From Maricaulis salignorans (GTDB lineage Bacteria > Pseudomonadota > Alphaproteobacteria > Caulobacterales > Aquidulcibacteraceae): a stretch of 64,000 nucleotides of DNA. The notes beneath the pieces are model-generated. The model saw only the letters and a list, made by a program, of their open reading frames with translations. It made no database searches and had not been told where the DNA came from. The stretch spans positions 1 through 64,000 of the forward strand of contig CAMDDL010000011.1 in NCBI GenBank assembly GCA_945891505.1, in the 5' to 3' direction. This document shows, piece by piece, positions 1-64,000 of this stretch (positions are counted from its first letter, which is position 1; each line of letters opens with the position of its first letter). Both the position numbers and the translations under genes were made by a program.

Positions 1-71
1 CCCAATCCACTGATCGCCTCAATCAACGCCTCACCACGCCGCGCCGTGCGAATATCTCCGTAACCAGCCAT
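1..71 (-). CDS. Partial CDS, N-terminus only, possibly transposase-like
   Basis: An ATG at 69-71 opens a reverse-strand frame that runs off the left edge of the window. It is preceded by an AGGGG ribosome-binding site a few bases upstream. The 23 visible codons contain GDIRTARRGEALIEAI. This vaguely resembles the first residues of some alphaproteobacterial IS4-type transposases, which often open with a GDxRxxRRG-like stretch, but that is memory-based and weak. It may equally be an unrelated gene. It reads in the same direction as the SIMPL gene, about 200 bases downstream of it. Confidence 0.4.
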   Translation of the reverse strand, partial: MAGYGDIRTARRGEALIEAISGL

Positions 72-172
72 GATCACCCCTGCCAAAACAGGCCTTGAAT
101 CATGATCTGCCCAAAAAGGGAATCACTTCCGTGAACGCCGTAGCCCAAAGGGAGAGGGGAGCACCCCAACCC

Positions 173-190
173 GTCGACCTATAGGTCGAC
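173..190. repeat. 18-bp perfect palindrome in an intergenic repeat-like stretch
   Basis: GTCGACCTATAGGTCGAC is its own reverse complement. It lies between two near-identical copies of AGGGAGAGGGGAG (150-162 and 195-207). The stretch 72-269 has no gene and looks like a dispersed intergenic repeat, of the kind often found between alphaproteobacterial genes. No second copy of the palindrome was seen elsewhere in the window. Confidence 0.6.
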
Positions 191-217
191 CCCAGAGGGA
201 GAGGGGAGATCAGCGCG

Positions 218-258
218 CTCGCGGGGTATTGGCGCAAAGGCGCTTTGCACTTCGCGAG
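218..258 (-). terminator. Stem-loop structure downstream of the SIMPL gene
   Basis: An outer stem CTCGCG/CGCGAG (218-223 with 253-258) encloses an inner hairpin GCAAAG-GCG-CTTTGC (234-248). It lies just past the stop of the reverse-strand gene ending at 270. There is no T-run on the reverse strand, so it may stabilise the 3' end or act as a Rho-assisted terminator rather than a classical intrinsic one. Confidence 0.35.
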
Positions 259-269
259 TAGAACGCCGA

Positions 270-1001
270 TCAATCCTTCAAGAAATAAGTAATCGTCGTC
301 ACCACCCGAACTTTTTTGTCGATTTGACGGTCGGGCGGGCTATCTGGAATCTGGACAGCTGGATTGACTTCGATCACGCCTTGATTGGCATTTTGGATGG
401 CACCGACTTTTGCACCCGACTCTTTAGCGAATTTGTCTGCTGCTTCGCGCGCGCGCTGGGTGGCTTCGGTCAAGAGGGCACCTTTGAGGTCATTCAGGCC
501 TGTGAATTGGAAGGAAGGACCCGAAGAGGAGCCATCATTGGCAAAAACCACGCCTTCTTTCAAGAGATCGCCACTATTGCGCGATGCTTCGGCCAGTTTG
601 TCGACTTCGGTGGTTTTCACCATCAAGTTTTCAGTCAAAATATAGCGTGGGCCATTCAGCCCGCCGTTGGAATAGGCGTTTGCCAGCTTGTCTTCGACGC
701 GAATGTTTTGCACCTGATAGGCGGTGGCTGGAAAGCCGCGGGCCGTTAAAAATGCCTTCACAGCAGATTCAGATGTGGTCAGCGCTTGGCGGGCTTCTTC
801 TAATGAAGCGCCGGTGGCCACAAAGCTAATCGACCAAAAGCCGAGGTCGGCCTTGACGGGGCGCTCTGAAAGACCTTTGACTGTGACCGTGCGAAAGCCC
901 AACCGTGAATGCACGAGGGATTGGCCGGCTGAAAAGCCTGCAAAGGCAATCCCCAACGCCAAAATGCCCGCCGCAGCTAAAAGATTTGTCCGTTCTACCA
1001 T
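270..1001 (-). CDS. SIMPL domain-containing (DUF541) exported protein
   Basis: The protein has about 243 residues. An N-terminal hydrophobic segment (about residues 5-25, LLAAAGILALGIAFAGFSAG) acts as a signal or membrane anchor and is followed by a SIMPL/DUF541 domain to the end. Family hallmarks are the opening TVKGLSERPVKADLGFWSI and the closing VRVVTTITYFL. SIMPL proteins are periplasmic or envelope proteins of unclear function, linked to stress resistance in some bacteria. The start at 1001 (MVERTN) is chosen over an upstream in-frame ATG at 1058 because GGAGGG lies 8 bases before it and the upstream residues are arginine-rich and not family-like. Confidence 0.85.
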   Translation of the reverse strand: MVERTNLLAAAGILALGIAFAGFSAGQSLVHSRLGFRTVTVKGLSERPVKADLGFWSISFVATGASLEEARQALTTSESAVKAFLTARGFPATAYQVQNIRVEDKLANAYSNGGLNGPRYILTENLMVKTTEVDKLAEASRNSGDLLKEGVVFANDGSSSGPSFQFTGLNDLKGALLTEATQRAREAADKFAKESGAKVGAIQNANQGVIEVNPAVQIPDSPPDRQIDKKVRVVTTITYFLKD

Positions 1002-1176
1002 GATAAAGCCCTCCACACCCGCTACTAGGCCACGCATGCGCCCCGGGTGCAACCGCACGTCCCTGAGGCTTGCTTTGGGCTTGGTTTATGGCGCGTTTAG
1101 GGCGGAAGCGCGGAAGAAACGCGCCAAAGCCCCCATTTACGCGTTTACCCATTTCTCTTTCTGCAAGGCTGCTTAA

Positions 1177-2073
1177 ATGAACGCGCTTTGGGTGCCATTG
1201 GCCTTAGTGGCAGGCTTCCTTCAAATCCTACGCAATGCGGCTCAGCGCAGTCTGTCGGATCGGGCTGGACCTTGGGGGGCGACCTTGGTGCGCTTTCTTT
1301 ATGGCTTACCTTTTGCTTGTTTGTTTTTAGGCCTTGTGTGGTGGTTGGCCCCGCCTTCGACCTTTAAGATCGGCTCTGATTTCTGGGTCGCTGCACCGCT
1401 TGGGGCCACGGCGCAAGTATGTGCGACTGCAACCCTCATCCTAGCGATGCGCGCCTCAAGCTTTGGCCTTGGGTCAACTTTTCAGCATATGAGCTTGCCC
1501 TTGGCCGCTGTGGTAGGGGTGCTGTTTCTAGGCGACCGACTAAGCCTGTGGGGCTGGCTCGGCATTTGGGGCGCGACGGCAGGCCTGTTGCTGGCATCTT
1601 GGCCGACCAAGGGGATCGCAGGGGGCATCGCAGGCTTTAAGGCTGGGTTCTTCGGCCTCACATCTGGGGCGTGCTTTGCCGTCTCAGCCAATTGCTACCG
1701 CTTGTGCGGCCTAGCGATTGATCCAACCGCGCCATTCTTTTCCGCGACTTTCACGCTTGTTTGTGTGCAAGCCCTGCAGAGCCTTGTTTTGGGTGGAATT
1801 TTATTGGTTTTTGACCGTCGTGCTTTAAGCGCACTTGCGGCTGATGGGCGGGCATCATGGTCGGCGGGGTTTGCAGGGGCTGCCGCTTCTGCCTGCTGGT
1901 TTGCCGCATTGACCCTCGCACCAGCTGCTTTGGTGCGGGCCCTAAACGCCTTGGTTGAAGCACCGATGGCGACACTTCTAGGCTGGATCCGCTTTAAAGA
2001 AACCATCGACCTGCGACGGGGGATCGGTTCTGCCCTGATTGTGGCAGGGGTGTTGGTTTGCGTCTTGGGGTAA
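1177..2073 (+). CDS. DMT-superfamily transporter (EamA family)
   Basis: This 298-residue, highly hydrophobic protein has about ten predicted transmembrane helices arranged as two EamA-like halves, the usual length for the drug/metabolite transporter superfamily. It sits in the inner membrane and probably exports or exchanges a small metabolite. The substrate cannot be read from sequence. The second half ends with the typical ALVRALNALVEAPMATLLG and an IGSALIVAGVLV helix. It is divergent from the SIMPL gene and convergent with the response regulator gene, whose stop is 11 bases away. Confidence 0.85.
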   Translation: MNALWVPLALVAGFLQILRNAAQRSLSDRAGPWGATLVRFLYGLPFACLFLGLVWWLAPPSTFKIGSDFWVAAPLGATAQVCATATLILAMRASSFGLGSTFQHMSLPLAAVVGVLFLGDRLSLWGWLGIWGATAGLLLASWPTKGIAGGIAGFKAGFFGLTSGACFAVSANCYRLCGLAIDPTAPFFSATFTLVCVQALQSLVLGGILLVFDRRALSALAADGRASWSAGFAGAAASACWFAALTLAPAALVRALNALVEAPMATLLGWIRFKETIDLRRGIGSALIVAGVLVCVLG

Positions 2074-2084
2074 CGGTCAGCTTT

Positions 2085-2891
2085 CTAGGCAGACCGGCGC
2101 GCCGCTTCCAGAAAGGCTGATGCCGCCAAGGCCATCCCACTGCGAACAGCGCGAACAAGTTCGTCGGGCGCAAAGGGCTTAGGCAAAGCCACATCGGCCC
2201 CGGCTTCCAAGGTCTTCAACCAAGCGCGACGGGCCACTTCGCTATCACCCTTGTCGGATAATGCGATGATGGCGACACCGGGAAAAACCTCGCGCATCAA
2301 AGTCACCAATTCCTGGCCGTTTTTTGAATCAATATCCACTTGGGTTACGACCGCATCCAAATCTAACACATCAATATGGTTAAGCGCTTCGAGCAAGTTC
2401 GCCTCGCTGGTAACTCGGAAGTCTTGATCCTTAAGTCCAGTTTCACAGATACGTCGCAAGGTCCGGCTGGGGTCCAGCACCAAAACATGGGGACGACGCT
2501 GACCCGATCGTAAGCGGTCGGCGACCTCAGTCAAAAGGACCTCCAAGCGCTCTTGCGAGAAGGGCTTTTGCAACAAGAATTCAGCGCCATCCAATTTGGC
2601 GCATTCGAGAAGGGATGAAGCGGTATTGTTGCCACCACCTGCACTGATGGCAGCGATGGTGACATCTGGAGCCGCCTCGCGGATCTTGGCGATGGTGCGG
2701 CCATCGGTTGAATCTGGCAGCATCAAGTCAGAAATGACGAGATCAAAGGACTGTTCGGCTATACTCATAAGCCCGGAACGAAGATCCAAGGCAATCAACG
2801 TAACCCAGCCGGTCCGAGAGATCATCTGAGAGATCACCCGTGCCTGTATCACGCTGTCTTCGATCAACAGACACGTAAAGTTTGACAACAC
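2085..2891 (-). CDS. Response regulator with two receiver domains, second one degenerate
   Basis: The 268-residue protein consists of two CheY-like receiver domains and no output domain. Domain 1 (about 1-125) has the acidic pair E11/D12, phosphoacceptor D55 in LVISDLMLPD and K109 in LLQKPF. Domain 2 (about 134-255) has D140, K238 in ALPKPF, but at the phosphoacceptor position reads DAVVTQVDI, with Gln184 aligning to Asp55. Receiver 2 therefore cannot be phosphorylated at the usual site and may be a docking or constitutive module. No kinase is adjacent; the nearest are the histidine kinases at about 39.6 and 60.4 kb. It is a stand-alone gene. Confidence 0.85.
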   Translation of the reverse strand: MLSNFTCLLIEDSVIQARVISQMISRTGWVTLIALDLRSGLMSIAEQSFDLVISDLMLPDSTDGRTIAKIREAAPDVTIAAISAGGGNNTASSLLECAKLDGAEFLLQKPFSQERLEVLLTEVADRLRSGQRRPHVLVLDPSRTLRRICETGLKDQDFRVTSEANLLEALNHIDVLDLDAVVTQVDIDSKNGQELVTLMREVFPGVAIIALSDKGDSEVARRAWLKTLEAGADVALPKPFAPDELVRAVRSGMALAASAFLEAARRSA

Positions 2892-2987
2892 TAGCCCCAG
2901 AATTGCGACAAATAAATATTTAGATATGATCAGTTAACGCAAAGCGAAGATCGTTGCTTCAACCAAGAACTTCCCGCACGTGACCAT

Positions 2988-3752
2988 CTATTTAGCTGAA
3001 TTTGGTTCCGAATACCTTACTTGCACTTTTGGTTCCGAGTTGACCGGGCGATAACTGGCGGCCATTTGCTTGGCTAGTCGAAGGCCATCTTTGGCCAATT
3101 TGGCTTCTTGCGCGCTGCGATCAGGTGGACAGGCGGTAGCACCCAGCCCATAGGCTTGAAAGCCCGCGTTAAATGAATCCACCAAGGGGTCTCGCAAAGC
3201 GCTATCATCGGGGGCTTCGAGGTCGAGCAAGGTGGACATGCGTGATCTATAGGTTTGATCTTGGCGGCCCGAACACGACACACGTAGCGCATGAAGGGAG
3301 CCCAGAACGCGGGCCAAGCGCGTTAGATCAGCGCGCTTGGTTGGATTGACCGGCCGCGCACGTCGCTCGTTGTCGGTTAAGATTGCTTGGCCATCCGGGA
3401 CGGGACCAGCATAACCATCGTTTTCAGAGTCAAGGCCTTCTGCATTGCGCAGCGCTTTGCGCGGCTTTTGCGGGACAAGGCGGTAGGGGGTGGCCACACC
3501 TGCGTCTTGAGTGAGATCGGGGCTCCATTCTGATGGCGTATCTTGGGGGATATCAATCGGCGCGTCCTCAACCATGGCTGCGGGCTCACGCCTTGATGTT
3601 TCAACAGGAGCGCCTGGAACCTCGTAAGTCTCTAATGTGGGGGTGGGACCACGATCCTGCGGCTCTTGAATGGCGGTCTGCGCCACACTCCACGCAGCCC
3701 CGCAGGCTGCGAAGGTCGCAATCGCACTCGCCATCCAGATACGTGATTTCAT
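2988..3752 (-). CDS. TIGR02301 family exported protein
   Basis: The protein has 254 residues. A signal peptide (MKSRIWMASAIATFAACGAA) is followed by a proline-rich, low-complexity region to about residue 135. The C-terminal 110 residues match TIGR02301: LTRLARVLGSLHALRVSC, RSRMSTLLDLEAPDD, FNAGFQAYGLGATACPP, with the paired cysteines of the family. TIGR02301 is an alphaproteobacterial family of unknown function, predicted periplasmic. The long N-terminal linker is unusual, because most members are 120-160 residues. It lies 32 bases downstream of the nitronate monooxygenase gene on the same strand, separated by a hairpin. Confidence 0.8.
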   Translation of the reverse strand: MKSRIWMASAIATFAACGAAWSVAQTAIQEPQDRGPTPTLETYEVPGAPVETSRREPAAMVEDAPIDIPQDTPSEWSPDLTQDAGVATPYRLVPQKPRKALRNAEGLDSENDGYAGPVPDGQAILTDNERRARPVNPTKRADLTRLARVLGSLHALRVSCSGRQDQTYRSRMSTLLDLEAPDDSALRDPLVDSFNAGFQAYGLGATACPPDRSAQEAKLAKDGLRLAKQMAASYRPVNSEPKVQVRYSEPNSAK

Positions 3753-3755
3753 ACC

Positions 3756-3784
3756 CCCTAAACGCCCCTGTTTCGGGGGTTAGG
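3756..3784. other. GC-rich hairpin between nitronate monooxygenase and TIGR02301 genes
   Basis: A nested stem pairs CCTAA with TTAGG outside and CCCC with GGGG inside around a TGTTTC loop. On the reverse strand it directly precedes the TIGR02301 start codon, whose only G-rich ribosome-binding candidate falls inside the stem. It could limit read-through or translation. There is no T-run. Confidence 0.35.
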
Positions 3785-4762
3785 TCAAGCAGGAGAGCTT
3801 GCCTGCAAGCGTGCAACCCGCGCAATCGATTCATGGGCTTCGGCCATGATGGACTCGATGATCTCCTTGCAAGACAGAATATCATGCACGCCGCCAGCCG
3901 ATTGACCCATTGCAAAACAGGATTTGTCAGCTTCGAGGCCCTCAGTCTGCCCGCCAATGCCGCCCATGGCACCAGCCTGCATGCTGATCATGGCTTGATG
4001 TGGGAAGGGTTTAATGTCGCTCGGACGGCTTTCCCAATCTTGCACCCACGCATTGTCTTTCACGCGCATCGGCTTGCCAGAGTAGGAACGGGTGCGCACG
4101 GTGTCGGTGTCCTTTGCCGCGACCACAGCATCCTTATACATTTGACCGGCGTGGGCTTCTTTCGACGCAATAAAGCGCGTGCCCATCCAGACCGCTTGAG
4201 CGCCAAGTGCGAGTGCAGCAGCAAGGCCTCGTCCGTCATAGAGACCCCCCGCCGCAACAACGGGGATGGTCACCCGTTCAACGGCTTGGGCCACCAGCGG
4301 CAAGGTGCCGACAAGGCCTGTATGCCCGCCACCTTCAGAGCCTTGGCAGATGACAGCATCACAGCCAGCGGCTTGAGCTTTTTCCGCATGGCTAACAGCG
4401 CCGCCGACAACCATGGCTTTGAGCCCTGCGCCATGGAGTTTTTCGATGATCGAAGAAGGCACCCCAAGGCCTGCGATAAAGGCGGTCGCGCCTTCGGCAA
4501 TGATAATGTCGACCGAGGATTCTAGGCTACCTGGAACGGCGGCCAAAAGGTCCACCCCGAATGGGCGGTCGGTCAAGGCGCGGACTTTGCGCATTTCGTC
4601 GCGGATTTCATCAGGCGAGCGCCCGGCCATGCCGAGGCAGCCGTAGCCCCCGGCCTCAGAAACGGCCGCACAGACTTCAGCATAGGCTACCCCGCCCATG
4701 CCAGCCAGCATGATTGGATGGTCAATGCCCAATAGATCGCAAATTGGTGTTCGTAAGCTCAT
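3785..4762 (-). CDS. Nitronate monooxygenase family FMN-dependent enzyme
   Basis: This 325-residue TIM-barrel flavoprotein matches the nitronate monooxygenase / 2-nitropropane dioxygenase family: N-terminal DLLGIDHPIMLAGMGGVA, central DAVICQGSEGGGHTG (FMN phosphate and catalytic His region), VVAAGGLYDGRGLAAALALG and AVWMGTRFIASKEA. The family oxidises alkyl nitronates such as propionate-3-nitronate to carbonyl compounds and nitrite, in the cytosol. Some homologues are annotated enoyl-ACP reductase II-like, so the exact substrate is uncertain. Length is normal. It precedes the TIGR02301 gene on the same strand. Confidence 0.85.
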   Translation of the reverse strand: MSLRTPICDLLGIDHPIMLAGMGGVAYAEVCAAVSEAGGYGCLGMAGRSPDEIRDEMRKVRALTDRPFGVDLLAAVPGSLESSVDIIIAEGATAFIAGLGVPSSIIEKLHGAGLKAMVVGGAVSHAEKAQAAGCDAVICQGSEGGGHTGLVGTLPLVAQAVERVTIPVVAAGGLYDGRGLAAALALGAQAVWMGTRFIASKEAHAGQMYKDAVVAAKDTDTVRTRSYSGKPMRVKDNAWVQDWESRPSDIKPFPHQAMISMQAGAMGGIGGQTEGLEADKSCFAMGQSAGGVHDILSCKEIIESIMAEAHESIARVARLQASSPA

Positions 4763-4836
4763 GGCGCACTCCCTTGTTTTTGCGTCACGTTAAAGCCTTT
4801 GACCTGATGCGCAATCCCTGCGCCTGTCCGTCAGCG

Positions 4837-5403
4837 TCAGGCAGGGCGATAGCGGTGACAACGGGTCTCATGGTCAATCACAAGGCCTGCCGCCTGCATA
4901 TAGGCGTAACAAATGACGGGCCCGCAAAACTTGAAGCCCCGGGCTTTTAGCTTGCGCGCCAACTCTTCCGATTCGGCGGTCTTTGTTGGTCCATCACGGA
5001 ACGACAGAGGATGGTTGTGGATCGGTTTGCCGCCGACAACCGACCAGACAAAGTCGGTAAAACCACCTTCTTCCTGCTGAATGGTCTGGAAGAGGCGTGC
5101 GGATTCAATGGTGGCAATTATTTTGGCCCGCGCCCGCACAATGCCGGGATTGGCCATCAAGCGCTCGATATCATCGGGTCCAAAGGCCGCGACCTTGTCA
5201 GGGTCAAAGCCCAAGAAGGCTTCGCGAAAGGCAGCCCGCTTGCGCAAAATTGTGATCCACGACAGGCCCGCTTGGAAGCCCTCCAAGCACAAAAGCTCCC
5301 ATAGTTCGCGGGCGCCGCGCACGGGCACGCCCCATTCTTCATCATGATAGGCAACATAGAGCGGGTCTGATTCGAGGACCCAGCCGCATCTTGGTTTGCT
5401 CAT
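4837..5403 (-). CDS. tag: DNA-3-methyladenine glycosylase I
   Basis: The 188-residue protein, the normal family length, excises 3-methyladenine from alkylated DNA in base-excision repair. The N-terminal RCGW (Cys6) and YHDEEWGVP (His20), together with C-terminal DHETRCHRY, supply the Cys/His set that binds the structural zinc in E. coli Tag. The central WELLCLEGFQAGLSWITILR and FREAF are the conserved helix-hairpin-helix neighbourhood. It is divergent from bamD, with a 252-base gap to the bamD start. Confidence 0.93.
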   Translation of the reverse strand: MSKPRCGWVLESDPLYVAYHDEEWGVPVRGARELWELLCLEGFQAGLSWITILRKRAAFREAFLGFDPDKVAAFGPDDIERLMANPGIVRARAKIIATIESARLFQTIQQEEGGFTDFVWSVVGGKPIHNHPLSFRDGPTKTAESEELARKLKARGFKFCGPVICYAYMQAAGLVIDHETRCHRYRPA

Positions 5404-5655
5404 CTTGGTTCCCGCCGCTGTTGTTTGGGCCCTGTGCCCGTGATGGCCAAGAATGTGCCAAGAAGCAGAGGAGGGTCAAGCCGGGAATGGCCAAAGCTAT
5501 GGGCCCTTGTAGCGGGTTTCAGTTTTGTCCTTAAATTGACTCAAACTGTGTCCACATGGACCAGAACCTGCTCAACCGCCTTTAGCGGCTTCCCGTGTGA
5601 ACGGAAGCTGGTTAAAGATGTATTGGGGAAGGGCATACGGCCCGGAGTTTACATC

Positions 5656-6549
5656 GTGAAGCACTCGCCATTTCGAATTCTGCTTGTTGTGCCAACCTTG
5701 CTTGTGGCTTTGGCTGCCTGCCAATCCATGCCCGGCAGCAATGCCAAGAAGGTACCAGCCTATGTCGAGCGGCCTGTCGATTTGCTTTACAACAATGCGC
5801 GCGATGAACTCAGCAAAAAGAATTATACTGAGGCCGTGACAGGCTTTGAAGAAGTCGACCGTCAGCACCCCTATTCGGAATGGGCGCGGCGCGCTTTGTT
5901 GATGACGGCCTATGCCAATTATCAGCAGAACAAGTATGAAGACGCGATTGCAGGCGCCCAGCGCTTTGCGTCCCTCTATCCCGGTAATGATAGCGCGGTT
6001 TACGCCTATTATCTCATCGCCATCTGCTATTTCGAACAGATTGTGGACGTGGGTCGCGATCAGCGCATGACGGAATTGGCCTTGGCTGCCCTAAACGACG
6101 TCGTCCAGCGCTATCCGCAAAGCGAATATGCCCGCGACGCCCGCTTGAAGATCGACATGACCCAAGACCAGCTGGCTGGCAAGGAAATGGAAATCGGGCG
6201 TTACTATCTGCGCGATGGCCAGCAATTAGCGGCCTTGGGCCGGTTCCGTCGCGTGATCGACCTATATCAAACCACGACTCACGTGCCAGAAGCGCTGCAC
6301 CGTTTGGTCGAGACCAATCTGTCGATGGGCTTGGTCGAAGAGGCCACGAAAGTTGGCGCGGTGCTTGGTTACAATTACCCCGGCTCTGAATGGTATGAAG
6401 CGAGCTATAAATTACTGACGGCAAAGGGTTTGACGCCCGAGGGCAAGCCGGAGAGGCGTGGTCTATTCCAGCGCATCGCTAAGCCAAAGCGTGGCCTCGA
6501 GCGCGCTCCTGAGCCGCCGCAAACATCGGCCCCGCAAGCGAGCAAATGA
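5656..6549 (+). CDS. bamD: Outer membrane assembly lipoprotein BamD
   Basis: The protein has about 297 residues. A lipoprotein signal peptide ending in the lipobox LAAC is followed by TPR-like repeats (DLLYNNARDELSKKNYTEA, HPYSEWARRALLMTAYANY, YPQSEYARDARLKID). BamD is part of the BAM complex that folds beta-barrel proteins into the outer membrane. The GTG at 5656 is chosen: GGAG lies 8 bases upstream, and it gives a proper signal sequence. The open frame extends back to 5425, but that stretch is not signal-like. In many alphaproteobacteria bamD follows ftsZ-lpxC; here tag lies upstream instead, so bamD needs its own promoter in 5404-5655. recN and ligA follow. Confidence 0.92.
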   Translation: MKHSPFRILLVVPTLLVALAACQSMPGSNAKKVPAYVERPVDLLYNNARDELSKKNYTEAVTGFEEVDRQHPYSEWARRALLMTAYANYQQNKYEDAIAGAQRFASLYPGNDSAVYAYYLIAICYFEQIVDVGRDQRMTELALAALNDVVQRYPQSEYARDARLKIDMTQDQLAGKEMEIGRYYLRDGQQLAALGRFRRVIDLYQTTTHVPEALHRLVETNLSMGLVEEATKVGAVLGYNYPGSEWYEASYKLLTAKGLTPEGKPERRGLFQRIAKPKRGLERAPEPPQTSAPQASK

Positions 6550-6613
6550 GACTGCTTAGCCCGCGTTGGACGTCCGTAAAACACGCCGGGAGGCTAGACC
6601 GTCGGGGTGACCT

Positions 6614-8305
6614 ATGCTGATTGCCTTGTCGATCCGCGATGTGGTTTTGATCGAAACCCTAGACCTTGATATTGAGCCGGGCTTTACCGCGCTGACGGGC
6701 GAGACCGGTGCGGGCAAATCCATTTTGTTGGATGCGTTGGGGCTTGCCTTGGGCGAGCGCGCAGACCGGGGTTTGATGCGGCACGGGGCGGAGCGCGCGC
6801 AAGCCAGTGCCATTTTTGAAATCGGTGACCTTCACCCTGCCATCGCATTACTCGAAGAGTTGGATCTGCCAGAAGCCGAAGATGGGCGGATCGTGTTGCG
6901 CCGCTCTATCAGCCTCGACGGGAAAAGCCGCGCTTATGTGAATGACGGGCCAGCTTCGGTCAGTGCATTACGCAGATTGGGTGCATGCCTCCTCGAAATT
7001 CATGGTCAACATGCCTCCGTCGGCCTGATGGACCCATCGACCCACCGCGACCTATTGGACATATTTGCCAAAGCCGCGCCGCTCAAAGCCCAAGTGGGTG
7101 AGGCGTGGCGCACGCTGGATGCTGCCCGGTCTGAGTTGGAAGAAGCCGAAATGCGCGCCCGCCGGGCCTCAACAGACCGCGATTATCTGGCCCATGTGCT
7201 TGCCGAATTACAAAAGCTTGGGCCAAAGGCAGGCGAAGAAGCGGCTTTAGACGCGGAACGACGCGCCCTGATGGGCTCTGAAAAAGCCGCGACGGCTTTA
7301 AAAGACGCGACAGATGCTTTGGCCGATGGCAAAGCAGAGCAGCGCATGGCGGCCGCCTCTCGGGCGTTGTCGAGGGTTGGTAAGCCTGAGGGCGAAGGGG
7401 CTGATGCCCTGTCCAAGGCGGTCGATCAGGCAGCAGCCTCACTCGAACGGGCTTTGAGCGAATTGTCCGACGCGCAAGGCTGGATGGCGCGCGCAGGCGA
7501 TGCTTTAGATGGGGACCCCGGCCGTCTCGATCATTTGGAAGAGCGCTTATTTGCCTTGCGCGCCGCGGCCCGCAAGCATGGCGTGACGGTTGAAGCTTTG
7601 CCAGATGTTCTGAAACGGGCGGAACAAAACCTCGCCAATATTGATCACGCCGATGAAGCCATTCAGGCTGCAAAAGCGGCCTTGGCCAAAGCCCAGCAGG
7701 CTTATGATCAGGCTGCAACGGCACTATCCGAGCGCCGCCATACTGCAGCCGCAGCGCTCGACAAGGCGGTCGAACTCGAACTGCCGCCGCTCAAACTCGA
7801 AAAAGCGCGCTTTCGCAGCCGTGTCGATAGTGATGCTGCCCGCCCAACCAAGGACGGCATTGATCGGGTGACGTTTGAAATCGCTGCCAATCCGGGCGCT
7901 GGCTTTGGTGCCTTGTCAGAAATTGCGTCAGGGGGCGAGCTGTCGCGTCTGTCGCTAGCGCTGAAGCTGGTTCTGTCCACCGATGGCGGCACATTGGCCT
8001 TGGTGTTTGATGAAGTGGATCAAGGCATTGGTGGTGCGACCGCTGATGCCGTCGGCCGCCGCTTGGCGCGCTTGTCCCAGACCGCCCAAATCCTGTGCGT
8101 GACCCACAGCCCACAAGTTGCCGCCCGCGCCCGTCGTCATTGGCGGATCGAAAAGCGGGTGGAAAACGGCATCACGCGCACTGGCGTCAGCACGCTTCCC
8201 GATGCGGCGCGCGAAGAAGAGCTGGCGCGCATGTTGTCAGGCGCTGAGATAACAGCAGAAGCCCGCGCAGCAGCCCGCGCCTTGGTTGCCGCCAGTCAGG
8301 ACTGA
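6614..8305 (+). CDS. recN: DNA repair protein RecN
   Basis: The 563-residue SMC-like ATPase is of full family length. Walker A is GETGAGKS (residues 29-36). The middle 150-380 is a charged, alanine-rich coiled coil. The ABC signature ASGGELSRLSLALKL and Walker B LALVFDEVDQGIGG form the C-terminal half of the ATPase head. RecN holds DNA ends together during double-strand break repair. It sits 64 bases after bamD and 87 bases before ligA, the standard alphaproteobacterial order. No clear LexA box was seen in the short upstream gap. Confidence 0.95.
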   Translation: MLIALSIRDVVLIETLDLDIEPGFTALTGETGAGKSILLDALGLALGERADRGLMRHGAERAQASAIFEIGDLHPAIALLEELDLPEAEDGRIVLRRSISLDGKSRAYVNDGPASVSALRRLGACLLEIHGQHASVGLMDPSTHRDLLDIFAKAAPLKAQVGEAWRTLDAARSELEEAEMRARRASTDRDYLAHVLAELQKLGPKAGEEAALDAERRALMGSEKAATALKDATDALADGKAEQRMAAASRALSRVGKPEGEGADALSKAVDQAAASLERALSELSDAQGWMARAGDALDGDPGRLDHLEERLFALRAAARKHGVTVEALPDVLKRAEQNLANIDHADEAIQAAKAALAKAQQAYDQAATALSERRHTAAAALDKAVELELPPLKLEKARFRSRVDSDAARPTKDGIDRVTFEIAANPGAGFGALSEIASGGELSRLSLALKLVLSTDGGTLALVFDEVDQGIGGATADAVGRRLARLSQTAQILCVTHSPQVAARARRHWRIEKRVENGITRTGVSTLPDAAREEELARMLSGAEITAEARAAARALVAASQD

Positions 8306-8314
8306 ACCGCCTGA

Positions 8315-10780
<2,466 letters not shown>

Positions 10781-10863
10781 AGGGCTGCAATTTGTCGTAA
10801 ACCATTCGCATTGCCACGCTATGTCTGATCTAAATCACACCTGAAAGAAGGCCGCCCCTCCCC

Positions 10864-12927
10864 ATGTCAACACGTTCCAATAGCTTTGCCGATCTAGCTT
10901 GTGAGTCATTGTCTCGACGTGGGTTTTTAGCCGCTACAGCAGCGTTGCCGTCCTTGAGTTTGATGGCGAGTGAAGCGCAAGCGGCCCCTGCTGGCTTTAA
11001 AGCTGTGGCGGAGAACCGGTTGGACACGGTGGTGGTGCCGGAAGGTTATGTCTGGCAGCCTTTGATTTCATGGGGCGAGCCTTTGTTTGAGGGCATGGCA
11101 CCTCTGCAGCCCGAAAAGCGCGGCGCACCTTTCGCTTTCACGCGGGTCGAGCAAGAAAATCGCTTTGGCACTCATAATGATATGCTGGCCTTATTCCCTG
11201 CCAATTGGGCCTATCCTTGGCCGGAGGGCACAGTGACGCGGGCCATCATGTGCGTCAACCACGAAGCCGTTAGCCCCTTTATGGCGGCGCCCGGGAGCGA
11301 CGGTCAGCCGATTGATACAAGCACCGAGGCGTTGGAAGCGCTTTATGCCTGCATGGGTGTAAGTGTGTTTGATGTGGCGCATGATCCCGCCAGCGGGGCT
11401 TGGTCAGTCGTGAAAGGCCCTGCCATTGGCGTCGGCCGTAACCGCCGCGTGACGCCCTTTAGCGAAGTCGTGTTTGACGGGTCCGCCGCCAATCATCCTT
11501 GGATCGCCAAAGCTGGTGCCATCGTCAATGAAGTCGAAAGCGCGCGCTCTGGTGCACCTAAAGTGAGCGGGGCTGTCAAAGCCGGTACTTTCCAAAACTG
11601 CGCGGGTGGCTTTACCCCATGGGGCACCTATTTGACGGCGGAGGAGAATTTCAACAGTCAATTCTTCACGTCCAATAAGACCAGCCCCGCTTTGGTCGAA
11701 GCCCAAGCCGACGCCGCCTTTGCGGCGGACCAGTCCATCTACCGCTATGATAATTTTTGGCGCATCGGCGGGCCTGCCCAGTTTGACTTAAGCCGCAATC
11801 CACATGGCCCTTCGCTCTATGGCTGGATCGTGGAAATTGACCCCTATGATCCAGACTGGCGGCCACACAAGCACACGGCTCTTGGCCGCAAGGCCAATGA
11901 ATGTGCGACGACCGTTTTGTCCAAAACCAATAAAGCCGTGGTCTATACGGGCGATGATAGCAATAATCAGTTCGTCTATAAGTTTGTGTCTCGTGACCGC
12001 TTTGACCCGACCAATCGGATTGCCAATCGCTCGCTCCTGACCCATGGGACGCTGTATGCGGCCCGCCTTGAGGCTGATGGCACCGGGCGCTGGATCGCCT
12101 TGACAGCAGCGGCAGCTAACCGTGCCCCCCGTGGTCCGGGCGATACGCCCTTTGCCAATGATGGTGATGTGATGGTGCGCTGTCGTGAGGCTGCGCTGCG
12201 GCTGGGTGCCACCAAAATGGACCGGCCTGAAGATGTGGAAAGCCCGACAGACGGCTCGTTCCGTGGGACCGGCACCGTTTTTGTCATGTGCACCGGCAAT
12301 CTGTCGGACTCCGGGCGGGCTGGCAATGTCGCTAACCCACGGCGCAAGACGATTGCGGGTGATGGGCTTGAACGCAATCATCAGGGCCATATCGTACGGA
12401 TCCAAGAAGCGCGCCAAGACCCTGCTGCATTGACCTTTACCTGGGACATTTTCGCGGTAGCGGGTGATCCATCTGGCGAGGTGGCACCTGTGACCAATGG
12501 CGAAGGCGAGGTCGTCAATGTGTCCTCTTGGCACCTAGGTAAGCCCACGACCACGGGTGATCGCTTTGCCATGCCCGACAATATTACGTTTGATAATCGC
12601 AAGTTCTGCTGGATCAGCACCGATGGGACGCCCAGAACCTTTCCGTGTAATGATGGCGTCTATGTGATGCCGATGGTTGGTAAAGGTCCGCGCCCTGTAA
12701 AGCGCTTTTTGACCGTGCCGGTCGGGGCGGAATGCTGTGGCCCGTTACTGGCTTGGGACCAAAAGACCTTCTTCTGCGGCGTGCAGCATGTGGGCGCGGA
12801 AAGCACGACAGGCCAAGATTATCGCGGTGAGCCCAATGGTCCCTATTCAAGCTTCCCAACGGGCGGCTGGCCGCGCGATGCTGTCATTTATGTCCGGCGG
12901 CAGGATGGCGGCACGGTTGGGACTTAA
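10864..12927 (+). CDS. PhoX-like (DUF839) Tat-exported phosphatase
   Basis: The protein has 687 residues. A twin-arginine signal (LSRRGFLAATAALPSL, residues 16-32) is followed by a DUF839 domain to the end. PhoX enzymes are periplasmic alkaline phosphatases that use calcium and iron and release phosphate from phosphoesters. Recognisable parts are YVWQPLISWGEP, NHEAVSPF, ENFNSQF, YGWIVEIDPYDP, DNITFDN and GPYSSFPTGGWPRDAV. The length fits the long PhoX subgroup. No PHO box was identified in the short gap upstream. It is separated from ligA by 83 bases on the same strand. Confidence 0.88.
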   Translation: MSTRSNSFADLACESLSRRGFLAATAALPSLSLMASEAQAAPAGFKAVAENRLDTVVVPEGYVWQPLISWGEPLFEGMAPLQPEKRGAPFAFTRVEQENRFGTHNDMLALFPANWAYPWPEGTVTRAIMCVNHEAVSPFMAAPGSDGQPIDTSTEALEALYACMGVSVFDVAHDPASGAWSVVKGPAIGVGRNRRVTPFSEVVFDGSAANHPWIAKAGAIVNEVESARSGAPKVSGAVKAGTFQNCAGGFTPWGTYLTAEENFNSQFFTSNKTSPALVEAQADAAFAADQSIYRYDNFWRIGGPAQFDLSRNPHGPSLYGWIVEIDPYDPDWRPHKHTALGRKANECATTVLSKTNKAVVYTGDDSNNQFVYKFVSRDRFDPTNRIANRSLLTHGTLYAARLEADGTGRWIALTAAAANRAPRGPGDTPFANDGDVMVRCREAALRLGATKMDRPEDVESPTDGSFRGTGTVFVMCTGNLSDSGRAGNVANPRRKTIAGDGLERNHQGHIVRIQEARQDPAALTFTWDIFAVAGDPSGEVAPVTNGEGEVVNVSSWHLGKPTTTGDRFAMPDNITFDNRKFCWISTDGTPRTFPCNDGVYVMPMVGKGPRPVKRFLTVPVGAECCGPLLAWDQKTFFCGVQHVGAESTTGQDYRGEPNGPYSSFPTGGWPRDAVIYVRRQDGGTVGT

Positions 12928-13014
12928 ACCGCTCAACATCTGCGAATCTTTGCGTTTCTAACTGCTTTGTAACGTGCCAGACAGGTCGCAATCGTCCACG
13001 ACTGAAGGATGGTC

Positions 13015-13833
13015 ATGGACTGGGGTGTTCCCCTGCAATCGGGACCGGGGGGGATATCAGCGCAAACGCGACTGATGACGCGTTTAGCCGCTGTCGCGGT
13101 TTGGCTAGCGCTTGGCTTTGCGCTCTTGTCGACACAACCCCAGACATTGCCTTCACAGGAACCGATTGGAGTCGCCGCGGTTCGGCTGGAGCCGCTTGCT
13201 CGACCACCCCTACTTATCCCGCCTCCAACTATTGTCCCGCCAAAACAGCCAGACGCCGCGTTGAAACAAACAAGTCCGACAGTTTCAAAAAGCACAGCCT
13301 CTCAGGCGCTCCCCAACAGCGCACCGAGTAAAAGTCTTGCCTCAGGGCGGTCTGGACCAAGCCCTTCTGGTTTAAGTGACAGAGTGCCAGCGGGGGCACC
13401 GATCGTAATTGCCTCCGGACCCAGCCAACCCAGCTCCAGCGCAGGTGTTCCAACCCTCACCACGCAAAGTCAGGCCATCATCAAGGCGCAAGCTTGCGCC
13501 CAGATCGATCTCAAAGACCGTCCGCCCGATTGCCCGCCTAATGCGGAACTCAAGCGCCTGTTGCAAATTGCACGCGGGCCAAAATACCGACCGGAGAATG
13601 TGGAAGCTTTTTCACGCAACGAATTACGCTGGCGCGACATTCCTCCACCCTGTTTGGAAGATGGGCAAAAGGTGAAGATGACGGGGATGGGCGCGTGCGT
13701 GCGCTTTGGAACGACGCCGTCGCGCGTTCGCTCACCGCAGGAAATCTGTGAAGCCAGAGGCCTTGGGGGCTGTGCGCCCGTCCCGTCCCAAGCGGCTGTT
13801 AATGCGGCCGTGAAGCAGGCGAAAGGGCAATGA
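13015..13833 (+). CDS. Proline-rich single-span membrane protein with cysteine-containing C-terminus
   Basis: Function not recognised. About 272 residues: a short N-terminal region, one transmembrane helix (LAAVAVWLALGFALLS), a proline/serine-rich linker (about 45-150) and a compact C-terminal region with several cysteines. The C-terminal region contains CAQIDLKDRPPDCP, which parallels CAQISRDRDGKCP in the proline-rich protein at 44846-46213; the two look like distant paralogues. The topology (anchor, extended linker, small periplasmic domain) recalls TonB-like or cell-wall-associated proteins. The ATG at 13015 is preferred over 13009 because GAAGGA lies 5 bases before it. Confidence 0.7.
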   Translation: MDWGVPLQSGPGGISAQTRLMTRLAAVAVWLALGFALLSTQPQTLPSQEPIGVAAVRLEPLARPPLLIPPPTIVPPKQPDAALKQTSPTVSKSTASQALPNSAPSKSLASGRSGPSPSGLSDRVPAGAPIVIASGPSQPSSSAGVPTLTTQSQAIIKAQACAQIDLKDRPPDCPPNAELKRLLQIARGPKYRPENVEAFSRNELRWRDIPPPCLEDGQKVKMTGMGACVRFGTTPSRVRSPQEICEARGLGGCAPVPSQAAVNAAVKQAKGQ

Positions 13834-13898
13834 TGCCGTCATGTATTCCCAGCCATTGCAGGGTTTGCAGACAAAGCGGCATGAATTAGGGTCCCAGC

Positions 13899-14423
13899 AT
13901 GATCACAATCGCCCCAGTCCTGACGACCCCAAATCTCACACTTCGTGGCCACACAATTGAAGACTATGACCGCCTTGCAGCCATGTGGGCAAACCCGGAA
14001 GTCATCAAGCATATCGGCGGGCGCGCTTCAACGGCACAAGAAGCTTGGTTCCGGCTGTTGCGTTACTTGGGCCATTGGCCAGCCCTAGGCTATGGCTATT
14101 GGGCCGTGTGTGATCGGGAAAGCGGGCTTTATATTGGCGACGTGGGTCTGGCCGATCATAAGCGCGGCATGCACCCAGAGTTTGATGGCACGCCCGAAGC
14201 GGGCTGGGTCATTACGCCAGCCATGGCGGGCAGGGGCTTTGCAACCGAGGCGACCCAAGCGATCCTCGATTGGTATGAAGCCAGCTATGGCCGCGCGCGC
14301 ACCGTCTGCATGATTGAATCGGTGCACGCAGGCTCAATCCGCGTTGCCAACAAATTGGGTTATGAGCGCTTTGCCGAAGTCAGCATGCCGGCCGGGCCAG
14401 TTAGTTTGTTTCAGCGCTCTTGA
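13899..14423 (+). CDS. GNAT-family N-acetyltransferase (RimJ/RimL-like)
   Basis: The 174-residue single-domain GNAT enzyme transfers acetyl from acetyl-CoA to an amine, the substrate being unknown. It opens with the RimJ/L-type LTTPNLTLRGHTIEDYDRLA. The acetyl-CoA binding region is PEAGWVITPAMAGRGFATEA (GRGFATEA replaces the classic R/Q-x-x-G-x-G/A) and the C-terminal strand carries RVANKLGYERF. It is convergent with the DUF3297 gene, and the two stop regions overlap by 23 bases. Confidence 0.88.
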   Translation: MITIAPVLTTPNLTLRGHTIEDYDRLAAMWANPEVIKHIGGRASTAQEAWFRLLRYLGHWPALGYGYWAVCDRESGLYIGDVGLADHKRGMHPEFDGTPEAGWVITPAMAGRGFATEATQAILDWYEASYGRARTVCMIESVHAGSIRVANKLGYERFAEVSMPAGPVSLFQRS

Positions 14424-14664
14424 TCCAAGCCTCAACCGGGCCCTTTTGCAGGATCGTCAACGGATTGCCTTTACGGTCCACCTTATTGCCCAAAGCCAAG
14501 CGCACCCAGCCTTCGGAAATACAATATTCCTCAACATTGGTCTTTTCCTCACCCTTGAAGCGAATGCCAACGCCTTGAGCGAGGACCTCTTCATTATAAT
14601 AAGGGCTGCGAGGATTGACGCTTAAGCGGTCGGGCAGGGCGGTGGGGCTGGTTTCATCGGTCAT
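14401..14664 (-). CDS. DUF3297 family protein
   Basis: This small 87-residue soluble protein matches DUF3297 over its whole length: LPDRLSVNPRSPYYNEEVLA, GIRFKGEEKTNVEEYCISEG and GNKVDRKGNPLTIL. The family is widespread in proteobacteria and of unknown function, usually single-copy with this length. It overlaps the acetyltransferase gene tail-to-tail. Confidence 0.88.
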   Translation of the reverse strand: MTDETSPTALPDRLSVNPRSPYYNEEVLAQGVGIRFKGEEKTNVEEYCISEGWVRLALGNKVDRKGNPLTILQKGPVEAWIKSAETN

Positions 14665-14696
14665 CCCCGCTGCTTAGCCTAATGCGGGCGCGAACC

Positions 14697-14807
14697 TCAA
14701 GGGGGCGGTGTAGTGGGTTGGGTAAGGATTGTTGCGACCCGAGCCATTACTTCCGCTAGAATAAGCTCGGACAGCCGGTTTTGGGCTTCAAAAATGGCAA
14801 GCTGCAT
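14697..14807 (-). pseudogene. Possible remnant of a Phd/YefM-type antitoxin
   Basis: A 36-codon reverse-strand frame begins MQLAIFEAQNRLSELI, which matches the opening of prevent-host-death antitoxins (typically MQVNIHEAKTRLSELI). The rest (LAEVMARVATILTQPTTPPP) is too short for a full antitoxin of about 80 residues, and no toxin gene follows. It is best read as the decayed start of a Phd antitoxin left in a toxin-antitoxin-rich spot. The alternative is a chance frame; the length is short and the match is judged by eye. Confidence 0.4.
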
Positions 14808-14964
14808 GATCCCATCTCCGGACATGGCTAGATTGATCGCGCAATCTGGCTAGATACGGTAATTGCTTACATAATGACGCGAACGCTCAAGTTCCTTCGG
14901 GTGCATTCCAAAGGGGGACACCCGACCACGCAACGCTGAGTGCCGATTGCCTCGCATGCAACTG

Positions 14965-14983
14965 TATGATGTTGTCATGACAA
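14965..14983 (+). promoter_or_regulatory. -10 element and palindromic operator of the DinJ-type gene
   Basis: TATGAT (14965-14970) is a good -10 hexamer. Immediately after it lies TTGTCATGACAA (14972-14983), a perfect 12-bp palindrome ending 3 bases before the GGAGG ribosome-binding site (14986-14990). Palindromes at this position are typical operators for antitoxin autoregulation. A convincing -35 was not found. Confidence 0.5.
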
Positions 14984-14998
14984 TCGGAGGTGCGCATT

Positions 14999-15301
14999 AT
15001 GCCAGCTAACGCGCTTATTCAAACGCGGATTGATGAAGATATCAAGGCGCGTGCCAGTGCAGTCTTGGAAAAGTCGGGCCTTACGGTTTCCGATGCCGTG
15101 CGCATTATGTTGACACGTACCGCCAATGAAGGCGTGTTTCCCATGGACATTGCACCGCGGGGTTCAAGCACCGAGGATTTTGACGCTTGGTTTCGGGCGA
15201 AAGTCCAAGATGCTTTGGATGATCCTCGCCCCACGATCCCCCATCAAGAAGTTGAACGGCACTTTGTGGATAAGCGCAGCGCGCTTAAGGCTAAGTATTA
15301 A
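14999..15301 (+). CDS. RelB/DinJ-family antitoxin
   Basis: The 100-residue protein has an N-terminal ribbon-helix-helix of the RelB/DinJ type (ALIQTRIDEDIKARASAVLE, GLTVSDAVRIMLTR) and a charged C-terminal tail that would wrap a toxin. Such antitoxins repress their own promoter and neutralise a YafQ/RelE-type mRNA interferase. The ATG at 14999 is chosen because GGAGG sits 8 bases upstream; the in-frame GTG at 14990 overlaps that site. No YafQ-like toxin follows. Instead DUF4160 begins 21 bases downstream, then DUF2442, suggesting an exchanged or composite module. Confidence 0.85.
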   Translation: MPANALIQTRIDEDIKARASAVLEKSGLTVSDAVRIMLTRTANEGVFPMDIAPRGSSTEDFDAWFRAKVQDALDDPRPTIPHQEVERHFVDKRSALKAKY

Positions 15302-15322
15302 GCGAAAGGATGGATTATCCAA

Positions 15323-15565
15323 ATGCCAGAAGTTTTTCGGTTTGGGTCATATAAGTTCTTTTTCTACTCGAATGAAGGCGACCCGCGTGAGCCTGTTCAT
15401 ATTCATGTGCGAGACGGGCGTAATGTCGCAAAATTCTGGTTAAAGCCCACGATTTCAATAGCAAGTTCGCAAGGGTTTGACGCGCGTGCATTGCGGGAAA
15501 TTTCTGCTATCATTGAGCATAATGTTGTTCGTATCGAGAGGACTTGGAATGACCATTTCAGCTGA
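15323..15565 (+). CDS. DUF4160 domain protein
   Basis: This 80-residue protein is almost entirely a DUF4160 domain: SYKFFFYSNEGDPREPVHIHV, RNVAKFWLKP, GFDARALREISAIIEHN and the terminal WNDHFS. DUF4160 proteins are very often encoded directly before DUF2442 proteins, and the pair is regarded as a putative toxin-antitoxin-like unit. The biochemical role is not established. The gene overlaps the following DUF2442 start by 17 bases, so the two are almost certainly co-translated. Confidence 0.85.
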   Translation: MPEVFRFGSYKFFFYSNEGDPREPVHIHVRDGRNVAKFWLKPTISIASSQGFDARALREISAIIEHNVVRIERTWNDHFS

Positions 15566-15797
15566 AGCTGTTCGTTTCGATGACGATAGCCTGTGGGTTG
15601 ATCTTAACGATGGCCGCACATTGGGCGTCCCCTTGGCGTGGTTCCCACGTTTGCTGAACGCCACACCCCCGCAAAGGGCAAAGGTGGAAATTTCGTATGG
15701 CGGCCTGCATTGGGCCGATCTTGATGAAGATATATCCATTGCAGGCTTGTTGGCCGGACGCGGGGATATGTCACGGCCCGAGGGCGTGGCGGCGTAG
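15549..15797 (+). CDS. DUF2442 domain protein
   Basis: The 82-residue protein carries the DUF2442 signature: VRFDDDSLWVDLNDGRTLGV, PLAWFPRLLNATPPQR and LHWADLDEDISIAGLL. DUF2442 is the habitual partner of DUF4160 and is usually considered its antitoxin or chaperone-like partner. The ATG at 15549 is chosen because the domain begins there; the open frame extends upstream within DUF4160. It is the last gene of the three-gene cassette 14999-15797, 431 bases ahead of rpsJ. Confidence 0.85.
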   Translation: MTISAEAVRFDDDSLWVDLNDGRTLGVPLAWFPRLLNATPPQRAKVEISYGGLHWADLDEDISIAGLLAGRGDMSRPEGVAA

Positions 15798-16228
15798 GGT
15801 GCAATCCGCTTTTCGATTTCACCGTTTATTGGTTTAATTTCCAAGGTGCGCGGGCACTCAAAGCCAGTTAGCCTTCTATTGCATCATCTACCCACCCCCA
15901 CTGCACCCAGCCTGATAGATACCCTTTACAAAACAGACTCACATAGCTAGTAACGCCGCTCTTGCTTGGACCGGCTGTGGAGAACCTTGGTGTTCTTCAG
16001 ACGCGGGACGATAAAAGCGCAGGGTTCATACCGCCGAAAAGGGTATGTCGCCTCTGATGGCGCGGTCATACGCGTCTTTGCTTCTTCGACCCCGTCAGAT
16101 GGCCTTTCCAGCTAAAATTAAGTTTGCGCAGCCTGATGCGTCGCCGGTCAAAAAGGCGTCGTAGCGGGCTTCGTTCGATGTTTGACATGCGGTCCTATCG
16201 TTTGGATGACCGCTTCGCGAGGGTAAAT
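15798..16228 (+). other. Gene-free stretch upstream of rpsJ (leader region)
   Basis: No convincing gene was seen. The stretch must hold the promoter and leader of the S10 operon because the str genes (rpsL-rpsG-fusA-tuf) that usually precede rpsJ are absent. The best promoter-like element is TTTACA (15925-15930), a 17-base spacer and TAGTAA (15948-15953). The last 150 bases contain GC-rich runs. GAGGG precedes the rpsJ start by 6 bases. Confidence 0.4.
15925..15953 (+). promoter_or_regulatory. Candidate sigma-70 promoter of the S10 operon
   Basis: TTTACA and TAGTAA are separated by 17 bases. The -35 matches five of six consensus bases and the -10 about three. It is the only reasonable pair noticed in the gap ahead of rpsJ. 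It would give a leader of about 270 bases. Confidence 0.3.
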
Positions 16229-16537
16229 ATGGCTCAACAGACCATCCGGATCAGGCTCAAAGCCTTCGACCACCGGGCGCTGGATCAGTCCGCCAAGGAG
16301 ATCGTCTCCACGGCAAAGCGCACTGGCGCAATGGTACGAGGCCCTGTGCCTTTGCCAACGCGCATTGAACGTTTCACCGTAAACCGCTCGCCACACGTCG
16401 ATAAGAAGTCGCGCGAGCAGTTTGAAATCCGCACGCATAAGCGCGTGCTCGACATCGTAGACCCAACACCACAAACCGTGGACGCGCTGATGAAGCTCGA
16501 CCTCGCTGCCGGTGTTGACGTCCAAATTAGTCTGTAA
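16229..16537 (+). CDS. rpsJ: 30S ribosomal protein S10
   Basis: The 102-residue protein is full length: [40 protein letters not shown] and THKRVLDI. S10 is part of the 30S head and, as NusE, of antitermination complexes. The ATG at 16229 gives the canonical N-terminus [11 protein letters not shown]; an open frame extending to 16124 is arginine-rich and not family-like. First gene of the S10 operon. Confidence 0.97.
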
Positions 16538-16548
16538 GGGCGCCGGCT

Positions 16549-17295
16549 ATGCGTACAGGATTGATCGCAAAGAAAATGGGCATGACCCGCGTGTTTGCTG
16601 CCGATGGCGCACACGTGCCTGTCACTGTCCTGGCTCTAGAAGGCTGCCAAGTGGTGGCCCAAAAGACCGACGACAAAGACGGTTACACTGCTTTGCAAGT
16701 GGGCGCTGGTGCCCGCAAGGCAAAGAACGTCACTCAGCCCATGCGTGGGCATTATGCTAAGGCCAGCGTTGAGCCTAAGGCGAAACTGCGCGAGTTCCGC
16801 GTTAGCTCCGACAATCTTGTCGAAATTGGCATGGAGTTGACCGCTGACCACTTCTTGCCAGGCCAAAAGGTCGATGTCTCCGGCATCACCATCGGTCGCG
16901 GCTTTACTGGTGCGATGAAGCGCTGGAACTTCGGTGGTTTGCGCGCAACGCACGGTGTGTCTCTGTCGCACCGTTCGCATGGTTCGACCGGCCAACGCCA
17001 AGACCCAGGTAAGGTCTTCAAGGGCAAGAAGATGGCTGGACACTATGGTGTTGAGCGCGTCACCACCCAAAATCTCGTCATCGTTCGTACCGATGTAGAG
17101 CGTGGCTTGATCCTGATCCGTGGCGCTGTCCCAGGTGCTGAAGGTTCTTGGGTTGAAATCCGCGATGCGGTGAAGTCAGCAGCACCTGCTGACCTGCCAA
17201 AACCAGCCGCTTTCCGTAAGCCAGGCGATCTGAAGATCGTTCAAGCTGAAGTCGAAGTTGCGGCTCCTGTCGAAACTCAAGAGGGAGCCGAATAA
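16549..17295 (+). CDS. rplC: 50S ribosomal protein L3
   Basis: The 248-residue L3 starts [16 protein letters not shown] and carries the conserved extended loop near the peptidyl transferase centre, including [20 protein letters not shown] and [10 protein letters not shown] Glu/Val/Ala-rich C-terminal tail (from about residue 225) makes it longer than E. coli L3 (209), a common alphaproteobacterial trait. It shares a base with the rplD start. Confidence 0.97.
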
Positions 17296-17933
17296 TGAAA
17301 CTCGACGTCCTGAATTTAGATGGCAGCAAGGCTGGCTCGGTAGAGCTGGACGACGCCATTTTCGGTGTGGCACCTCGTGCCGACATCTTGCACCGCGTGG
17401 TGCGTTATCAATTGGCCAAGCGCCGCGCTGGTACGCATGACACTCAAAATCGTGGCGATGTTTCGCGCACGCACTCCAAGTTCGGCAAGCAAAAGGGTTC
17501 TGGCGGCGCACGTCACGGTTCCCGCAACGCGCCGATCTTCCGGGGCGGTGGCGTGGCTCACGGCCCACACCCACGTTCGCATGCACACAGCTTGAACAAA
17601 AAAGTTCGCGCTTTGGGCATGAAAATGGCTCTCTCGGCTAAGGCTGCTGAAGGTTCGCTGATCATTTTGGATCAAGCGGCTTTGGATGCACCAAAGACGA
17701 AGGTGTTGTTGGAGAACTTCGGCAAGCTCGGCCTGACCAATGCTTTGGTCATCGGCGGCGCACAAGTCGACACCAACTTCCAGCTTGCAGCGCGCAATGT
17801 TCCTAACGTGGATGTTCTGCCGGCTGCTGGTCTCAATGTTTATGACGTCCTGCGTCGCCATAAGCTGGTTTTGTCGCGTGAAGCGATTGAAGCCATCTCG
17901 GCACGCTTTGCAAGCAAAGGGGAGGCTGCATAA
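17295..17933 (+). CDS. rplD: 50S ribosomal protein L4
   Basis: The 212-residue L4 has the long internal loop [20 protein letters not shown] that lines the exit tunnel, followed by the conserved [15 protein letters not shown]. In E. coli L4 also represses the S10 operon. The start overlaps the rplC stop (TAATG), and the stop overlaps the rplW start, so translation is coupled. Confidence 0.97.
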
Positions 17934-18229
17934 TGGCACTTTCCGAACGCCACTACGATACCATCTTGGCCCCTTGGATCACGGAAAAGGGCACTTTGCT
18001 CTCTGAAGTGAACCAGGTGATCTTCCAGGTGCCGCTGACGGCAACCAAGCCTGCCATTAAAGAAGCTGTTGAAGCGCTCTTTAAGGTGAAGGTGAAAGCC
18101 GTCAACACCATTCGCGTTCAAGGCAAGACCAAGCGCTTCAAGGGCGTGATGGGCAAGCGGAACGACTTCAAGAAAGCAATCATCACGCTGGTCGAAGGCG
18201 AGACGATTGATGTGACGACGGGGCTCTAA
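17933..18229 (+). CDS. rplW: 50S ribosomal protein L23
   Basis: The 98-residue L23 has the normal length, with [15 protein letters not shown] at the N-terminus and [20 protein letters not shown] around the tunnel-exit loop. It is the docking site for SRP and trigger factor. Three bases separate it from rplB. Confidence 0.97.
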
Positions 18230-18232
18230 GGA

Positions 18233-19066
18233 ATGGCACTCAAGACATTCAAGCCGACCTCTGAAGGTCGTCGCCAGCTGGTGATCGTTGACCGTAAGTC
18301 CTTGTACAAGGGCAAGCCGGTTAAAGCGTTGACCGAAGGCTTGACCAAAACGGGTGGTCGCAACAACACCGGCCGCGTGACCTCGTTCCGTTCGGGCGGT
18401 GGTCACAAGCGCACCTATCGCATCATCGACTTCAAGCGTCGTAAGTGGGATATGCCAGCAACGGTTGAGCGTTTGGAATATGATCCAAACCGCACCGCCT
18501 TCATCGCACTGATTAAGTACGAAGATGGTGAGCTGTCCTATATCGTGGCCCCTCAGCGCCTCGCCGTTGGTGACACCATTGTCGCCGGCGAAAAGGTCGA
18601 CGTGAAGCCAGGCAACGCCATGTTGTTGAAGTCGATCCCAGTGGGCACGATCATTCACAACGTCGAAATGAAGCCTTTGAAGGGCGCTCAGATCGCACGT
18701 TCGGCTGGTTGCTACGTCCAATTGGTTGGTCGCGACACCGGTTATGCTCAGATCCGCTTGTCCTCGGGCGAGTTGCGCATGGTTCCAGATAACTGCATCG
18801 CCACCATTGGTGCGGTTTCCAACCCAGACAATATGAACGAAAACTCGGGTAAGGCCGGTCGTTCGCGTTGGTTGGGCATTCGTCCTTCGGTTCGTGGTGT
18901 TGCCATGAACCCGGTTGACCACCCACATGGCGGCGGCGAAGGCCGTACCTCTGGCGGTCGCCACCCCGTAACCCCTTGGGGTAAGAAAACCCGCGGTCCT
19001 AAAACCCGCAGCAACACGACGACTGACCGGTTGATTATCCGTCGTCGTCACGAAAAGAAGGCTTAA
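18233..19066 (+). CDS. rplB: 50S ribosomal protein L2
   Basis: The 277-residue L2 is full length. The C-terminal [19 protein letters not shown] carries the conserved histidine near the peptidyl transferase centre. [18 protein letters not shown] is the RNA-binding region. It is placed between rplW and rpsS as in all bacteria. Confidence 0.98.
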
Positions 19067-19070
19067 GACT

Positions 19071-19349
19071 ATGCCTCGTTCGGTATGGAAAGGTCCGTTT
19101 GTGGACGGTTACCTCCTCGCCAAGGCGGAGAAGGCGACGGAATCTCCTCGTCGTGAAGCGATCAAAACTTGGTCGCGTCGCTCCACCATTATGCCTCAGT
19201 TTATTGGCCTTACCTTCCAGGTTCACAATGGTCACAAGTTTGTGCCCGTGAACGTTTCGGAAGAAATGGTTGGCCATAAGTTCGGCGAATTTGCTCCAAC
19301 CCGTACCTATTTCGGTCACGGCGCGGACAAGAAGTCGAAGCGGAGGTAG
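19071..19349 (+). CDS. rpsS: 30S ribosomal protein S19
   Basis: The 92-residue S19 begins [15 protein letters not shown] and contains the hallmark [20 protein letters not shown] and [12 protein letters not shown]. It binds the 30S head near the decoding centre and contacts S13. It is followed after 4 bases by rplV. Confidence 0.97.
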
Positions 19350-19353
19350 GCGC

Positions 19354-19734
19354 ATGTCAAAAGCAAAAACCCCTCGCGCCTTGTCTGACAAGGAAGCCTT
19401 GGCCCAAGCCCGCAACCTGCGGACCAGCGGCCAAAAGCTGAACCTCGTCGCGCAAAGCATTCGTGGCTTGAAAGTGGACAAGGCCTTGGCTGAACTTCAG
19501 TTTTCGCCAAAGCGCATTGCCATCGACGTTCGCAAGTGCCTGCAGTCGGCCATCGCAAACGCCGAAAACAACCATGGCCTCGATATCGATGCTCTGGTCG
19601 TTGCCCAAGCCTTTGTTGGCAAAGGTCTGGTTATGAAGCGTATGAACACCCGGGCTCGCGGTCGCGGCGCTCGTATTGAAAAGCCCTTCTCGCACATCAC
19701 CATCGTTGTGCGTGAGATGGAAGGAGCGGCCTGA
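19354..19734 (+). CDS. rplV: 50S ribosomal protein L22
   Basis: The 126-residue L22 has the beta-hairpin lining the exit tunnel: [20 protein letters not shown]. The ATG at 19354 is chosen because CGGAGG lies just upstream and [10 protein letters not shown] is a plausible N-terminus; the frame remains open back to 19270 inside rpsS. Its stop overlaps the rpsC start by one base. Confidence 0.96.
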
Positions 19735-20525
19735 TGGGTCAGAAGGTCAATCCAATCAGCATGCGTCTGGGCATTAACCGGACGTGGGACAGCCGCTGGT
19801 ATGCCAACACAGGCGAATATGCGAAGCTTCTTCATGAAGACATCGCGGTTCGCGCTTTCTTGAAAAAGAAGCTGAAGCAAGCTGGTGTGTCGCGCATCGT
19901 GATCGAGCGCCCACACAAGAAGTGCCGCGTGACGGTTTATACAGCGCGTCCAGGCATTGTTATCGGTAAAAAAGGCGAAGACATTCAAAAGCTTCGTAAG
20001 GATCTGACCGGGATCGTTAAGGACGCGGAAGTGTTCTTGAACTTGGTCGAAATCCGCAAGCCAGAGCTCGATGCAACCTTGGTTGCTGAAAGCGTTGCCC
20101 AACAGCTCGAACGTCGCGTGGCTTTCCGCCGTGCGATGAAGCGCGCGATGCAATCTTCCATGCGCATGGGCGCTGGCGGGATCCGCATCACCGTTGCTGG
20201 TCGTTTGGGCGGTGCTGAAATCGCGCGGACCGAATGGTATCGTGAAGGCCGCGTGCCTTTGCACACCTTGCGGGCTGACGTTGATTATGGCGTCGCAGAA
20301 GCCACCACGGCTTATGGAATCATCGGCATCAAATGTTGGGTTTTCAAAGGCGAAATCTTTGAGCGTGACCCAATGGCTCAAGACAAGCGTGCAGCTGAAG
20401 TGGGTGACGCACGTCCCCGCCGCGACAATGATCGTGAAGATCGTCGTCCACGCAATGATCGCAACGATCGTGACAACCGTGGCCGTGGCCGTGGTCGTGG
20501 CGACGCGGCTCAAGCTGGCGCGTAA
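19734..20525 (+). CDS. rpsC: 30S ribosomal protein S3, with Arg/Asp-rich C-terminal tail
   Basis: The protein has 263 residues. The N-terminal KH-2 domain holds the GxxG-type loop VIGKKGEDI, and the C-terminal domain has [21 protein letters not shown]3 contributes to mRNA helicase activity at the entry tunnel. After about residue 222 comes a tail rich in Arg, Asp, Asn and Gly ([19 protein letters not shown]), absent from E. coli S3 (233 residues) but similar tails occur in alphaproteobacteria. Confidence 0.97.
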
Positions 20526-20540
20526 GGGAGGAACTGAAAC

Positions 20541-20963
20541 ATGTTGTCACCTAAACGTACCCGCTTCCGCAAGCAGTTCAAAGGCCGCATCCATGGTGCT
20601 GCGACCGGCGGGGCTACCCTGTCGTTCGGCATGTATGGCTTGAAGGCTTTGGCACCTGAGCGCGTCACTGCTCGTCAGATCGAAGCTTGCCGTCGTGCCA
20701 TCACGCGTCAAATGAAGCGTCAAGGAAAAGTCTGGATCCGTATTTATCCAGACGTGCCAGTGTCCAAGAAGCCAAACGAAGTTCGGATGGGTAAGGGCAA
20801 GGGTTCACCAGAATTTTGGGCCGCACGGGTTAAGCCTGGTCGGATCATGTTCGAAATCGACGGTGTTGCACAAGAGATTGCAGAAGAAGCGTTGCGCTTA
20901 GGCGCTGCTAAGCTGCCAATCGCGTGCAAGATCATTTCACGTGCCGACTTCGGTCTGGCGTAA
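20541..20963 (+). CDS. rplP: 50S ribosomal protein L16
   Basis: The 140-residue L16 is full length: [54 protein letters not shown]. It sits in the A-site region of the 50S subunit. Ribosome-binding GGGAGG is visible 11-16 bases upstream. The rpmC start follows within 14 bases. Confidence 0.97.
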
Positions 20964-20976
20964 GGGAGCGTCCACT

Positions 20977-21177
20977 ATGAAAGCCGCTAACGCGCGGGCT
21001 TTGACGCCCGACCAATTGCAAGAAGAGCTGCTCAAGCTGAAAAAAGAGCAATTCAACTTGCGTTTCCAACGTGCGACAGGTCAACTTGAAAAGACCCATC
21101 GCATCAACCAGGTCCGCAAGGACATCGCGCTCGTCAAGACGATGATGCGCGAGAAGACCACAGCAACGGCTGTTTAA
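20977..21177 (+). CDS. rpmC: 50S ribosomal protein L29
   Basis: The 66-residue L29 has two helices in a hairpin: [20 protein letters not shown] and [17 protein letters not shown]. It binds near the tunnel exit beside L23. The ATG at 20977 follows GGGAG by 9 bases; the open frame begins earlier, inside rplP. Next gene rpsQ, 10 bases on. Confidence 0.95.
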
Positions 21178-21187
21178 GGAGTAATCG

Positions 21188-21427
21188 ATGCCAAAGCGTA
21201 TGATGCAGGGCGTCGTGGTGAGCGACAAAGGCGATAAGTCCATCGTCGTGAAGGTTGAACGGACCTTTCTTCACCCAGTCCTTAAAAAGACGGTGCGCCG
21301 CTCGAAGCGCTACCATGCCCATGATGACGCAAATGCGTACAAAACGGGTGAGGTCGTGCAGATCCAGGAATGCCCGCCTAAGTCCAAACTGAAGCGGTGG
21401 GAAGTGATTGGTCGCGTCGGCAGCTAG
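21188..21427 (+). CDS. rpsQ: 30S ribosomal protein S17
   Basis: The 79-residue OB-fold protein has [38 protein letters not shown] and [14 protein letters not shown]. It binds 16S rRNA helix 11 early in assembly. It ends the first dense part of the operon; a 36-base gap precedes rplN. Confidence 0.97.
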
Positions 21428-21463
21428 TGCTGTCCGATACGGGCTAATAGAAGAGGATCGAAT

Positions 21464-21832
21464 ATGATTCAGATGCAAACAAATCTGGATGTCGCGGACA
21501 ATTCCGGGGCTCGTCGCGTCATGTGCATTAAAGTACTTGGCGGTTCGAAGCGTCGTTATGCGTCCGTCGGCGACGTGATTGTTGTCTCCATTAAAGAGGC
21601 AATTCCACGTGGCCGCGTGAAGAAGGGTGACGTCCGTAAGGCCGTTGTCGTTCGCGTCGCAAAGGACATCAAGCGTAAAGACGGCTCCACCATCCGGTTC
21701 GACCGGAGTGCAGCTGTACTCGTGAATAACTCGCATGAGCCTATTGGCACCCGGATCTTTGGACCGGTTCCGCGCGAACTCCGCGCTAAGAACCACATGA
21801 AGATCATTTCGTTGGCTCCGGAGGTACTCTAG
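21464..21832 (+). CDS. rplN: 50S ribosomal protein L14
   Basis: The 122-residue L14 is exactly family length: [55 protein letters not shown]. It forms an intersubunit bridge. It is separated by 1 base from rplX. Confidence 0.98.
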
Positions 21833-21833
21833 G

Positions 21834-22154
21834 ATGGCTGCGAAACTCAAAAAGGGTGACAAGGTCGTTGTCCTGACGGGCAAGGATAAGGGCAAGACTG
21901 GTGAAGTGGTCAAAGTTCTCCCCAAGGAAAACCGTTTGGTTGTCCAGGGCGTGAATATGGTCAAAAAGCACCAGAAGCAGACCCAAGCCCAAGAAGCTGG
22001 CATTCGTTCGTTTGAGGCTCCGCTTCAAATCAGCAACGTTGCTTACATGGACCCTACGGATGGCAAGCCAACCCGGGTCGGTTTCAAAACCTTGGATGAC
22101 GGCCGTAAAGTCCGTGTTGCCAAGCGTTCTGGGGAGGTGATCGGCGATGTCTGA
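21834..22154 (+). CDS. rplX: 50S ribosomal protein L24
   Basis: The 106-residue L24 has the KOW motif [20 protein letters not shown] near its start and [26 protein letters not shown] further on. It is an assembly-initiator protein of the 50S subunit. Its 3' end overlaps the rplE start by 8 bases. Confidence 0.97.
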
Positions 22155-22707
22155 GACCCAAACTTATAAAGCCCGTCTGAAGACCGAGTATAACGAGCGC
22201 ATCCGCGCCGCGATGCAAGAGAAATTCAGCTATACCAATTCCATGCAGATTCCACGTCTCGATAAGATCGTGATCAACATGGGTGTTGGTGAATCCGTTG
22301 CAGACAGCAAGAAGATGCAGTCGGCTTTGGCTGCTTTGAGTGCGATTGCTGGCCAAAAGCCAGTCACCACCAAAGCCCGTAAGTCGATCGCTGGTTTCAA
22401 GCTGCGTGAAGGCATGGCAGTTGGCGCGAAGGTTACCTTGCGCGCAGAACGCATGTACGAATTCCTCGACCGCCTGATCACCATCGCGCTTCCGCGCGTG
22501 AAGGATTTCCGCGGTCTTAACGGCAAGTCGTTTGACGGCCGTGGGAATTACGCCATGGGCCTCAAGGAGCACCTTGTGTTCCCGGAAATCAACTATGATC
22601 AGGTCGACCAGATCTGGGGCATGGACATCATCGTCTGTACGACGGCTCGCACGAATGAAGAAGCGAAAGCCCTTCTTTCAGAGTTCAACTTCCCATTCCG
22701 GAACTGA
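22147..22707 (+). CDS. rplE: 50S ribosomal protein L5
   Basis: The 186-residue L5 has [40 protein letters not shown] and [18 protein letters not shown]. It binds 5S rRNA in the central protuberance. The overlap with rplX indicates translational coupling. rpsN starts 5 bases after the stop. Confidence 0.98.
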
Positions 22708-22711
22708 TATC

Positions 22712-23017
22712 ATGGCGAAGAAAAGTGCTATCAACCGCAATGACCACCGTAAGGCTCTGGTGAAGAAATTCTCGGCTAAACGCGCGCGCCTCAAGGCAAT
22801 CGCGACCGATGAAAATCTGCCACTGGAAGATCGCTTTGCGGCTCGTTTGAAGCTGGCGGAGCTTCCGCGCAACTCGGCCGAAAACCGTGTTCGCAATCGC
22901 TGCGAGGTGACAGGTCGTCCCCGCGCATTCTATCGTAAGCTCCGCATGTCGCGGATTGCGCTGCGTGACCTCGCGTCCGCTGGCATGATCCCCGGCATGA
23001 CAAAAGCTAGCTGGTAA
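22712..23017 (+). CDS. rpsN: 30S ribosomal protein S14 (zinc-independent type)
   Basis: The 101-residue S14 is of the long C- type: [50 protein letters not shown]. Only one cysteine remains (in NRCEVTG), so no CxxC zinc knuckle is present. The ATG at 22712 gives the normal length; the frame stays open upstream within rplE. Confidence 0.96.
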
Positions 23018-23029
23018 GGGAGGGTTGTC

Positions 23030-23425
23030 ATGCAAGTGAACGATCCCGTCGGCGACATGCTCACTCGGATCCGCAATGCTCAAATGCGGAACCGGTCGAC
23101 TGTCACCACCCCAAAATCCACATTGCGTGCCCGCGTCCTCGATGTTCTCGTCGGCGAAGGTTACATCCGTGGTTATGGGGATATCGAAATCAACGGCAAG
23201 ATTGAGTTGGAAATCCAGCTTAAGTATTTTGACGGTGCGCCCGTGATCGATACGATCAAGCGCATTTCGAAGCCTGGCCGTCGTGTTTATTCCTCTGTGA
23301 AGGACCTTCCGCTCGTGCGTAACGGTCTGGGTATCGCCATCCTCTCCACGCCTAAGGGTGTGATGTCGGATGCGGCTGCTCGGGCTAATAACGTCGGCGG
23401 CGAGATCCTCGCGCACGTCTACTAA
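23030..23425 (+). CDS. rpsH: 30S ribosomal protein S8
   Basis: The 131-residue S8 contains [37 protein letters not shown] and [10 protein letters not shown]. It binds 16S helix 21; in E. coli it also regulates the spc operon by binding the rplE region. GGGAGG precedes the ATG by 6 bases. Confidence 0.97.
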
Positions 23426-23436
23426 GGGAGCCGAGA

Positions 23437-23967
23437 ATGTCACGTATCGGCAAACAACCTGTCGCTCTAGCTGGTGCCACCGTCACGATCGACGGCGACA
23501 TCATCAAAGCAAAAGGTCCACAAGGCGAATTGTCTTTCAAGGTGCACGAGCAAGTCTCGGTTACCATTGAAGGCGGCGTCATCGTGGTAACCCCTAAGAA
23601 TGACTCGAAACTGGCTCGCTCCTTGTGGGGCATGTCGCGCTCGATGATCGCAAACATGGTTGAAGGCGTCACCAAGGGCTTTGAGCGTACGCTCGAACTC
23701 GTCGGCGTTGGCTATCGTGCTGCGTTGGCGGGCAAAGATCTTGAATTGTCGCTCGGCTATTCACACCCAATCGTCTACAAAGCACCAGCTGGTGTGACGT
23801 TTGTGGTGCCAAAGCCAACCGAAATCAGAATCAGCGGCAAAGACAAGCAAGAGCTGGGTCAAATTTGCTCGGAAATTCGCAAGTACCGTCCACCTGAGCC
23901 TTATAAGGGCAAAGGCGTTCGTTATGCTGGCGAAACCGTCCGTCGCAAGGAAGGCAAGAAGAAATAA
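23437..23967 (+). CDS. rplF: 50S ribosomal protein L6
   Basis: The 176-residue L6 has [40 protein letters not shown] and the terminal [20 protein letters not shown]. It sits near the GTPase centre. Its stop shares bases with the rplR start (TAATG). Confidence 0.97.
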
Positions 23968-24323
23968 TGCCATCTTCATTAGCATTAAAGACCAAGCGCA
24001 CAATTCGTACGCGCTCCCGTCTTCGGGCTTTGGCCAACGGCCGTTTGCGGCTTTCGGTTCATCGCTCGTCCAAAAATATTTCCGCACAAATCATCGACGA
24101 CGCCAAGGGTGTTACGCTGGTTTCGGCTTCGTCTTTGGAGGCCGCTTTGCGTGCCGCTGAAGGTCAAAAGCTGGACGACGCAGTCGCCGTTGGAAAATTG
24201 CTGGCTGAGCGCGCCATTGAAAAGGGCGTAAAGCAAGTGATTTTCGACCGTGGTGGTTATTTGTATCATGGGCGCGTCAAAGCGCTCGCCGACGCCGCGC
24301 GTGAAGCCGGCCTTGAGTTCTAA
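23967..24323 (+). CDS. rplR: 50S ribosomal protein L18
   Basis: The 118-residue L18 has [40 protein letters not shown] and a C-terminal GLEF. It binds 5S rRNA with L5. Translation is coupled to rplF by overlapping codons. Confidence 0.97.
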
Positions 24324-24335
24324 GGAGTAGATCTG

Positions 24336-24902
24336 ATGGCTCGCAGGCCGGAACGTGAACAAAAGAACGAAGAGCGCGATAGCGAATTCGTAGACCGTCT
24401 CGTCGCGATTAACCGCGTCGCGAAGGTTGTGAAGGGTGGTAAGAACTTTGGTTTTGCCGCTCTGGTCGTCGTCGGTGACGAAAAGGGTCGTGCAGGTTTC
24501 GGCAAGGGCAAAGCCCGTGAAGTGCCTGAAGCAATCCGTAAAGCAACCGAAGAAGCTAAGCGCCGCATGCAGCGTATCCCGCTGCGCGAAGGCCGCACCT
24601 TGCATCACAACGCCGCTGGGCGTTGGGGTGCTGGTAAAGTGATCGTCCGCTCGGCCCCTCCAGGGACCGGCTTGATCGCTGGTGGTCCAATGCGGGCTGT
24701 GTTTGAAGTGTTGGGCATTAAGGACGTGGTTTCCAAGTCCTTGGGTTCGTCCAATCCTTACAACATGGTGCGCGCAACATTTGACGCTTTGGGCGAGCAA
24801 ATTTCGCCCCGTCAGGTCGCCAACAAGCGCAACTTGAAAGTCGCTGACGTTCTGGTTCGTCGTAAAGACGGTGCCAGCGGCGTCGAAGGCTCGGAGGGCT
24901 AA
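24336..24902 (+). CDS. rpsE: 30S ribosomal protein S5
   Basis: The 188-residue S5 has the N-terminal double-stranded RNA-binding-like domain ([36 protein letters not shown]) and the C-terminal [20 protein letters not shown]. It guards decoding accuracy. Ribosome-binding AAGGAG is visible upstream. Confidence 0.97.
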
Positions 24903-24904
24903 TC

Positions 24905-25090
24905 GTGGCTGTTGTTGTTGTTAAACAAACGGGTTCGCCCATTCGTCGTCGCTTCGACCAGCGGGAAACCCTGGTCGGGCTTGGCCTGAACAAAATGAAC
25001 AAGGTTCGTGAACTTGAAGATACACCTGCTGTCCGCGGGATGATCGCCAAGGTTGCGCATTTGGTTCAAGTCGTGGAGGAGCGCGCGTAA
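24905..25090 (+). CDS. rpmD: 50S ribosomal protein L30
   Basis: The 61-residue L30 has [40 protein letters not shown] and ends in HLVQVVEE. It is the short bacterial form. The start is GTG-proximal: the ATG-equivalent at 24905 is GTG, two bases after the rpsE stop. Confidence 0.95.
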
Positions 25091-25108
25091 GCGTGCTTTA
25101 GGAACACC

Positions 25109-25594
25109 ATGAAACTGAATGAATTGTCCGACAACGAAGGCGCAACCAAGGCCCGCATGCGGGTTGGTCGCGGTGTTGGTTCGGGTAAAGGCAAGACTTC
25201 CGGTCGCGGTGTCAAAGGTCAAAAGTCGCGTCGCGGCGTTTCGATCAATGGCTTCGAAGGCGGTCAAATGCCAATCCATATGCGCGTGCCAAAGCGTGGC
25301 TTTAACGCCCGCTGCAGCAAGGACCATGCTTGGGTCAACTTGGGCCTTCTGGCCAAGGCGATCGCAGCAGGGCGCTTGGACGCTGGCAAACCAATCGATG
25401 AAGCAGCCTTGGTTGCTTCTGGTTTGGTGCGTCGCGTTCGCGATGGCGTGCGGATCCTGAACAAGGGTGAGATCGGCGGTAAAGTTGAACTCATCGTGAC
25501 TGGCGCGTCAGCGGCTGCAGTCGCAGCAATTGAAGCTGCTGGTGGCACAATCACCCTAACCGGCAAGGTCAAAGCTGAGAAGCAAGCAGCCTGA
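25109..25594 (+). CDS. rplO: 50S ribosomal protein L15
   Basis: The 161-residue L15 has an N-terminal Gly/Arg-rich extension ([20 protein letters not shown]) followed by [20 protein letters not shown] and a C-terminal domain ending [13 protein letters not shown]. It assembles late in the 50S subunit. Two hairpins with T-runs separate it from secY. Confidence 0.97.
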
Positions 25595-25611
25595 GCCCTT
25601 GAGGTCTGATG

Positions 25612-25647
25612 CGCAATCCCCGATATGGGGGTTGCGTACCTCTTTTT
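25612..25647 (+). terminator. Stem-loop 1 between rplO and secY
   Basis: CGCAATCCCC (25612-25621) pairs with GGGGGTTGCG (25627-25636) over 10 bp with one G-T pair and a GATAT loop. A T-rich tail TACCTCTTTTT follows. It resembles an intrinsic terminator or attenuator with an offset T-run. Confidence 0.5.
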
Positions 25648-25648
25648 G

Positions 25649-25683
25649 GCGCGCCAGGCGGATATCCGCTTAGGCGCGCTTTT
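25649..25683 (+). terminator. Stem-loop 2 between rplO and secY
   Basis: GCGCGCC (25649-25655) pairs with GGCGCGC (25673-25679). Within it GCGG and CCGC flank an ATAT loop, giving an almost continuous stem. TTTTC follows, and the secY start is 24 bases further. Together with stem-loop 1 it can partly terminate transcription before secY. Confidence 0.5.
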
Positions 25684-25707
25684 CATTTTTGGAAAGCACC
25701 ACGTTCC

Positions 25708-27075
25708 ATGGCTTCAGCAGCCGAGCAACTTGCCCGTAATTTGAACTTCGCTTCCTTTGCGAAGGCCAAAGATCTGCATGCGCGGATCATTTTCACCGTT
25801 GTCGCTTTGATCTGTTACCGCCTCGGGACCTTTATCCCGATCCCCGGCATTGACGTCGAAGCTTTTGCCCGCGCCTTCTCGCAAGCGCAGCAGGGCATTT
25901 TGGGCATGGCCAACATGTTCTCCGGTGGTGCGGTAGAACGCTTGGCAGTGTTTGCCCTTAACGTGATGCCCTATATTTCGGCCTCCATCATCATCCAATT
26001 GCTCTCGTCCTTCCCGGGCCGATTGGAGCAGATGAAAAAGGAAGGTGAAGCTGGGCGCGCGCAACTCAATCAATACACGCGTTATTTGACCGTTGCGTTA
26101 GCCATCGCGCAATCGGCGACGATTGCGAATGGTTTGGCGAGTTCGCCCGGTGTTGTGATTGATCCAGGCCCAATGTTTATCGCTTCAACCATCATCACCT
26201 TGACGGGTGGCACGATGTTGTTGATGTGGATTGGTGAGCAAATTACCGCTCGTGGTATCGGTAATGGCGTCTCCTTGATCATTTTTGCAGGTATTGTCGC
26301 CGAAGTGCCCAAGGCCATTTTCCGCGCTTTGACCTTGGCCCAAGAGGGCTCGATCTCGGGTTTTGCGATTCTGGCCCTTGTGGTGATTTTGACCGGTGCC
26401 ATCGTGTTGATCGTGTTTGTAGAGCGCTCACAGCGCCGCATCGTCGTGCAATATCCCAAGCGCCAAGTCGGCAACAAAATGACAACGGGGGAGCAATCCT
26501 TCTTGCCTCTCAAGATCAATACTGCAGGCGTGATCCCACCGATCTTCGCTTCGTCGCTGTTGTTGTTGCCTGCAACGATGGCTGGTTTTCTGGCTAGCGG
26601 GCAATTGCCGGAAAATGCGCCAGACTGGCGGGTTATCCTGCAAGAGGGGATCAGAACCACAGCAGGCCTGCTCGCGCACGGACAGCCTTTGTTTATCCTG
26701 TTGTTTGGCTTGCTGATCCTGTTCTTCTGCTTTTTCTACACGTCCGTTGTGTTCAATACCGAAGAGACGGCAGACAATTTGCGCAAGCAGGGTGGCTTCT
26801 TGCCGGGTATTCGTCCCGGTGCGAAAACAGCCGATTACTTGGATATGGTGATGAGCCGCTTGACCTTGATCGGTGCGATCTATCTGGTGATCGTCTGTCT
26901 TGTCCCTGAAATTGTCAGCTCGCAGTTTGGCATGCAATTTTATCTGGGTGGGACATCGTTGCTCATTGTCGTCTCGGTAACAATTGATACGGTGGCGCAA
27001 ATTCAATCTCACATGCTGGCACATCAGTATGAGGGCATGATCAAAAGGTCGAAGCTAAAAGGGCGTGGACGGTAA
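25708..27075 (+). CDS. secY: Preprotein translocase subunit SecY
   Basis: The 455-residue protein has ten predicted membrane helices and forms the protein-conducting channel with SecE and SecG. Conserved features are RLGTFIPIPGID in helix 1, the plug region around FSGGAVERLAVFALNVMPYI, and QRRIVVQYPKRQVG in the cytosolic loop. The ATG at 25708 (MASAAEQLARNLNFASF) is chosen; the frame is open back to 25609 but that part contains the hairpins. It shares the cluster with adk, 40 bases downstream. Confidence 0.97.
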   Translation: MASAAEQLARNLNFASFAKAKDLHARIIFTVVALICYRLGTFIPIPGIDVEAFARAFSQAQQGILGMANMFSGGAVERLAVFALNVMPYISASIIIQLLSSFPGRLEQMKKEGEAGRAQLNQYTRYLTVALAIAQSATIANGLASSPGVVIDPGPMFIASTIITLTGGTMLLMWIGEQITARGIGNGVSLIIFAGIVAEVPKAIFRALTLAQEGSISGFAILALVVILTGAIVLIVFVERSQRRIVVQYPKRQVGNKMTTGEQSFLPLKINTAGVIPPIFASSLLLLPATMAGFLASGQLPENAPDWRVILQEGIRTTAGLLAHGQPLFILLFGLLILFFCFFYTSVVFNTEETADNLRKQGGFLPGIRPGAKTADYLDMVMSRLTLIGAIYLVIVCLVPEIVSSQFGMQFYLGGTSLLIVVSVTIDTVAQIQSHMLAHQYEGMIKRSKLKGRGR

Positions 27076-27115
27076 GTTCTAAAGCCTAAGCTCGATCCCA
27101 AAGGGGGAAACTAAG

Positions 27116-27685
27116 ATGATGAATTTGATCATGTTCGGCCCTCCTGGGGCGGGAAAGGGCACACAAGCAAAGCGCTTGGTCGAGGGGCGGGGCTTCGTCC
27201 AGCTGTCGACCGGTGACATGCTGCGCGCTGCCCGTGCATCGGGCTCTGAGTTGGGACAGCGCGTTGCCGCAGTGATGGATTCGGGCGCGCTCGTTTCCGA
27301 TGAAATCGTCATTGAACTGATTGATGATCAGATCACCAAGAATCCCGGCGTTGCAGGCTTCATCTATGACGGGTTCCCGCGCACGACCGCGCAGGCCGTA
27401 GCCCTAGATGGCCTATTAGCTTCACGTGATCAGCGGATTGATTTGGTTATCCGTTTGGTGGTCGATGATGAAGAGCTGTTGGCGCGCATCACCAAGCGGT
27501 TTGAAGATCAGGGCCGCTCTGACGATAATCCTGAGACCTTCGTCAAACGCTTGGCAGCCTATAACACCCAAACCGCGCCGCTTTTGCCATTCTATGGCGA
27601 CCGGGGCGCGTTGCGCGAAGTCGACGGCATGGCCAGCATGGACGCTGTTGCTTCCGCCATTGATACGGCGCTGGCTGGGCTGTAA
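27116..27685 (+). CDS. adk: Adenylate kinase
   Basis: The 189-residue enzyme interconverts ATP, ADP and AMP. The P-loop is FGPPGAGKGTQA and the AMP-site motif YDGFPRT. The LID is the short type (KRFEDQGRSDDNPETF), without zinc cysteines. Two adjacent in-frame ATGs (27116, 27119) exist; AAGGGGGAAA precedes them. In most bacteria rpsM would follow directly, but here a toxin-antitoxin pair on the other strand intervenes. Confidence 0.96.
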   Translation: MMNLIMFGPPGAGKGTQAKRLVEGRGFVQLSTGDMLRAARASGSELGQRVAAVMDSGALVSDEIVIELIDDQITKNPGVAGFIYDGFPRTTAQAVALDGLLASRDQRIDLVIRLVVDDEELLARITKRFEDQGRSDDNPETFVKRLAAYNTQTAPLLPFYGDRGALREVDGMASMDAVASAIDTALAGL

Positions 27686-27688
27686 GGC

Positions 27689-28006
27689 TCATCGAGCAGG
27701 CTGGCGGGCCGTTTCTTCGCCACCAGAGGATTCGACCGACAACTGCAATCCCAAAGATTTCAAGACAGCCAATGTTGATTTCAGCGTCGGATTGCCCTGC
27801 TTGCTGTAGGATCGGTAGAGCTGTTCGCGAGATAGGCCGGTTTCCTGCGCTAGATTGGACATGCCTTGAGCACGCGCGATTACGCCAATAGCATGTGCAA
27901 TATACGCCGCATCTTGGGTCTTTAAGGCCTCGGTTAGGAAGATCGCGATTGCCTCAGGACTGTCGAGATCTTCCGCAGGATCATAAGAGCTAAGGGTTTC
28001 TGTCAT
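27689..28006 (-). CDS. HigA-type antitoxin (addiction module antidote, TIGR02684-like)
   Basis: The 105-residue protein consists of an N-terminal tail (SYDPAEDLDSPEAIAIFLTE) and a helix-turn-helix (IGVIARAQGMSNLAQETGLS, REQLYRSYSKQGNP) typical of the antidotes that pair with RelE/ParE-like killer proteins. The ATG at 28006 is chosen because GGAG lies 8 bases upstream inside the toxin gene's end; an in-frame GTG at 28015 is also possible. It follows the toxin gene by 1 base, with toxin first and antitoxin second, the higBA order. Its 3' end is 3 bases from the adk stop. Confidence 0.85.
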   Translation of the reverse strand: MTETLSSYDPAEDLDSPEAIAIFLTEALKTQDAAYIAHAIGVIARAQGMSNLAQETGLSREQLYRSYSKQGNPTLKSTLAVLKSLGLQLSVESSGGEETARQPAR

Positions 28007-28007
28007 T

Positions 28008-28307
28008 TTACGCACTCCAATTGGCCGCCATCTTTATGGCTGCTTTGATGTCGCGGTCTTGGCTAGACTTATCGCCGCCCTGCAACAGGATGATCCAAGT
28101 TCTTCCATGCCTCATGAAATACACACGAATACCAGCTCCGTAATGTATTCTGAGCTCATAAATGTTAGGCGCTACTCGCTTCGTATCGCCTTCAAGGCCG
28201 AAAGCCAATCTATCCAGTCTTGAGGCGAGGATAGCCTTTAGCTTCGAATCCTTCAGTCCGGCCCGCCACTTTTGGAACGTCGTGGTTTGCTTTAGCGTTA
28301 GCTCCAT
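28008..28307 (-). CDS. RelE/HigB-type toxin (addiction module killer protein, TIGR02683-like)
   Basis: The 99-residue protein has the RelE-superfamily fold signature LKDSKLKAILASRLDRLAFG, VAPNIYELRIHYGAGIRVYF and IILLQGGDKSSQDRDIKAA. Family members cleave mRNA on the ribosome; here that is inferred. The gene has no Shine-Dalgarno site, and its -10 lies so close to the ATG that the transcript would be nearly leaderless. The pair sits on the opposite strand inside the ribosomal cluster, between adk and rpsM. Confidence 0.88.
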   Translation of the reverse strand: MELTLKQTTTFQKWRAGLKDSKLKAILASRLDRLAFGLEGDTKRVAPNIYELRIHYGAGIRVYFMRHGRTWIILLQGGDKSSQDRDIKAAIKMAANWSA

Positions 28308-28315
28308 GCAAGTAG

Positions 28316-28341
28316 TTTATAGACGACACACAAGAAGTCAA
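28316..28341 (-). promoter_or_regulatory. Promoter of the HigBA-type operon, near-leaderless
   Basis: On the reverse strand TTGACT (28341-28336) is followed by TATAAA (28321-28316) after 14 bases, or by TAAACT after 16. Transcription would start about 2 bases before the toxin ATG at 28307. No ribosome-binding site fits between. Confidence 0.45.
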
Positions 28342-28512
28342 GTTTTGGTCTCGAAAGAAGTTGGAAATTGAGCTGGAACTGAGGTAGGATTGATCCGACG
28401 GTCAAGCGAAGGCTTGGACCACTCGGAGGCTGAGGCTTATCCCAAGAGCAATAAGGGGTGATAGCCCCCAGAAATGCGCGCTAGACAATGCTAATGTTTT
28501 CAGCGCGAAGCG

Positions 28513-28541
28513 TTGACTTACGTATGGCATCGCATTAACAA
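28513..28541 (+). promoter_or_regulatory. Candidate promoter of the rpsM-rpsK-rpoA-rplQ operon
   Basis: TTGACT (28513-28518) matches five of six -35 bases; after a 17-base spacer lies TAACAA (28536-28541), a weak -10. An own promoter is expected because the toxin-antitoxin insert on the other strand separates rpsM from adk. Confidence 0.35.
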
Positions 28542-28558
28542 GCGCTCTTCCGTTAAAG

Positions 28559-28604
28559 GACGCATGCCAACCGACCGGGACGACCGGCTGGTTGGTTATG
28601 CGTC
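28559..28604 (+). promoter_or_regulatory. Large stem-loop in the rpsM leader
   Basis: GACGCAT pairs with ATGCGTC, CCAACC with GGTTGG and CCGG with CCGG around a GACGA loop, interrupted by small mismatches. The whole 46-base element forms one long hairpin 111 bases before rpsM. No T-run follows directly (GTTTTGCG). It could be a leader regulatory structure or a partial terminator. Confidence 0.5.
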
Positions 28605-28714
28605 GTTTTGCGCACCTCTTGGTTTGTTCCTTAAAAAACAGACCTTAAAACAATAGATTGACCGCACGGCGCAGATCCTCCGCAAGGGGGTGGGGCTGTG
28701 AATGGAGAGACAAA

Positions 28715-29092
28715 GTGGCCCGGATAGCTGGCGTCAACATACCGACGAACAAGCGCGTTTTGATCGCGCTGCAATACATTCATGGCGTTGGCGCTGCCAA
28801 AGCCCAAGAGATCTGTGAAAAAGTGGGAATTGCGGCTGAGCGTCGTGTGAACCAATTGACGGACGCCGAAGTCCTCCAGATCCGCGAAACCATTGACCGT
28901 GAATATGTTGTCGAAGGCGACCTGCGTCGCGAAGTTTCGATGAACGTGAAGCGCTTGATGGACCTTGGTTGCTATCGTGGCCTTCGCCATCGTCGCGGCT
29001 TGCCTGTTCGCGGCCAACGTACTCACACCAACGCTCGCACCCGCAAGGGCCCTGCTAAGCCGATCGCCGGCAAGAAGCAGGTCAAGCGCTAA
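28715..29092 (+). CDS. rpsM: 30S ribosomal protein S13
   Basis: The 125-residue S13 starts with GTG at 28715 ([15 protein letters not shown]) preceded by GGAG 7 bases upstream. Conserved parts are [18 protein letters not shown] and [20 protein letters not shown]. It contacts the tRNA in the P site. First gene of the alpha operon here; rpsD (S4) is not present. Confidence 0.97.
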
Positions 29093-29146
29093 TTTATTTT
29101 TCCCCAACGGGCGTGAGCCCGCTGGCTTTCGTCTGGAACCGACACA

Positions 29147-29536
29147 ATGGCAAAAGATACCACCCGCGTCCGTCGTAAAGAGCGCAAGAACATCGCAAAT
29201 GCGGTGGCTCATGTGAACTCTAGCTTCAACAACACGATGATCACCATCGCTGACCCTCAGGGCAATGCGATCTCGTGGTCGTCCTCTGGCATGATGGGCT
29301 TTAAGGGCTCACGTAAATCCACCCCTTATGCGGCTCAGGTAGCTGCAGAAGATGCAGGCCGCAAAGCGGCTGAGCACGGTGTCCGTAACCTCGAAGTCAA
29401 TGTGTCCGGCCCAGGTTCTGGTCGCGAGAGCGCGCTGCGCGCCTTGCAGTCGGTTGGTTTCATCATCAGCTCGATCCGTGATGTAACCCCGATTCCGCAC
29501 AACGGCTGCCGTCCACCGAAGCGCCGTCGCGTTTAA
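29147..29536 (+). CDS. rpsK: 30S ribosomal protein S11
   Basis: The 129-residue S11 has [40 protein letters not shown] and the terminal [18 protein letters not shown]. It lies on the 30S platform. A 92-base gap with a hairpin precedes rpoA. Confidence 0.98.
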
Positions 29537-29549
29537 GCGCGCGGCATTC

Positions 29550-29569
29550 GCGGGTCCACACGGGCCCGC
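29550..29569 (+). promoter_or_regulatory. Hairpin between rpsK and rpoA
   Basis: GCGGGTCC pairs with GGGCCCGC over 8 bp (one G-T pair) around an ACAC loop. No T-run follows, so it is more likely an mRNA-processing or stability element than a terminator. Confidence 0.4.
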
Positions 29570-29628
29570 ATTCGGTTGACTATTGACTTGGCGAACAAAG
29601 TTTCGCCCCCGACTATATAGAGGATTAC

Positions 29629-30648
29629 ATGGTGCTCGAAAAAAATTGGAAGCTGTTGATCCGCCCAGATAAGACTGTCATTGAACATGGTTTCGATCCA
29701 GCGCGTAAAGCAAAGCTGATCGCAGAGCCATTGGAGCGCGGGTTTGGGATGACTTTGGGCAACGCGCTTCGTCGCGTGCTTTTGTCGTCTCTGCGCGGTT
29801 CGGCCATTACCTCGGTGCAGATCGACGGTGTTGTCCATGAGTTTTCCTCGATTGCTGGTGTACGTGAAGACGTGACCGACATCGTGTTGAATATCAAAGG
29901 CGTGGCTTTGGTCATGCATGCAGACGGCCCAAAGCGCATGACCTTGCGCGCGCAAGGCCCAGGTGAAGTCACCGCTGGCGAAATCCAAGCCGGTAGCGAC
30001 ATCGCAATCCTGAACCCAGAGCAAGTCCTTTGCACGCTGGACGACGGCGCTGAAATCCGCATGGAATTCACCGTTGAAAACGGCAAGGGCTATGTGACTG
30101 CGGACGCAAACCGCCCAGAAGATGCACCAATCGGCTTGATCGCGGTTGACGCGCTCTACAGCCCGGTCAAGCGCGTTGCCTACAAGGTGGAAAACACCCG
30201 CGAAGGCCAAGTGCTCGACTATGACCGTCTGGTCATGGAAGTTGAAACCAATGGTGCCATGACGCCTGAAGATTCGATTGCTTATGCAGCGCGCATCATT
30301 CAGGACCAATTGGACGTCTTCATCAACTTCGAAGAAGCCAAGACCAAAAAGGTTGAAGAAACCCGCCCAGAATTGCCATTCAACCCAGCTTTGTTGAAGC
30401 GTGTGGAAGAGTTGGAATTGTCGGTGCGTTCGGCAAACTGCTTGAAGAACGACAACATTATCTATATCGGCGATCTGATCCAGAAGACCGAAGCAGAAAT
30501 GTTGCGCACGCCAAACTTCGGCCGCAAGTCCTTGAACGAAATCAAGGAAGTCCTCGCGCAAATGGGTCTCCATTTGGGCATGGAAGCGCCAAACTGGCCC
30601 CCTGAAAACATCGACGAACTCGCTAAGAAGTTCGAAGACCAAATGTAA
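29629..30648 (+). CDS. rpoA: DNA-directed RNA polymerase subunit alpha
   Basis: The 339-residue protein has the N-terminal assembly domain ([20 protein letters not shown]) and the C-terminal DNA- and activator-binding domain ([37 protein letters not shown]). It is of standard length. GAGGATTAC precedes the ATG. It is transcribed with rpsM, rpsK and rplQ. Confidence 0.98.
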
Positions 30649-30692
30649 TCAAGACGCAACGTCGCGAGACGTCGCAAGATGGAGAAATAGAA

Positions 30693-31097
30693 ATGCGCCA
30701 CGGTCACGGACACCGGAAACTGAACCGGACACATGAACACCGCACTGCCATGTTCGCCAACATGGCTGCCAGCTTGGTGAAGCACGAGCAAATCGTGACC
30801 ACCTTGCCCAAGGCAAAGGAATTGCGCCCAGTTTTGGAGCGCTTGATCACTTTGGCTAAAAAGGGTGACTTGGCTTCGCGTCGTTTGGTTGCTTCGCGCA
30901 TGCGCGACGAGACCCAAACCAAGAAGCTGTTTGACGTCATCGGCCCACGCTATGCCGACCGCGCTGGTGGCTATTTGCGCATCATGAAAGCGGGCTTCCG
31001 CCATGGTGACAATGCCGCCGTCGCCGTGATCGAGTTTGTCGACCGCGACGTCAGCGCCAAGGGCAAAGACTCCGGCCCAGTTGCTGGCGACGAATAA
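30693..31097 (+). CDS. rplQ: 50S ribosomal protein L17
   Basis: The 134-residue L17 has [40 protein letters not shown] and [20 protein letters not shown]. It lies near the tunnel exit. It is the last gene of the ribosomal cluster and is followed by a strong intrinsic terminator. Confidence 0.97.
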
Positions 31098-31124
31098 GCT
31101 TTAGCGCCCATATCGAATTAAAAG

Positions 31125-31152
31125 GCCGCCCTGTCTGGGGCGGCTTTTTTTT
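31125..31152 (+). terminator. Intrinsic terminator of the alpha operon
   Basis: GCCGCCC (31125-31131) pairs with GGGCGGC (31138-31144) around a TGTCTG loop and is followed by eight T residues. This is a textbook Rho-independent terminator 27 bases after the rplQ stop. Confidence 0.93.
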
Positions 31153-31259
31153 GTTTTTGGGGTGGGGGCTGCAGAGGTGTATGCACCAAAGCGTATTTTT
31201 CACACTATCTGCTAGACCAATTGATCGGGTTGAGTTACCTTAAGTATAGAGGTGGAGCT

Positions 31260-31484
31260 ATGTCTGCGAAAAGTCAGCATGTGGTGCCAAGTAAGGATGG
31301 GTGGCGCGTCATTCGTTCCGGGTCGACTAGGGCGTCGAGTACGCATTCGACCCAAGACGAAGCAGTTAAAGTTGCTAGGGCGCGGGCTCAATCCTTAAAG
31401 TCTGAGCTTTATATTCATGGCAAGGATGGGCGCATTAGAGAGCGGAATTCCTATGGAAAGGATCCGGCTCCCCCAAAGGGTTAA
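31260..31484 (+). CDS. DUF2188 domain protein
   Basis: The 74-residue protein matches DUF2188: QHVVPSKDGWRVIRSGSTRA, STQDEAVKVARARAQSLKSE, LYIHGKDGRIRERNSYG. DUF2188 proteins are small, of unknown function, and often found beside accessory or defence-type genes. The ATG at 31260 follows GGTGGAG by 2-3 bases; the open frame begins at 31221. The next gene starts 2 bases after its stop, so the pair forms an operon. A possible promoter TTGATC-N18-TATAGA (31221-31250) would start transcription almost at the ATG. Confidence 0.85.
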   Translation: MSAKSQHVVPSKDGWRVIRSGSTRASSTHSTQDEAVKVARARAQSLKSELYIHGKDGRIRERNSYGKDPAPPKG

Positions 31485-31486
31485 GC

Positions 31487-32113
31487 ATGGCAGCAACTTT
31501 CGACAACTCTGTTTTTATTAATTGTGCGTTTGATAAAGAATTTTCTCCCTTACTTCAGGCCATAGCATTTTGTGTGGTGGACCTTGGTTTCTATCCACGT
31601 CTTGCGCCGGAAACCGCGGATCATTCGACGGCTAGGTTGGATCGAATCGCCGCACTCATTTGCGGCTCAAGATTCGGCATTCATGATTTAAGTAAATGCA
31701 AAGCAGGTGTTCCAGGAGAGTATTGCAGAATGAATATGCCGTTCGAACTCGGTATGGACTTTGGGGCCCGTCGGTATGGCAATGGTGCAATGAAGACAAA
31801 AGCAATCCTTGTGCTCGAACATACCATTTATGATACAAAGAAATCCTTGTCTGACATAGCTGGTTGGGATGTGTTAGCCCATGACGGCAATTATGACATG
31901 GCGGTCAGGCAAGTTCGAAATTGGATGGTGCAGGCTGCTGGGGCGTCTCCGATCGGACCCGCAAGAATCATTGCGAACTACGCCTCTTTTCAACAGTGGT
32001 ATTATGAACGCGAGCTTGAACTAGGGTCCTCTGAAGAGGATATCAGATCATATCCAACAATTGAGCTCATTGCCGCGATGGGCGAATGGGTGGTTTTGGG
32101 CCGGCCGTCCTAA
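31487..32113 (+). CDS. TIR / nucleoside deoxyribosyltransferase-like protein, putative defence effector
   Basis: The protein has 208 residues and no close named family that I can assign with certainty. Visible motifs are FINCAFD (10-16) after a first beta strand, FGIHDLS (63-69), RMNMPFELGMDFGARRYG (81-98) with Glu87, then a strand KAILVL. A Glu in FELG followed by an Ala/Gly-rich helix and a hydrophobic strand is the active-site layout of nucleoside 2-deoxyribosyltransferases and related TIR-like NAD-cleaving enzymes. By analogy it may hydrolyse NAD or a nucleotide. The second half (from about 135) looks helical and may be a sensor or oligomerisation part. It is co-transcribed with DUF2188 and is AT-richer than its neighbours, which suggests horizontal transfer. 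Confidence 0.65.
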   Translation: MAATFDNSVFINCAFDKEFSPLLQAIAFCVVDLGFYPRLAPETADHSTARLDRIAALICGSRFGIHDLSKCKAGVPGEYCRMNMPFELGMDFGARRYGNGAMKTKAILVLEHTIYDTKKSLSDIAGWDVLAHDGNYDMAVRQVRNWMVQAAGASPIGPARIIANYASFQQWYYERELELGSSEEDIRSYPTIELIAAMGEWVVLGRPS

Positions 32114-32189
32114 GAAGTCCATCGAATTTTGATATCCGATTAAGCAGATGAGACTATCCACATCGCGTGTTGCCACCCTATAAGCCCCC

Positions 32190-32729
32190 ATGCCCCGCCT
32201 CATCCTGTTCAACAAACCCTATGACGTCCTCTGCCAGTTCTCGGGCGGGGAGGGGCGGCAGACTTTGGCGGATTTTGTGGAGGTGCCGCGCGTCTATCCC
32301 GCTGGCCGCCTCGACCGGGATAGTGAGGGGCTTTTGCTCTTGACCGATGATGGCAAGTTGCAAGCAAGGATCGCGGACCCTCAGTTCAAATTGCCCAAGA
32401 CCTATTTCGTGCAGGTGGAAGGCATCCCGACAGATGGGGCGCTCGAAGGCCTCGCCAAAGGGGTGATGTTGAATGATGGGCTAACGCGGCCTGCTGACGT
32501 TGCGCGCCTCGACGATCCGGGCCTATGGCCGCGCGATCCGCCAATTCGGGTGCGCAAGAGCATTCCCGATAGCTGGATCAGCCTGACGATCCGCGAAGGT
32601 CGCAATCGACAGGTGCGTCGCATGACTGCCGCCATTGGTCATCCGACGTTACGGCTCGTACGGATGAAGATTGGAGAGTGGGCTTTGGGCGATCAGGCAC
32701 CGGGTCAGTGGCGCGATGCACCACTGTAA
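32190..32729 (+). CDS. rluE: 23S rRNA pseudouridine synthase, RluE-type
   Basis: The 179-residue single-domain enzyme of the RsuA/RluB/E/F family lacks an S4 domain, which fits RluE (E. coli position 2457). Catalytic Asp is in [14 protein letters not shown]. Other marks are [25 protein letters not shown] and [20 protein letters not shown]. Housekeeping gene immediately after the accessory module. Confidence 0.9.
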
Positions 32730-32814
32730 CATCTGCGTGGCCCTTGCCTTGTCTGACTGATTTGTCACAATTGAGCCACTTGCGGTTCATAGGAAGGGTG
32801 CCTTCATAGAAGCC

Positions 32815-34281
32815 ATGAACAAACAGACATCCAATGGAGGCCGGGTCGGCATGTTAAAATTGATCGCCGCTTCTGCGTTGGGCGCGGGCCTCGTCACGGG
32901 TGTGCCCTTGATCGCCCAAGTCGCCACGGGCCAAAAACCAGCCGCTTTAGCCCCTAGCACCCTAACCAGCACGCCAGCCCAGCCCCGTGTGGTTCCTGCC
33001 ACCAAGTCTGACGCCATCTCCTCCTACGCGCCCATCGTGCGACGTTCGTCTGCGGCGGTCGTCAATGTCTACGCGCGCTCGATCCAGCGCGGCCGGGTAG
33101 CGGTTGATTTCTTTGGCGGCGCTTTCCGCATGCCAGACCGCGCCAGCCAAAGCCAAGGCTCTGGCGTCGTGGTGCGCGATGATGGGATCATTGTCACCAA
33201 TAATCACGTGGTCGATGGGGCCACCGAATTGGTCGTCGTATTGGGGGACAGGCGGGAGTTTCCAGCCAAAATCGTCCTGACCGACCCGCGCACCGATCTA
33301 GCCGTGCTGCGCATCGACACCAAGGGCGAGCGGCTGACTGCCTTACGCTTTGCTGACACCTCAAACGCCCAAGTGGGCGATCAGGTTCTAGCAATTGGCA
33401 ATCCGTTCGGCGTGGGCCAGACCGTCACGGGCGGGATCATATCGGCCCTTGCCCGCACGGACGTAGGCATTACCGACTATAGCTTCTTTATCCAGACCGA
33501 CGCCTCGATCAATCCCGGTAATTCGGGCGGGGCGCTGGTGGATATGAATGGCGATCTAGTTGGCGTGAATACGGCGATCTTTTCCCGCTCTGGCACTTCG
33601 GCTGGCGTTGGCTTTGCCATTCCGGCTGAGATGGTCAAGCGCGTGGTCGATGGGGCCGTCACCGACGGCAAAGTTATCCGCGCTTGGACCGGGATTAAAG
33701 GCCAGAATGTTGACGCAGAAGTCGCCCGCTCGCTGGGGCTTAGTCGTCCGGGTGGTATTTTGGTGACGGATGTCTATCCAGGCTCTGCCGGGGCCGAAGC
33801 AGGCTTGCGCAGGGGTGATGTGATTACCGCCTTTGCAGGCAGCCCCGTAGCCGACGATTCTGGCCTAAAATATCAAGCTGCAACCCGAAAGCCCGGCGAA
33901 GCGGTTGAGTTTACCTTCCAACGCCAAGGCCAAGTTCGGACCAGTCGCGGCAAGCTCTCCGCCCCTCCGGGAGAGACCCAAACCCCGCGTGTGCTGGCCG
34001 GACGGCACAGCTTTGACGGCGTGAGTATCGCCACGATCAATCCAGCTTTGGCAGAAGAGCAGGGGGTGGACCCGTTCACGCGCGGCGCAATCGTCACCGC
34101 CGTGGATGGCGCGCGGGAAGGGGCCCGCGCTGGCCTTCGCCCGGGCGATATCATCTTGCAAGTCAATGATGAGCCGATTCAATCGTCGCAAGACCTCTCG
34201 GACCGTCTCAGCGGGGGCCAGCGAGGCAAGGTCACGATCCAACGGGGGGATCAGCAAATCACGGCGGTTCTGTTCTTGTGA
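32815..34281 (+). CDS. DegP/DegQ-type periplasmic serine endoprotease
   Basis: The 488-residue HtrA protease has an N-terminal signal or anchor (LKLIAASALGAGLVTGVPLI), a trypsin-like domain with catalytic triad His131 (TNNHVVDG), Asp161 (RTDLAVLRID) and Ser237 (NPGNSGGALV), and two PDZ domains (about 290-380 and 395-485, RPGDIILQVNDEPIQSSQDL). It degrades or refolds damaged envelope proteins. The GTG of rarA overlaps its stop by 4 bases, so the two are translationally coupled. Confidence 0.92.
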   Translation: MNKQTSNGGRVGMLKLIAASALGAGLVTGVPLIAQVATGQKPAALAPSTLTSTPAQPRVVPATKSDAISSYAPIVRRSSAAVVNVYARSIQRGRVAVDFFGGAFRMPDRASQSQGSGVVVRDDGIIVTNNHVVDGATELVVVLGDRREFPAKIVLTDPRTDLAVLRIDTKGERLTALRFADTSNAQVGDQVLAIGNPFGVGQTVTGGIISALARTDVGITDYSFFIQTDASINPGNSGGALVDMNGDLVGVNTAIFSRSGTSAGVGFAIPAEMVKRVVDGAVTDGKVIRAWTGIKGQNVDAEVARSLGLSRPGGILVTDVYPGSAGAEAGLRRGDVITAFAGSPVADDSGLKYQAATRKPGEAVEFTFQRQGQVRTSRGKLSAPPGETQTPRVLAGRHSFDGVSIATINPALAEEQGVDPFTRGAIVTAVDGAREGARAGLRPGDIILQVNDEPIQSSQDLSDRLSGGQRGKVTIQRGDQQITAVLFL

Positions 34282-35579
34282 GCGATCTGTTTGCGGCCTC
34301 GGGACTGGAAGCAGACCTAAACCGACCCCTGGCTGACGTGCTGCGCCCAACGAGCCTTGCCGATATAGTCGGGCAAGATCATCTCTTGGCTCCAGACGGT
34401 GCCATTGGCCGCATGGTGGCGCAAAAGCGGCTGTCCAGCATGATCTTGTGGGGCCCGCCGGGCGTGGGCAAAACCAGCCTTGCGCGCTTGCTAGCCGATG
34501 CGTCCGATTTGGCCTTCACCTCCATTTCGGCGGTGTTCTCAGGCGTTGCCGATCTGCGCAAAGCGTTTGAGGCCGCAGCGCAATTGCGCGCCACGAGGCG
34601 CGGTACCCTGTTGTTCGTCGATGAGATCCACCGCTTTAACCGCGCCCAGCAAGATGGCTTCCTGCCCTATGTCGAGGCCGGCACGGTCACTTTGGTGGGT
34701 GCTACGACCGAGAACCCCAGCTTTGAGATTAATGGCGCTCTCTTGTCGCGCGCGCGGGTCTTCGTTCTAAAGCGCCTCGAAGACGAAGGCCTTGAAACGC
34801 TGCTAACCCGTGCCGAGGCCCATTATGGCCGCCCTGCGCCCTTGGACGCACAGGCCCGCCAGACGCTGATGGATTTTGCCGATGGCGATGGCCGCCATTT
34901 CTTGACCTTGTTGGAAGAGGTGTTTCAAGCCGCTTTTGACCAGCCCTTTGACCGTGCAGGCCTCAGCCAATTCTTGCAACGGAGGGCACCCGCCTACGAC
35001 AAGAATAAGGACGAGCATTATAATCTGATCTCGGCCCTGCATAAGTCCGTCCGCGCCAGTGATCCTGATGCGTCGCTTTATTGGCTGGCGCGCATGCTGC
35101 ATGGGGGCGAGAACCCGCTTTTCATCGCCCGCCGCTTAGTAAGGATGGCGAGCGAGGATATTGGCTTGGCGGACCCGACTGCACTGCGCGTCACGATTGC
35201 TGCCCGCGACGCTTTTGAGTTTTTGGGCTCGCCCGAGGGGGAGCTGCCTTTGGCGCAAGCCACTTTGCATCTGGCCTGCGCGCCCAAATCCAATGCCGCC
35301 TATGTGGCATTCAAAAAGGCACAGGCCCTTGCCGCCCAAACAGGCTCCGAACCCCCACCCGCGCGGTTCCTCAATGCCCCCACTTCGCTGATGAAGGAAC
35401 AGGGCTATGGCAAAGGCTATGTCTATGATCCCGACGCCCCGGGCGGCATTTCAGGGCTTTCCGGCTTACCAGACCGCATGGGACCGCAAGACCTCTATCA
35501 GCCGACCGAGAATGGTGCCGAGGCGCGGATTGTGGAGAAGCTTGAAGCTTGGCGCGCGCTGCGGCGGGAGAAGTTGTAG
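34278..35579 (+). CDS. rarA: Replication-associated recombination protein A (MgsA/RarA)
   Basis: The 433-residue AAA+ ATPase of the clamp-loader type has Walker A GPPGVGKTS (residues 59-67), Walker B LLFVDEIHRFNRAQQ with the RarA-type DGFLP, and the C-terminal tetramerisation region (LHKSVRASDPDASLYWLARM, LHGGENPLFIARRLVRMASE). It acts at stalled replication forks. Start is GTG, overlapping the protease gene. Confidence 0.93.
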   Translation: MSDLFAASGLEADLNRPLADVLRPTSLADIVGQDHLLAPDGAIGRMVAQKRLSSMILWGPPGVGKTSLARLLADASDLAFTSISAVFSGVADLRKAFEAAAQLRATRRGTLLFVDEIHRFNRAQQDGFLPYVEAGTVTLVGATTENPSFEINGALLSRARVFVLKRLEDEGLETLLTRAEAHYGRPAPLDAQARQTLMDFADGDGRHFLTLLEEVFQAAFDQPFDRAGLSQFLQRRAPAYDKNKDEHYNLISALHKSVRASDPDASLYWLARMLHGGENPLFIARRLVRMASEDIGLADPTALRVTIAARDAFEFLGSPEGELPLAQATLHLACAPKSNAAYVAFKKAQALAAQTGSEPPPARFLNAPTSLMKEQGYGKGYVYDPDAPGGISGLSGLPDRMGPQDLYQPTENGAEARIVEKLEAWRALRREKL

Positions 35580-35591
35580 GGGGTGAAGGAC

Positions 35592-35647
35592 CGCGCAGCA
35601 CGAGCTGCGCATCTATAAGCGTTGGCATGCGCAGCTCGTGCTGCGCG
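35592..35647. repeat. Long inverted repeat, 21-bp perfect arms
   Basis: Left arm 35592-35612 (begins CGCGCAGCACGAGCTGCGC) is the exact reverse complement of right arm 35627-35647, with a 14-base loop. It lies 12 bases after the rarA stop. There is no T-run. It looks like an intergenic palindromic (REP-like) element rather than a plain terminator. Confidence 0.75.
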
Positions 35648-35696
35648 CTCCATTGCGGACGGTAACGCTCCATCTTGCTGTCGCAGATCGAGAGAT

Positions 35697-35720
35697 GGTG
35701 CAGTCCAGTAGGACTGCACC
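35697..35720. repeat. Second inverted repeat, 10-bp perfect arms
   Basis: GGTGCAGTCC (35697-35706), loop AGTA, GGACTGCACC (35711-35720). It lies 49 bases after the first inverted repeat, in the same gap ahead of tesB. The two probably belong to one repeat element covering about 35590-35725. Confidence 0.7.
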
Positions 35721-35792
35721 CTACCGCGCCCGACCTTCTTTTCCTGCACCTGCGAACTTCCCCCGCGGACGCAATTGTCCTAACTGAGCAGC

Positions 35793-36689
35793 ATGACTGA
35801 GCAACATCCCTCCCCCGACGAATTGATCCATGGCTTAACCACTTTGTTGGACGTCGAAACGCTCGACACCGACCTCTATCGCGGCGCGCGCAAAGACGGC
35901 GGCCGGGGGCGTGTGTTTGGTGGGCAAGTGATTGCCCAAGCCTTGATGGCCGCGTGTAAATCGACCGACACCGATCGTTTGCCCCATTCGATGCACGCTT
36001 ATTTCATGCGGCCCGGCAATGAGGATTTCCCCGTCGTCTACCGTGTCGTGCGCGACTATGATGGTGGCAGTTTCTCGACCCGTCGCGTCATTGCCCAGCA
36101 GCAGGGCGTGCCGATTTTGAATATGGCCGCTTCCTTCCACAAGCTGGAGCAGGGTCTGAACCATCAAGACAAAATGCTGGACATGCCAGACCCCGAGTCT
36201 TTGCCGTCGGAGATGGAATGGCGGCAAAAGTCGATTGATATGGTGCCCGAGCGGTTTCGCCCCTTCTTCTTGACGCCGCGCCCGATTGAGTTTCGCTCAC
36301 TCGATGCTGCCGCTTGGCTGAAGGCGGATAAGATGCCGCCGATGCAGAATTCGTGGTTCCGCGCTGTCGCTCCCATGGGCGATGACCCGCAGATTCACCG
36401 CGCTGTGCTGGCCTATGCCACCGACATGCAGCTTCTGGGAACATGTGCGCGCCCCCATGGTCTCAGCTGGATGCGGGGAGAGTTGATGACCGCGAGCCTT
36501 GATCACGCCGTTTGGATTCACGATGATTTCCGCGCGGATGAATGGTTGCTGTATTGCACCGACAGCCCGTGGGCTGGGCGTGGGCGCGGCATGAACCGCG
36601 GCAAAATCTATACGCGTGACGGGCGCTTGGTGGCCAGCGTCGCGCAAGAAGGCTTGATCCGGGTGATGAAAGCTAAAGGTGGCGCGTGA
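35793..36689 (+). CDS. tesB: Acyl-CoA thioesterase II
   Basis: The 298-residue protein has two fused hotdog domains. Typical segments are GRVFGGQVIAQALMAA, SMHAYFMRPGNEDFPVVYRV, DGGSFSTRRVIAQQ and, in the second half, ASLDHAVWIHDDFRADEWLL. It hydrolyses medium- and long-chain acyl-CoA to free fatty acid. Normal length for TesB. A repeat element fills the gap upstream. Confidence 0.93.
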   Translation: MTEQHPSPDELIHGLTTLLDVETLDTDLYRGARKDGGRGRVFGGQVIAQALMAACKSTDTDRLPHSMHAYFMRPGNEDFPVVYRVVRDYDGGSFSTRRVIAQQQGVPILNMAASFHKLEQGLNHQDKMLDMPDPESLPSEMEWRQKSIDMVPERFRPFFLTPRPIEFRSLDAAAWLKADKMPPMQNSWFRAVAPMGDDPQIHRAVLAYATDMQLLGTCARPHGLSWMRGELMTASLDHAVWIHDDFRADEWLLYCTDSPWAGRGRGMNRGKIYTRDGRLVASVAQEGLIRVMKAKGGA

Positions 36690-36724
36690 CGCGGCGGGCC
36701 AAGCTCGGTTAAACATAGGGCATC

Positions 36725-38806
36725 ATGCGTCCTGAAAGCCTGTTTGCCCTCTTTGCGCCTTTAACGACCCTACCCGGGGTCGGCCCCAAGATTGCGCCTT
36801 TGGCGGCCAAAGCGGCAGGCGGTGAGACGGTGCGCGATCTGGCGTTTCACTTGCCGACAGGCCTCGTCGACCGACGCTATCGCCCAAAGATCCATGAAGC
36901 AGAGCTTGGGCGGCTATGTACCCTCGAAGTGACGGTGGAGCGCCATCAGCCCGGTGGCATGGGCCGGCCCTATAAAATCCAAGTGTCAGATGACACGGGC
37001 TTCTTATCGCTTCTCTTCTTCAAGCCCAACGCACGCTATCTGACCGAGCGTTTGCCCGAAGGGGCGGTCCGCGTGGTGTCTGGCGAAATCAGCGAACGCT
37101 ATGGCGAGCGGCAGATGATCCATCCCTCGCGTATCCTCAATCTGGATGATCCCGATCTGGGCGTGGTGTTTGAGCCGATTTATCGCAGTGTCGCCGGCCT
37201 CTCGCATCGGACTTTGGCGAAGATTTGTGGCGCAGCGGCGCATAAGGCTGAGGGGCTTGCCGAATGGGCCGATCCAGCCCTTGTGGCACGCGAAGGGTGG
37301 GAGAGCTTTGGCGCAGCCCTTGTGCGTGCCCATGCCCCTGATGGGGAGGATGAGATCCTGCCCAGCACGCCTGCGCGGCGCAGGTTGGCTTATGATGAGC
37401 TATTCGCCCGCCAAATTGCCCTGCAGCTGTCAGGTGCCGCAAGGCGGCGCACGCCAGGGCGCGCCATTCATGGCACAGGAACTTATACCGACGCTCTATT
37501 AGCCGCTCTGCCCTATCAGCCGACAGGCGCCCAGACCCGCGCTTTTGCCGAAATCGGGGCGGACATGGCGGCTTCCACGCCGATGTTGCGCCTGCTGCAA
37601 GGCGATGTCGGCGCGGGCAAGACTTTGGTCGCCGCGTGGTCGATGGCGCGGGCGGCGGAAGCTGAGATGCAATCGGCCTTGATGGCCCCCACCGAAATCC
37701 TCGCGCGCCAGCATTATGCGGGCCTCGCTCCTTTGATGGCCAAGATCGGCCTGCGCCTCGAAGTGCTGACCGGCAAGGATAAGGCCAGTCACAAGCGCAT
37801 GGTGCTGGAAGGCCTCGCCAATGGCGATATCCATGCGGTGTGCGGCACCCATGCCCTGTTTCAACAAGGCGTCGTGTTTCAGCAATTGGGACTGGTGGTG
37901 GTCGATGAGCAGCACCGCTTTGGTGTCGCGGACCGCAGGCGCCTGATCGACAAGGGTTTTGCGCCTCATGTGCTCGCGATGAGCGCGACGCCAATTCCAC
38001 GCACGCTTGCCATGGCCGTTTATGGTGACCTTGATGTCAGCCGTCTCGATGAAAAGCCACCGGGCCGTGCGCCAATCAAGACTATCGCCATGTCGCTCGA
38101 CCGGCTGGATGAAGTGGCCGAAGCCGCCCGTCGCGCCATTGAGAAAGACGACCGCGTATTCTGGGTCTGCCCGCTCGTGGAAGAAAGCGACAAGGTGGAT
38201 GTATCGGCGGCAAGCGACCGCTTTCAGGACCTGCAGGCCATTTTTGGCGACAGTGTGCGCCTAATCCATGGCCGGATGTCATCAAAGGACAAAGACGAAG
38301 CGATGGAGGACTTTCGTAGCGGGGCTGCGAAGATACTGGTCGCCACGACCGTCATCGAAGTGGGCGTCGATGTGCCCGAGGCCAGTGTGATGGTGATCGA
38401 GCATGCCGAGCGCTTTGGCCTCGCCCAATTGCACCAGCTTCGGGGACGGGTAGGGCGGGGCGGCAAACCCGGCCACTGCCTGCTGCTTTATGCCAATCCG
38501 TTGAGCGAGATGGGCGCGCGGCGCATCGCGAAATTACGCGAGACCGAAGATGGCTTTGCCATTGCTGAAGAAGATTTCAAGCTGCGCGGCGGGGGGGACC
38601 TATTGGGCCTACGCCAATCGGGTATCCCTGCCTTCAAGCTGGCAGACGCAGCCCTCCACTCAGACCTATTGGCCATCGCCCAGCGCGATGCGCGTGTGTT
38701 GGTGGACGCCGACCCGACACTCTCCAGCCCACGTGGCCTTGCAGCCCGATTGGCGCTGCATCTGTTTGATCAAGTGGATCCCGAAGTGTTTTTGGGGACG
38801 GGGTGA
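36725..38806 (+). CDS. recG: ATP-dependent DNA helicase RecG
   Basis: The 693-residue protein has an N-terminal wedge/OB domain (LEVTVERHQPGGMGRPYKIQ) followed by helicase domains. Walker A is LQGDVGAGKTLVA, motif II DEQHRFGV, motif III SATPIPRTLAMAVYGDLDVS, motif VI QLHQLRGRVGRGG. RecG remodels stalled replication forks and Holliday junctions. Full length. The ATP12 gene lies convergent 3 bases beyond. Confidence 0.95.
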   Translation: MRPESLFALFAPLTTLPGVGPKIAPLAAKAAGGETVRDLAFHLPTGLVDRRYRPKIHEAELGRLCTLEVTVERHQPGGMGRPYKIQVSDDTGFLSLLFFKPNARYLTERLPEGAVRVVSGEISERYGERQMIHPSRILNLDDPDLGVVFEPIYRSVAGLSHRTLAKICGAAAHKAEGLAEWADPALVAREGWESFGAALVRAHAPDGEDEILPSTPARRRLAYDELFARQIALQLSGAARRRTPGRAIHGTGTYTDALLAALPYQPTGAQTRAFAEIGADMAASTPMLRLLQGDVGAGKTLVAAWSMARAAEAEMQSALMAPTEILARQHYAGLAPLMAKIGLRLEVLTGKDKASHKRMVLEGLANGDIHAVCGTHALFQQGVVFQQLGLVVVDEQHRFGVADRRRLIDKGFAPHVLAMSATPIPRTLAMAVYGDLDVSRLDEKPPGRAPIKTIAMSLDRLDEVAEAARRAIEKDDRVFWVCPLVEESDKVDVSAASDRFQDLQAIFGDSVRLIHGRMSSKDKDEAMEDFRSGAAKILVATTVIEVGVDVPEASVMVIEHAERFGLAQLHQLRGRVGRGGKPGHCLLLYANPLSEMGARRIAKLRETEDGFAIAEEDFKLRGGGDLLGLRQSGIPAFKLADAALHSDLLAIAQRDARVLVDADPTLSSPRGLAARLALHLFDQVDPEVFLGTG

Positions 38807-38809
38807 GGG

Positions 38810-39520
38810 TTAGTCGAGCGCTGAAACCAATTGCTCCGCCGCGATCAGGTCAACGCGCCTTGCATTGGCGATTTTTTCTTCGTCGGGGTCGCGGCCCCAG
38901 CGTTCGGCCTGCCAGTCTTCTTCCACGCGTATAGCGCGGAAGGCGGTTTCGCCGTCTATGTGGCGGTGGATCAGGGCAAGTGCCACGATGGCAGAGCCGG
39001 CGAGCCCATTGGCAAAGGCCAACGCCGTGAGGCGCAGATCGTCGAGTGCGTGGGCAGCGGCTTCAATGCGGGCGAGCGACTCTTCAGGTTGATCAATCGC
39101 CAAAGCCTGCATGGTGGTTGCAAGCTGAACTCCCAAGTGCGCTTCTGCCCAAGCAAGTAACGGATCCCATGCCGCAGCTTGGGCGGCAACAAGGCTGGCA
39201 GGCGTTGTTGCGCGATAACAAACAAGGTCTGTCGCCGCATATTTGACGATCTCGCCGACCATGGCGGTTCGGGTCTCTGCCGCCCGGTCTAATGCGACAT
39301 TGACCAGCCGGGTGATTGGCATGGCGAAAGGGTCGATGGTTTCGAGTTGCGCATCCCACTCTGCGGCAACCAGTTTGGCCGCGGCCTCGGTTGGAAGGAT
39401 CAGCGGCCTTTTTGCTGGTGTCTTCGGCGTCGCCCGATCAAGGCGAACAGCAAAGCCGGTTTCGACCGGGGCGATATCGACTGTCTTGTAAAAGCGGCGG
39501 CTGGATGTTTGCTGGGTCAT
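38810..39520 (-). CDS. ATP12-family F1-ATPase assembly chaperone
   Basis: The 236-residue protein matches the ATP12 family: RRFYKTVDIAPVETGFAVRL, AAEWDAQLETIDPFAMPITR, RATTPASLVAAQAAAWDPLL and HRHIDGETAFRAIRVEEDW. In mitochondria ATP12 chaperones the F1 alpha subunit; the bacterial form is confined largely to alphaproteobacteria. The ATG at 39520 is preferred over a TTG at 39529. In many relatives it directly follows crcB-rluC-HAD; here a kinase and a channel gene lie between. Confidence 0.9.
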   Translation of the reverse strand: MTQQTSSRRFYKTVDIAPVETGFAVRLDRATPKTPAKRPLILPTEAAAKLVAAEWDAQLETIDPFAMPITRLVNVALDRAAETRTAMVGEIVKYAATDLVCYRATTPASLVAAQAAAWDPLLAWAEAHLGVQLATTMQALAIDQPEESLARIEAAAHALDDLRLTALAFANGLAGSAIVALALIHRHIDGETAFRAIRVEEDWQAERWGRDPDEEKIANARRVDLIAAEQLVSALD

Positions 39521-39590
39521 CAGAGTCAAATAGGATGTTTAGCCACTACTGGCCAGCCGAGTGCGTTGGGAGATGTAACGCGCAGCGATC

Positions 39591-41747
39591 TTATGCCTGT
39601 TTGCGGTCTGTTTCCTCGGAGCCTTCTTGGGGGCCTTCTTGTGCTCGAGCAATCGTAACCTCAATGCCGTCTATCAGACTTTTGGGGGTAATCGGTTTGG
39701 CGATATAATAATCACAACCAGCTTCCCGACCTTGATCGACATGCTCCTGCAGCGCATTAGCGCTCAACATGGCGATTGGTGTTCTTTGTAGGCCCTTTGC
39801 CGCCTCTAGCCGTCGGATTTCACGCGTTGCAGTTAGCCCATCCATTTCCGGCATTTGCATGTCCATGAGAATGACGTCAAACGATCCTTGCTGAAATGCC
39901 TCTAAAGCCTCCAAGCCATGGTTAGCAATGGTCAGGTCAATGCCAAATGGTTCTAAAATCAACGCGACAACGCGCTGATTAATCACATGATCTTCAACCA
40001 AGAGAATTTTGAGGTCATTTTGTGCTGGGTCATCTGGCCCGGTCTCTGTTGAACCAGAAATGACCATTTCTACCCCGCTAAACACCGCGCGAGGTGACGT
40101 GCGATGGATCGGTAGGTCCAATCGAAACACGCTTCCCACACCGGGGGTCGATTCAGCAAGAATTTTTCCGCCCAGCGCGCTGGCCAGGGCGAGACAAATG
40201 GACAAGCCAAGGCCTGACCCACCAAATGCTCGGGTTATTGAAGTGTCCGCTTGCTCAAAGCGATTGAACAGGCGCTTTTTAGTCGTGTTATCAAAGCCGA
40301 TACCAGTATCAGAAACTTGAACCATAAGTTGGTCGGCGCTGTCGCCATCAGCAGCCTCAGACAAAGTGACTTCGATACCGACTGAACCAAATTGAGTGAA
40401 CTTGACGGCATTTGACACCAAGTTCGAGACAATCTGGCGAAGCCGCAAAGGATCGCCTCGGAAAACACCGTGTGCATTGGGGGCAATATGCACAGTGAAT
40501 TCCAGGTCTTTTGTTTCCGCAGATGGGCGCAAAATCTGTGTCGTTTGTTGGATGAGCTTGAAGAGGTCGAACTCCTCTTCAGTGATTTCAAGCTTGCCAG
40601 CTTCGATTTTAGAAAGGTCTAGAATATCGCCAAGTAAGCCCTCTAACGCGTTTCCTGACGATAAAATCAGGTTGACCATTTCTTCCTGACGCGGATCAAG
40701 GTTTGTGCGGGCTAAAGCGCCCGCCATGCCGATGACGCCATTCAGGGGCGTCCGAATTTCATGGCTCATATTGGCAAGAAAGCTGGATTTTGCTTGATTG
40801 GCGGACTCTGCCTTGGTCGCCAAATCAGCGATCTCTCGGGCTTGCAGAAACTGAGCGACCCGCTCAGCCAATGAGACAACGAACGCACATTCATCATCAT
40901 TCCATTGGCGGGCTTTGCCTTGGGATTCACAGCATAACACACCCTTTAACTCGCCATCAAAGAGAATTTGGGCGTCCAAAAGTGACTTAATTCCCAATGG
41001 TTGACAATAGTCGACGTTTAGCCGATCTGCGCGTGGATCTGTTGCCACATCATGGATAGCTGCAACCCGATCCTGTTCCATTGCTTGAAAATACAAAGGG
41101 TAATCACTCCGACGGATAGACTGCCCTTCACTAAAATACTCCGATGAATTCTCACGTCGTTGCACGCAGCGGAGTGTTTCGTGACTTTCATCAAATACCC
41201 ATAAGCTTGCGCGCTCTACTTCCAGTGCCGAAGTGGCCGATTGGGTGATGGCAGAAGCGAATTCAGCTAAGTCGACTTCGCCCGTTAGTTGTAAGCGAAG
41301 CAATTGGTCGAGTTCTTGGCTAAAAAAGGCTAGTTTTTTCGACCTTTGCAACTGGTCGTCAACACTGGCCCGCAAGAGGGCCGCTGCATCGCACAAGCCT
41401 GCAAACTTACCTTGATCCGTTACAATAAATCCATCCAAGAAAGTTTCGTTTGTGTATTCGGCAAAGGAAGCAGAAACCTGAAGGACTGACTGATGCTTGT
41501 CGAATATTGGGGGCGCTTTGTTCATCAGCATTGCAATTGGGCGCTTCTCCCATAGCGCGCGCCCAAAAGTATCCGCGTATTTGAGCAAAAAGGCTTGTCG
41601 CGATACTAAGCCAACTGGCATTTTGTCGGTATCGATGATTGCAATTGCCATGCAATTGGGGTCCGCACTGAAAATCTCAAACGCATCTTGCCCTGTCGCA
41701 GTTGACAGGAGATGGGGAGAATTTGGACTTAGCAACCGAATGATCAT
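39591..41747 (-). CDS. Hybrid sensor histidine kinase (CBS-like, GAF, kinase, receiver)
   Basis: The 718-residue protein has no membrane span. Residues 1-130 look like a pair of CBS-like modules ([40 protein letters not shown]). A GAF domain follows (about 155-305), a coiled linker, then HisKA with His329 ([11 protein letters not shown]), an HATPase domain ([27 protein letters not shown]) and a C-terminal receiver with Asp629 ([13 protein letters not shown]) and Lys684. A cytosolic kinase of this kind probably senses a ligand through GAF or CBS. GAGAGG lies 6 bases before the start. Target regulator not adjacent. Confidence 0.9.
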
Positions 41748-41936
41748 TTTGGCCTCTCGCTACCATTACTAGTCCTACAAGCCTAAAAAATCGTTGTTCT
41801 ACTGTGACATTTCTGTGAATGGATGCACGAATTAAAAGCCTTAGGTTTGGTTTTCTTTGATTTACCCACTCTAGGCCAGTGAAATCCTTGACCCAATCTA
41901 ACCGTCGCGCCAATGGGAAGCGCTAAGGAACCTGCC

Positions 41937-42731
41937 ATGTTAGATAAAATTCAAAAAATCCTTGAATCGCGCGCGTTCGAGTGGGCGATCACCGCCTTGA
42001 TCTTGGTCAACGCGGTGATTTTGGGTCTGGAATCTTCGCCGAGCATTATGGCGGCTTGGGGTCCGCTCCTAACCGGACTGGATAAAGCTTTGCTCGCTAT
42101 TTTCGTGGTGGAGCTGGGGCTGAAGCTTCTGGTGTATCGGCAAAAATTCTTTCAATCTGGTTGGAACTTGTTCGATTTCACCATCATTGCGATCGCACTT
42201 GTGCCCGCATCAGGCCCCTTGAGCGTATTGCGGGCGCTGCGCGTCTTGCGTGTGTTGCGCCTAATTACCATCATCCCAAGCTTAAAGCGTGTGGTAGGGG
42301 CGATGCTTTCAGCATTGCCTGGCATGGGCTCCATCATCGTTTTACTTGCCTTGGTTTTCTATGTCAGCGCTGTGATGGCGACAAAATTGTTTGCGGCAAC
42401 CGAGCCCGAAGCTTTTGGCGACCTTGGCCGCAGCCTCTACACCCTATTTCAGCTTATGACTTTGGATGGCTGGTCCGGCGAGATCGTCAAGCCAGTCTTA
42501 GAAAACCATCCCTATGCAATGTTCTTCTTCCTGCCGTTCATCCTGTTCAGCGCTTTTGTGGTCTTGAACCTTTTTATCGGGGTAGTCGTTGGGGCGATGC
42601 AGGATGAGGCCCAAGATGTGGTTGCGTCCGCAGCGCTGACCACACAAGCGCGCGAGGAAGCGTTGCTGAATGAAATGAGAGCGTTACGGGGTGAAGTTGA
42701 GGCTCTGCGTGAAACGCTGAAACGCAAATAG
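41937..42731 (+). CDS. Voltage-gated cation channel of the bacterial NaChBac family
   Basis: The 264-residue protein has six membrane helices (S1-S6). S4 carries regularly spaced arginines (LSVLRALRVLRVLRLITIIP). The pore loop reads FQLMTLDGWSGE, where sodium-selective relatives have TLESW. S6 ends in a cytosolic coiled coil (ALLNEMRALRGEVEALRETL) that makes the tetramer. The family forms homotetramers in the inner membrane. The ATG at 41937 is favoured because AAGGA lies 7 bases upstream; 41913 has none. Divergent from the hybrid kinase gene. Confidence 0.9.
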   Translation: MLDKIQKILESRAFEWAITALILVNAVILGLESSPSIMAAWGPLLTGLDKALLAIFVVELGLKLLVYRQKFFQSGWNLFDFTIIAIALVPASGPLSVLRALRVLRVLRLITIIPSLKRVVGAMLSALPGMGSIIVLLALVFYVSAVMATKLFAATEPEAFGDLGRSLYTLFQLMTLDGWSGEIVKPVLENHPYAMFFFLPFILFSAFVVLNLFIGVVVGAMQDEAQDVVASAALTTQAREEALLNEMRALRGEVEALRETLKRK

Positions 42732-42736
42732 TTGGC

Positions 42737-43399
42737 CTATACGTAGCCCTGAAGGAGTTGCTCGAGTTCCCCCATTTGGTGGGTGACGCGCGCGGCGCCT
42801 GCTGCCAGCATTTCTTCGGTCGTACCAAAGCCCCATGATACGCCGATTGCCGTCGTCCCGGCCTGAACGGCCATGGTCATATCATGCTCGCTGTCGCCGA
42901 TTACCAAGGTCTGGTCTGGTCGGGCACCGACCACGCGCATATTCTCCAGCACCATATGCGGGTGAGGTTTGCCCGGACCGTCATCGGCACAGAAATGGGC
43001 TTGGAAGAGATCGCCCCAAGCGTGCTGCTCCAGCATGGCATCAAGCCCCCGACGGGACTTGCCCGTGGCGATGCCCAAAACCCAATTGTCCGCCAGCAAA
43101 CTGCGTAACAGCGCATCGGCCCCGTCATAGGCGGGTGACTGAAAGGCTGGGTCTTGCCGCATGTCGAAAAAGGCGGTGCGATAACTCTCGAGAATAGACT
43201 GGCGCAGCGCGTCATCGGCATCCGGGGCGAGAAAGGCTAAGCCCGGCCCCAAAGACAGGCCAATGACCCGCCGGGTCCGTTCAAACCCCGGAGGGGCAAG
43301 TCCGGCACCAATAAAGGCCCTATCCATGCAGGCGGTTATGATCGCACGGCTATCGACCAAGGTGCCGTCAATATCAAAGACCGCGAAACGAAGGGTCAA
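42737..43399 (-). CDS. HAD-superfamily hydrolase, phosphoglycolate phosphatase-like
   Basis: The 220-residue HAD protein has motif I FDIDGTLVDS, motif II IATGKSRRG, motif III KPHPHM and motif IV VIGDSEHDM. It resembles Gph-type phosphatases, but substrate cannot be fixed by sequence. It overlaps the rluC stop by 4 bases (ATGA), so it is translated with rluC. Confidence 0.88.
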   Translation of the reverse strand: MTLRFAVFDIDGTLVDSRAIITACMDRAFIGAGLAPPGFERTRRVIGLSLGPGLAFLAPDADDALRQSILESYRTAFFDMRQDPAFQSPAYDGADALLRSLLADNWVLGIATGKSRRGLDAMLEQHAWGDLFQAHFCADDGPGKPHPHMVLENMRVVGARPDQTLVIGDSEHDMTMAVQAGTTAIGVSWGFGTTEEMLAAGAARVTHQMGELEQLLQGYV

Positions 43400-44406
43400 G
43401 CATCTACCCGGAAATGTTCAAACGGATCGCGGCCTTCAAACTGCTGGAAGCCTAGCGCATCAAACGCTTTCAGCATGTGAGGTGGCAGGTCGGCAGTAAC
43501 GCTCAAAATCCCGCCCTTTGGGTGTGGGATGCGGATCGCACGCGCATGCAGATGCAATTGCTCGCTCAAGCCACCAATAGGCTCGCGGTCACACACATAT
43601 TTCGGGTCACCGGCGATGGCATAGCCCATTTCCGCCATATGGAAGCGCAATTGGTGGGTGCGTCCGGTAATAGGCTTCAGCGCCACCCAAGATGCCTTTG
43701 TACCGGCGTTTGAGATGACGTGATAATCGGTGATGGCGAACACCGCATTGGGTTCCCCGTGCGCTGCGCGCTGCATCAACTCATTATCAGGGTTCTTGGC
43801 ACTGCCGGCTTTGATCATCCAACCGCGGACTTCGCCTGACAGTGGATGGGGCGTACCCAAACAAATGGCCCAATAAACCTTCGTGGTCTTGCGCCCTGCA
43901 AAGGCTTTAGACAATTTTGCGGTGGCGGCTGGATTGCGGCCAAAGATCAAGACACCCGAGGTATCCTTGTCCAAGCGGTGGCAGAGTTTTGGTTTGCCAT
44001 GTTCATCCATGGCAAAAATTTCCATCATCTTGTCGAGATGCTTGGTCATGCCCGTACCGCCCTGCACGGCAATGCCGGGTGGCTTGTTCAGGACGATGAC
44101 ATCCTCATCCTCATGGATGACCATATCGCGCAGCCAACGCTCATCCTCGGGGCTTAAGCGGACGCGGACGACGCCGTCGTCCTTCTTCTCTGGGATGACG
44201 ATTTCCTGTGGCGCAGACACTTCCGCACCGGGGCTGAGGCGGTCGCCCGCCTTCTTGGCGCGCACGCCATCAATCCGGATCTGACCCTTGCGGATCATTT
44301 GTTCGATCCGCCCTTGCGTGAGGGTGGTGAACTTGCGGCGCAGGAACCGGTCGAGGCGAACTTCGCCGTCGGTTTCGCGAACGGGGAGGGTGATGGGAGA
44401 TGACAT
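43396..44406 (-). CDS. rluC: RluA-family pseudouridine synthase, RluC-like
   Basis: The 336-residue protein has an N-terminal S4 RNA-binding domain (LDRFLRRKFTTLTQGRIEQM) and a catalytic domain with Asp in CHRLDKDTSGVLIFGRN. Other marks are VLNKPPGIAVQGGTGMTKHL and PITGRTHQLRFHMAEMGYAI. It modifies 23S rRNA uridines (RluC: 955, 2504, 2580 in E. coli). Gene order crcB-rluC-HAD is characteristic of alphaproteobacteria. Confidence 0.9.
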   Translation of the reverse strand: MSSPITLPVRETDGEVRLDRFLRRKFTTLTQGRIEQMIRKGQIRIDGVRAKKAGDRLSPGAEVSAPQEIVIPEKKDDGVVRVRLSPEDERWLRDMVIHEDEDVIVLNKPPGIAVQGGTGMTKHLDKMMEIFAMDEHGKPKLCHRLDKDTSGVLIFGRNPAATAKLSKAFAGRKTTKVYWAICLGTPHPLSGEVRGWMIKAGSAKNPDNELMQRAAHGEPNAVFAITDYHVISNAGTKASWVALKPITGRTHQLRFHMAEMGYAIAGDPKYVCDREPIGGLSEQLHLHARAIRIPHPKGGILSVTADLPPHMLKAFDALGFQQFEGRDPFEHFRVDA

Positions 44407-44415
44407 GGCGCTCTC

Positions 44416-44802
44416 TTACCCGTTAAGCCGCCCAAGTGCCATGCCTGCAAACAGGGCAGCAATTGAGACCACCACAGAGGTTAGGCCGTAAAGACCTGCT
44501 TGGCCCCACTGGCCCGCCTCAATCATGCGGGCGCTTTCGAGCGAGAAGGCAGAAAAGGTGGTAAATCCGCCCAGAATTCCGGTGGCGAGAAACAGCCGCC
44601 AATTCTCTGCCCCGCCAGTCATCGCGCCGCCACGCATCAACGTGGCCATGACGATACCCATCACGAAACTGCCGAAGACATTGACCCCGAAAGTGCCCCA
44701 AGGCCAAGCAATGCCCAGCCAGCGCGCGGCAGTCATGCCAAAGGCCCAGCGCGCGACAGCGCCTAGGCCACCGCCTATAAATACCAGAAAAGCTTGCATC
44801 AT
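44416..44802 (-). CDS. crcB: Fluoride channel CrcB/Fluc
   Basis: The 128-residue protein has four transmembrane helices. Conserved Fluc features are FIGGGLGAVARWAFG in helix 1, GTFGVNVFGSFVMGI with its Asn, and GILGGFTTFSAFSLE, the phenylalanine-lined pore with the central sodium site. It lets toxic fluoride leave the cell as a dual-topology dimer. No fluoride riboswitch was recognised upstream. rluC starts 9 bases after its stop. Confidence 0.93.
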   Translation of the reverse strand: MMQAFLVFIGGGLGAVARWAFGMTAARWLGIAWPWGTFGVNVFGSFVMGIVMATLMRGGAMTGGAENWRLFLATGILGGFTTFSAFSLESARMIEAGQWGQAGLYGLTSVVVSIAALFAGMALGRLNG

Positions 44803-44845
44803 GATGCACTATGCCGGTGGTACGGCCTAAAAAACAAGTGCTGGA

Positions 44846-46213
44846 TTATTGCTTGGGAATACCTGGTCCATCATCGCGCGGCAGGCAAGACAAGCCAAAT
44901 TGGGCTTGCGGTGTGCCGGGCTTGCACAGAGGCAAGGGATTACTGCCCAAGGGATAACGACCGGGCGCTGCATCCTTTGGCACGGCGACAGGCATAGGCT
45001 TGGCTAAACGCGGGGACCTGCCATCAATTGGATCCCAATCAGGGCATTTGCCATCTCGGTCGCGACTGATCTGCGCGCATTCACCAGTTCGGGCCATCTT
45101 GGAAAGAAGCGTCCCACCGACCCCAGTTGGGAATTCTGTTTTAACGCCTGCGCCACCGGGTCTGCGTGGCAGGGCACCACTAGAGCCAGCGCTCGCCTGC
45201 GAACCGGCCTGACCCCCGCCGCCTGAAGAAGGTGACGCCCCGCCACCAGCAAGGGATCCGCCAAGCGACGTGACCCCGCCTGATGTGCCGACACCGGATT
45301 GCGCGTTAGCTTGAGAAGTCGCGCCGCCGCCGCTCGTCCCGCCTGCTGCTGCCGCATTACCGCCACTCGCATTCGCAACCGCTTGTTCTTCGGGAACCCG
45401 CAAGTCCGCCGCATTGATCTGGGGCACTTGGACTTTAGGTAGCGCGACTTGCGATTTGGGTAAAGCCAGCGGGGCGGCCTGTGTTGGCGTTGCGGTGATC
45501 GGGCGGTTAGGCAAGGTGCGCAGATTTGGCGCAGCAGCAGGAGCTAAAGTCGGTAAGGGACTTGGCTGATAGGGCGGGGGCTCTTCGTCTTCGACCGCAT
45601 CTGGCACTTGCAGGTTCGGTGTTGCCTGCATTGCTGGCGCCGTGGCGGCCTTTAGCCTTTGCCCTTTTAGTTGCAGCGCATCTGGTGTCGGTTGAGTCAG
45701 TATTGGTGAAGCAGGTCGCAGCGTAACCGGCTTGGGCAAGGGGGCTGCGATTGGCTTGAAGGGAATAGGTGCAGCCTCTTCCATAGGGGCGGGCGCAACA
45801 TCTGCTTTTCGATTATTGGCTTGAGACAGCACCGGCGGGGCCTTGGGTACGTCCGGCGCAACTTGCTTAGTCAGAGCAGGCGGCGGCGGGATGGGTGGTG
45901 TTAGGGTCGGCGGTGGTACTGGTGCTTCGACCGGTGGGGCTGGTGCCGGAATTGTCTCTGCAGGTGGTTCTGCCTTAGGTACAACTGGCGCTGGGTTGAG
46001 TTCTGTCTGCACAGGCGCTTTCGTCTGCGCATTGGTAGTTTGTGGCAGCGTAACAATCTCAACATTGTCGAGAAAATCGGGTTCGAGGAGTGGACCCGTT
46101 GAAGTCAGCAACACGGCAGACAGGATCAAATGAACGGTACCAACGGTCGCAATGGTCCAGAAGTGGGGACGTGAATGCCCCAAATCTGAAATCACAATTG
46201 GCCCGAGATCCAT
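44846..46213 (-). CDS. Proline-rich TonB-like membrane protein, function unknown
   Basis: About 455 residues. A transmembrane helix near the start (FWTIATVGTVHLILSAVLLT) is followed by a very long Pro/Ala-rich linker, a Gly/Ser/Ala-rich segment (about 300-365) and a short C-terminal region with CAQISRDRDGKCP and two more cysteines. The architecture resembles TonB or TolA, but no TonB C-terminal fold is visible. The C-terminal CAQI-x7-CP motif is shared with the protein at 13015-13833. The ATG at 46213 is chosen over 46291 because the upstream part is basic and not conserved-looking; the spacing of GAGGGA is long, so the start is uncertain. Confidence 0.65.
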   Translation of the reverse strand: MDLGPIVISDLGHSRPHFWTIATVGTVHLILSAVLLTSTGPLLEPDFLDNVEIVTLPQTTNAQTKAPVQTELNPAPVVPKAEPPAETIPAPAPPVEAPVPPPTLTPPIPPPPALTKQVAPDVPKAPPVLSQANNRKADVAPAPMEEAAPIPFKPIAAPLPKPVTLRPASPILTQPTPDALQLKGQRLKAATAPAMQATPNLQVPDAVEDEEPPPYQPSPLPTLAPAAAPNLRTLPNRPITATPTQAAPLALPKSQVALPKVQVPQINAADLRVPEEQAVANASGGNAAAAGGTSGGGATSQANAQSGVGTSGGVTSLGGSLAGGGASPSSGGGGQAGSQASAGSSGALPRRPGGAGVKTEFPTGVGGTLLSKMARTGECAQISRDRDGKCPDWDPIDGRSPRLAKPMPVAVPKDAAPGRYPLGSNPLPLCKPGTPQAQFGLSCLPRDDGPGIPKQ

Positions 46214-46352
46214 GGTACGCAAGCTGTTCCCTCGTTTAGGCTTCCCATAAATCCAGTGCGTTGACCGCTTTGGTCGATGGTTCTGCCTCACTGCTGTTTA
46301 GGGCCAAATCGTTCACGTATCATGAGCGAATTTTCGCCACTAAAGCCTCATC

Positions 46353-46398
46353 TTGCCCCTTACGAATAAAACAGGTTGCCCCTTACGAATAAAACAGG
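46353..46398. repeat. Perfect 23-bp tandem duplication
   Basis: The 23-base unit beginning TTGCCCCTTACGAATAAAAC occurs twice head-to-tail without a mismatch (46353-46375 and 46376-46398). It lies in the divergent gap between the proline-rich protein gene and purD, 130 bases before purD. It could be two operator sites or a recent replication-slippage duplication. Confidence 0.8.
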
Positions 46399-46527
46399 AC
46401 CGATTAAAGGCAAAAGCCGCAGTGAATGATCCCCAATGCTGCAATCGCGCGGTCAAGAAAAGTACCGTGATCTTGACCTCATCGGCCTTACTGCCTAGCC
46501 CAGTCTAGCAGCAGGCAGGGGGAAAAG

Positions 46528-47808
46528 ATGCGTGTATTGCTGGTCGGCTCTGGTGGACGGGAACATGCGCTCGCCCTTGCCTTGAATAACAGCCCGTCGG
46601 TGACGTTTCTGTTGGTCGCCCCCGGCAATCCCGGCATTGCCGCGATTGCCCCAATTGCTCCAGTCAGCGCCGACGATGTTGCAGCGCTGGTGCAATTAGC
46701 TGTGGCGCAGCGAATTGATTTGGTCGTGGTCGGACCTGAAGTGGCCCTTGCTGCTGGTCTCGCCGATGCCTTGGCGCAGAAGACGATTGCCTGTTTTGGT
46801 CCCACCAAAGCGGCGGCGCAATTGGAGAGCTCTAAAGCCTTCACCAAAACCATTTGTGAGGCCAAAAACATACCCACTGCCGGGTTTGCCACCTTCACCT
46901 CTGCCGATGAGGCGATCGCGTACTTGGGGACGGTGAAGGCACCCTATGTTATTAAAGCGGACGGCTTGGCAGCGGGAAAAGGTGTGGTGATCGCGCCGGA
47001 CTTTCAATCCGCGAAAGCAGCGATTCATGAGATGGTCGACGGCCGCTTCGGTGGTGCTGGGGCCCGCTTGGTCATTGAAGAATTCATGACGGGCGAGGAA
47101 GTGTCGTTTTTTGCCCTCTGTGATGGGAAGCAGGCAGTCTATCTGGGCTCTGCTCAAGACCATAAGCGCGCCTTTGATGGCGAACGTGGCCCAAATACAG
47201 GCGGCATGGGGGCTTATTCGCCAACCAGCCATGCAACGCCAGAATTCGTGCAGGATATCATGGCTCGCTTTATCGAACCGACGATGGCCGCAATGGAGAA
47301 ATTGGGCATGCCGTTTTGCGGTGTGCTTTATGCTGGCCTGATGTTGACGCCGTCGGGCCCCAAGCTGGTCGAGTATAATGCCCGATTTGGCGATCCTGAA
47401 TGCCAAGTATTGATGGCACGCTTTGAAGGCGATTTAGCCCAGCTCCTTATGGCGTGCGCACAGGGCAGGCTGGGTGCTGCGCCCCAGTTCCGCTTGTCTG
47501 ATCAGACGGCTGCTTTGGTGGTGATGGCCGCTCAAGGCTACCCCGAAGACCCGATCACAGGTTCTGAAATTCGCGGTGAAGTCGGGGCCTCGGCAATCCC
47601 GCGCGGGGTATTGCTGCATGCGGGCACCAGGCGCGATGAAGATGGTAAGCTGCGGGCTGCCGGTGGCCGCGTCCTCAACGCCATTGGCCTTGGGCCTAAC
47701 CTACAAACCGCAGTGGATACTGCCTATCAGGTTGTAGACGCGCTGGACTGGCCGATGGGATTTCATCGCCGCGACATCGGGTGGCGTGAACTAAACCGTG
47801 GTAGATGA
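46528..47808 (+). CDS. purD: Phosphoribosylamine-glycine ligase
   Basis: The 426-residue ATP-grasp enzyme makes glycinamide ribonucleotide in purine synthesis. Typical segments are MRVLLVGSGGREHALA, PYVIKADGLAAGKGVVIA, PNTGGMGAYSP and YNARFGDPECQVLM. It is of normal length. AGGGGGAAAAG precedes the ATG. It stands alone here. Confidence 0.96.
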   Translation: MRVLLVGSGGREHALALALNNSPSVTFLLVAPGNPGIAAIAPIAPVSADDVAALVQLAVAQRIDLVVVGPEVALAAGLADALAQKTIACFGPTKAAAQLESSKAFTKTICEAKNIPTAGFATFTSADEAIAYLGTVKAPYVIKADGLAAGKGVVIAPDFQSAKAAIHEMVDGRFGGAGARLVIEEFMTGEEVSFFALCDGKQAVYLGSAQDHKRAFDGERGPNTGGMGAYSPTSHATPEFVQDIMARFIEPTMAAMEKLGMPFCGVLYAGLMLTPSGPKLVEYNARFGDPECQVLMARFEGDLAQLLMACAQGRLGAAPQFRLSDQTAALVVMAAQGYPEDPITGSEIRGEVGASAIPRGVLLHAGTRRDEDGKLRAAGGRVLNAIGLGPNLQTAVDTAYQVVDALDWPMGFHRRDIGWRELNRGR

Positions 47809-47934
47809 AGCCATTAAGTTGGACTAGGTGTCGTTGGGCTGGAAAAAAACCTTCCCCTGCGCAGCAAGCTGGTTAAAGTTCGCCAGACCAAAAATAATGA
47901 TACAACAATAATGATCAGTTAGGGAGCCATCACC

Positions 47935-49008
47935 ATGAGCGATACTGAAGCAGATATTTTCAGTGGCACGAAGCCTGTGGACCCACGCTATCAGCTGGAC
48001 GAGCCTGCGTTGCATGCTTGGATGGAAGCCAATGTCGAAGGCTTTGCGGGGCCGATGGAAATTCGCCAGTTCAAGGGCGGCCAGTCGAACCCCACGTATC
48101 AGATCATTACGCCGACCCAGAACTACGTGCTTCGTCGTAAGCCACCTGGCAAGCTTCTTCCCTCGGCCCATGCTGTCGACCGTGAGTTCGCGGTGATTTC
48201 AGCCCTTTATCCAACTGGCTTTCCCGTTGCTAAACCCTTTGGGCTCTGCATGGACGAAAGTGTGATTGGGACGATCTTCTACATCATGGACTCTGTTGAC
48301 GGTCGGATTTTGTGGGATGGCTCTTTGCCCGACAGCACGCCGGCACAGCGTACGGCCATTTATGAGGCCAAGATCGCGACTTTAGCAGCCCTGCATGCCA
48401 CCGATTACAAGGCGGTTGGGTTGGAAGATTTTGGAAAGGCAGGTTCTTATTTTTCCCGCCAGATCAGCCGTTGGACCAAACAATACCAACTCTCAGAAAC
48501 CACCAAAATCCCTGAAATGGATCGCTTGATCGAGTGGCTGCCGACCAGTGTGCCAGAAGGCGAGACCACCAGTATCGTGCATGGCGATTTCCGTATCGAT
48601 AATATGATCCTGCATCCGACAGAATCGCGCGTTTTGGCGGTGTTGGATTGGGAGCTTTCGACGCTGGGTGATCCATTGGGCGACTTCACTTATCATTTGA
48701 TGAATTGGGTCATGCCCTCTGGCCAGCGCTCCGGCCTCGCTGGACTTGACCTAGAAGCCTTGGGTATTCCGTCGATGGAACGCTATATTGAGCTTTATTG
48801 CCAAGGGACTGGTCGCAAAAGCATTGAGAATATCGATTGGTACTTTGCCTATAACATGTTCCGTTTAGCCGGGATTATCCAAGGGATTGTCGGTCGTGTT
48901 CGAGATGGCACGGCCGCAAGCGCTCACGCCCAAGATAATGCCGATCGTGTGAAGCCCTTAGCGTTGGCCGCTTACGGGTTTGCCTTGAAGGCTGGTATGA
49001 CGCCCTAA
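47935..49008 (+). CDS. APH-type phosphotransferase family protein (ACAD10-like)
   Basis: The 357-residue protein has an aminoglycoside-phosphotransferase kinase fold. The catalytic loop is VHGDFRIDNMI and the metal-binding region VLDWELSTLGDPLGD. The N-terminal QFKGGQSNPTYQI replaces the P-loop. It resembles ACAD10/ACAD11-type kinases found beside acyl-CoA dehydrogenases, thought to phosphorylate 4-hydroxyacyl substrates; no dehydrogenase is adjacent, so the substrate is open. GGGAG precedes the ATG. Confidence 0.82.
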   Translation: MSDTEADIFSGTKPVDPRYQLDEPALHAWMEANVEGFAGPMEIRQFKGGQSNPTYQIITPTQNYVLRRKPPGKLLPSAHAVDREFAVISALYPTGFPVAKPFGLCMDESVIGTIFYIMDSVDGRILWDGSLPDSTPAQRTAIYEAKIATLAALHATDYKAVGLEDFGKAGSYFSRQISRWTKQYQLSETTKIPEMDRLIEWLPTSVPEGETTSIVHGDFRIDNMILHPTESRVLAVLDWELSTLGDPLGDFTYHLMNWVMPSGQRSGLAGLDLEALGIPSMERYIELYCQGTGRKSIENIDWYFAYNMFRLAGIIQGIVGRVRDGTAASAHAQDNADRVKPLALAAYGFALKAGMTP

Positions 49009-49134
49009 ATGAATTAGTTTTCAAGAAGAAAACTTGGTATCTGAATGACGAGAAGCCCACGTTTTTGTCATCGGGTTAAACCTTAATTCATGGAATAGGC
49101 CCTAGTTGCTCAACCAAAGTAAGTTGGGTGTGTG

Positions 49135-50040
49135 ATGTCAGCTGTCAGAAAAATGACTGAAACAAAAGTGCAGGACTTTGCCAATAAGCGAGTCCTGCTG
49201 GTGGACGATCACACGCACATTAGAACCATTTTCACAAGTATTCTAAACGGCTTAGGTATGTTTCGTTTGTCGACAGCGGATCGCTCGGATCGTGCTTTAT
49301 CGACCCTGCAGACAGAGCCAGTTGATCTGGTTATCACCGATTTCAATATGCCGGGCCTTTCAGGGATTGGTCTGGCGCAGCGTATTCGTCAAGAAATCCG
49401 GTCAAAAAATCCGCGCTTTAATCCTTCCATCCCGATCATTATGATCACCAGTTTCGGCACAAAGAAATGTCTGGTGGCGGCGCGCGATGCCGGCGTGGAT
49501 GAGTTTTTGGCCAAGCCCTTCACCACGTTGGGTGTCGCAGAACGTATTGATTCTGCTGTCAATATGCAGCGCCCCTTCATTGTGTCGGACAATTATATTG
49601 GTCCTTGCCGCCGCCGTAAGGTCGATCCTATTCTGTCTGGCCTAAAGCGGCGCGAGGCTGATCGAATGGCCATCATGAACGAGTTCGACATTGAGCGTAA
49701 CTTGATGCAGGGCGATGCACAGATTTTGATCGATATTGCTGGCTATGATGAATTTGAAGAAGCCTCGACCGCGACCATCACCCGGATTGGTGAAATCACC
49801 GCCGCTCGAGCCCAGAGAATACGCGATGGATTACTTGAACGCGCAGCCATGTCGTTGCTGAAATATACCAGTCTCGCGACTGCGCAAGGCAAGCTTGAGA
49901 CCGATATAGTCGAGATGCATGGGTATGCTGTGAAGCAATTGCTGGATTTGGCAGGTAAAGATCTCAATCTGTCGAACCAAGTGGTGGATTCTCTAGAACG
50001 CGCTGTGGTCAAGCGCACCCGCGTGCGCCACCTCGCGTAA
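49135..50040 (+). CDS. Response regulator with receiver and helical C-terminal region
   Basis: About 301 residues. The receiver domain (about 18-140) has VLLVDDHTHIR, phosphoacceptor Asp in LVITDFNMPGLSG and Lys in FLAKPFT. The short segment after it, FIVSDNYIGPCRRRKV, is typical of a group of alphaproteobacterial CheY-like proteins. The C-terminal 130 residues look helical (TATITRIGEITAARAQRIRD) and match no output domain I know. Start is uncertain: GTG at 49132, ATG at 49135 and ATG at 49153 are all in frame, without a clear ribosome-binding site. Confidence 0.8.
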   Translation: MSAVRKMTETKVQDFANKRVLLVDDHTHIRTIFTSILNGLGMFRLSTADRSDRALSTLQTEPVDLVITDFNMPGLSGIGLAQRIRQEIRSKNPRFNPSIPIIMITSFGTKKCLVAARDAGVDEFLAKPFTTLGVAERIDSAVNMQRPFIVSDNYIGPCRRRKVDPILSGLKRREADRMAIMNEFDIERNLMQGDAQILIDIAGYDEFEEASTATITRIGEITAARAQRIRDGLLERAAMSLLKYTSLATAQGKLETDIVEMHGYAVKQLLDLAGKDLNLSNQVVDSLERAVVKRTRVRHLA

Positions 50041-50123
50041 TTAGGTGGCCTATGAGGCTGCTTTTCACGTTTAGCCAGCCCTAGAATTTGGCATTGCAGC
50101 AAATTGGTCTAGAGCATGTTATC

Positions 50124-51119
50124 ATGACACTCAGCATTTTATCCCGCCAAGCCAAAGGGCCTTTGGTACTTAACGAAGCCACAGCCGCAGACCTTGCTGC
50201 GCCAGACGTGATCTGGATCGATTTGTTGGATCCATCGCGCGGCGAAGAACAATTGGTCGAAGAAGCCTTCGGGATTGATGCCCCTTCTGAGGCGGAGCGT
50301 GCAGCCTTAGAGGAGTCGGCCCGCTTCTATCTCGAAAATGACGTGATGGTCTTACATGCGACTGTCGTGGCGCGCGCGAAACCTGAAGCAGAGGCGGGAG
50401 CGCCAACGAAGCTTCCCCATATTGCCCATAAGCGTGAGATCGTCAGCTTCTTTTTGACCAAGACCGCTTTGATCACTGTCCGCACCTGTCCGCTGCGCGC
50501 CTTTGAGGCCAATGAAGGGCGCGCCTCGGCTGATCTCGCTGAGGTTGAGACAGGGCCAGACGTGCTATTGGCCCTGATTGAGAGCTTGGTTGAGCGGGTT
50601 GCCGATTTTTTAAGTGCGAGTGCGCAGGAATTGGAAGATTTGAACCTGCGGGTCTTGGTTAGTCGTCGGACCATCCGCTTAGAGACGATTTTGAAGCGCT
50701 TAGGCCAATTGGGGGCAGGGGCCAGCCAGTCGCGGGATTCATTGTCGAGTTTATCCCGCTTGTCGCGTTTTGTTTTGGCCCATGGTTCGGCGTGGTCTGT
50801 TTCCAAAGAACGTTTGAACCTTTTGGCGACCGATATTGAAACGCTGCAGCGGCAGGCCGAAGCCCTGACCAATGACCTCACCTTTTTCCTAGATGCGACG
50901 CTGGGGCTAGTTGGCGCTCGCCAGAATGAGACTTTGAAGGCGATGGCGGTCGTGACCTTGCTGTTTGCACCGCCTACTTTATTGGCGTCGGCCTTTGGGA
51001 TGAATTTTGAGTTTATGACTGTCTTTAAAGACCCCATGGGGCCATACTGGGCCGCAGGCCTGATGGTTGCGTCGTCGGCTTTTATTTTTTCGATCGCACG
51101 ACTGGGCAAGTGGATTTAG
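50124..51119 (+). CDS. CorA-family magnesium/divalent cation transporter
   Basis: About 331 residues. A large cytosolic N-terminal domain is followed by a long helix and two C-terminal membrane helices. The signature GMN motif is in FGMNFEFMTVFKDPMG, at the end of the first membrane helix, and the protein ends in a short basic tail. It mediates magnesium (or cobalt, nickel) flux as a pentamer. The ATG at 50124 gives the usual N-terminus; an upstream TTG at 50088 is less likely. Confidence 0.9.
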   Translation: MTLSILSRQAKGPLVLNEATAADLAAPDVIWIDLLDPSRGEEQLVEEAFGIDAPSEAERAALEESARFYLENDVMVLHATVVARAKPEAEAGAPTKLPHIAHKREIVSFFLTKTALITVRTCPLRAFEANEGRASADLAEVETGPDVLLALIESLVERVADFLSASAQELEDLNLRVLVSRRTIRLETILKRLGQLGAGASQSRDSLSSLSRLSRFVLAHGSAWSVSKERLNLLATDIETLQRQAEALTNDLTFFLDATLGLVGARQNETLKAMAVVTLLFAPPTLLASAFGMNFEFMTVFKDPMGPYWAAGLMVASSAFIFSIARLGKWI

Positions 51120-51156
51120 CTGGGTAAGTGGATTTGATCGGGGGGGTACTTCGAGG

Positions 51157-51726
51157 CTAAAGCCAGCTGGGCACTTCAGATTCAAGGCCGGCCAATTCGT
51201 AGAGGTCTGACCATGTGTACCCTACAACCGGGATTTGCCAGCCCTGCATGGAATCGCGCTTGTCACCGGCCATTTCCCCGCCGATAGCTTCATAGAAGGC
51301 GCGGGCCTTGTCATTGCCCTTCACCACCCAAAGGCCACCGCTAAATAGACCACGCATCAATAGCCAGCGCGAACAAGCCAACATGAGAGCCCGACCCAGT
51401 CCGCGACCTTGGTGGGAAACTTTCACATAAATCTGGTGGATTTCGCCATCGCCGAGAATATCCGTGGCCTGACCAGTTGCTGCGCCACACGTTGCATAGC
51501 CCAAAGCCTTGCCGTCTTCGGTTTCAGCCACGAAAATTCCGTGATCTAAATCCCCATCTTGGCGGATCAATTCTGCCCGCCAAGTCCGATAAAGACGCGG
51601 CAGCGCCAAGCCGTCTAACACAGGGGTCGGCAACAGGCCGGCGTAGGTCTCACGCCAAGTCGTTTGTTGCAATTCAGCAATCGAAGGGGCATCACTTTGT
51701 TCGGCGCGACGGATCATTAAGCTCAT
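51157..51726 (-). CDS. GNAT-family N-acetyltransferase
   Basis: The 189-residue protein starts MSLMIRRAEQSDAPSIAELQ, with QTTWRETYAGLLP typical of this GNAT subgroup. The acetyl-CoA loop is VSHQGRGLGRALMLA, followed by LWVVKGNDKARAFYEAIGGE. Substrate unknown. The frame is open back to 52026, but that extension overlaps the sigma factor gene and lacks coding character. Divergent from the sigma gene. Confidence 0.85.
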   Translation of the reverse strand: MSLMIRRAEQSDAPSIAELQQTTWRETYAGLLPTPVLDGLALPRLYRTWRAELIRQDGDLDHGIFVAETEDGKALGYATCGAATGQATDILGDGEIHQIYVKVSHQGRGLGRALMLACSRWLLMRGLFSGGLWVVKGNDKARAFYEAIGGEMAGDKRDSMQGWQIPVVGYTWSDLYELAGLESEVPSWL

Positions 51727-51803
51727 GGAAGCAAGGTGGCGGAAATCTGAAAAAGCGCAAGCCTCGCTTCTGTAATCGTGTAATGCTCCGCGCTGCCTTG
51801 GGT

Positions 51804-51829
51804 GTAACCATCCTACAGGTGGCCGCGTA
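51804..51829 (+). promoter_or_regulatory. ECF-type promoter of the sigma factor operon
   Basis: GTAACC (51804-51809), 16 bases, CGTA (51826-51829). This matches the GTAACC-N16-CGAA-type element that I recall for Caulobacter SigF. It lies directly ahead of the sigma gene, so the operon is probably autoregulated. Transcription would begin near 51836, upstream of the GGAGGG site but downstream of the GTG at 51830. Confidence 0.7.
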
Positions 51830-51850
51830 GTGCTTTCTGGAGGGTCCATT

Positions 51851-52405
51851 TTGACACCAGACGAAACCCAATTGCACGCGTGGATGCTTGGTGCGCAAGC
51901 TGGCGACCCCGTTGCTACGCACCGCTTGCTTGATGGCTTGGCGCCCCGCCTGCGTGCTTTTTTCCGGAGCAAAGGCGCAAGGCCTGAAGATGCTGAAGAC
52001 TTGGTACAGGAGACTTTGATCGCCATCTATACCAAGCGGGCAATGTTCGATCCCGACCAAAAACTCTTGGCTTGGACCTATGCCATCGCACGCTATCGGA
52101 TGATTGATCGGTGGCGGCGGACCGGCAAGCGCGGACTTGATCTTCCGATTGAAGATTTTGAGCACGCATTGTCTGCGGAAGAAACCGAGGCAGGCGACCC
52201 TAGTCGCGATATTGCCCGCTTATTGGGGGACCTGCCACCTAAACAGCGAACGTCGATTGAGTTGGTGAAACTCAAGGAATTGAGCATCGCTGAAGCCTCT
52301 GCCCAGACCGGTTGGAGTGCCTCTGACATAAAAATTTCTATCCATCGCGGCCTCAAGACCCTCATGCGTCTGGTCGGCACGTCAGCGACAGGAGACATTT
52401 CATGA
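51851..52405 (+). CDS. ECF-family RNA polymerase sigma factor, SigF-like
   Basis: The protein has about 184 residues. Region 2 is AFFRSKGARPEDAEDLVQET and LAWTYAIARYRMIDRWRR; region 4 is LPPKQRTSIELVKLKELSIA with the helix-turn-helix AEASAQTGWSASDIKISIHR. It is paired with the NrsF-type anti-sigma factor by a 4-base overlap. The TTG at 51851 is chosen: GGAGGG (51839-51844) lies 6 bases before it and the promoter element excludes the GTG at 51830. In Caulobacter the SigF-NrsF pair answers heavy-metal stress; here that is inference. Confidence 0.9.
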   Translation: MTPDETQLHAWMLGAQAGDPVATHRLLDGLAPRLRAFFRSKGARPEDAEDLVQETLIAIYTKRAMFDPDQKLLAWTYAIARYRMIDRWRRTGKRGLDLPIEDFEHALSAEETEAGDPSRDIARLLGDLPPKQRTSIELVKLKELSIAEASAQTGWSASDIKISIHRGLKTLMRLVGTSATGDIS

Positions 52406-53049
52406 AAACCGAAGACTTGATTGAAGCGCTGGCTCGAACTCCTGAGGCGGCAACGCCTGACCGCCTCTATCGGCGCTTGGCCTTGGCCTTGATAGTTGGC
52501 CTTGTGTTGGGTCTGATATTGATCCGTGTATTCATGGGTTTCCGGCCTGATATTGGCGTAGCTGCGCCAATGGTGGCTATGAAAGCTGGCTTCTCAGCCT
52601 TGATTGCAACCTTTGCCGGTGGGCTTGCGTTGCGTCTCGCTAAGCCAACCGCCGGGGCCACAGGGACCCTACGTCGTCTCGTGACGCCGCTGGGTTTGGT
52701 GATCCTATCTGCGATCGCAATTGGCCTGATTACTTTGATGGCCACAGAGCCGGGGCATCGGTTTGCCGCTTTTACGGGTGGCGGCTTTCCGTGGTGCATC
52801 ATCTTAATCCCCTTCTGCGGCCTGCCAACAGCCTTGCTGCTGGTTTGGGCGATGCGAGAGGCTGCCCCGACTCGCTTGGCCTTAGCTGGCGCGGCCATTG
52901 GGGCATTGTCGGGTGGGGTAGGGGCAATGGTCTATGCCATGTTCTGCTCTGTCGACTCCGTCTCCTTTGTCACGATCTGGTATGTTATGGGCATTGGCCT
53001 TGCGGCCGCAATCGGGGCGATGGTTGGCGCACGGTTGTTGCGTTGGTGA
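52402..53049 (+). CDS. NrsF/DUF1109-family membrane anti-sigma factor
   Basis: The 215-residue protein has six predicted membrane helices after a short cytosolic N-terminus (MKTEDLIEALARTPEAATPD). It contains Cys132 (FPWCIILIPFCG) and Cys182 (MFCSVDS), matching the two conserved cysteines of NrsF, which I recall at positions 131 and 181 in Caulobacter. It would hold the sigma factor at the membrane until a redox or metal signal. Start overlaps the sigma stop (ATGA). Confidence 0.9.
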   Translation: MKTEDLIEALARTPEAATPDRLYRRLALALIVGLVLGLILIRVFMGFRPDIGVAAPMVAMKAGFSALIATFAGGLALRLAKPTAGATGTLRRLVTPLGLVILSAIAIGLITLMATEPGHRFAAFTGGGFPWCIILIPFCGLPTALLLVWAMREAAPTRLALAGAAIGALSGGVGAMVYAMFCSVDSVSFVTIWYVMGIGLAAAIGAMVGARLLRW

Positions 53050-53062
53050 GCCTGCGCAGATC

Positions 53063-54049
53063 TTAGCGCGTGATAGGGGTGAGGTTCGCTTGGATGGCTT
53101 CAGCAATCGCCATGGCGTCGCGGATAGGTTCGTAAGTCCAATGGGTCAGGCTGCCGTTAAACCAGCGCGCAGCACCACGTTCGATAAAAGCTGTATGTAG
53201 GCGGTCGAATTTAGCATCCCCGCCCTCCAGCTTGATGAGATGCATCGGGATGCCAAAAAACGCGACATCGGTCATCATATTGGTGGAGTCTTCCGTCACC
53301 AAAGCGGCATCGGCTTGTGCCAACCAAGCCAGATAAGGATTTGGGCCATCTCGCCCTTCATTGGCAAAGAAGTCTGCGCCGGATGTAAAGGCAAAGGCGC
53401 GGAACAAATCTTCAGCAGATCTAGGGGTCCGCCGCGACGTCGTAATCATCAGATGAACATCTTGGTGTGCCAGCCTTTGGAGCTCTGCAACGATCGCGTG
53501 GGCGCGCGCGAGGCTGAGTCGATGGCGCTTCGATGTGCCGCCCAATATTACCATCACCTTTCGCTTGCCAAGGTGACGTGGCGCCGGGATTTGGGAGAGG
53601 GCGGTTTCAATTTGCTTCTTGGTGTACCACACGGGTGCGCCAAGGGTTGTAACAACATTCTCGCCACGTACCCCATCATGTTGGGGTGGGGCGACCAGAT
53701 CAAAGTGCTTCGGGTTCAGGCGTGGGTTTTGCACTTGCACAACAAGCGTTTGACCTAAAGTCCAACGCCTCATCCGCAAAGAATAAGGAATCGACCGCCG
53801 ACCATTGGCAATCCACACGTCCGGCCATGGGGCTTGTAAACGTTGGGCCTGTTCCATGGGAAGGGCGGCTTTGGGCATCAGCCATAGGCTAGGCGGCAAG
53901 TATAGTTGAAAGCCTGTGGGCTGCAGCCGGAGCACTTTAATCCGGGTTGGAACGCGCTCACTCAAAGCATGGGCAATAGCCAAGGTCTGGCGTTCAATTC
54001 CGGCCCGCCCATCTGACACACACCAGACTGAGACTTCATGACCTTCCAT
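53063..54049 (-). CDS. ELM1-family (mitochondrial fission ELM1-like) protein
   Basis: The 328-residue protein has the GT-B-like ELM1/DUF1022 fold: VWCVSDGRAGIERQTLAIAH at the N-terminus, DVWIANGRRSIPYSLRMRRW, LGGTSKRHRLSLARA, and the C-terminal DAALVTEDSTNMMTDVAFFG. Bacterial members are poorly studied and are often near LPS genes. GGAGAG precedes the ATG at 54049; the open frame to 54115 has no such site. It is the next reverse-strand gene after the HAD-IB phosphatase. Confidence 0.85.
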   Translation of the reverse strand: MEGHEVSVWCVSDGRAGIERQTLAIAHALSERVPTRIKVLRLQPTGFQLYLPPSLWLMPKAALPMEQAQRLQAPWPDVWIANGRRSIPYSLRMRRWTLGQTLVVQVQNPRLNPKHFDLVAPPQHDGVRGENVVTTLGAPVWYTKKQIETALSQIPAPRHLGKRKVMVILGGTSKRHRLSLARAHAIVAELQRLAHQDVHLMITTSRRTPRSAEDLFRAFAFTSGADFFANEGRDGPNPYLAWLAQADAALVTEDSTNMMTDVAFFGIPMHLIKLEGGDAKFDRLHTAFIERGAARWFNGSLTHWTYEPIRDAMAIAEAIQANLTPITR

Positions 54050-54120
54050 GCGTTCTCTCTCCGAAACTGCGCCATGCACATAAGCTGCCCAAAGGCTACC
54101 ATAGGGGCTACCCAAGCGTA

Positions 54121-54828
54121 CTAAAGCCGATTCGTCAGTCCACGTTCCATATGATTGCCAGCATAAAGCGAAAACAAGTGAAAGAAGCGGTTTCGCGGGG
54201 CTTCTTCAAAGATACGAAAGCCCGGATTTTGGGCAGCAGCCAGCATTTCCTTATCGCCGCGCGTGTCACCATAGGCGGCAACTAGGGGGGCGGTGCCAAA
54301 ATTTGCTTGAATGGCGGCAAGTTTGGCGGGGCCCCAGCAATTGTCGCCCAATAAGCGTCCGGTCAGCCGCCCATTAACGATTTCAACTTCGCTCGCCAAC
54401 ACATGATCCACGCCAAGCTCTTCTGCCCACACAGCTAAATAGTCGCGCAACGAAGCTGAGACCAAAGCCACTTGATCGCGCACACCCACATGCGCCCGCA
54501 ATCGTGCCAGTGCGTCGGGTCGGGCGACGACGGGATAAATCGCCTCCGCAAAAGCCCGGCACCGCGCCAGATAATCCTCCGCGGTCATCCCTGCGAGAAA
54601 GACGTGGAGCGTCTTTTCCTTCACCGCACTGCGGGGCAGCCCACCCAGTCGGTAGGCCAAAAAGACAGGGATAAGTTGCACCATCTTGACCACAAAGCCG
54701 AAGCGGCCGGCAACAAAGCGCAAGAACAACACAAACGAATCTGCCCACGTCAGCGTGCCATCCACATCAAACGCCGCAACGGGGCGGTTGTCTTTCGTGT
54801 CAGCAGGGCGTGTGTCTGGCTCATTCAT
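54121..54828 (-). CDS. HAD-IB family phosphatase
   Basis: The 235-residue SerB-type HAD protein has motif I AFDVDGTLTWAD, motif II VALVSASLRDYL, and motif IV AAYGDTRGDKEML. Between I and II lies a helical cap with a hydrophobic stretch (VKMVQLIPVFLAYRLG), found in the PlsC-linked and membrane-associated subgroup. Substrate is unknown. The ATG at 54828 is chosen; the open frame to 55098 passes through the antisense of tRNA-Ser, a known artefact. Confidence 0.87.
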   Translation of the reverse strand: MNEPDTRPADTKDNRPVAAFDVDGTLTWADSFVLFLRFVAGRFGFVVKMVQLIPVFLAYRLGGLPRSAVKEKTLHVFLAGMTAEDYLARCRAFAEAIYPVVARPDALARLRAHVGVRDQVALVSASLRDYLAVWAEELGVDHVLASEVEIVNGRLTGRLLGDNCWGPAKLAAIQANFGTAPLVAAYGDTRGDKEMLAAAQNPGFRIFEEAPRNRFFHLFSLYAGNHMERGLTNRL

Positions 54829-55000
54829 GACCTGTCGTTTACACAGATTTGTGTCCTTCATGCCAGTGAACACACGCATCTTATGTTGGAAGGACATGAG
54901 ACCAGCAGGGCCGCCTGCAAACCACGTCTTGCCAGAGCCGCGTTTGGTGCTTAAACACCGCGCCCTTGACCAACTTGCAACACGTTCTGCAAGGCGCACC

Positions 55001-55090
55001 GGAGGGGTGGCAGAGTGGTCGAATGCGGCGGTCTCGAAAACCGTTATAGGTGCAAGCCTATCGAGGGTTCGAATCCCTCCTCCTCCGCCA
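55001..55090 (+). tRNA. tRNA-Ser, anticodon CGA
   Basis: The 90-base gene folds as a class II tRNA. Acceptor GGAGGGG (55001-55007) pairs with CTCCTCC (55080-55086), followed by G and an encoded CCA. The anticodon stem GCGGT/ACCGT encloses CTCGAAA, giving anticodon CGA for UCG codons. A long variable arm (TATAGG..CCTAT) and T arm GAGGG-TTCGAAT-CCCTC are clear. Confidence 0.97.
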
Positions 55091-55285
55091 TTTTTCAATC
55101 ATCTGAAAGCCCATTCGCTACAGCTCGTTCCCCAAGGCAACGACCTTTATTCGCGGCCTTTTGTCACGTGTTGCGGAGCCGTAATGCAATCTAAAAAACT
55201 GTTTTAAAAAGTAAATAAGTGGCCTAATTGTAGGGCCGATTTTTCTCGCTACATAGAGCACTCAATCTGGTGCGGGAGCGACTGA

Positions 55286-55795
55286 GTGAAAGTAGCGCTT
55301 TGGATTATTGGCGGTTTGGCGGGTTTGGCGGCTTTTGTGGTGTTGGTCGGCATTATGCTACCTGCCACGCGAACGGGGAAAGTTGATCGGGTGGTGGCGG
55401 CCACGCCCGCACAATTAAACGCCGTCATCCTCGACCGGGTGAGCCAGCCCACTTGGCGGCTAGACCTTGCGAAAGTCGAGATGCAATCCACGACGCGTTG
55501 GACTGAGACCACCCAAAGAGGCGAGGTGATCGCCTTTGAACTGACGCGGCAGGAACCAAATCTGCTCCAAATGCGGTTTGAAAGCAGCTATGGCTATCAA
55601 GGCCAGTGGGAAGGTCGCTTGGTGCCGACGCCATCGGGAGGCACGCACATCTTTGTGACGGAGCAGGCCACGACACCTTCGCCGATTGGCCGTATATTCG
55701 CGCGACTATTTTTCAATCCAGAGGCTTTTGCCAATGCCTATCTCGACGCGTTGGCAAAGGAGACCCAGCGGCGATACACACGAGACCTAAAATGA
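55286..55795 (+). CDS. SRPBCC-family protein with N-terminal membrane anchor
   Basis: The 169-residue protein starts with a membrane helix (VALWIIGGLAGLAAFVVLVG), followed by an SRPBCC (START-like) fold: TPAQLNAVILDRVSQPTWRL, MRFESSYGYQGQWEGRLVPT. It may bind a hydrophobic ligand, unknown. GTG at 55286 is preceded by GGGAG 7 bases upstream. The stop overlaps the next gene's ATG by 4 bases. Confidence 0.8.
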   Translation: MKVALWIIGGLAGLAAFVVLVGIMLPATRTGKVDRVVAATPAQLNAVILDRVSQPTWRLDLAKVEMQSTTRWTETTQRGEVIAFELTRQEPNLLQMRFESSYGYQGQWEGRLVPTPSGGTHIFVTEQATTPSPIGRIFARLFFNPEAFANAYLDALAKETQRRYTRDLK

Positions 55796-56247
55796 CCAGC
55801 ACTGACAAACCAAAGCCTAAAAAGCCAACCGATTGGCGCAAGCGCTTTGACAAGGCCAAACCACCTAAAACACTCGTGCTTCACACCGACTTTGCCGGCA
55901 CTAAAACTGGCACGACCATGTATATTGGCTCTCCCGGCACCATTGCGAACTATATCTCGCGCATCCCAGCAGGCGAGGTTCGCAGCATAGAGCGGATGCG
56001 CAATGAATTGGCGCGCAAGAATGACGCGCAGGCCACCTGCCCAGTCACAACGGCTATCTATCTGAAAGTCGTGGCTGAAGTGGCGCTTGCCGATCTAGCC
56101 GAGGGTAAGCCAAGCACAGCGGTGGTGCCGTTCTGGCGGGTGATTGAGCCTGAAAGCAAGATCGCGAAGAAACTGAGCTGCGACAGCCAAGCCATTGAAC
56201 ATTATCGCTTGTTAGAGCAAGCGGGTAGGGGCGTGGCTCTCGCTTAA
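55792..56247 (+). CDS. MGMT-family (alkyltransferase-like) protein
   Basis: The 151-residue protein has a basic N-terminus (KPKPKKPTDWRKRF) and the MGMT-like DNA-binding domain seen in proteins annotated 'MGMT family': IPAGEVRSIERMRNELARK, DAQATCPVTTAIYLKVVAE, VVPFWRVIEPESKIAKKLSC. Where O6-alkylguanine transferases have PCHR with the acceptor cysteine, this has PFWR, so it should bind DNA but not transfer alkyl groups. It overlaps the SRPBCC gene. Its N-terminal part has a shortened copy in the mini-ORF at 56244-56390. Confidence 0.75.
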   Translation: MTSTDKPKPKKPTDWRKRFDKAKPPKTLVLHTDFAGTKTGTTMYIGSPGTIANYISRIPAGEVRSIERMRNELARKNDAQATCPVTTAIYLKVVAEVALADLAEGKPSTAVVPFWRVIEPESKIAKKLSCDSQAIEHYRLLEQAGRGVALA

Positions 56248-56390
56248 TCCGCCCCGGCGACCCCGCGGGAGTCACACACAAAGCAGCCGCCTTCAAACAG
56301 GCTCTCTTCCTTAGGCACTGGCACCATAGAGGCCATGATGCCGCCAAATCGATTTCGCCAGTCGGTTGGTCGTTTTAGCTTTGGCGTCAT
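56244..56390 (-). pseudogene. Chimeric 48-residue ORF: MGMT-like N-terminus joined to TrhO C-terminus
   Basis: Residues 1-15 (MTPKLKRPTDWRNRF) resemble the start of the neighbouring MGMT-like protein (KPKKPTDWRKRF). The last 22 residues, from PKEESLFEGG onward to the terminal GVAGAD, match the end of the TrhO protein at 59439. At DNA level 56249-56345 is 89/97 identical to 59444-59540 without gaps. AAGGA lies 8 bases before the ATG at 56390, so it could be translated. Most likely a recombination scar; a functional micro-protein is possible. Its stop overlaps the MGMT-like stop tail-to-tail. Confidence 0.6.
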
Positions 56391-56623
56391 GTTTAGCTTC
56401 CTTGCTGTCGATCCTTGACGGGGTGAGCGCCTTTTCATTCCGAATGGGTCTCTCGCGATGTGCGAAGCAAATTAGCTCAATAGACAACAAGCGCATTTAT
56501 GCTAAGTTTTTGTTTTTTAAAACAATAATTTAGTTTGATTCATGTTGGGTTCAACCGGATCGCGGCTGTAAAGCTAGCCAAAAGAATAGGTAAATTATGA
56601 CGCGCACCCTGTCAGAATATTCT

Positions 56624-56650
56624 TGACACTACTAACCGGCTAGTTAGTTT
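56624..56650 (+). promoter_or_regulatory. Promoter with inverted repeat ahead of the glycine-repeat protein gene
   Basis: TTGACA (56624-56629) is a perfect -35; TAGTTT (56645-56650) is the likely -10 with a short 15-base spacer. Between and across it lies the inverted repeat ACTAAC-N5-GTTAGT (56632-56648), a good candidate operator. Confidence 0.5.
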
Positions 56651-56687
56651 TCCTGGTGGCAAGATTGTGTGTGGAGGAAGAAACAAG

Positions 56688-57494
56688 ATGGTTAGTGATG
56701 TGGTTTGGCGTCTAATGTCGCACCCGGTTTCAGCTGGTTTGGCCGTTGTTTTGGCAACCGCAAGCGCTGGCGCGGCTTTAGCGCAATCATCTTCAAGGCC
56801 ACCAGCGGAACAGCCTGCTTCGACTGCTCTCGCCGCTCCTCCTGCCGGAGTCGCTACAGCCCCATCAGGAAGGACGCCTTCTCGGCCCCCAATTTCAAGT
56901 GGCAGCGGCAGCGGTGGCTATAATCCAGGCGGCAATAGCGGCAGCGGTGGCTATAACCCGGGCGGCAATAGCGGCAGCGGTGGTTATAACGCCGGTGGCA
57001 ATAGCGGCGGCGGTGGCTATAACCCCGGTGGCAATAGTGGCAGCGGCGGCAGCGGCTACAATCCTGGAGCCAGCAGTTCTCGCCCTGATTATAACCCAGG
57101 TGGTGCTTGGAACGGTGCGACCGGGGATGGCTGGAACCCTGGCAATTATTATCAGCGGTCCGTCATCCAAGGTTGGGTCCGGCTTGGCTTCGCTGAAGCG
57201 GGCAAGGGCGCTGATAAGGATACCATTCAGGCCAATGGGCGCTATCGCTACTCTCGTATCAAGCTATGTGTCCGAGTGGCCGATGTGGCATTTTATGACG
57301 CACAAGTTCAGTTCGAGGCTGGCGGAAGGCAGGATATCCGAGTTCAGTCACGGGTGAAAACGGGTCAGTGCACGCGGGAGTATTATTTGCGGGGCGGCAA
57401 AAGCCTCGACATCCGCTATGTGTACCTGTTCTTCCGGCAGGCAGATAACATAACAAATTGGCGAACGGCTCGCGTCGATTTATATGCTCGTTAA
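56688..57494 (+). CDS. Secreted protein with glycine-rich repeats and DUF2541-like C-terminal domain
   Basis: The 268-residue protein has a signal peptide (HPVSAGLAVVLATASAGAAL), a Ser/Pro linker, four 11-residue repeats GSGGYNPGGNS (with slight variation, residues 74-117) and a beta-rich C-terminal domain of about 110 residues. The latter (YSRIKLCVRVADVAFYDAQV, GGRQDIRVQSRVKTGQCTRE) resembles DUF2541-type domains. Function is not known; it probably acts in the periplasm or at the surface. GGAGGA lies 8 bases before the ATG at 56688. Confidence 0.75.
   Translation: MVSDVVWRLMSHPVSAGLAVVLATASAGAALAQSSSRPPAEQPASTALAAPPAGVATAPSGRTPSRPPISSGSGSGGYNPGGNSGSGGYNPGGNSGSGGYNAGGNSGGGGYNPGGNSGSGGSGYNPGASSSRPDYNPGGAWNGATGDGWNPGNYYQRSVIQGWVRLGFAEAGKGADKDTIQANGRYRYSRIKLCVRVADVAFYDAQVQFEAGGRQDIRVQSRVKTGQCTREYYLRGGKSLDIRYVYLFFRQADNITNWRTARVDLYAR
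56907..57038 (+). repeat. Four 33-bp tandem repeats inside the glycine-repeat gene
   Basis: Units 56907-56939, 56940-56972, 56973-57005 and 57006-57038 each code for an 11-residue GSGGYNPGGNS-type repeat. Most differences are at third codon positions, with one Pro-to-Ala and one Ser-to-Gly change. Copy number could vary between strains. Confidence 0.9.
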
Positions 57495-57679
57495 GGTCCA
57501 ATTGACCCATCTGTATAACCAATTTCACCAAACATCCGATATTGGGTTGTTTTGGGGGACGTTGGACCGCGACTGAGTGGATGCTTTCCAAGTCTCAAGG
57601 ACTTGGAGGACTAGCGCTTTGGTGTAAAACCTTGCGGGCCGCTTGTCATTTGTATGTGTAGTCAAGAAACGGGGTTCCA

Positions 57680-59428
57680 ATGTGTAATGCGTGCGATGAA
57701 AAATTCATGTCGGTCATGCGGACGTTACACGGACGACGCGATTTTCTCCGCGGCATGGGCGGCGGGTTTGTCGCAACAGCCGTTGCAACGCCCGGCGCGG
57801 CTTTCGCTGCAGCGGATGAGAAACGCTATGCCGACAAGATTTTTCTTGCCAAGCGCATCCATACCATGGACGCCCGCAACTCGATCGTCGAAGCTGTCGC
57901 CGTGCGCGACGGCTTGATCCTAGCGCGGGGTCGACGCGACAGGATTTTAGGGCTGAAGGGGCCCCGCACGCAGGTGGTCGATTTTGGCGATTATACCGTG
58001 CTGCCCGGCTTTGTTGACCCACACATGCACTCTAATTTCGCAGGACTGCGCCCTTGGTTGGACATCGGCCCCTTTACAACGGCGACGATGGATGACGCGC
58101 GTCAAAAAATTCGCGATGCCGTTGCCAAGACATCTCCGGGGGGGTGGATTCAAGGAAAAATGCTGGACCCGTCGATTATGCCGGGTCCACCATTAACGCA
58201 GCAGGACCTCGACACGCTTTCCCCGGATGTGCCGGTCTTTATCTTGGAGTCCAATGGACATAATGCCTATGCTAATACCCGTGCCTTTGCTCTGGCGGGG
58301 GTGACAAAAGATACCCCCGATCCGCCACAGGGACGTTTCGTTCGGGGGCCGGATGGCAACCTAACGGGTCGTTTGGAAGAACCTCCCGCATTCCAACCCT
58401 TTATCCGTGTCATGTCCTCGCAAACTGGCCCAGAATTGGTCGGTTTCTTACGCGCAGATCTCGACGATGCAGCAGCTAAAGGCTGCACCGCCCTGCATGA
58501 TTGCGGGATTGGCGGATTATTTGCCGAAGCCGACATTGCCCTAATTCAAGCAGCGCTTAAGGATGAAGCACCCGTACGGTATGCCGGTCTTCTTGTTTCC
58601 ACCCATTATGAAAAATGGAAAGAAATGGGATTGAAGCCCGGTCTGCACTCACCCAATTTTTCCTTTAGCGGCATCAAGGCTTGGTCGGACGGTTCCAATC
58701 AAGGTTTGACCGGTTATCAGCGTACTCCGTATTTAAATTCCACCAATCGTGGCGCGTTGAACTATTCGCCTCAAGAGATAGAGGCACTGGTACGAACCCT
58801 TCATTCTGATGGCTGGCCAATTGGTATTCACGCCAATGGAGATGCCGCGATTGATGTGGTGCTTGATGCTTATGAGCGGGGAACCGGCGGCGAAGGTGGC
58901 CATAAGCTGAGACATCGGATTGAGCATTGTAGCATTCTTCATGACGATCAGATCGCCCGAATGAAGGCCTTGGGCATATCGCCTTCATTCCTGATCGGCC
59001 ATGTGCATTATTGGGGTCGGGCGTTCCGCGATCGCTTGTTAGGGCCAGATCGCGCCAATCGACTGGACCCCTGCCGATCAGCCCTTGCCGGAGGCCTGCG
59101 GATATCCTTGCACTCGGATTACAATGTCACACCGATCGATCCGCTAAGGTGCGTTGAAAATGCAGTCTTGAGGGATATGAATGAAGGCGGCGGCATCTTG
59201 AGTCCTGACGAGTGCATCACGCCGCTTCAAGCAATTCGCGCCGTGACCATCGATGCCGCTTGGCAGTGCCACCTCGATCAAACGTGTGGGAGCCTCGAAG
59301 TTGGTAAGGCTGCTGATTTGGTCGTGCTTGAACGCGACCCATTGAAGGTCGCGCCCGATACGTTGCGAACGATAGGCGTTCATTCCACGTGGCTAAATGG
59401 CGAAAGCCGCTTTAAACCTGCCGGGTGA
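57680..59428 (+). CDS. Tat-exported amidohydrolase (YtcJ-like, amidohydrolase 3 family)
   Basis: The 582-residue protein has an odd N-terminus MCNACDEKF, then a Tat signal (HGRRDFLRGMGGGFVATAVA). Metal-binding motifs of the amidohydrolase superfamily follow: HMH in FVDPHMHSNF, Lys region GIKAWSDGSNQG, IHANGDAAID, HRIEHCSI and Asp in ISLHSDYNVTP. The C-terminal SLEVGKAADLVVLERDPL closes the small domain. It probably hydrolyses an amide-like substrate in the periplasm. Confidence 0.88.
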   Translation: MCNACDEKFMSVMRTLHGRRDFLRGMGGGFVATAVATPGAAFAAADEKRYADKIFLAKRIHTMDARNSIVEAVAVRDGLILARGRRDRILGLKGPRTQVVDFGDYTVLPGFVDPHMHSNFAGLRPWLDIGPFTTATMDDARQKIRDAVAKTSPGGWIQGKMLDPSIMPGPPLTQQDLDTLSPDVPVFILESNGHNAYANTRAFALAGVTKDTPDPPQGRFVRGPDGNLTGRLEEPPAFQPFIRVMSSQTGPELVGFLRADLDDAAAKGCTALHDCGIGGLFAEADIALIQAALKDEAPVRYAGLLVSTHYEKWKEMGLKPGLHSPNFSFSGIKAWSDGSNQGLTGYQRTPYLNSTNRGALNYSPQEIEALVRTLHSDGWPIGIHANGDAAIDVVLDAYERGTGGEGGHKLRHRIEHCSILHDDQIARMKALGISPSFLIGHVHYWGRAFRDRLLGPDRANRLDPCRSALAGGLRISLHSDYNVTPIDPLRCVENAVLRDMNEGGGILSPDECITPLQAIRAVTIDAAWQCHLDQTCGSLEVGKAADLVVLERDPLKVAPDTLRTIGVHSTWLNGESRFKPAG

Positions 59429-59438
59429 CACGTCGCTA

Positions 59439-60185
59439 TCAGTCCGCCCCGACGACCCCGCGGGAGTCAAACACAAAGCAGCCGCCTTCAAACAGGCTCT
59501 CTTCCTTGGGCACGTGCTCCATATAGGCCAAGATGCCGCCTTTGAGGTGGTAGACGCTCTCAAAGCCCTCTGCGAGCAGATAAGCGGAAGCCTTCTCGCA
59601 GCGGATGCCGCCGGTGCAATACATTGCGACCTTTTTGTCGCGCGTGGGGTCGAGATTGTCTTCGGCCCATTTTTTGAACGCGGTGAAGGTGCGAATTTTG
59701 GGGTCGATGGCGCCTTTGAAAATGCCTTCTTCGGTCTCATAGGCATTGCGGGTATCGACCAGCACAATCTCGGGGTCCGCGATTAAGGCATTCCAGTCTG
59801 AAGGCGCAATATAGGTGCCCACGACTTGGCGAGGGTCTGCTTTTGGTGCGCGCAGAGTGACGATTTCGCGCTTCAATCGCACTTTCATGCGCACAAACGG
59901 ATTTTTGTCCTCCTGCGCATATTTGATTTCAGCGTCCTTGAACCGACCAGAAAAGATCGCGTCATTCTCCAGATAAGTCACGAATTGATCGATCCCCTCG
60001 GGTGGGCCCGCTATCGTGCCATTGATGCCCTCAGGGGCAATTAAAAGCGTGCCCATAATTCCTAATTGCTTCGTCGTCGCTAACAGATCAACGCGCAGGA
60101 CTTCAAAGTCCGGGCAATAGGCAAACTTATAGAGGGCGCAAATCTTGGCAGTCATGGCAGGGCCATAGCAAAACACCGCCACCAT
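59439..60185 (-). CDS. trhO: tRNA uridine(34) hydroxylase TrhO (rhodanese-like, UPF0176)
   Basis: About 248 residues. The N-terminal ferredoxin-like domain (LLIAPEGINGTIAGPPEGID) is followed by a rhodanese domain with active-site loop MYCTGGIRCEKASA. TrhO hydroxylates U34 of some tRNAs. The protein stops soon after EGGCFVFDSR; E. coli TrhO has about 70 further residues with cysteines, absent here. ATG 60185 has a GGGGGTG site; ATG 60155 (MTAKICALYKF) is an alternative. Its 3' end is duplicated at 56249-56345. Confidence 0.88.
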   Translation of the reverse strand: MVAVFCYGPAMTAKICALYKFAYCPDFEVLRVDLLATTKQLGIMGTLLIAPEGINGTIAGPPEGIDQFVTYLENDAIFSGRFKDAEIKYAQEDKNPFVRMKVRLKREIVTLRAPKADPRQVVGTYIAPSDWNALIADPEIVLVDTRNAYETEEGIFKGAIDPKIRTFTAFKKWAEDNLDPTRDKKVAMYCTGGIRCEKASAYLLAEGFESVYHLKGGILAYMEHVPKEESLFEGGCFVFDSRGVVGAD

Positions 60186-60443
60186 GGGCACCCCCGGCGT
60201 GCAGATGAGGGGCGGGAGCGCCAGAGTGGTTTCTGAGCTGGAGGCCTGTCGGGGCTGATAGGAGGGCTTTGCGCCAAGGCCAGTCGATTGGGCTGACAAC
60301 CAACCTAAATGATATTAGGAAGTGCTCGACCATGGTGCCTTCCATGGTTGACATGCACCCTGCGGCGCAAAGCGCATTCCTAGGATAGCGCTATAATTTC
60401 TTGATCGCGCGATTTCCTTAGGCCCAATCAGACCGCAACGATT

Positions 60444-61808
60444 CTAGGCCGCCAGCACTTGTGGTTTCGTGATTGGGAAGACTGGGACAAACAAATTGGC
60501 TTGCGTGCCATGACCGATGCGGCTGCGGATCTCAACCCGGGCGCCGAGCAATTCACTGAGGCGCTTTGTAACTGCTAGACCAAGTCCTGAGCCGTCATGG
60601 TGGCGGGTTAGGCTGGAATCAATCTGGGTAAAGGGTTCGAATATCCGCTCCAGTTGGTCGTTTGGAATACCGCATCCAGTGTCGATCACGCTAAACCAAA
60701 GCCAGTCCTGCGTCGCATCGCTATAGGGACGGACACTGAGCGTAACGTGACCCAAATCGGTAAATTGACACGCGTTTGCTGCCAGATTAATCAGACATTG
60801 CAACAGACATCTTGAATCGGTCTGCAAAACGGGCAGTTCCTGCACGATATCGATCTTCAGGTCGACTGGCTTTGATTTCACCAAATGGCCAACGGTTTCG
60901 CGGACTTGGTCAAGCAATTCCGCCAACTCAACTGTGTCTAATTGCAGGTCGATGCGACCTGCTTCGAATTTGGTGAGGTTGAGAATGTCGTTAATCATCG
61001 CCAGCAAATGTTTGCCCGCGCGTTTTATGCTATTCACGTCGCTAATCGAAACTTTCTCGCCCAAATCCACATCTTCTTTGATAATCTCCGCATACCCAAT
61101 GATCGAGTTAAGGGGTGTTCGAAATTCGTGGCTGATGTTACCAATGAAGCTCGTTTTGACAGCAAAGGCTGCTCGCGCTGCTTCTAGCGCATGTGTCAGT
61201 TCCTCAGTGCGTGCTTTGACGCGCAATTCTAACAAATCGCGTTCTTCGCTTAAGGCAAGATGTGCTGCCCTTAAGTCTTCGCCAGCCCGATAAAGCACGC
61301 GCGCGTTCACTAAGATGATCGCTATCGCACCTAAAAGCGCTAACGACGCAATGCTCGCAATTATCCACGGGAAGCCTGACCAGAGGTATTGGACCACTAG
61401 GAACAGCAACATTGTCAAAGGCGGCGTAACCGACGCGACCAAAATACTCAGAGACCGATGTCCATTTAAAATAGAGTAAGTTGCCATTGTGAATAAGGCT
61501 ATGACCGCAACCAGTCGTGTTAACTCGCTGCCGTGCTGCCACAACAAGTAAGTCAGACTTACCCAAGTCATCACCACCGAAAAGATCGCGATTACGTAGT
61601 ATGGTGCATACCTTATTTCTCCAGCCGCGACTTTGGGTCCGAACCACTTAACACAGCCTTCACCAAAGCTGATGCATGCCAGCCAAGTCAAAGCGATGGT
61701 CCAGTTGGTCGCGATTGCAACCATTAGCGCGACAATGACTGCCATGCCGACCCGCCAATACACTTGATCCTTTGTGTCCTGCTGTACCTTTGCGACGATT
61801 GGGTTCAT
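60444..61808 (-). CDS. Membrane-bound sensor histidine kinase
   Basis: The 454-residue protein has six or more membrane helices (MAVIVALMVAIATNWTIALT through LLGAIAIILVNARVL), a coiled linker, HisKA with His227 (ISHEFRTPLNSIIGYAEIIK) and an HATPase domain (VIDTGCGIPNDQLERIFEPF, GSGLGLAVTKRLSELLG). The integral-membrane sensor of this kind lacks a large periplasmic part and may sense membrane state. No partner regulator is adjacent. The ATG at 61808 is chosen; an open frame to 61883 exists. Confidence 0.88.
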   Translation of the reverse strand: MNPIVAKVQQDTKDQVYWRVGMAVIVALMVAIATNWTIALTWLACISFGEGCVKWFGPKVAAGEIRYAPYYVIAIFSVVMTWVSLTYLLWQHGSELTRLVAVIALFTMATYSILNGHRSLSILVASVTPPLTMLLFLVVQYLWSGFPWIIASIASLALLGAIAIILVNARVLYRAGEDLRAAHLALSEERDLLELRVKARTEELTHALEAARAAFAVKTSFIGNISHEFRTPLNSIIGYAEIIKEDVDLGEKVSISDVNSIKRAGKHLLAMINDILNLTKFEAGRIDLQLDTVELAELLDQVRETVGHLVKSKPVDLKIDIVQELPVLQTDSRCLLQCLINLAANACQFTDLGHVTLSVRPYSDATQDWLWFSVIDTGCGIPNDQLERIFEPFTQIDSSLTRHHDGSGLGLAVTKRLSELLGARVEIRSRIGHGTQANLFVPVFPITKPQVLAA

Positions 61809-62018
61809 GAGTTTTGGCTCTATTGGGGGCTTGGCTATCTGAGCGCGACGTTCGTTTCCAGCGAGGTTTTTGCCGGATCGCAACGATTAGTTATTCTGTT
61901 GAAACACCCTTGTTACCTAGGAGGATTTAATAACCTTTAAATGTCACGCACAAAATTTTTGTGATTGGGTGAAGGTTTATTGGAAACAAAGACTTTTTAA
62001 AGTCTAGATTGGAACAAG

Positions 62019-62240
62019 ATGGATTTACACGCAGTGCCGGGTGCTCAGACTGCAACACGCTTCGCGTCAGAGGGAGTCTTCCGTTCAGAAGATACCATCT
62101 GCGTCGCCGGTGGTGACGCCCACGTTCGCTTTGGACAGCTTTTGAGCGTCGGCTTACCGACTGCAATAGGCCCGAACCTACCATTCTCATTTCAGCCAAA
62201 ACTCGCCAAAAAGATTGAATCGAGAAACCTTTCACCCTGA
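62019..62240 (+). CDS. Possible small hypothetical ORF
   Basis: A 73-codon frame with plausible codon use but no recognised domain (MDLHAVPGAQTATRF at the start). No ribosome-binding site is evident just before the ATG, and a 106-codon frame overlaps on the other strand. It is listed only as a candidate. Confidence 0.2.
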   Translation: MDLHAVPGAQTATRFASEGVFRSEDTICVAGGDAHVRFGQLLSVGLPTAIGPNLPFSFQPKLAKKIESRNLSP

Positions 62241-62411
62241 GTTCCACACATTCAGCATGACTTCCGACCAGCCTAAGGTCGCGCCGCGCGTATTCATCGA
62301 TTTTTTTTCAATCTTTGCCTTGACGCCCAACGAGGTTAATCGGATGCGGAATTACGGTTGCGAAACAAGGTTCAAATTGAGGTTTCAGATTTGATTTGGG
62401 TGAACTTTTGT

Positions 62412-62461
62412 ATGGTAGATTTAGCTTTTGGTAGAAATGGTAGATTTAGCTATTGGAAGAA
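62412..62461 (+). repeat. 25-bp imperfect direct repeat before the exported-protein gene
   Basis: ATGGTAGATTTAGCTTTTGG and its continuation (62412-62436) recurs at 62437-62461 with two differences. It lies 15 bases before the GTG start and next to the GAGGAG ribosome-binding site. Both copies start with an ATG out of use. Confidence 0.7.
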
Positions 62462-62476
62462 ATTGAGGAGAGCAAA

Positions 62477-63475
62477 GTGAACCGGATTATTGGTATTTCG
62501 GCGCTGGCCATCTGTGTCTTTGTGCCCGTTTTATCCGTGCAAGCTTCTGGAATTGCCTCCCAAGATGCCGGTGCAACCCAAGTGCCTGCCCCTGCAGTCA
62601 CTGAACCGCCAGCCACTGCGCCTGCGCCAGAGGCTGCGCCTGCGCCGGCGGCTTCTGAACTGCCGCAAACAACGTTACCCATCGAAGCCATTGCGGCACC
62701 ACCGCCTCCTGCTGAACTACCCGCTTTTGATATGGCCTCAACGGCTGCACGCTTCAATGCGCTGGTGGGGGAGGCAGATCGGCTAACGACGTTGCGGACC
62801 CTGACGCCAGAGGCCGTTCAAGGCGCGCTTTTGTCGACTGCGCGCCTGACATCAGCTGGCATTTCCGAAGGCGCGGCTTCCTATGCAGTCCTGTCGGCGT
62901 CTGCCCACGCCCCATTTGCTTCAAGCTTGCAGACCGCCGTCAATCTGTTGGGACGCGATGCAGTGATGGAGCGCCTTAAAACTGACCCTGAAGCCTTCTT
63001 AGGACTCGTCGCCTCGTCGCAAGAGGCCGCAACCATTGCCAGCGGCGTCATGGCCGATAGCTTGGTAAAAATGGATAAAGCCAGCGCCTTACTGGGCGAG
63101 GCGGCTTATAGTGTACAAAAAGAAGCTTGGGCACAACGCGAAGTGGATGCCCAACTAGTCTTGACAGCCTATCGTACGGCTTCAACGAGTGCCGTCGAGC
63201 TTAGCCCGCTTGGCGCCTCAGACATGCGTAACACGCGCGCAGAAGTACCTTTGGATAAAAGGTTTTTGGTTGCAGCGGCCTATCATGTGCTGGGTGACGA
63301 CGTGGCGTCGACGAAGCTTATCTCCCGCACCGGCGGCAAGATGTGTATGACCCGGGTGCAATTGAACGTGCGCCAATGCTTGGCGGCCAGCCGCTATCCC
63401 TATGAGCATTTATTTTGCTTGTCACGCCATAGCTTTCAAGAGTCCTCTGGCTGCGTGCGCGATGCGATCAAATAG
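62477..63475 (+). CDS. Exported protein of unknown function
   Basis: Not recognised. About 332 residues: signal peptide (IIGISALAICVFVPVLSVQA), an Ala/Pro-rich linker (to about residue 85), a helical central region (SLQTAVNLLGRDAVMERLKT, DKASALLGEAAYSVQKEAWA) and a C-terminal region with four or five cysteines (GKMCMTRVQLNVRQCLAASR, LFCLSRH, SGCVRD), suggesting disulfides in the periplasm. GTG at 62477 follows GAGGAG by 6 bases; a TTG at 62453 is less likely. Confidence 0.7.
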   Translation: MNRIIGISALAICVFVPVLSVQASGIASQDAGATQVPAPAVTEPPATAPAPEAAPAPAASELPQTTLPIEAIAAPPPPAELPAFDMASTAARFNALVGEADRLTTLRTLTPEAVQGALLSTARLTSAGISEGAASYAVLSASAHAPFASSLQTAVNLLGRDAVMERLKTDPEAFLGLVASSQEAATIASGVMADSLVKMDKASALLGEAAYSVQKEAWAQREVDAQLVLTAYRTASTSAVELSPLGASDMRNTRAEVPLDKRFLVAAAYHVLGDDVASTKLISRTGGKMCMTRVQLNVRQCLAASRYPYEHLFCLSRHSFQESSGCVRDAIK

Positions 63476-63565
63476 TTAGGCTTAGCCTGCTTGCGCCTTT
63501 CTTCTTGCTCTGACCCAACAAGACGCTAAGTCTTAGGGCAGATCAAAATTATGGGAGTGGCCAGT

Positions 63566-64000
63566 ATGAGCAGTCTAAAAGATAAGACCCTTTTTATAAC
63601 CGGGGCGTCGCGCGGGATTGGCCTTGCAATTGGGTTGCGGGCTGCACGCGACGGGGCCAATGTCGTCATCGCAGCCAAAACGTCTGAGCCACATAAGCAT
63701 TTGCCGGGTACGATTCATTCTGCCGCAGCTGAAATTGAAGCTGCTGGCGGTCAAGCCTTGCCCTTGATGGTCGATGTGCGGGAAGAAGCATCCGTCCAAG
63801 CGGCAGTGGAGCAGGCCGTTGCCCGGTTTGGCGGCATCGATATCTGCATCAATAACGCCAGCGCGATCCAGTTGACTGGCACCCTGCAGACCGAAATGAA
63901 GCGCTATGACCTCATGCATCAGGTCAATGGACGGGGGACTTATCTGGTCAGCCGCGCTTGCATTCCTTTCCTCAAGAAGGCAGCAAATCCCCATGTGCTA
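63566..64000 (+). CDS. SDR-family oxidoreductase, HSDL2-like (partial, runs off the window)
   Basis: Residues 1-145 are visible. The NAD(P)-binding motif is TGASRGIG; LPGTIHSAAAEIEAAGGQAL and CINNASAIQLTGTLQTEMKR match the HSDL2 subgroup of short-chain dehydrogenases. The catalytic Tyr/Lys would lie beyond the edge. The ATG at 63566 follows GGGAG by 8 bases; an in-frame ATG at 63551 is weaker. Family substrate not well defined (fatty-acid linked in animals). Confidence 0.9.
   Translation, partial: MSSLKDKTLFITGASRGIGLAIGLRAARDGANVVIAAKTSEPHKHLPGTIHSAAAEIEAAGGQALPLMVDVREEASVQAAVEQAVARFGGIDICINNASAIQLTGTLQTEMKRYDLMHQVNGRGTYLVSRACIPFLKKAANPHVL

Follow-up and report, generated by a model that had tools for sequence, protein, structure and literature searches.

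Genes can change place by tandem duplication and loss, a model that, in the part of the literature on which we draw, is mostly applied to mitochondrial gene order. A second kind of event, the template-switch insertion, leaves short inverted insertions at repair junctions. The locus described here, which lies within a window of 64,000 nucleotides (the whole stretch of DNA that was analysed), bears a likeness to both. As in relocation by duplication and loss, the gene trhO, which encodes the oxygen-dependent tRNA uridine(34) hydroxylase TrhO (family NF001133), appears to have kept its orientation, jumped over its neighbours and left a remnant at its old place; unlike in that model, neither a two-copy genome nor the remnant of a second module was found, and the stump that stands at the old place bears an inverted scrap. 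As at template-switch insertions, a short inverted copy of sequence from ~0.5 kb away sits at what would be a deletion junction, although here only 45 of 246 bp are accounted for and the mechanism is a putative one. Compared with TrhO itself, the stump lacks the N-terminal domain and nearly all of the rhodanese domain, and the intact gene lies 3 kb away. We consider it very probable that the small open reading frame (mini-ORF) containing this stump is the scar of a duplication around a module of two genes, encoding a glycine-rich protein and an amidohydrolase, whichever route the duplication took. Relocation of a gene through duplication and loss is an ordinary kind of event and most likely what took place here; the inverted scrap found at the break is the unusual part.

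Table 1. Features of the rearranged region, in window coordinates
Feature	Position	Strand	Remarks
MGMT-like gene, 151 aa	55792-56247	+	Likely source of the inverted N-terminal piece of the mini-ORF
Chimeric mini-ORF, 48 codons	56244-56390	-	Probably neutral; ATG 56388-56390, stop 56244-56246
trhO stump, codons 206-238 and stop codon	56244-56345	-	92% identity to 59443-59540; abuts the MGMT-like gene
Inverted MGMT-like start (first codons)	56346-56390	-	In frame with the stump
Filler, ~200 bp	56391-56591		Separates the mini-ORF from the region shared with G004
Glycine-rich protein, 11-residue repeats	56667-57494	+	First module gene, between the stump and trhO
Amidohydrolase (PF07969)	57680-59428	+	Second module gene
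~16 bp similar to the G004 MGMT-like 3' end	59423-59438		Joined to the amidohydrolase end; right breakpoint
Intact trhO, 238 aa	59439-60155	-	NF001133 TrhO above cut-off

An earlier note on this DNA had drawn attention to the mini-ORF as a 48-residue reverse-strand frame preceded by an AAGGA site. Both are present (Table 1), with the AAGGA 8 bases upstream of the ATG, and an in-frame upstream ATG lengthens the frame to 64 aa (56244-56438). The first 15 codons resemble the start of the MGMT-like gene in inverted orientation, and the last 33 resemble the 3' end of trhO. For this second part the note had counted 89 identical bases of 97 between 56249-56345 and 59444-59540; the same match runs one base further, to 90 of 98 (56248-56345 and 59443-59540) with no gap, and the encoded residues match TrhO residues 206-238 at 82%. 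The sole family match of the mini-ORF protein is a weak one to NF001133 TrhO over residues 16-42 (E 0.0023, 17.5 bits against a cut-off of 170), which leaves it short of a functional TrhO, that is, a full-length protein above the curated NF001133 score. When 56244-56440 was searched against its own genome, two places only were returned at E of 0.001 or below, the mini-ORF and the end of trhO, and at E 1e-5 or better 59439-60155 is that genome's only full trhO copy. The assembly is a draft of 3.07 Mb in 88 contigs, which might bring an artefact of assembly to mind; because 8 of 98 bases distinguish the two copies, and each lies beside the neighbour expected for it, we regard an artefact as highly improbable.

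It is informative to examine the two trhO ends in light of the gene order of related genomes. The comparison genus comprises nine genomes, the window's own included, and is taken as Aquidulcibacter on the strength of its named relatives. Each of the nine carries one full trhO and one copy of the MGMT-like gene, and a second trhO fragment occurs in the window's genome only. In seven of the eight other genomes trhO and the MGMT-like gene meet tail to tail, their protein matches separated by 2 to 22 bases; in G005 the two are non-adjacent, on different contigs. In the closest relative, G004, which is about 87-91% identical at most genes in the region, the two genes share four bases at their stop codons. 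The stump shows a like four-base overlap with the MGMT-like gene (TTAA, 56244-56247), and the bases at this junction are of the G004 type (GATTAAGCGAGAG vs GACTAAGCGAGAG), whereas the intact trhO has GACTGATAGCGACG. Because of this overlap and these adjoining bases, the stump is most simply read, from sequence comparison, as the old end of trhO, still in place, a trhO pseudogene at the ancestral position. Since trhO ends at this place in seven of the eight relatives and the intact gene now lies beyond two others, the C-terminal piece of the mini-ORF most likely stayed where it was, and only the MGMT scrap was added.

Genes in G004 are arranged as MGMT> <trhO glycine-rich> amidohydrolase>, with an SDR gene and an mreB-like gene next, whereas the arrangement in the window is MGMT> <stump glycine-rich> amidohydrolase> <trhO, followed by a histidine kinase, one further gene, and the SDR and mreB-like genes (both of these names were read from translations). 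The amidohydrolase has its only close relative in G004 (97% at the protein level; the next among 41 genomes, own included, is at 39%). The glycine-rich protein is matched over nearly its whole length by G004, in two stretches, and elsewhere in the genus weakly by G005, over residues 162-252. At the right breakpoint, the BLAST match of the amidohydrolase to G004 runs up to 59421, and from 59423 onward the sequence matches the G004 MGMT-like 3' end together with trhO. The ~16 bp ahead of trhO reach a score against the G004 MGMT 3' end that 13 of 2000 shuffles attain, but only an ordinary one against the window's own MGMT 3' end (1103 of 2000 shuffles). Such a junction between amidohydrolase and MGMT-trhO sequence is the expected product of a duplication that spanned the stretch between the MGMT end and the amidohydrolase end: a novel joint at which the duplicated block's end meets its start, the MGMT part of that joint resting on 16 bp. 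The last codon and stop of the amidohydrolase (59417-59428) appear to have been supplied by this junction.

These observations suggest a sequence of steps. In the ancestor, as in G004 today, trhO would have lain between the module and the MGMT-like gene, tail to tail with the latter. A duplication would then have put a second trhO, with a few MGMT 3' bases, directly after the amidohydrolase, at the junction now seen there; the old trhO would subsequently have lost codons 1-205; and the break would have been filled by an inverted scrap of the MGMT 5' end and ~200 bp, perhaps by template switching during repair. The net effect would be that trhO hopped over two genes and left behind a stump whose open frame is due to chance and whose evolution is neutral. 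That the left trhO copy was ever full length is a candidate only, as part of this favoured route.

The earlier note had proposed looking for intermediate duplications in relatives, and among the nine genus genomes none has two full trhO copies. Beside the intact trhO (60213-60444), three comparisons for remnants of a second module scored at chance (141, 305 and 200 of 500 shuffles). Because neither a two-copy genome nor a second-module remnant is seen, tandem duplication with two losses is a favoured rather than a demonstrated route, and for the same reason some weight has to be given to a one-step insertion of the module that duplicated the end of trhO as it entered. The module would then have come from outside, from a G004-like donor, between MGMT and trhO, by homology-facilitated insertion through one homologous and one illegitimate joint, and trhO would never have moved. 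Such an insertion takes fewer steps in the window's lineage and yields the same direct repeat ~3.2 kb apart and the same amidohydrolase/MGMT junction. However, the module is no more similar to G004 (91% identity for the amidohydrolase, 80% for the glycine-rich gene) than its flanks are (87% and 90%), if one percentage point in the amidohydrolase is disregarded, so nothing marks it as newly transferred, and the presence of the module on the other side of trhO in G004 would call for a separate event. Within the reading of the locus as a scar, we therefore hold outside insertion to be a doubtful, if possible, route.

A direct repeat of this kind could also be the work of an integrating element that targets the 3' end of trhO, the two copies being its attachment-site duplications. 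The 98-bp direct repeat of a gene's 3' end does flank a 3-kb segment, and the gene is complete on one side; but the only ORFs longer than 152 aa between the copies are those for the glycine-rich protein and the amidohydrolase, neither of them an integrase by Pfam, and in G004 the module lies on the other side of trhO with no flanking repeat reported by BLAST. We give this explanation almost no credence.

The inverted N-terminal piece had been described as about three-quarters identical to the MGMT-like start over 42 bases, and closer comparison bears this out. The first 15 codons of the mini-ORF read MTPKLKRPTDWRNRF, and the MGMT-like start, with which the mini-ORF start codon aligns, reads MTSTDKPKPKKPTDWRKRF in the window and in G004 and MTAKPKKPTDWRKRF in G006 to G008. 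The 30 bases encoding KRPTDWRNRF agree with the window's own MGMT-like gene at 23 positions, and with the next best place on either strand of the 64-kb window at 19. Over all 45 bases, 35 agree with the own gene if a 12-base in-frame gap is allowed in that gene, and 33 agree, ungapped, with the MGMT-like start of G006 and G007. A DNA search covered 398 genomes from the order, with the own genome among them and up to two candidates scored in each. Its best foreign match was the MGMT start of G007 (E 3.6e-5); next came those of G006 (E 7.3e-4) and G008 (E 7.8e-4), along with an unrelated place in G199 (E 7.5e-4). The source may be the own gene with 12 bases lost, or that of another strain. Because the piece differs from its source at 10 of 45 positions, an excess over the 8 of 98 by which the stump differs from trhO, it may be older or derive from another strain.

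For the MGMT-like gene, all four aligned members match PF01035 at E up to 1, the best at 0.0016, and the window's protein scores 16.9 bits against a cut-off of 27; there was no NCBIfam match, and no PDB match using the alignment. Among the named relatives that carry the gene are Aquidulcibacter paucihalophilus TH1-2, Aquidulcibacter sp. LE19-59.1B and Hyphomonadaceae bacterium UKL13-1.

Between the stump and the region shared with G004, only the 45 bp of the inverted piece, out of 246 bp, have an assigned source; the filler (Table 1) gave no convincing match in the own genome or in genomes of the family or order. A repeat, I1 (55187-55230 and 56494-56537), hinted that the inverted MGMT piece extends into the region upstream of the MGMT operon. 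The score of such an extension was reached by 1 of 500 shuffles for the own genome, 1 of 300 for G006 and 16 of 500 for G004, and by 103, 104 and 294 of 300 for G003, G007 and G008, respectively; in the opposite orientation against the own operon, 5 of 500 shuffles also reached the score, and the stretch is AT-rich. The fusion junction had 0 exact matches in viral_contigs.

It is also worth considering whether the mini-ORF is a gene. The earlier note left the choice between gene birth and the scar of a segmental duplication, and remarked on the intact frame. The frame is indeed open, but this counts for little because it is expected by chance: in simulations, 10 random changes left it open in 74% of sequences, and 20 changes in 53%. 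Between the stump and the intact trhO there are seven nonsynonymous and two synonymous differences, a ratio that fits the expectation of no selection from all possible single changes of the trhO tail (221 nonsynonymous and 67 synonymous, with 9 stops), on few sites of one sequence. Intact tails in the genus differ from the window's trhO with nonsynonymous to synonymous counts of 1:6 (G004), 1:8 (G006 and G008) and 1:10 (G007) and, among the more distant ones, against which the contrast is weaker, 2:7 (G001), 3:7 (G003) and 6:10 (G002); the tail of G005 was left out of these counts. When the stump was compared with five of these genomes by Fisher tests, which share sequences and so are not independent, p ranged from 0.005 to 0.04 for G004, G006, G007 and G008 and was 0.07 for G003; G001 and G002 were left out. 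The numbers are small but point one way: judged by its codon changes, the stump looks free of the constraint on TrhO and appears to be decaying neutrally.

Nor does the chimera show the conservation in relatives expected of a new gene. Among the 61 genomes searched, the 60 others hold no match at E below 0.01 that begins before residue 13; weaker matches that span most of the 48 residues have E of at least 0.0107, for example one in G021 (residues 3-46, 39%) that lies in a 513-codon frame. A promoter scan found no site, a result that says little, as it covered sigma-70 types only and 0.5 sites were expected by chance. Absence of the frame from close relatives, which the earlier note held would leave only a decaying scar, is what we find across the genomes compared, of which G004 is the closest; they include a single strain, that of the window itself, from the window's own species. 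The scar half of the note's alternative is supported, with the stump at the old trhO end, and the birth half finds no support, with the chimera in only one of the genomes searched and its substitutions in neutral proportion. A newborn gene would have arisen by a chance rearrangement that fused the start and ribosome-binding site of MGMT to the tail of TrhO, so that a 48-residue protein is translated in this species and is useful to it. The open frame, the start codon aligned with that of MGMT and the AAGGA 8 bases upstream are what such a gene would have; confinement to a single genome among those searched, differences that fit no selection and a frame whose openness is expected by chance tell against it. 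Nothing in the comparisons supports gene birth, and we judge it very unlikely both that a young chimeric gene was made here and that its protein is produced.

Two broader points follow from this locus. It can be read as a record of a conserved gene moving in a bacterial chromosome, in which old site, new site, junction and scrap are all visible and a sister genome, G004, shows the likely earlier order. It also invites caution, because a scar can contain an open frame as well as a ribosome-binding site and show homology to two genes, so that these features do not on their own prove the birth of a gene.

Several features of the surroundings deserve mention. Upstream of the intact trhO, 60282-60390 is a dispersed, partly palindromic intergenic repeat found at many places in the genus, with 15 matches in G008, 9 in G006, 8 in G003, 2 in the own genome (itself included) and none in G002 at E up to 0.01. 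The resemblance of 60282-60381 to sequence upstream of trhO in G006 and G007 was considered as proof that trhO had stayed in place, and was dropped on account of this dispersal. On the other side of the locus, a tRNA-Ser (anticodon CGA) lies beside the MGMT operon, within 55001-55190, and Rfam at gathering thresholds found nothing but one tRNA in 54000-64000. The gap after the tRNA-Ser is ~0.1 kb in the window and 5.7-5.8 kb in G007 and G008, and upstream of the MGMT operon in G006 there is an ORF whose start resembles what we take to be phage-type integrases; the stretch after the tRNA-Ser is perhaps an integration hot spot.

Within the module, the tandem 11-residue repeats of the glycine-rich protein (33-bp units, 56904-57107) align imperfectly with those of G004; weak relatives of the protein's C-terminal part occur in G005 and in four further genomes from the family. 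The amidohydrolase ends in PAG-stop in the window and in PAS-stop in G004, where it is followed almost directly by the SDR gene; 60444-63415, with the histidine kinase and most of the following gene, is absent there in G004. Further along, 62412-62461 is a head-to-tail duplication of 25 bp whose copies are 92% identical (family D4).
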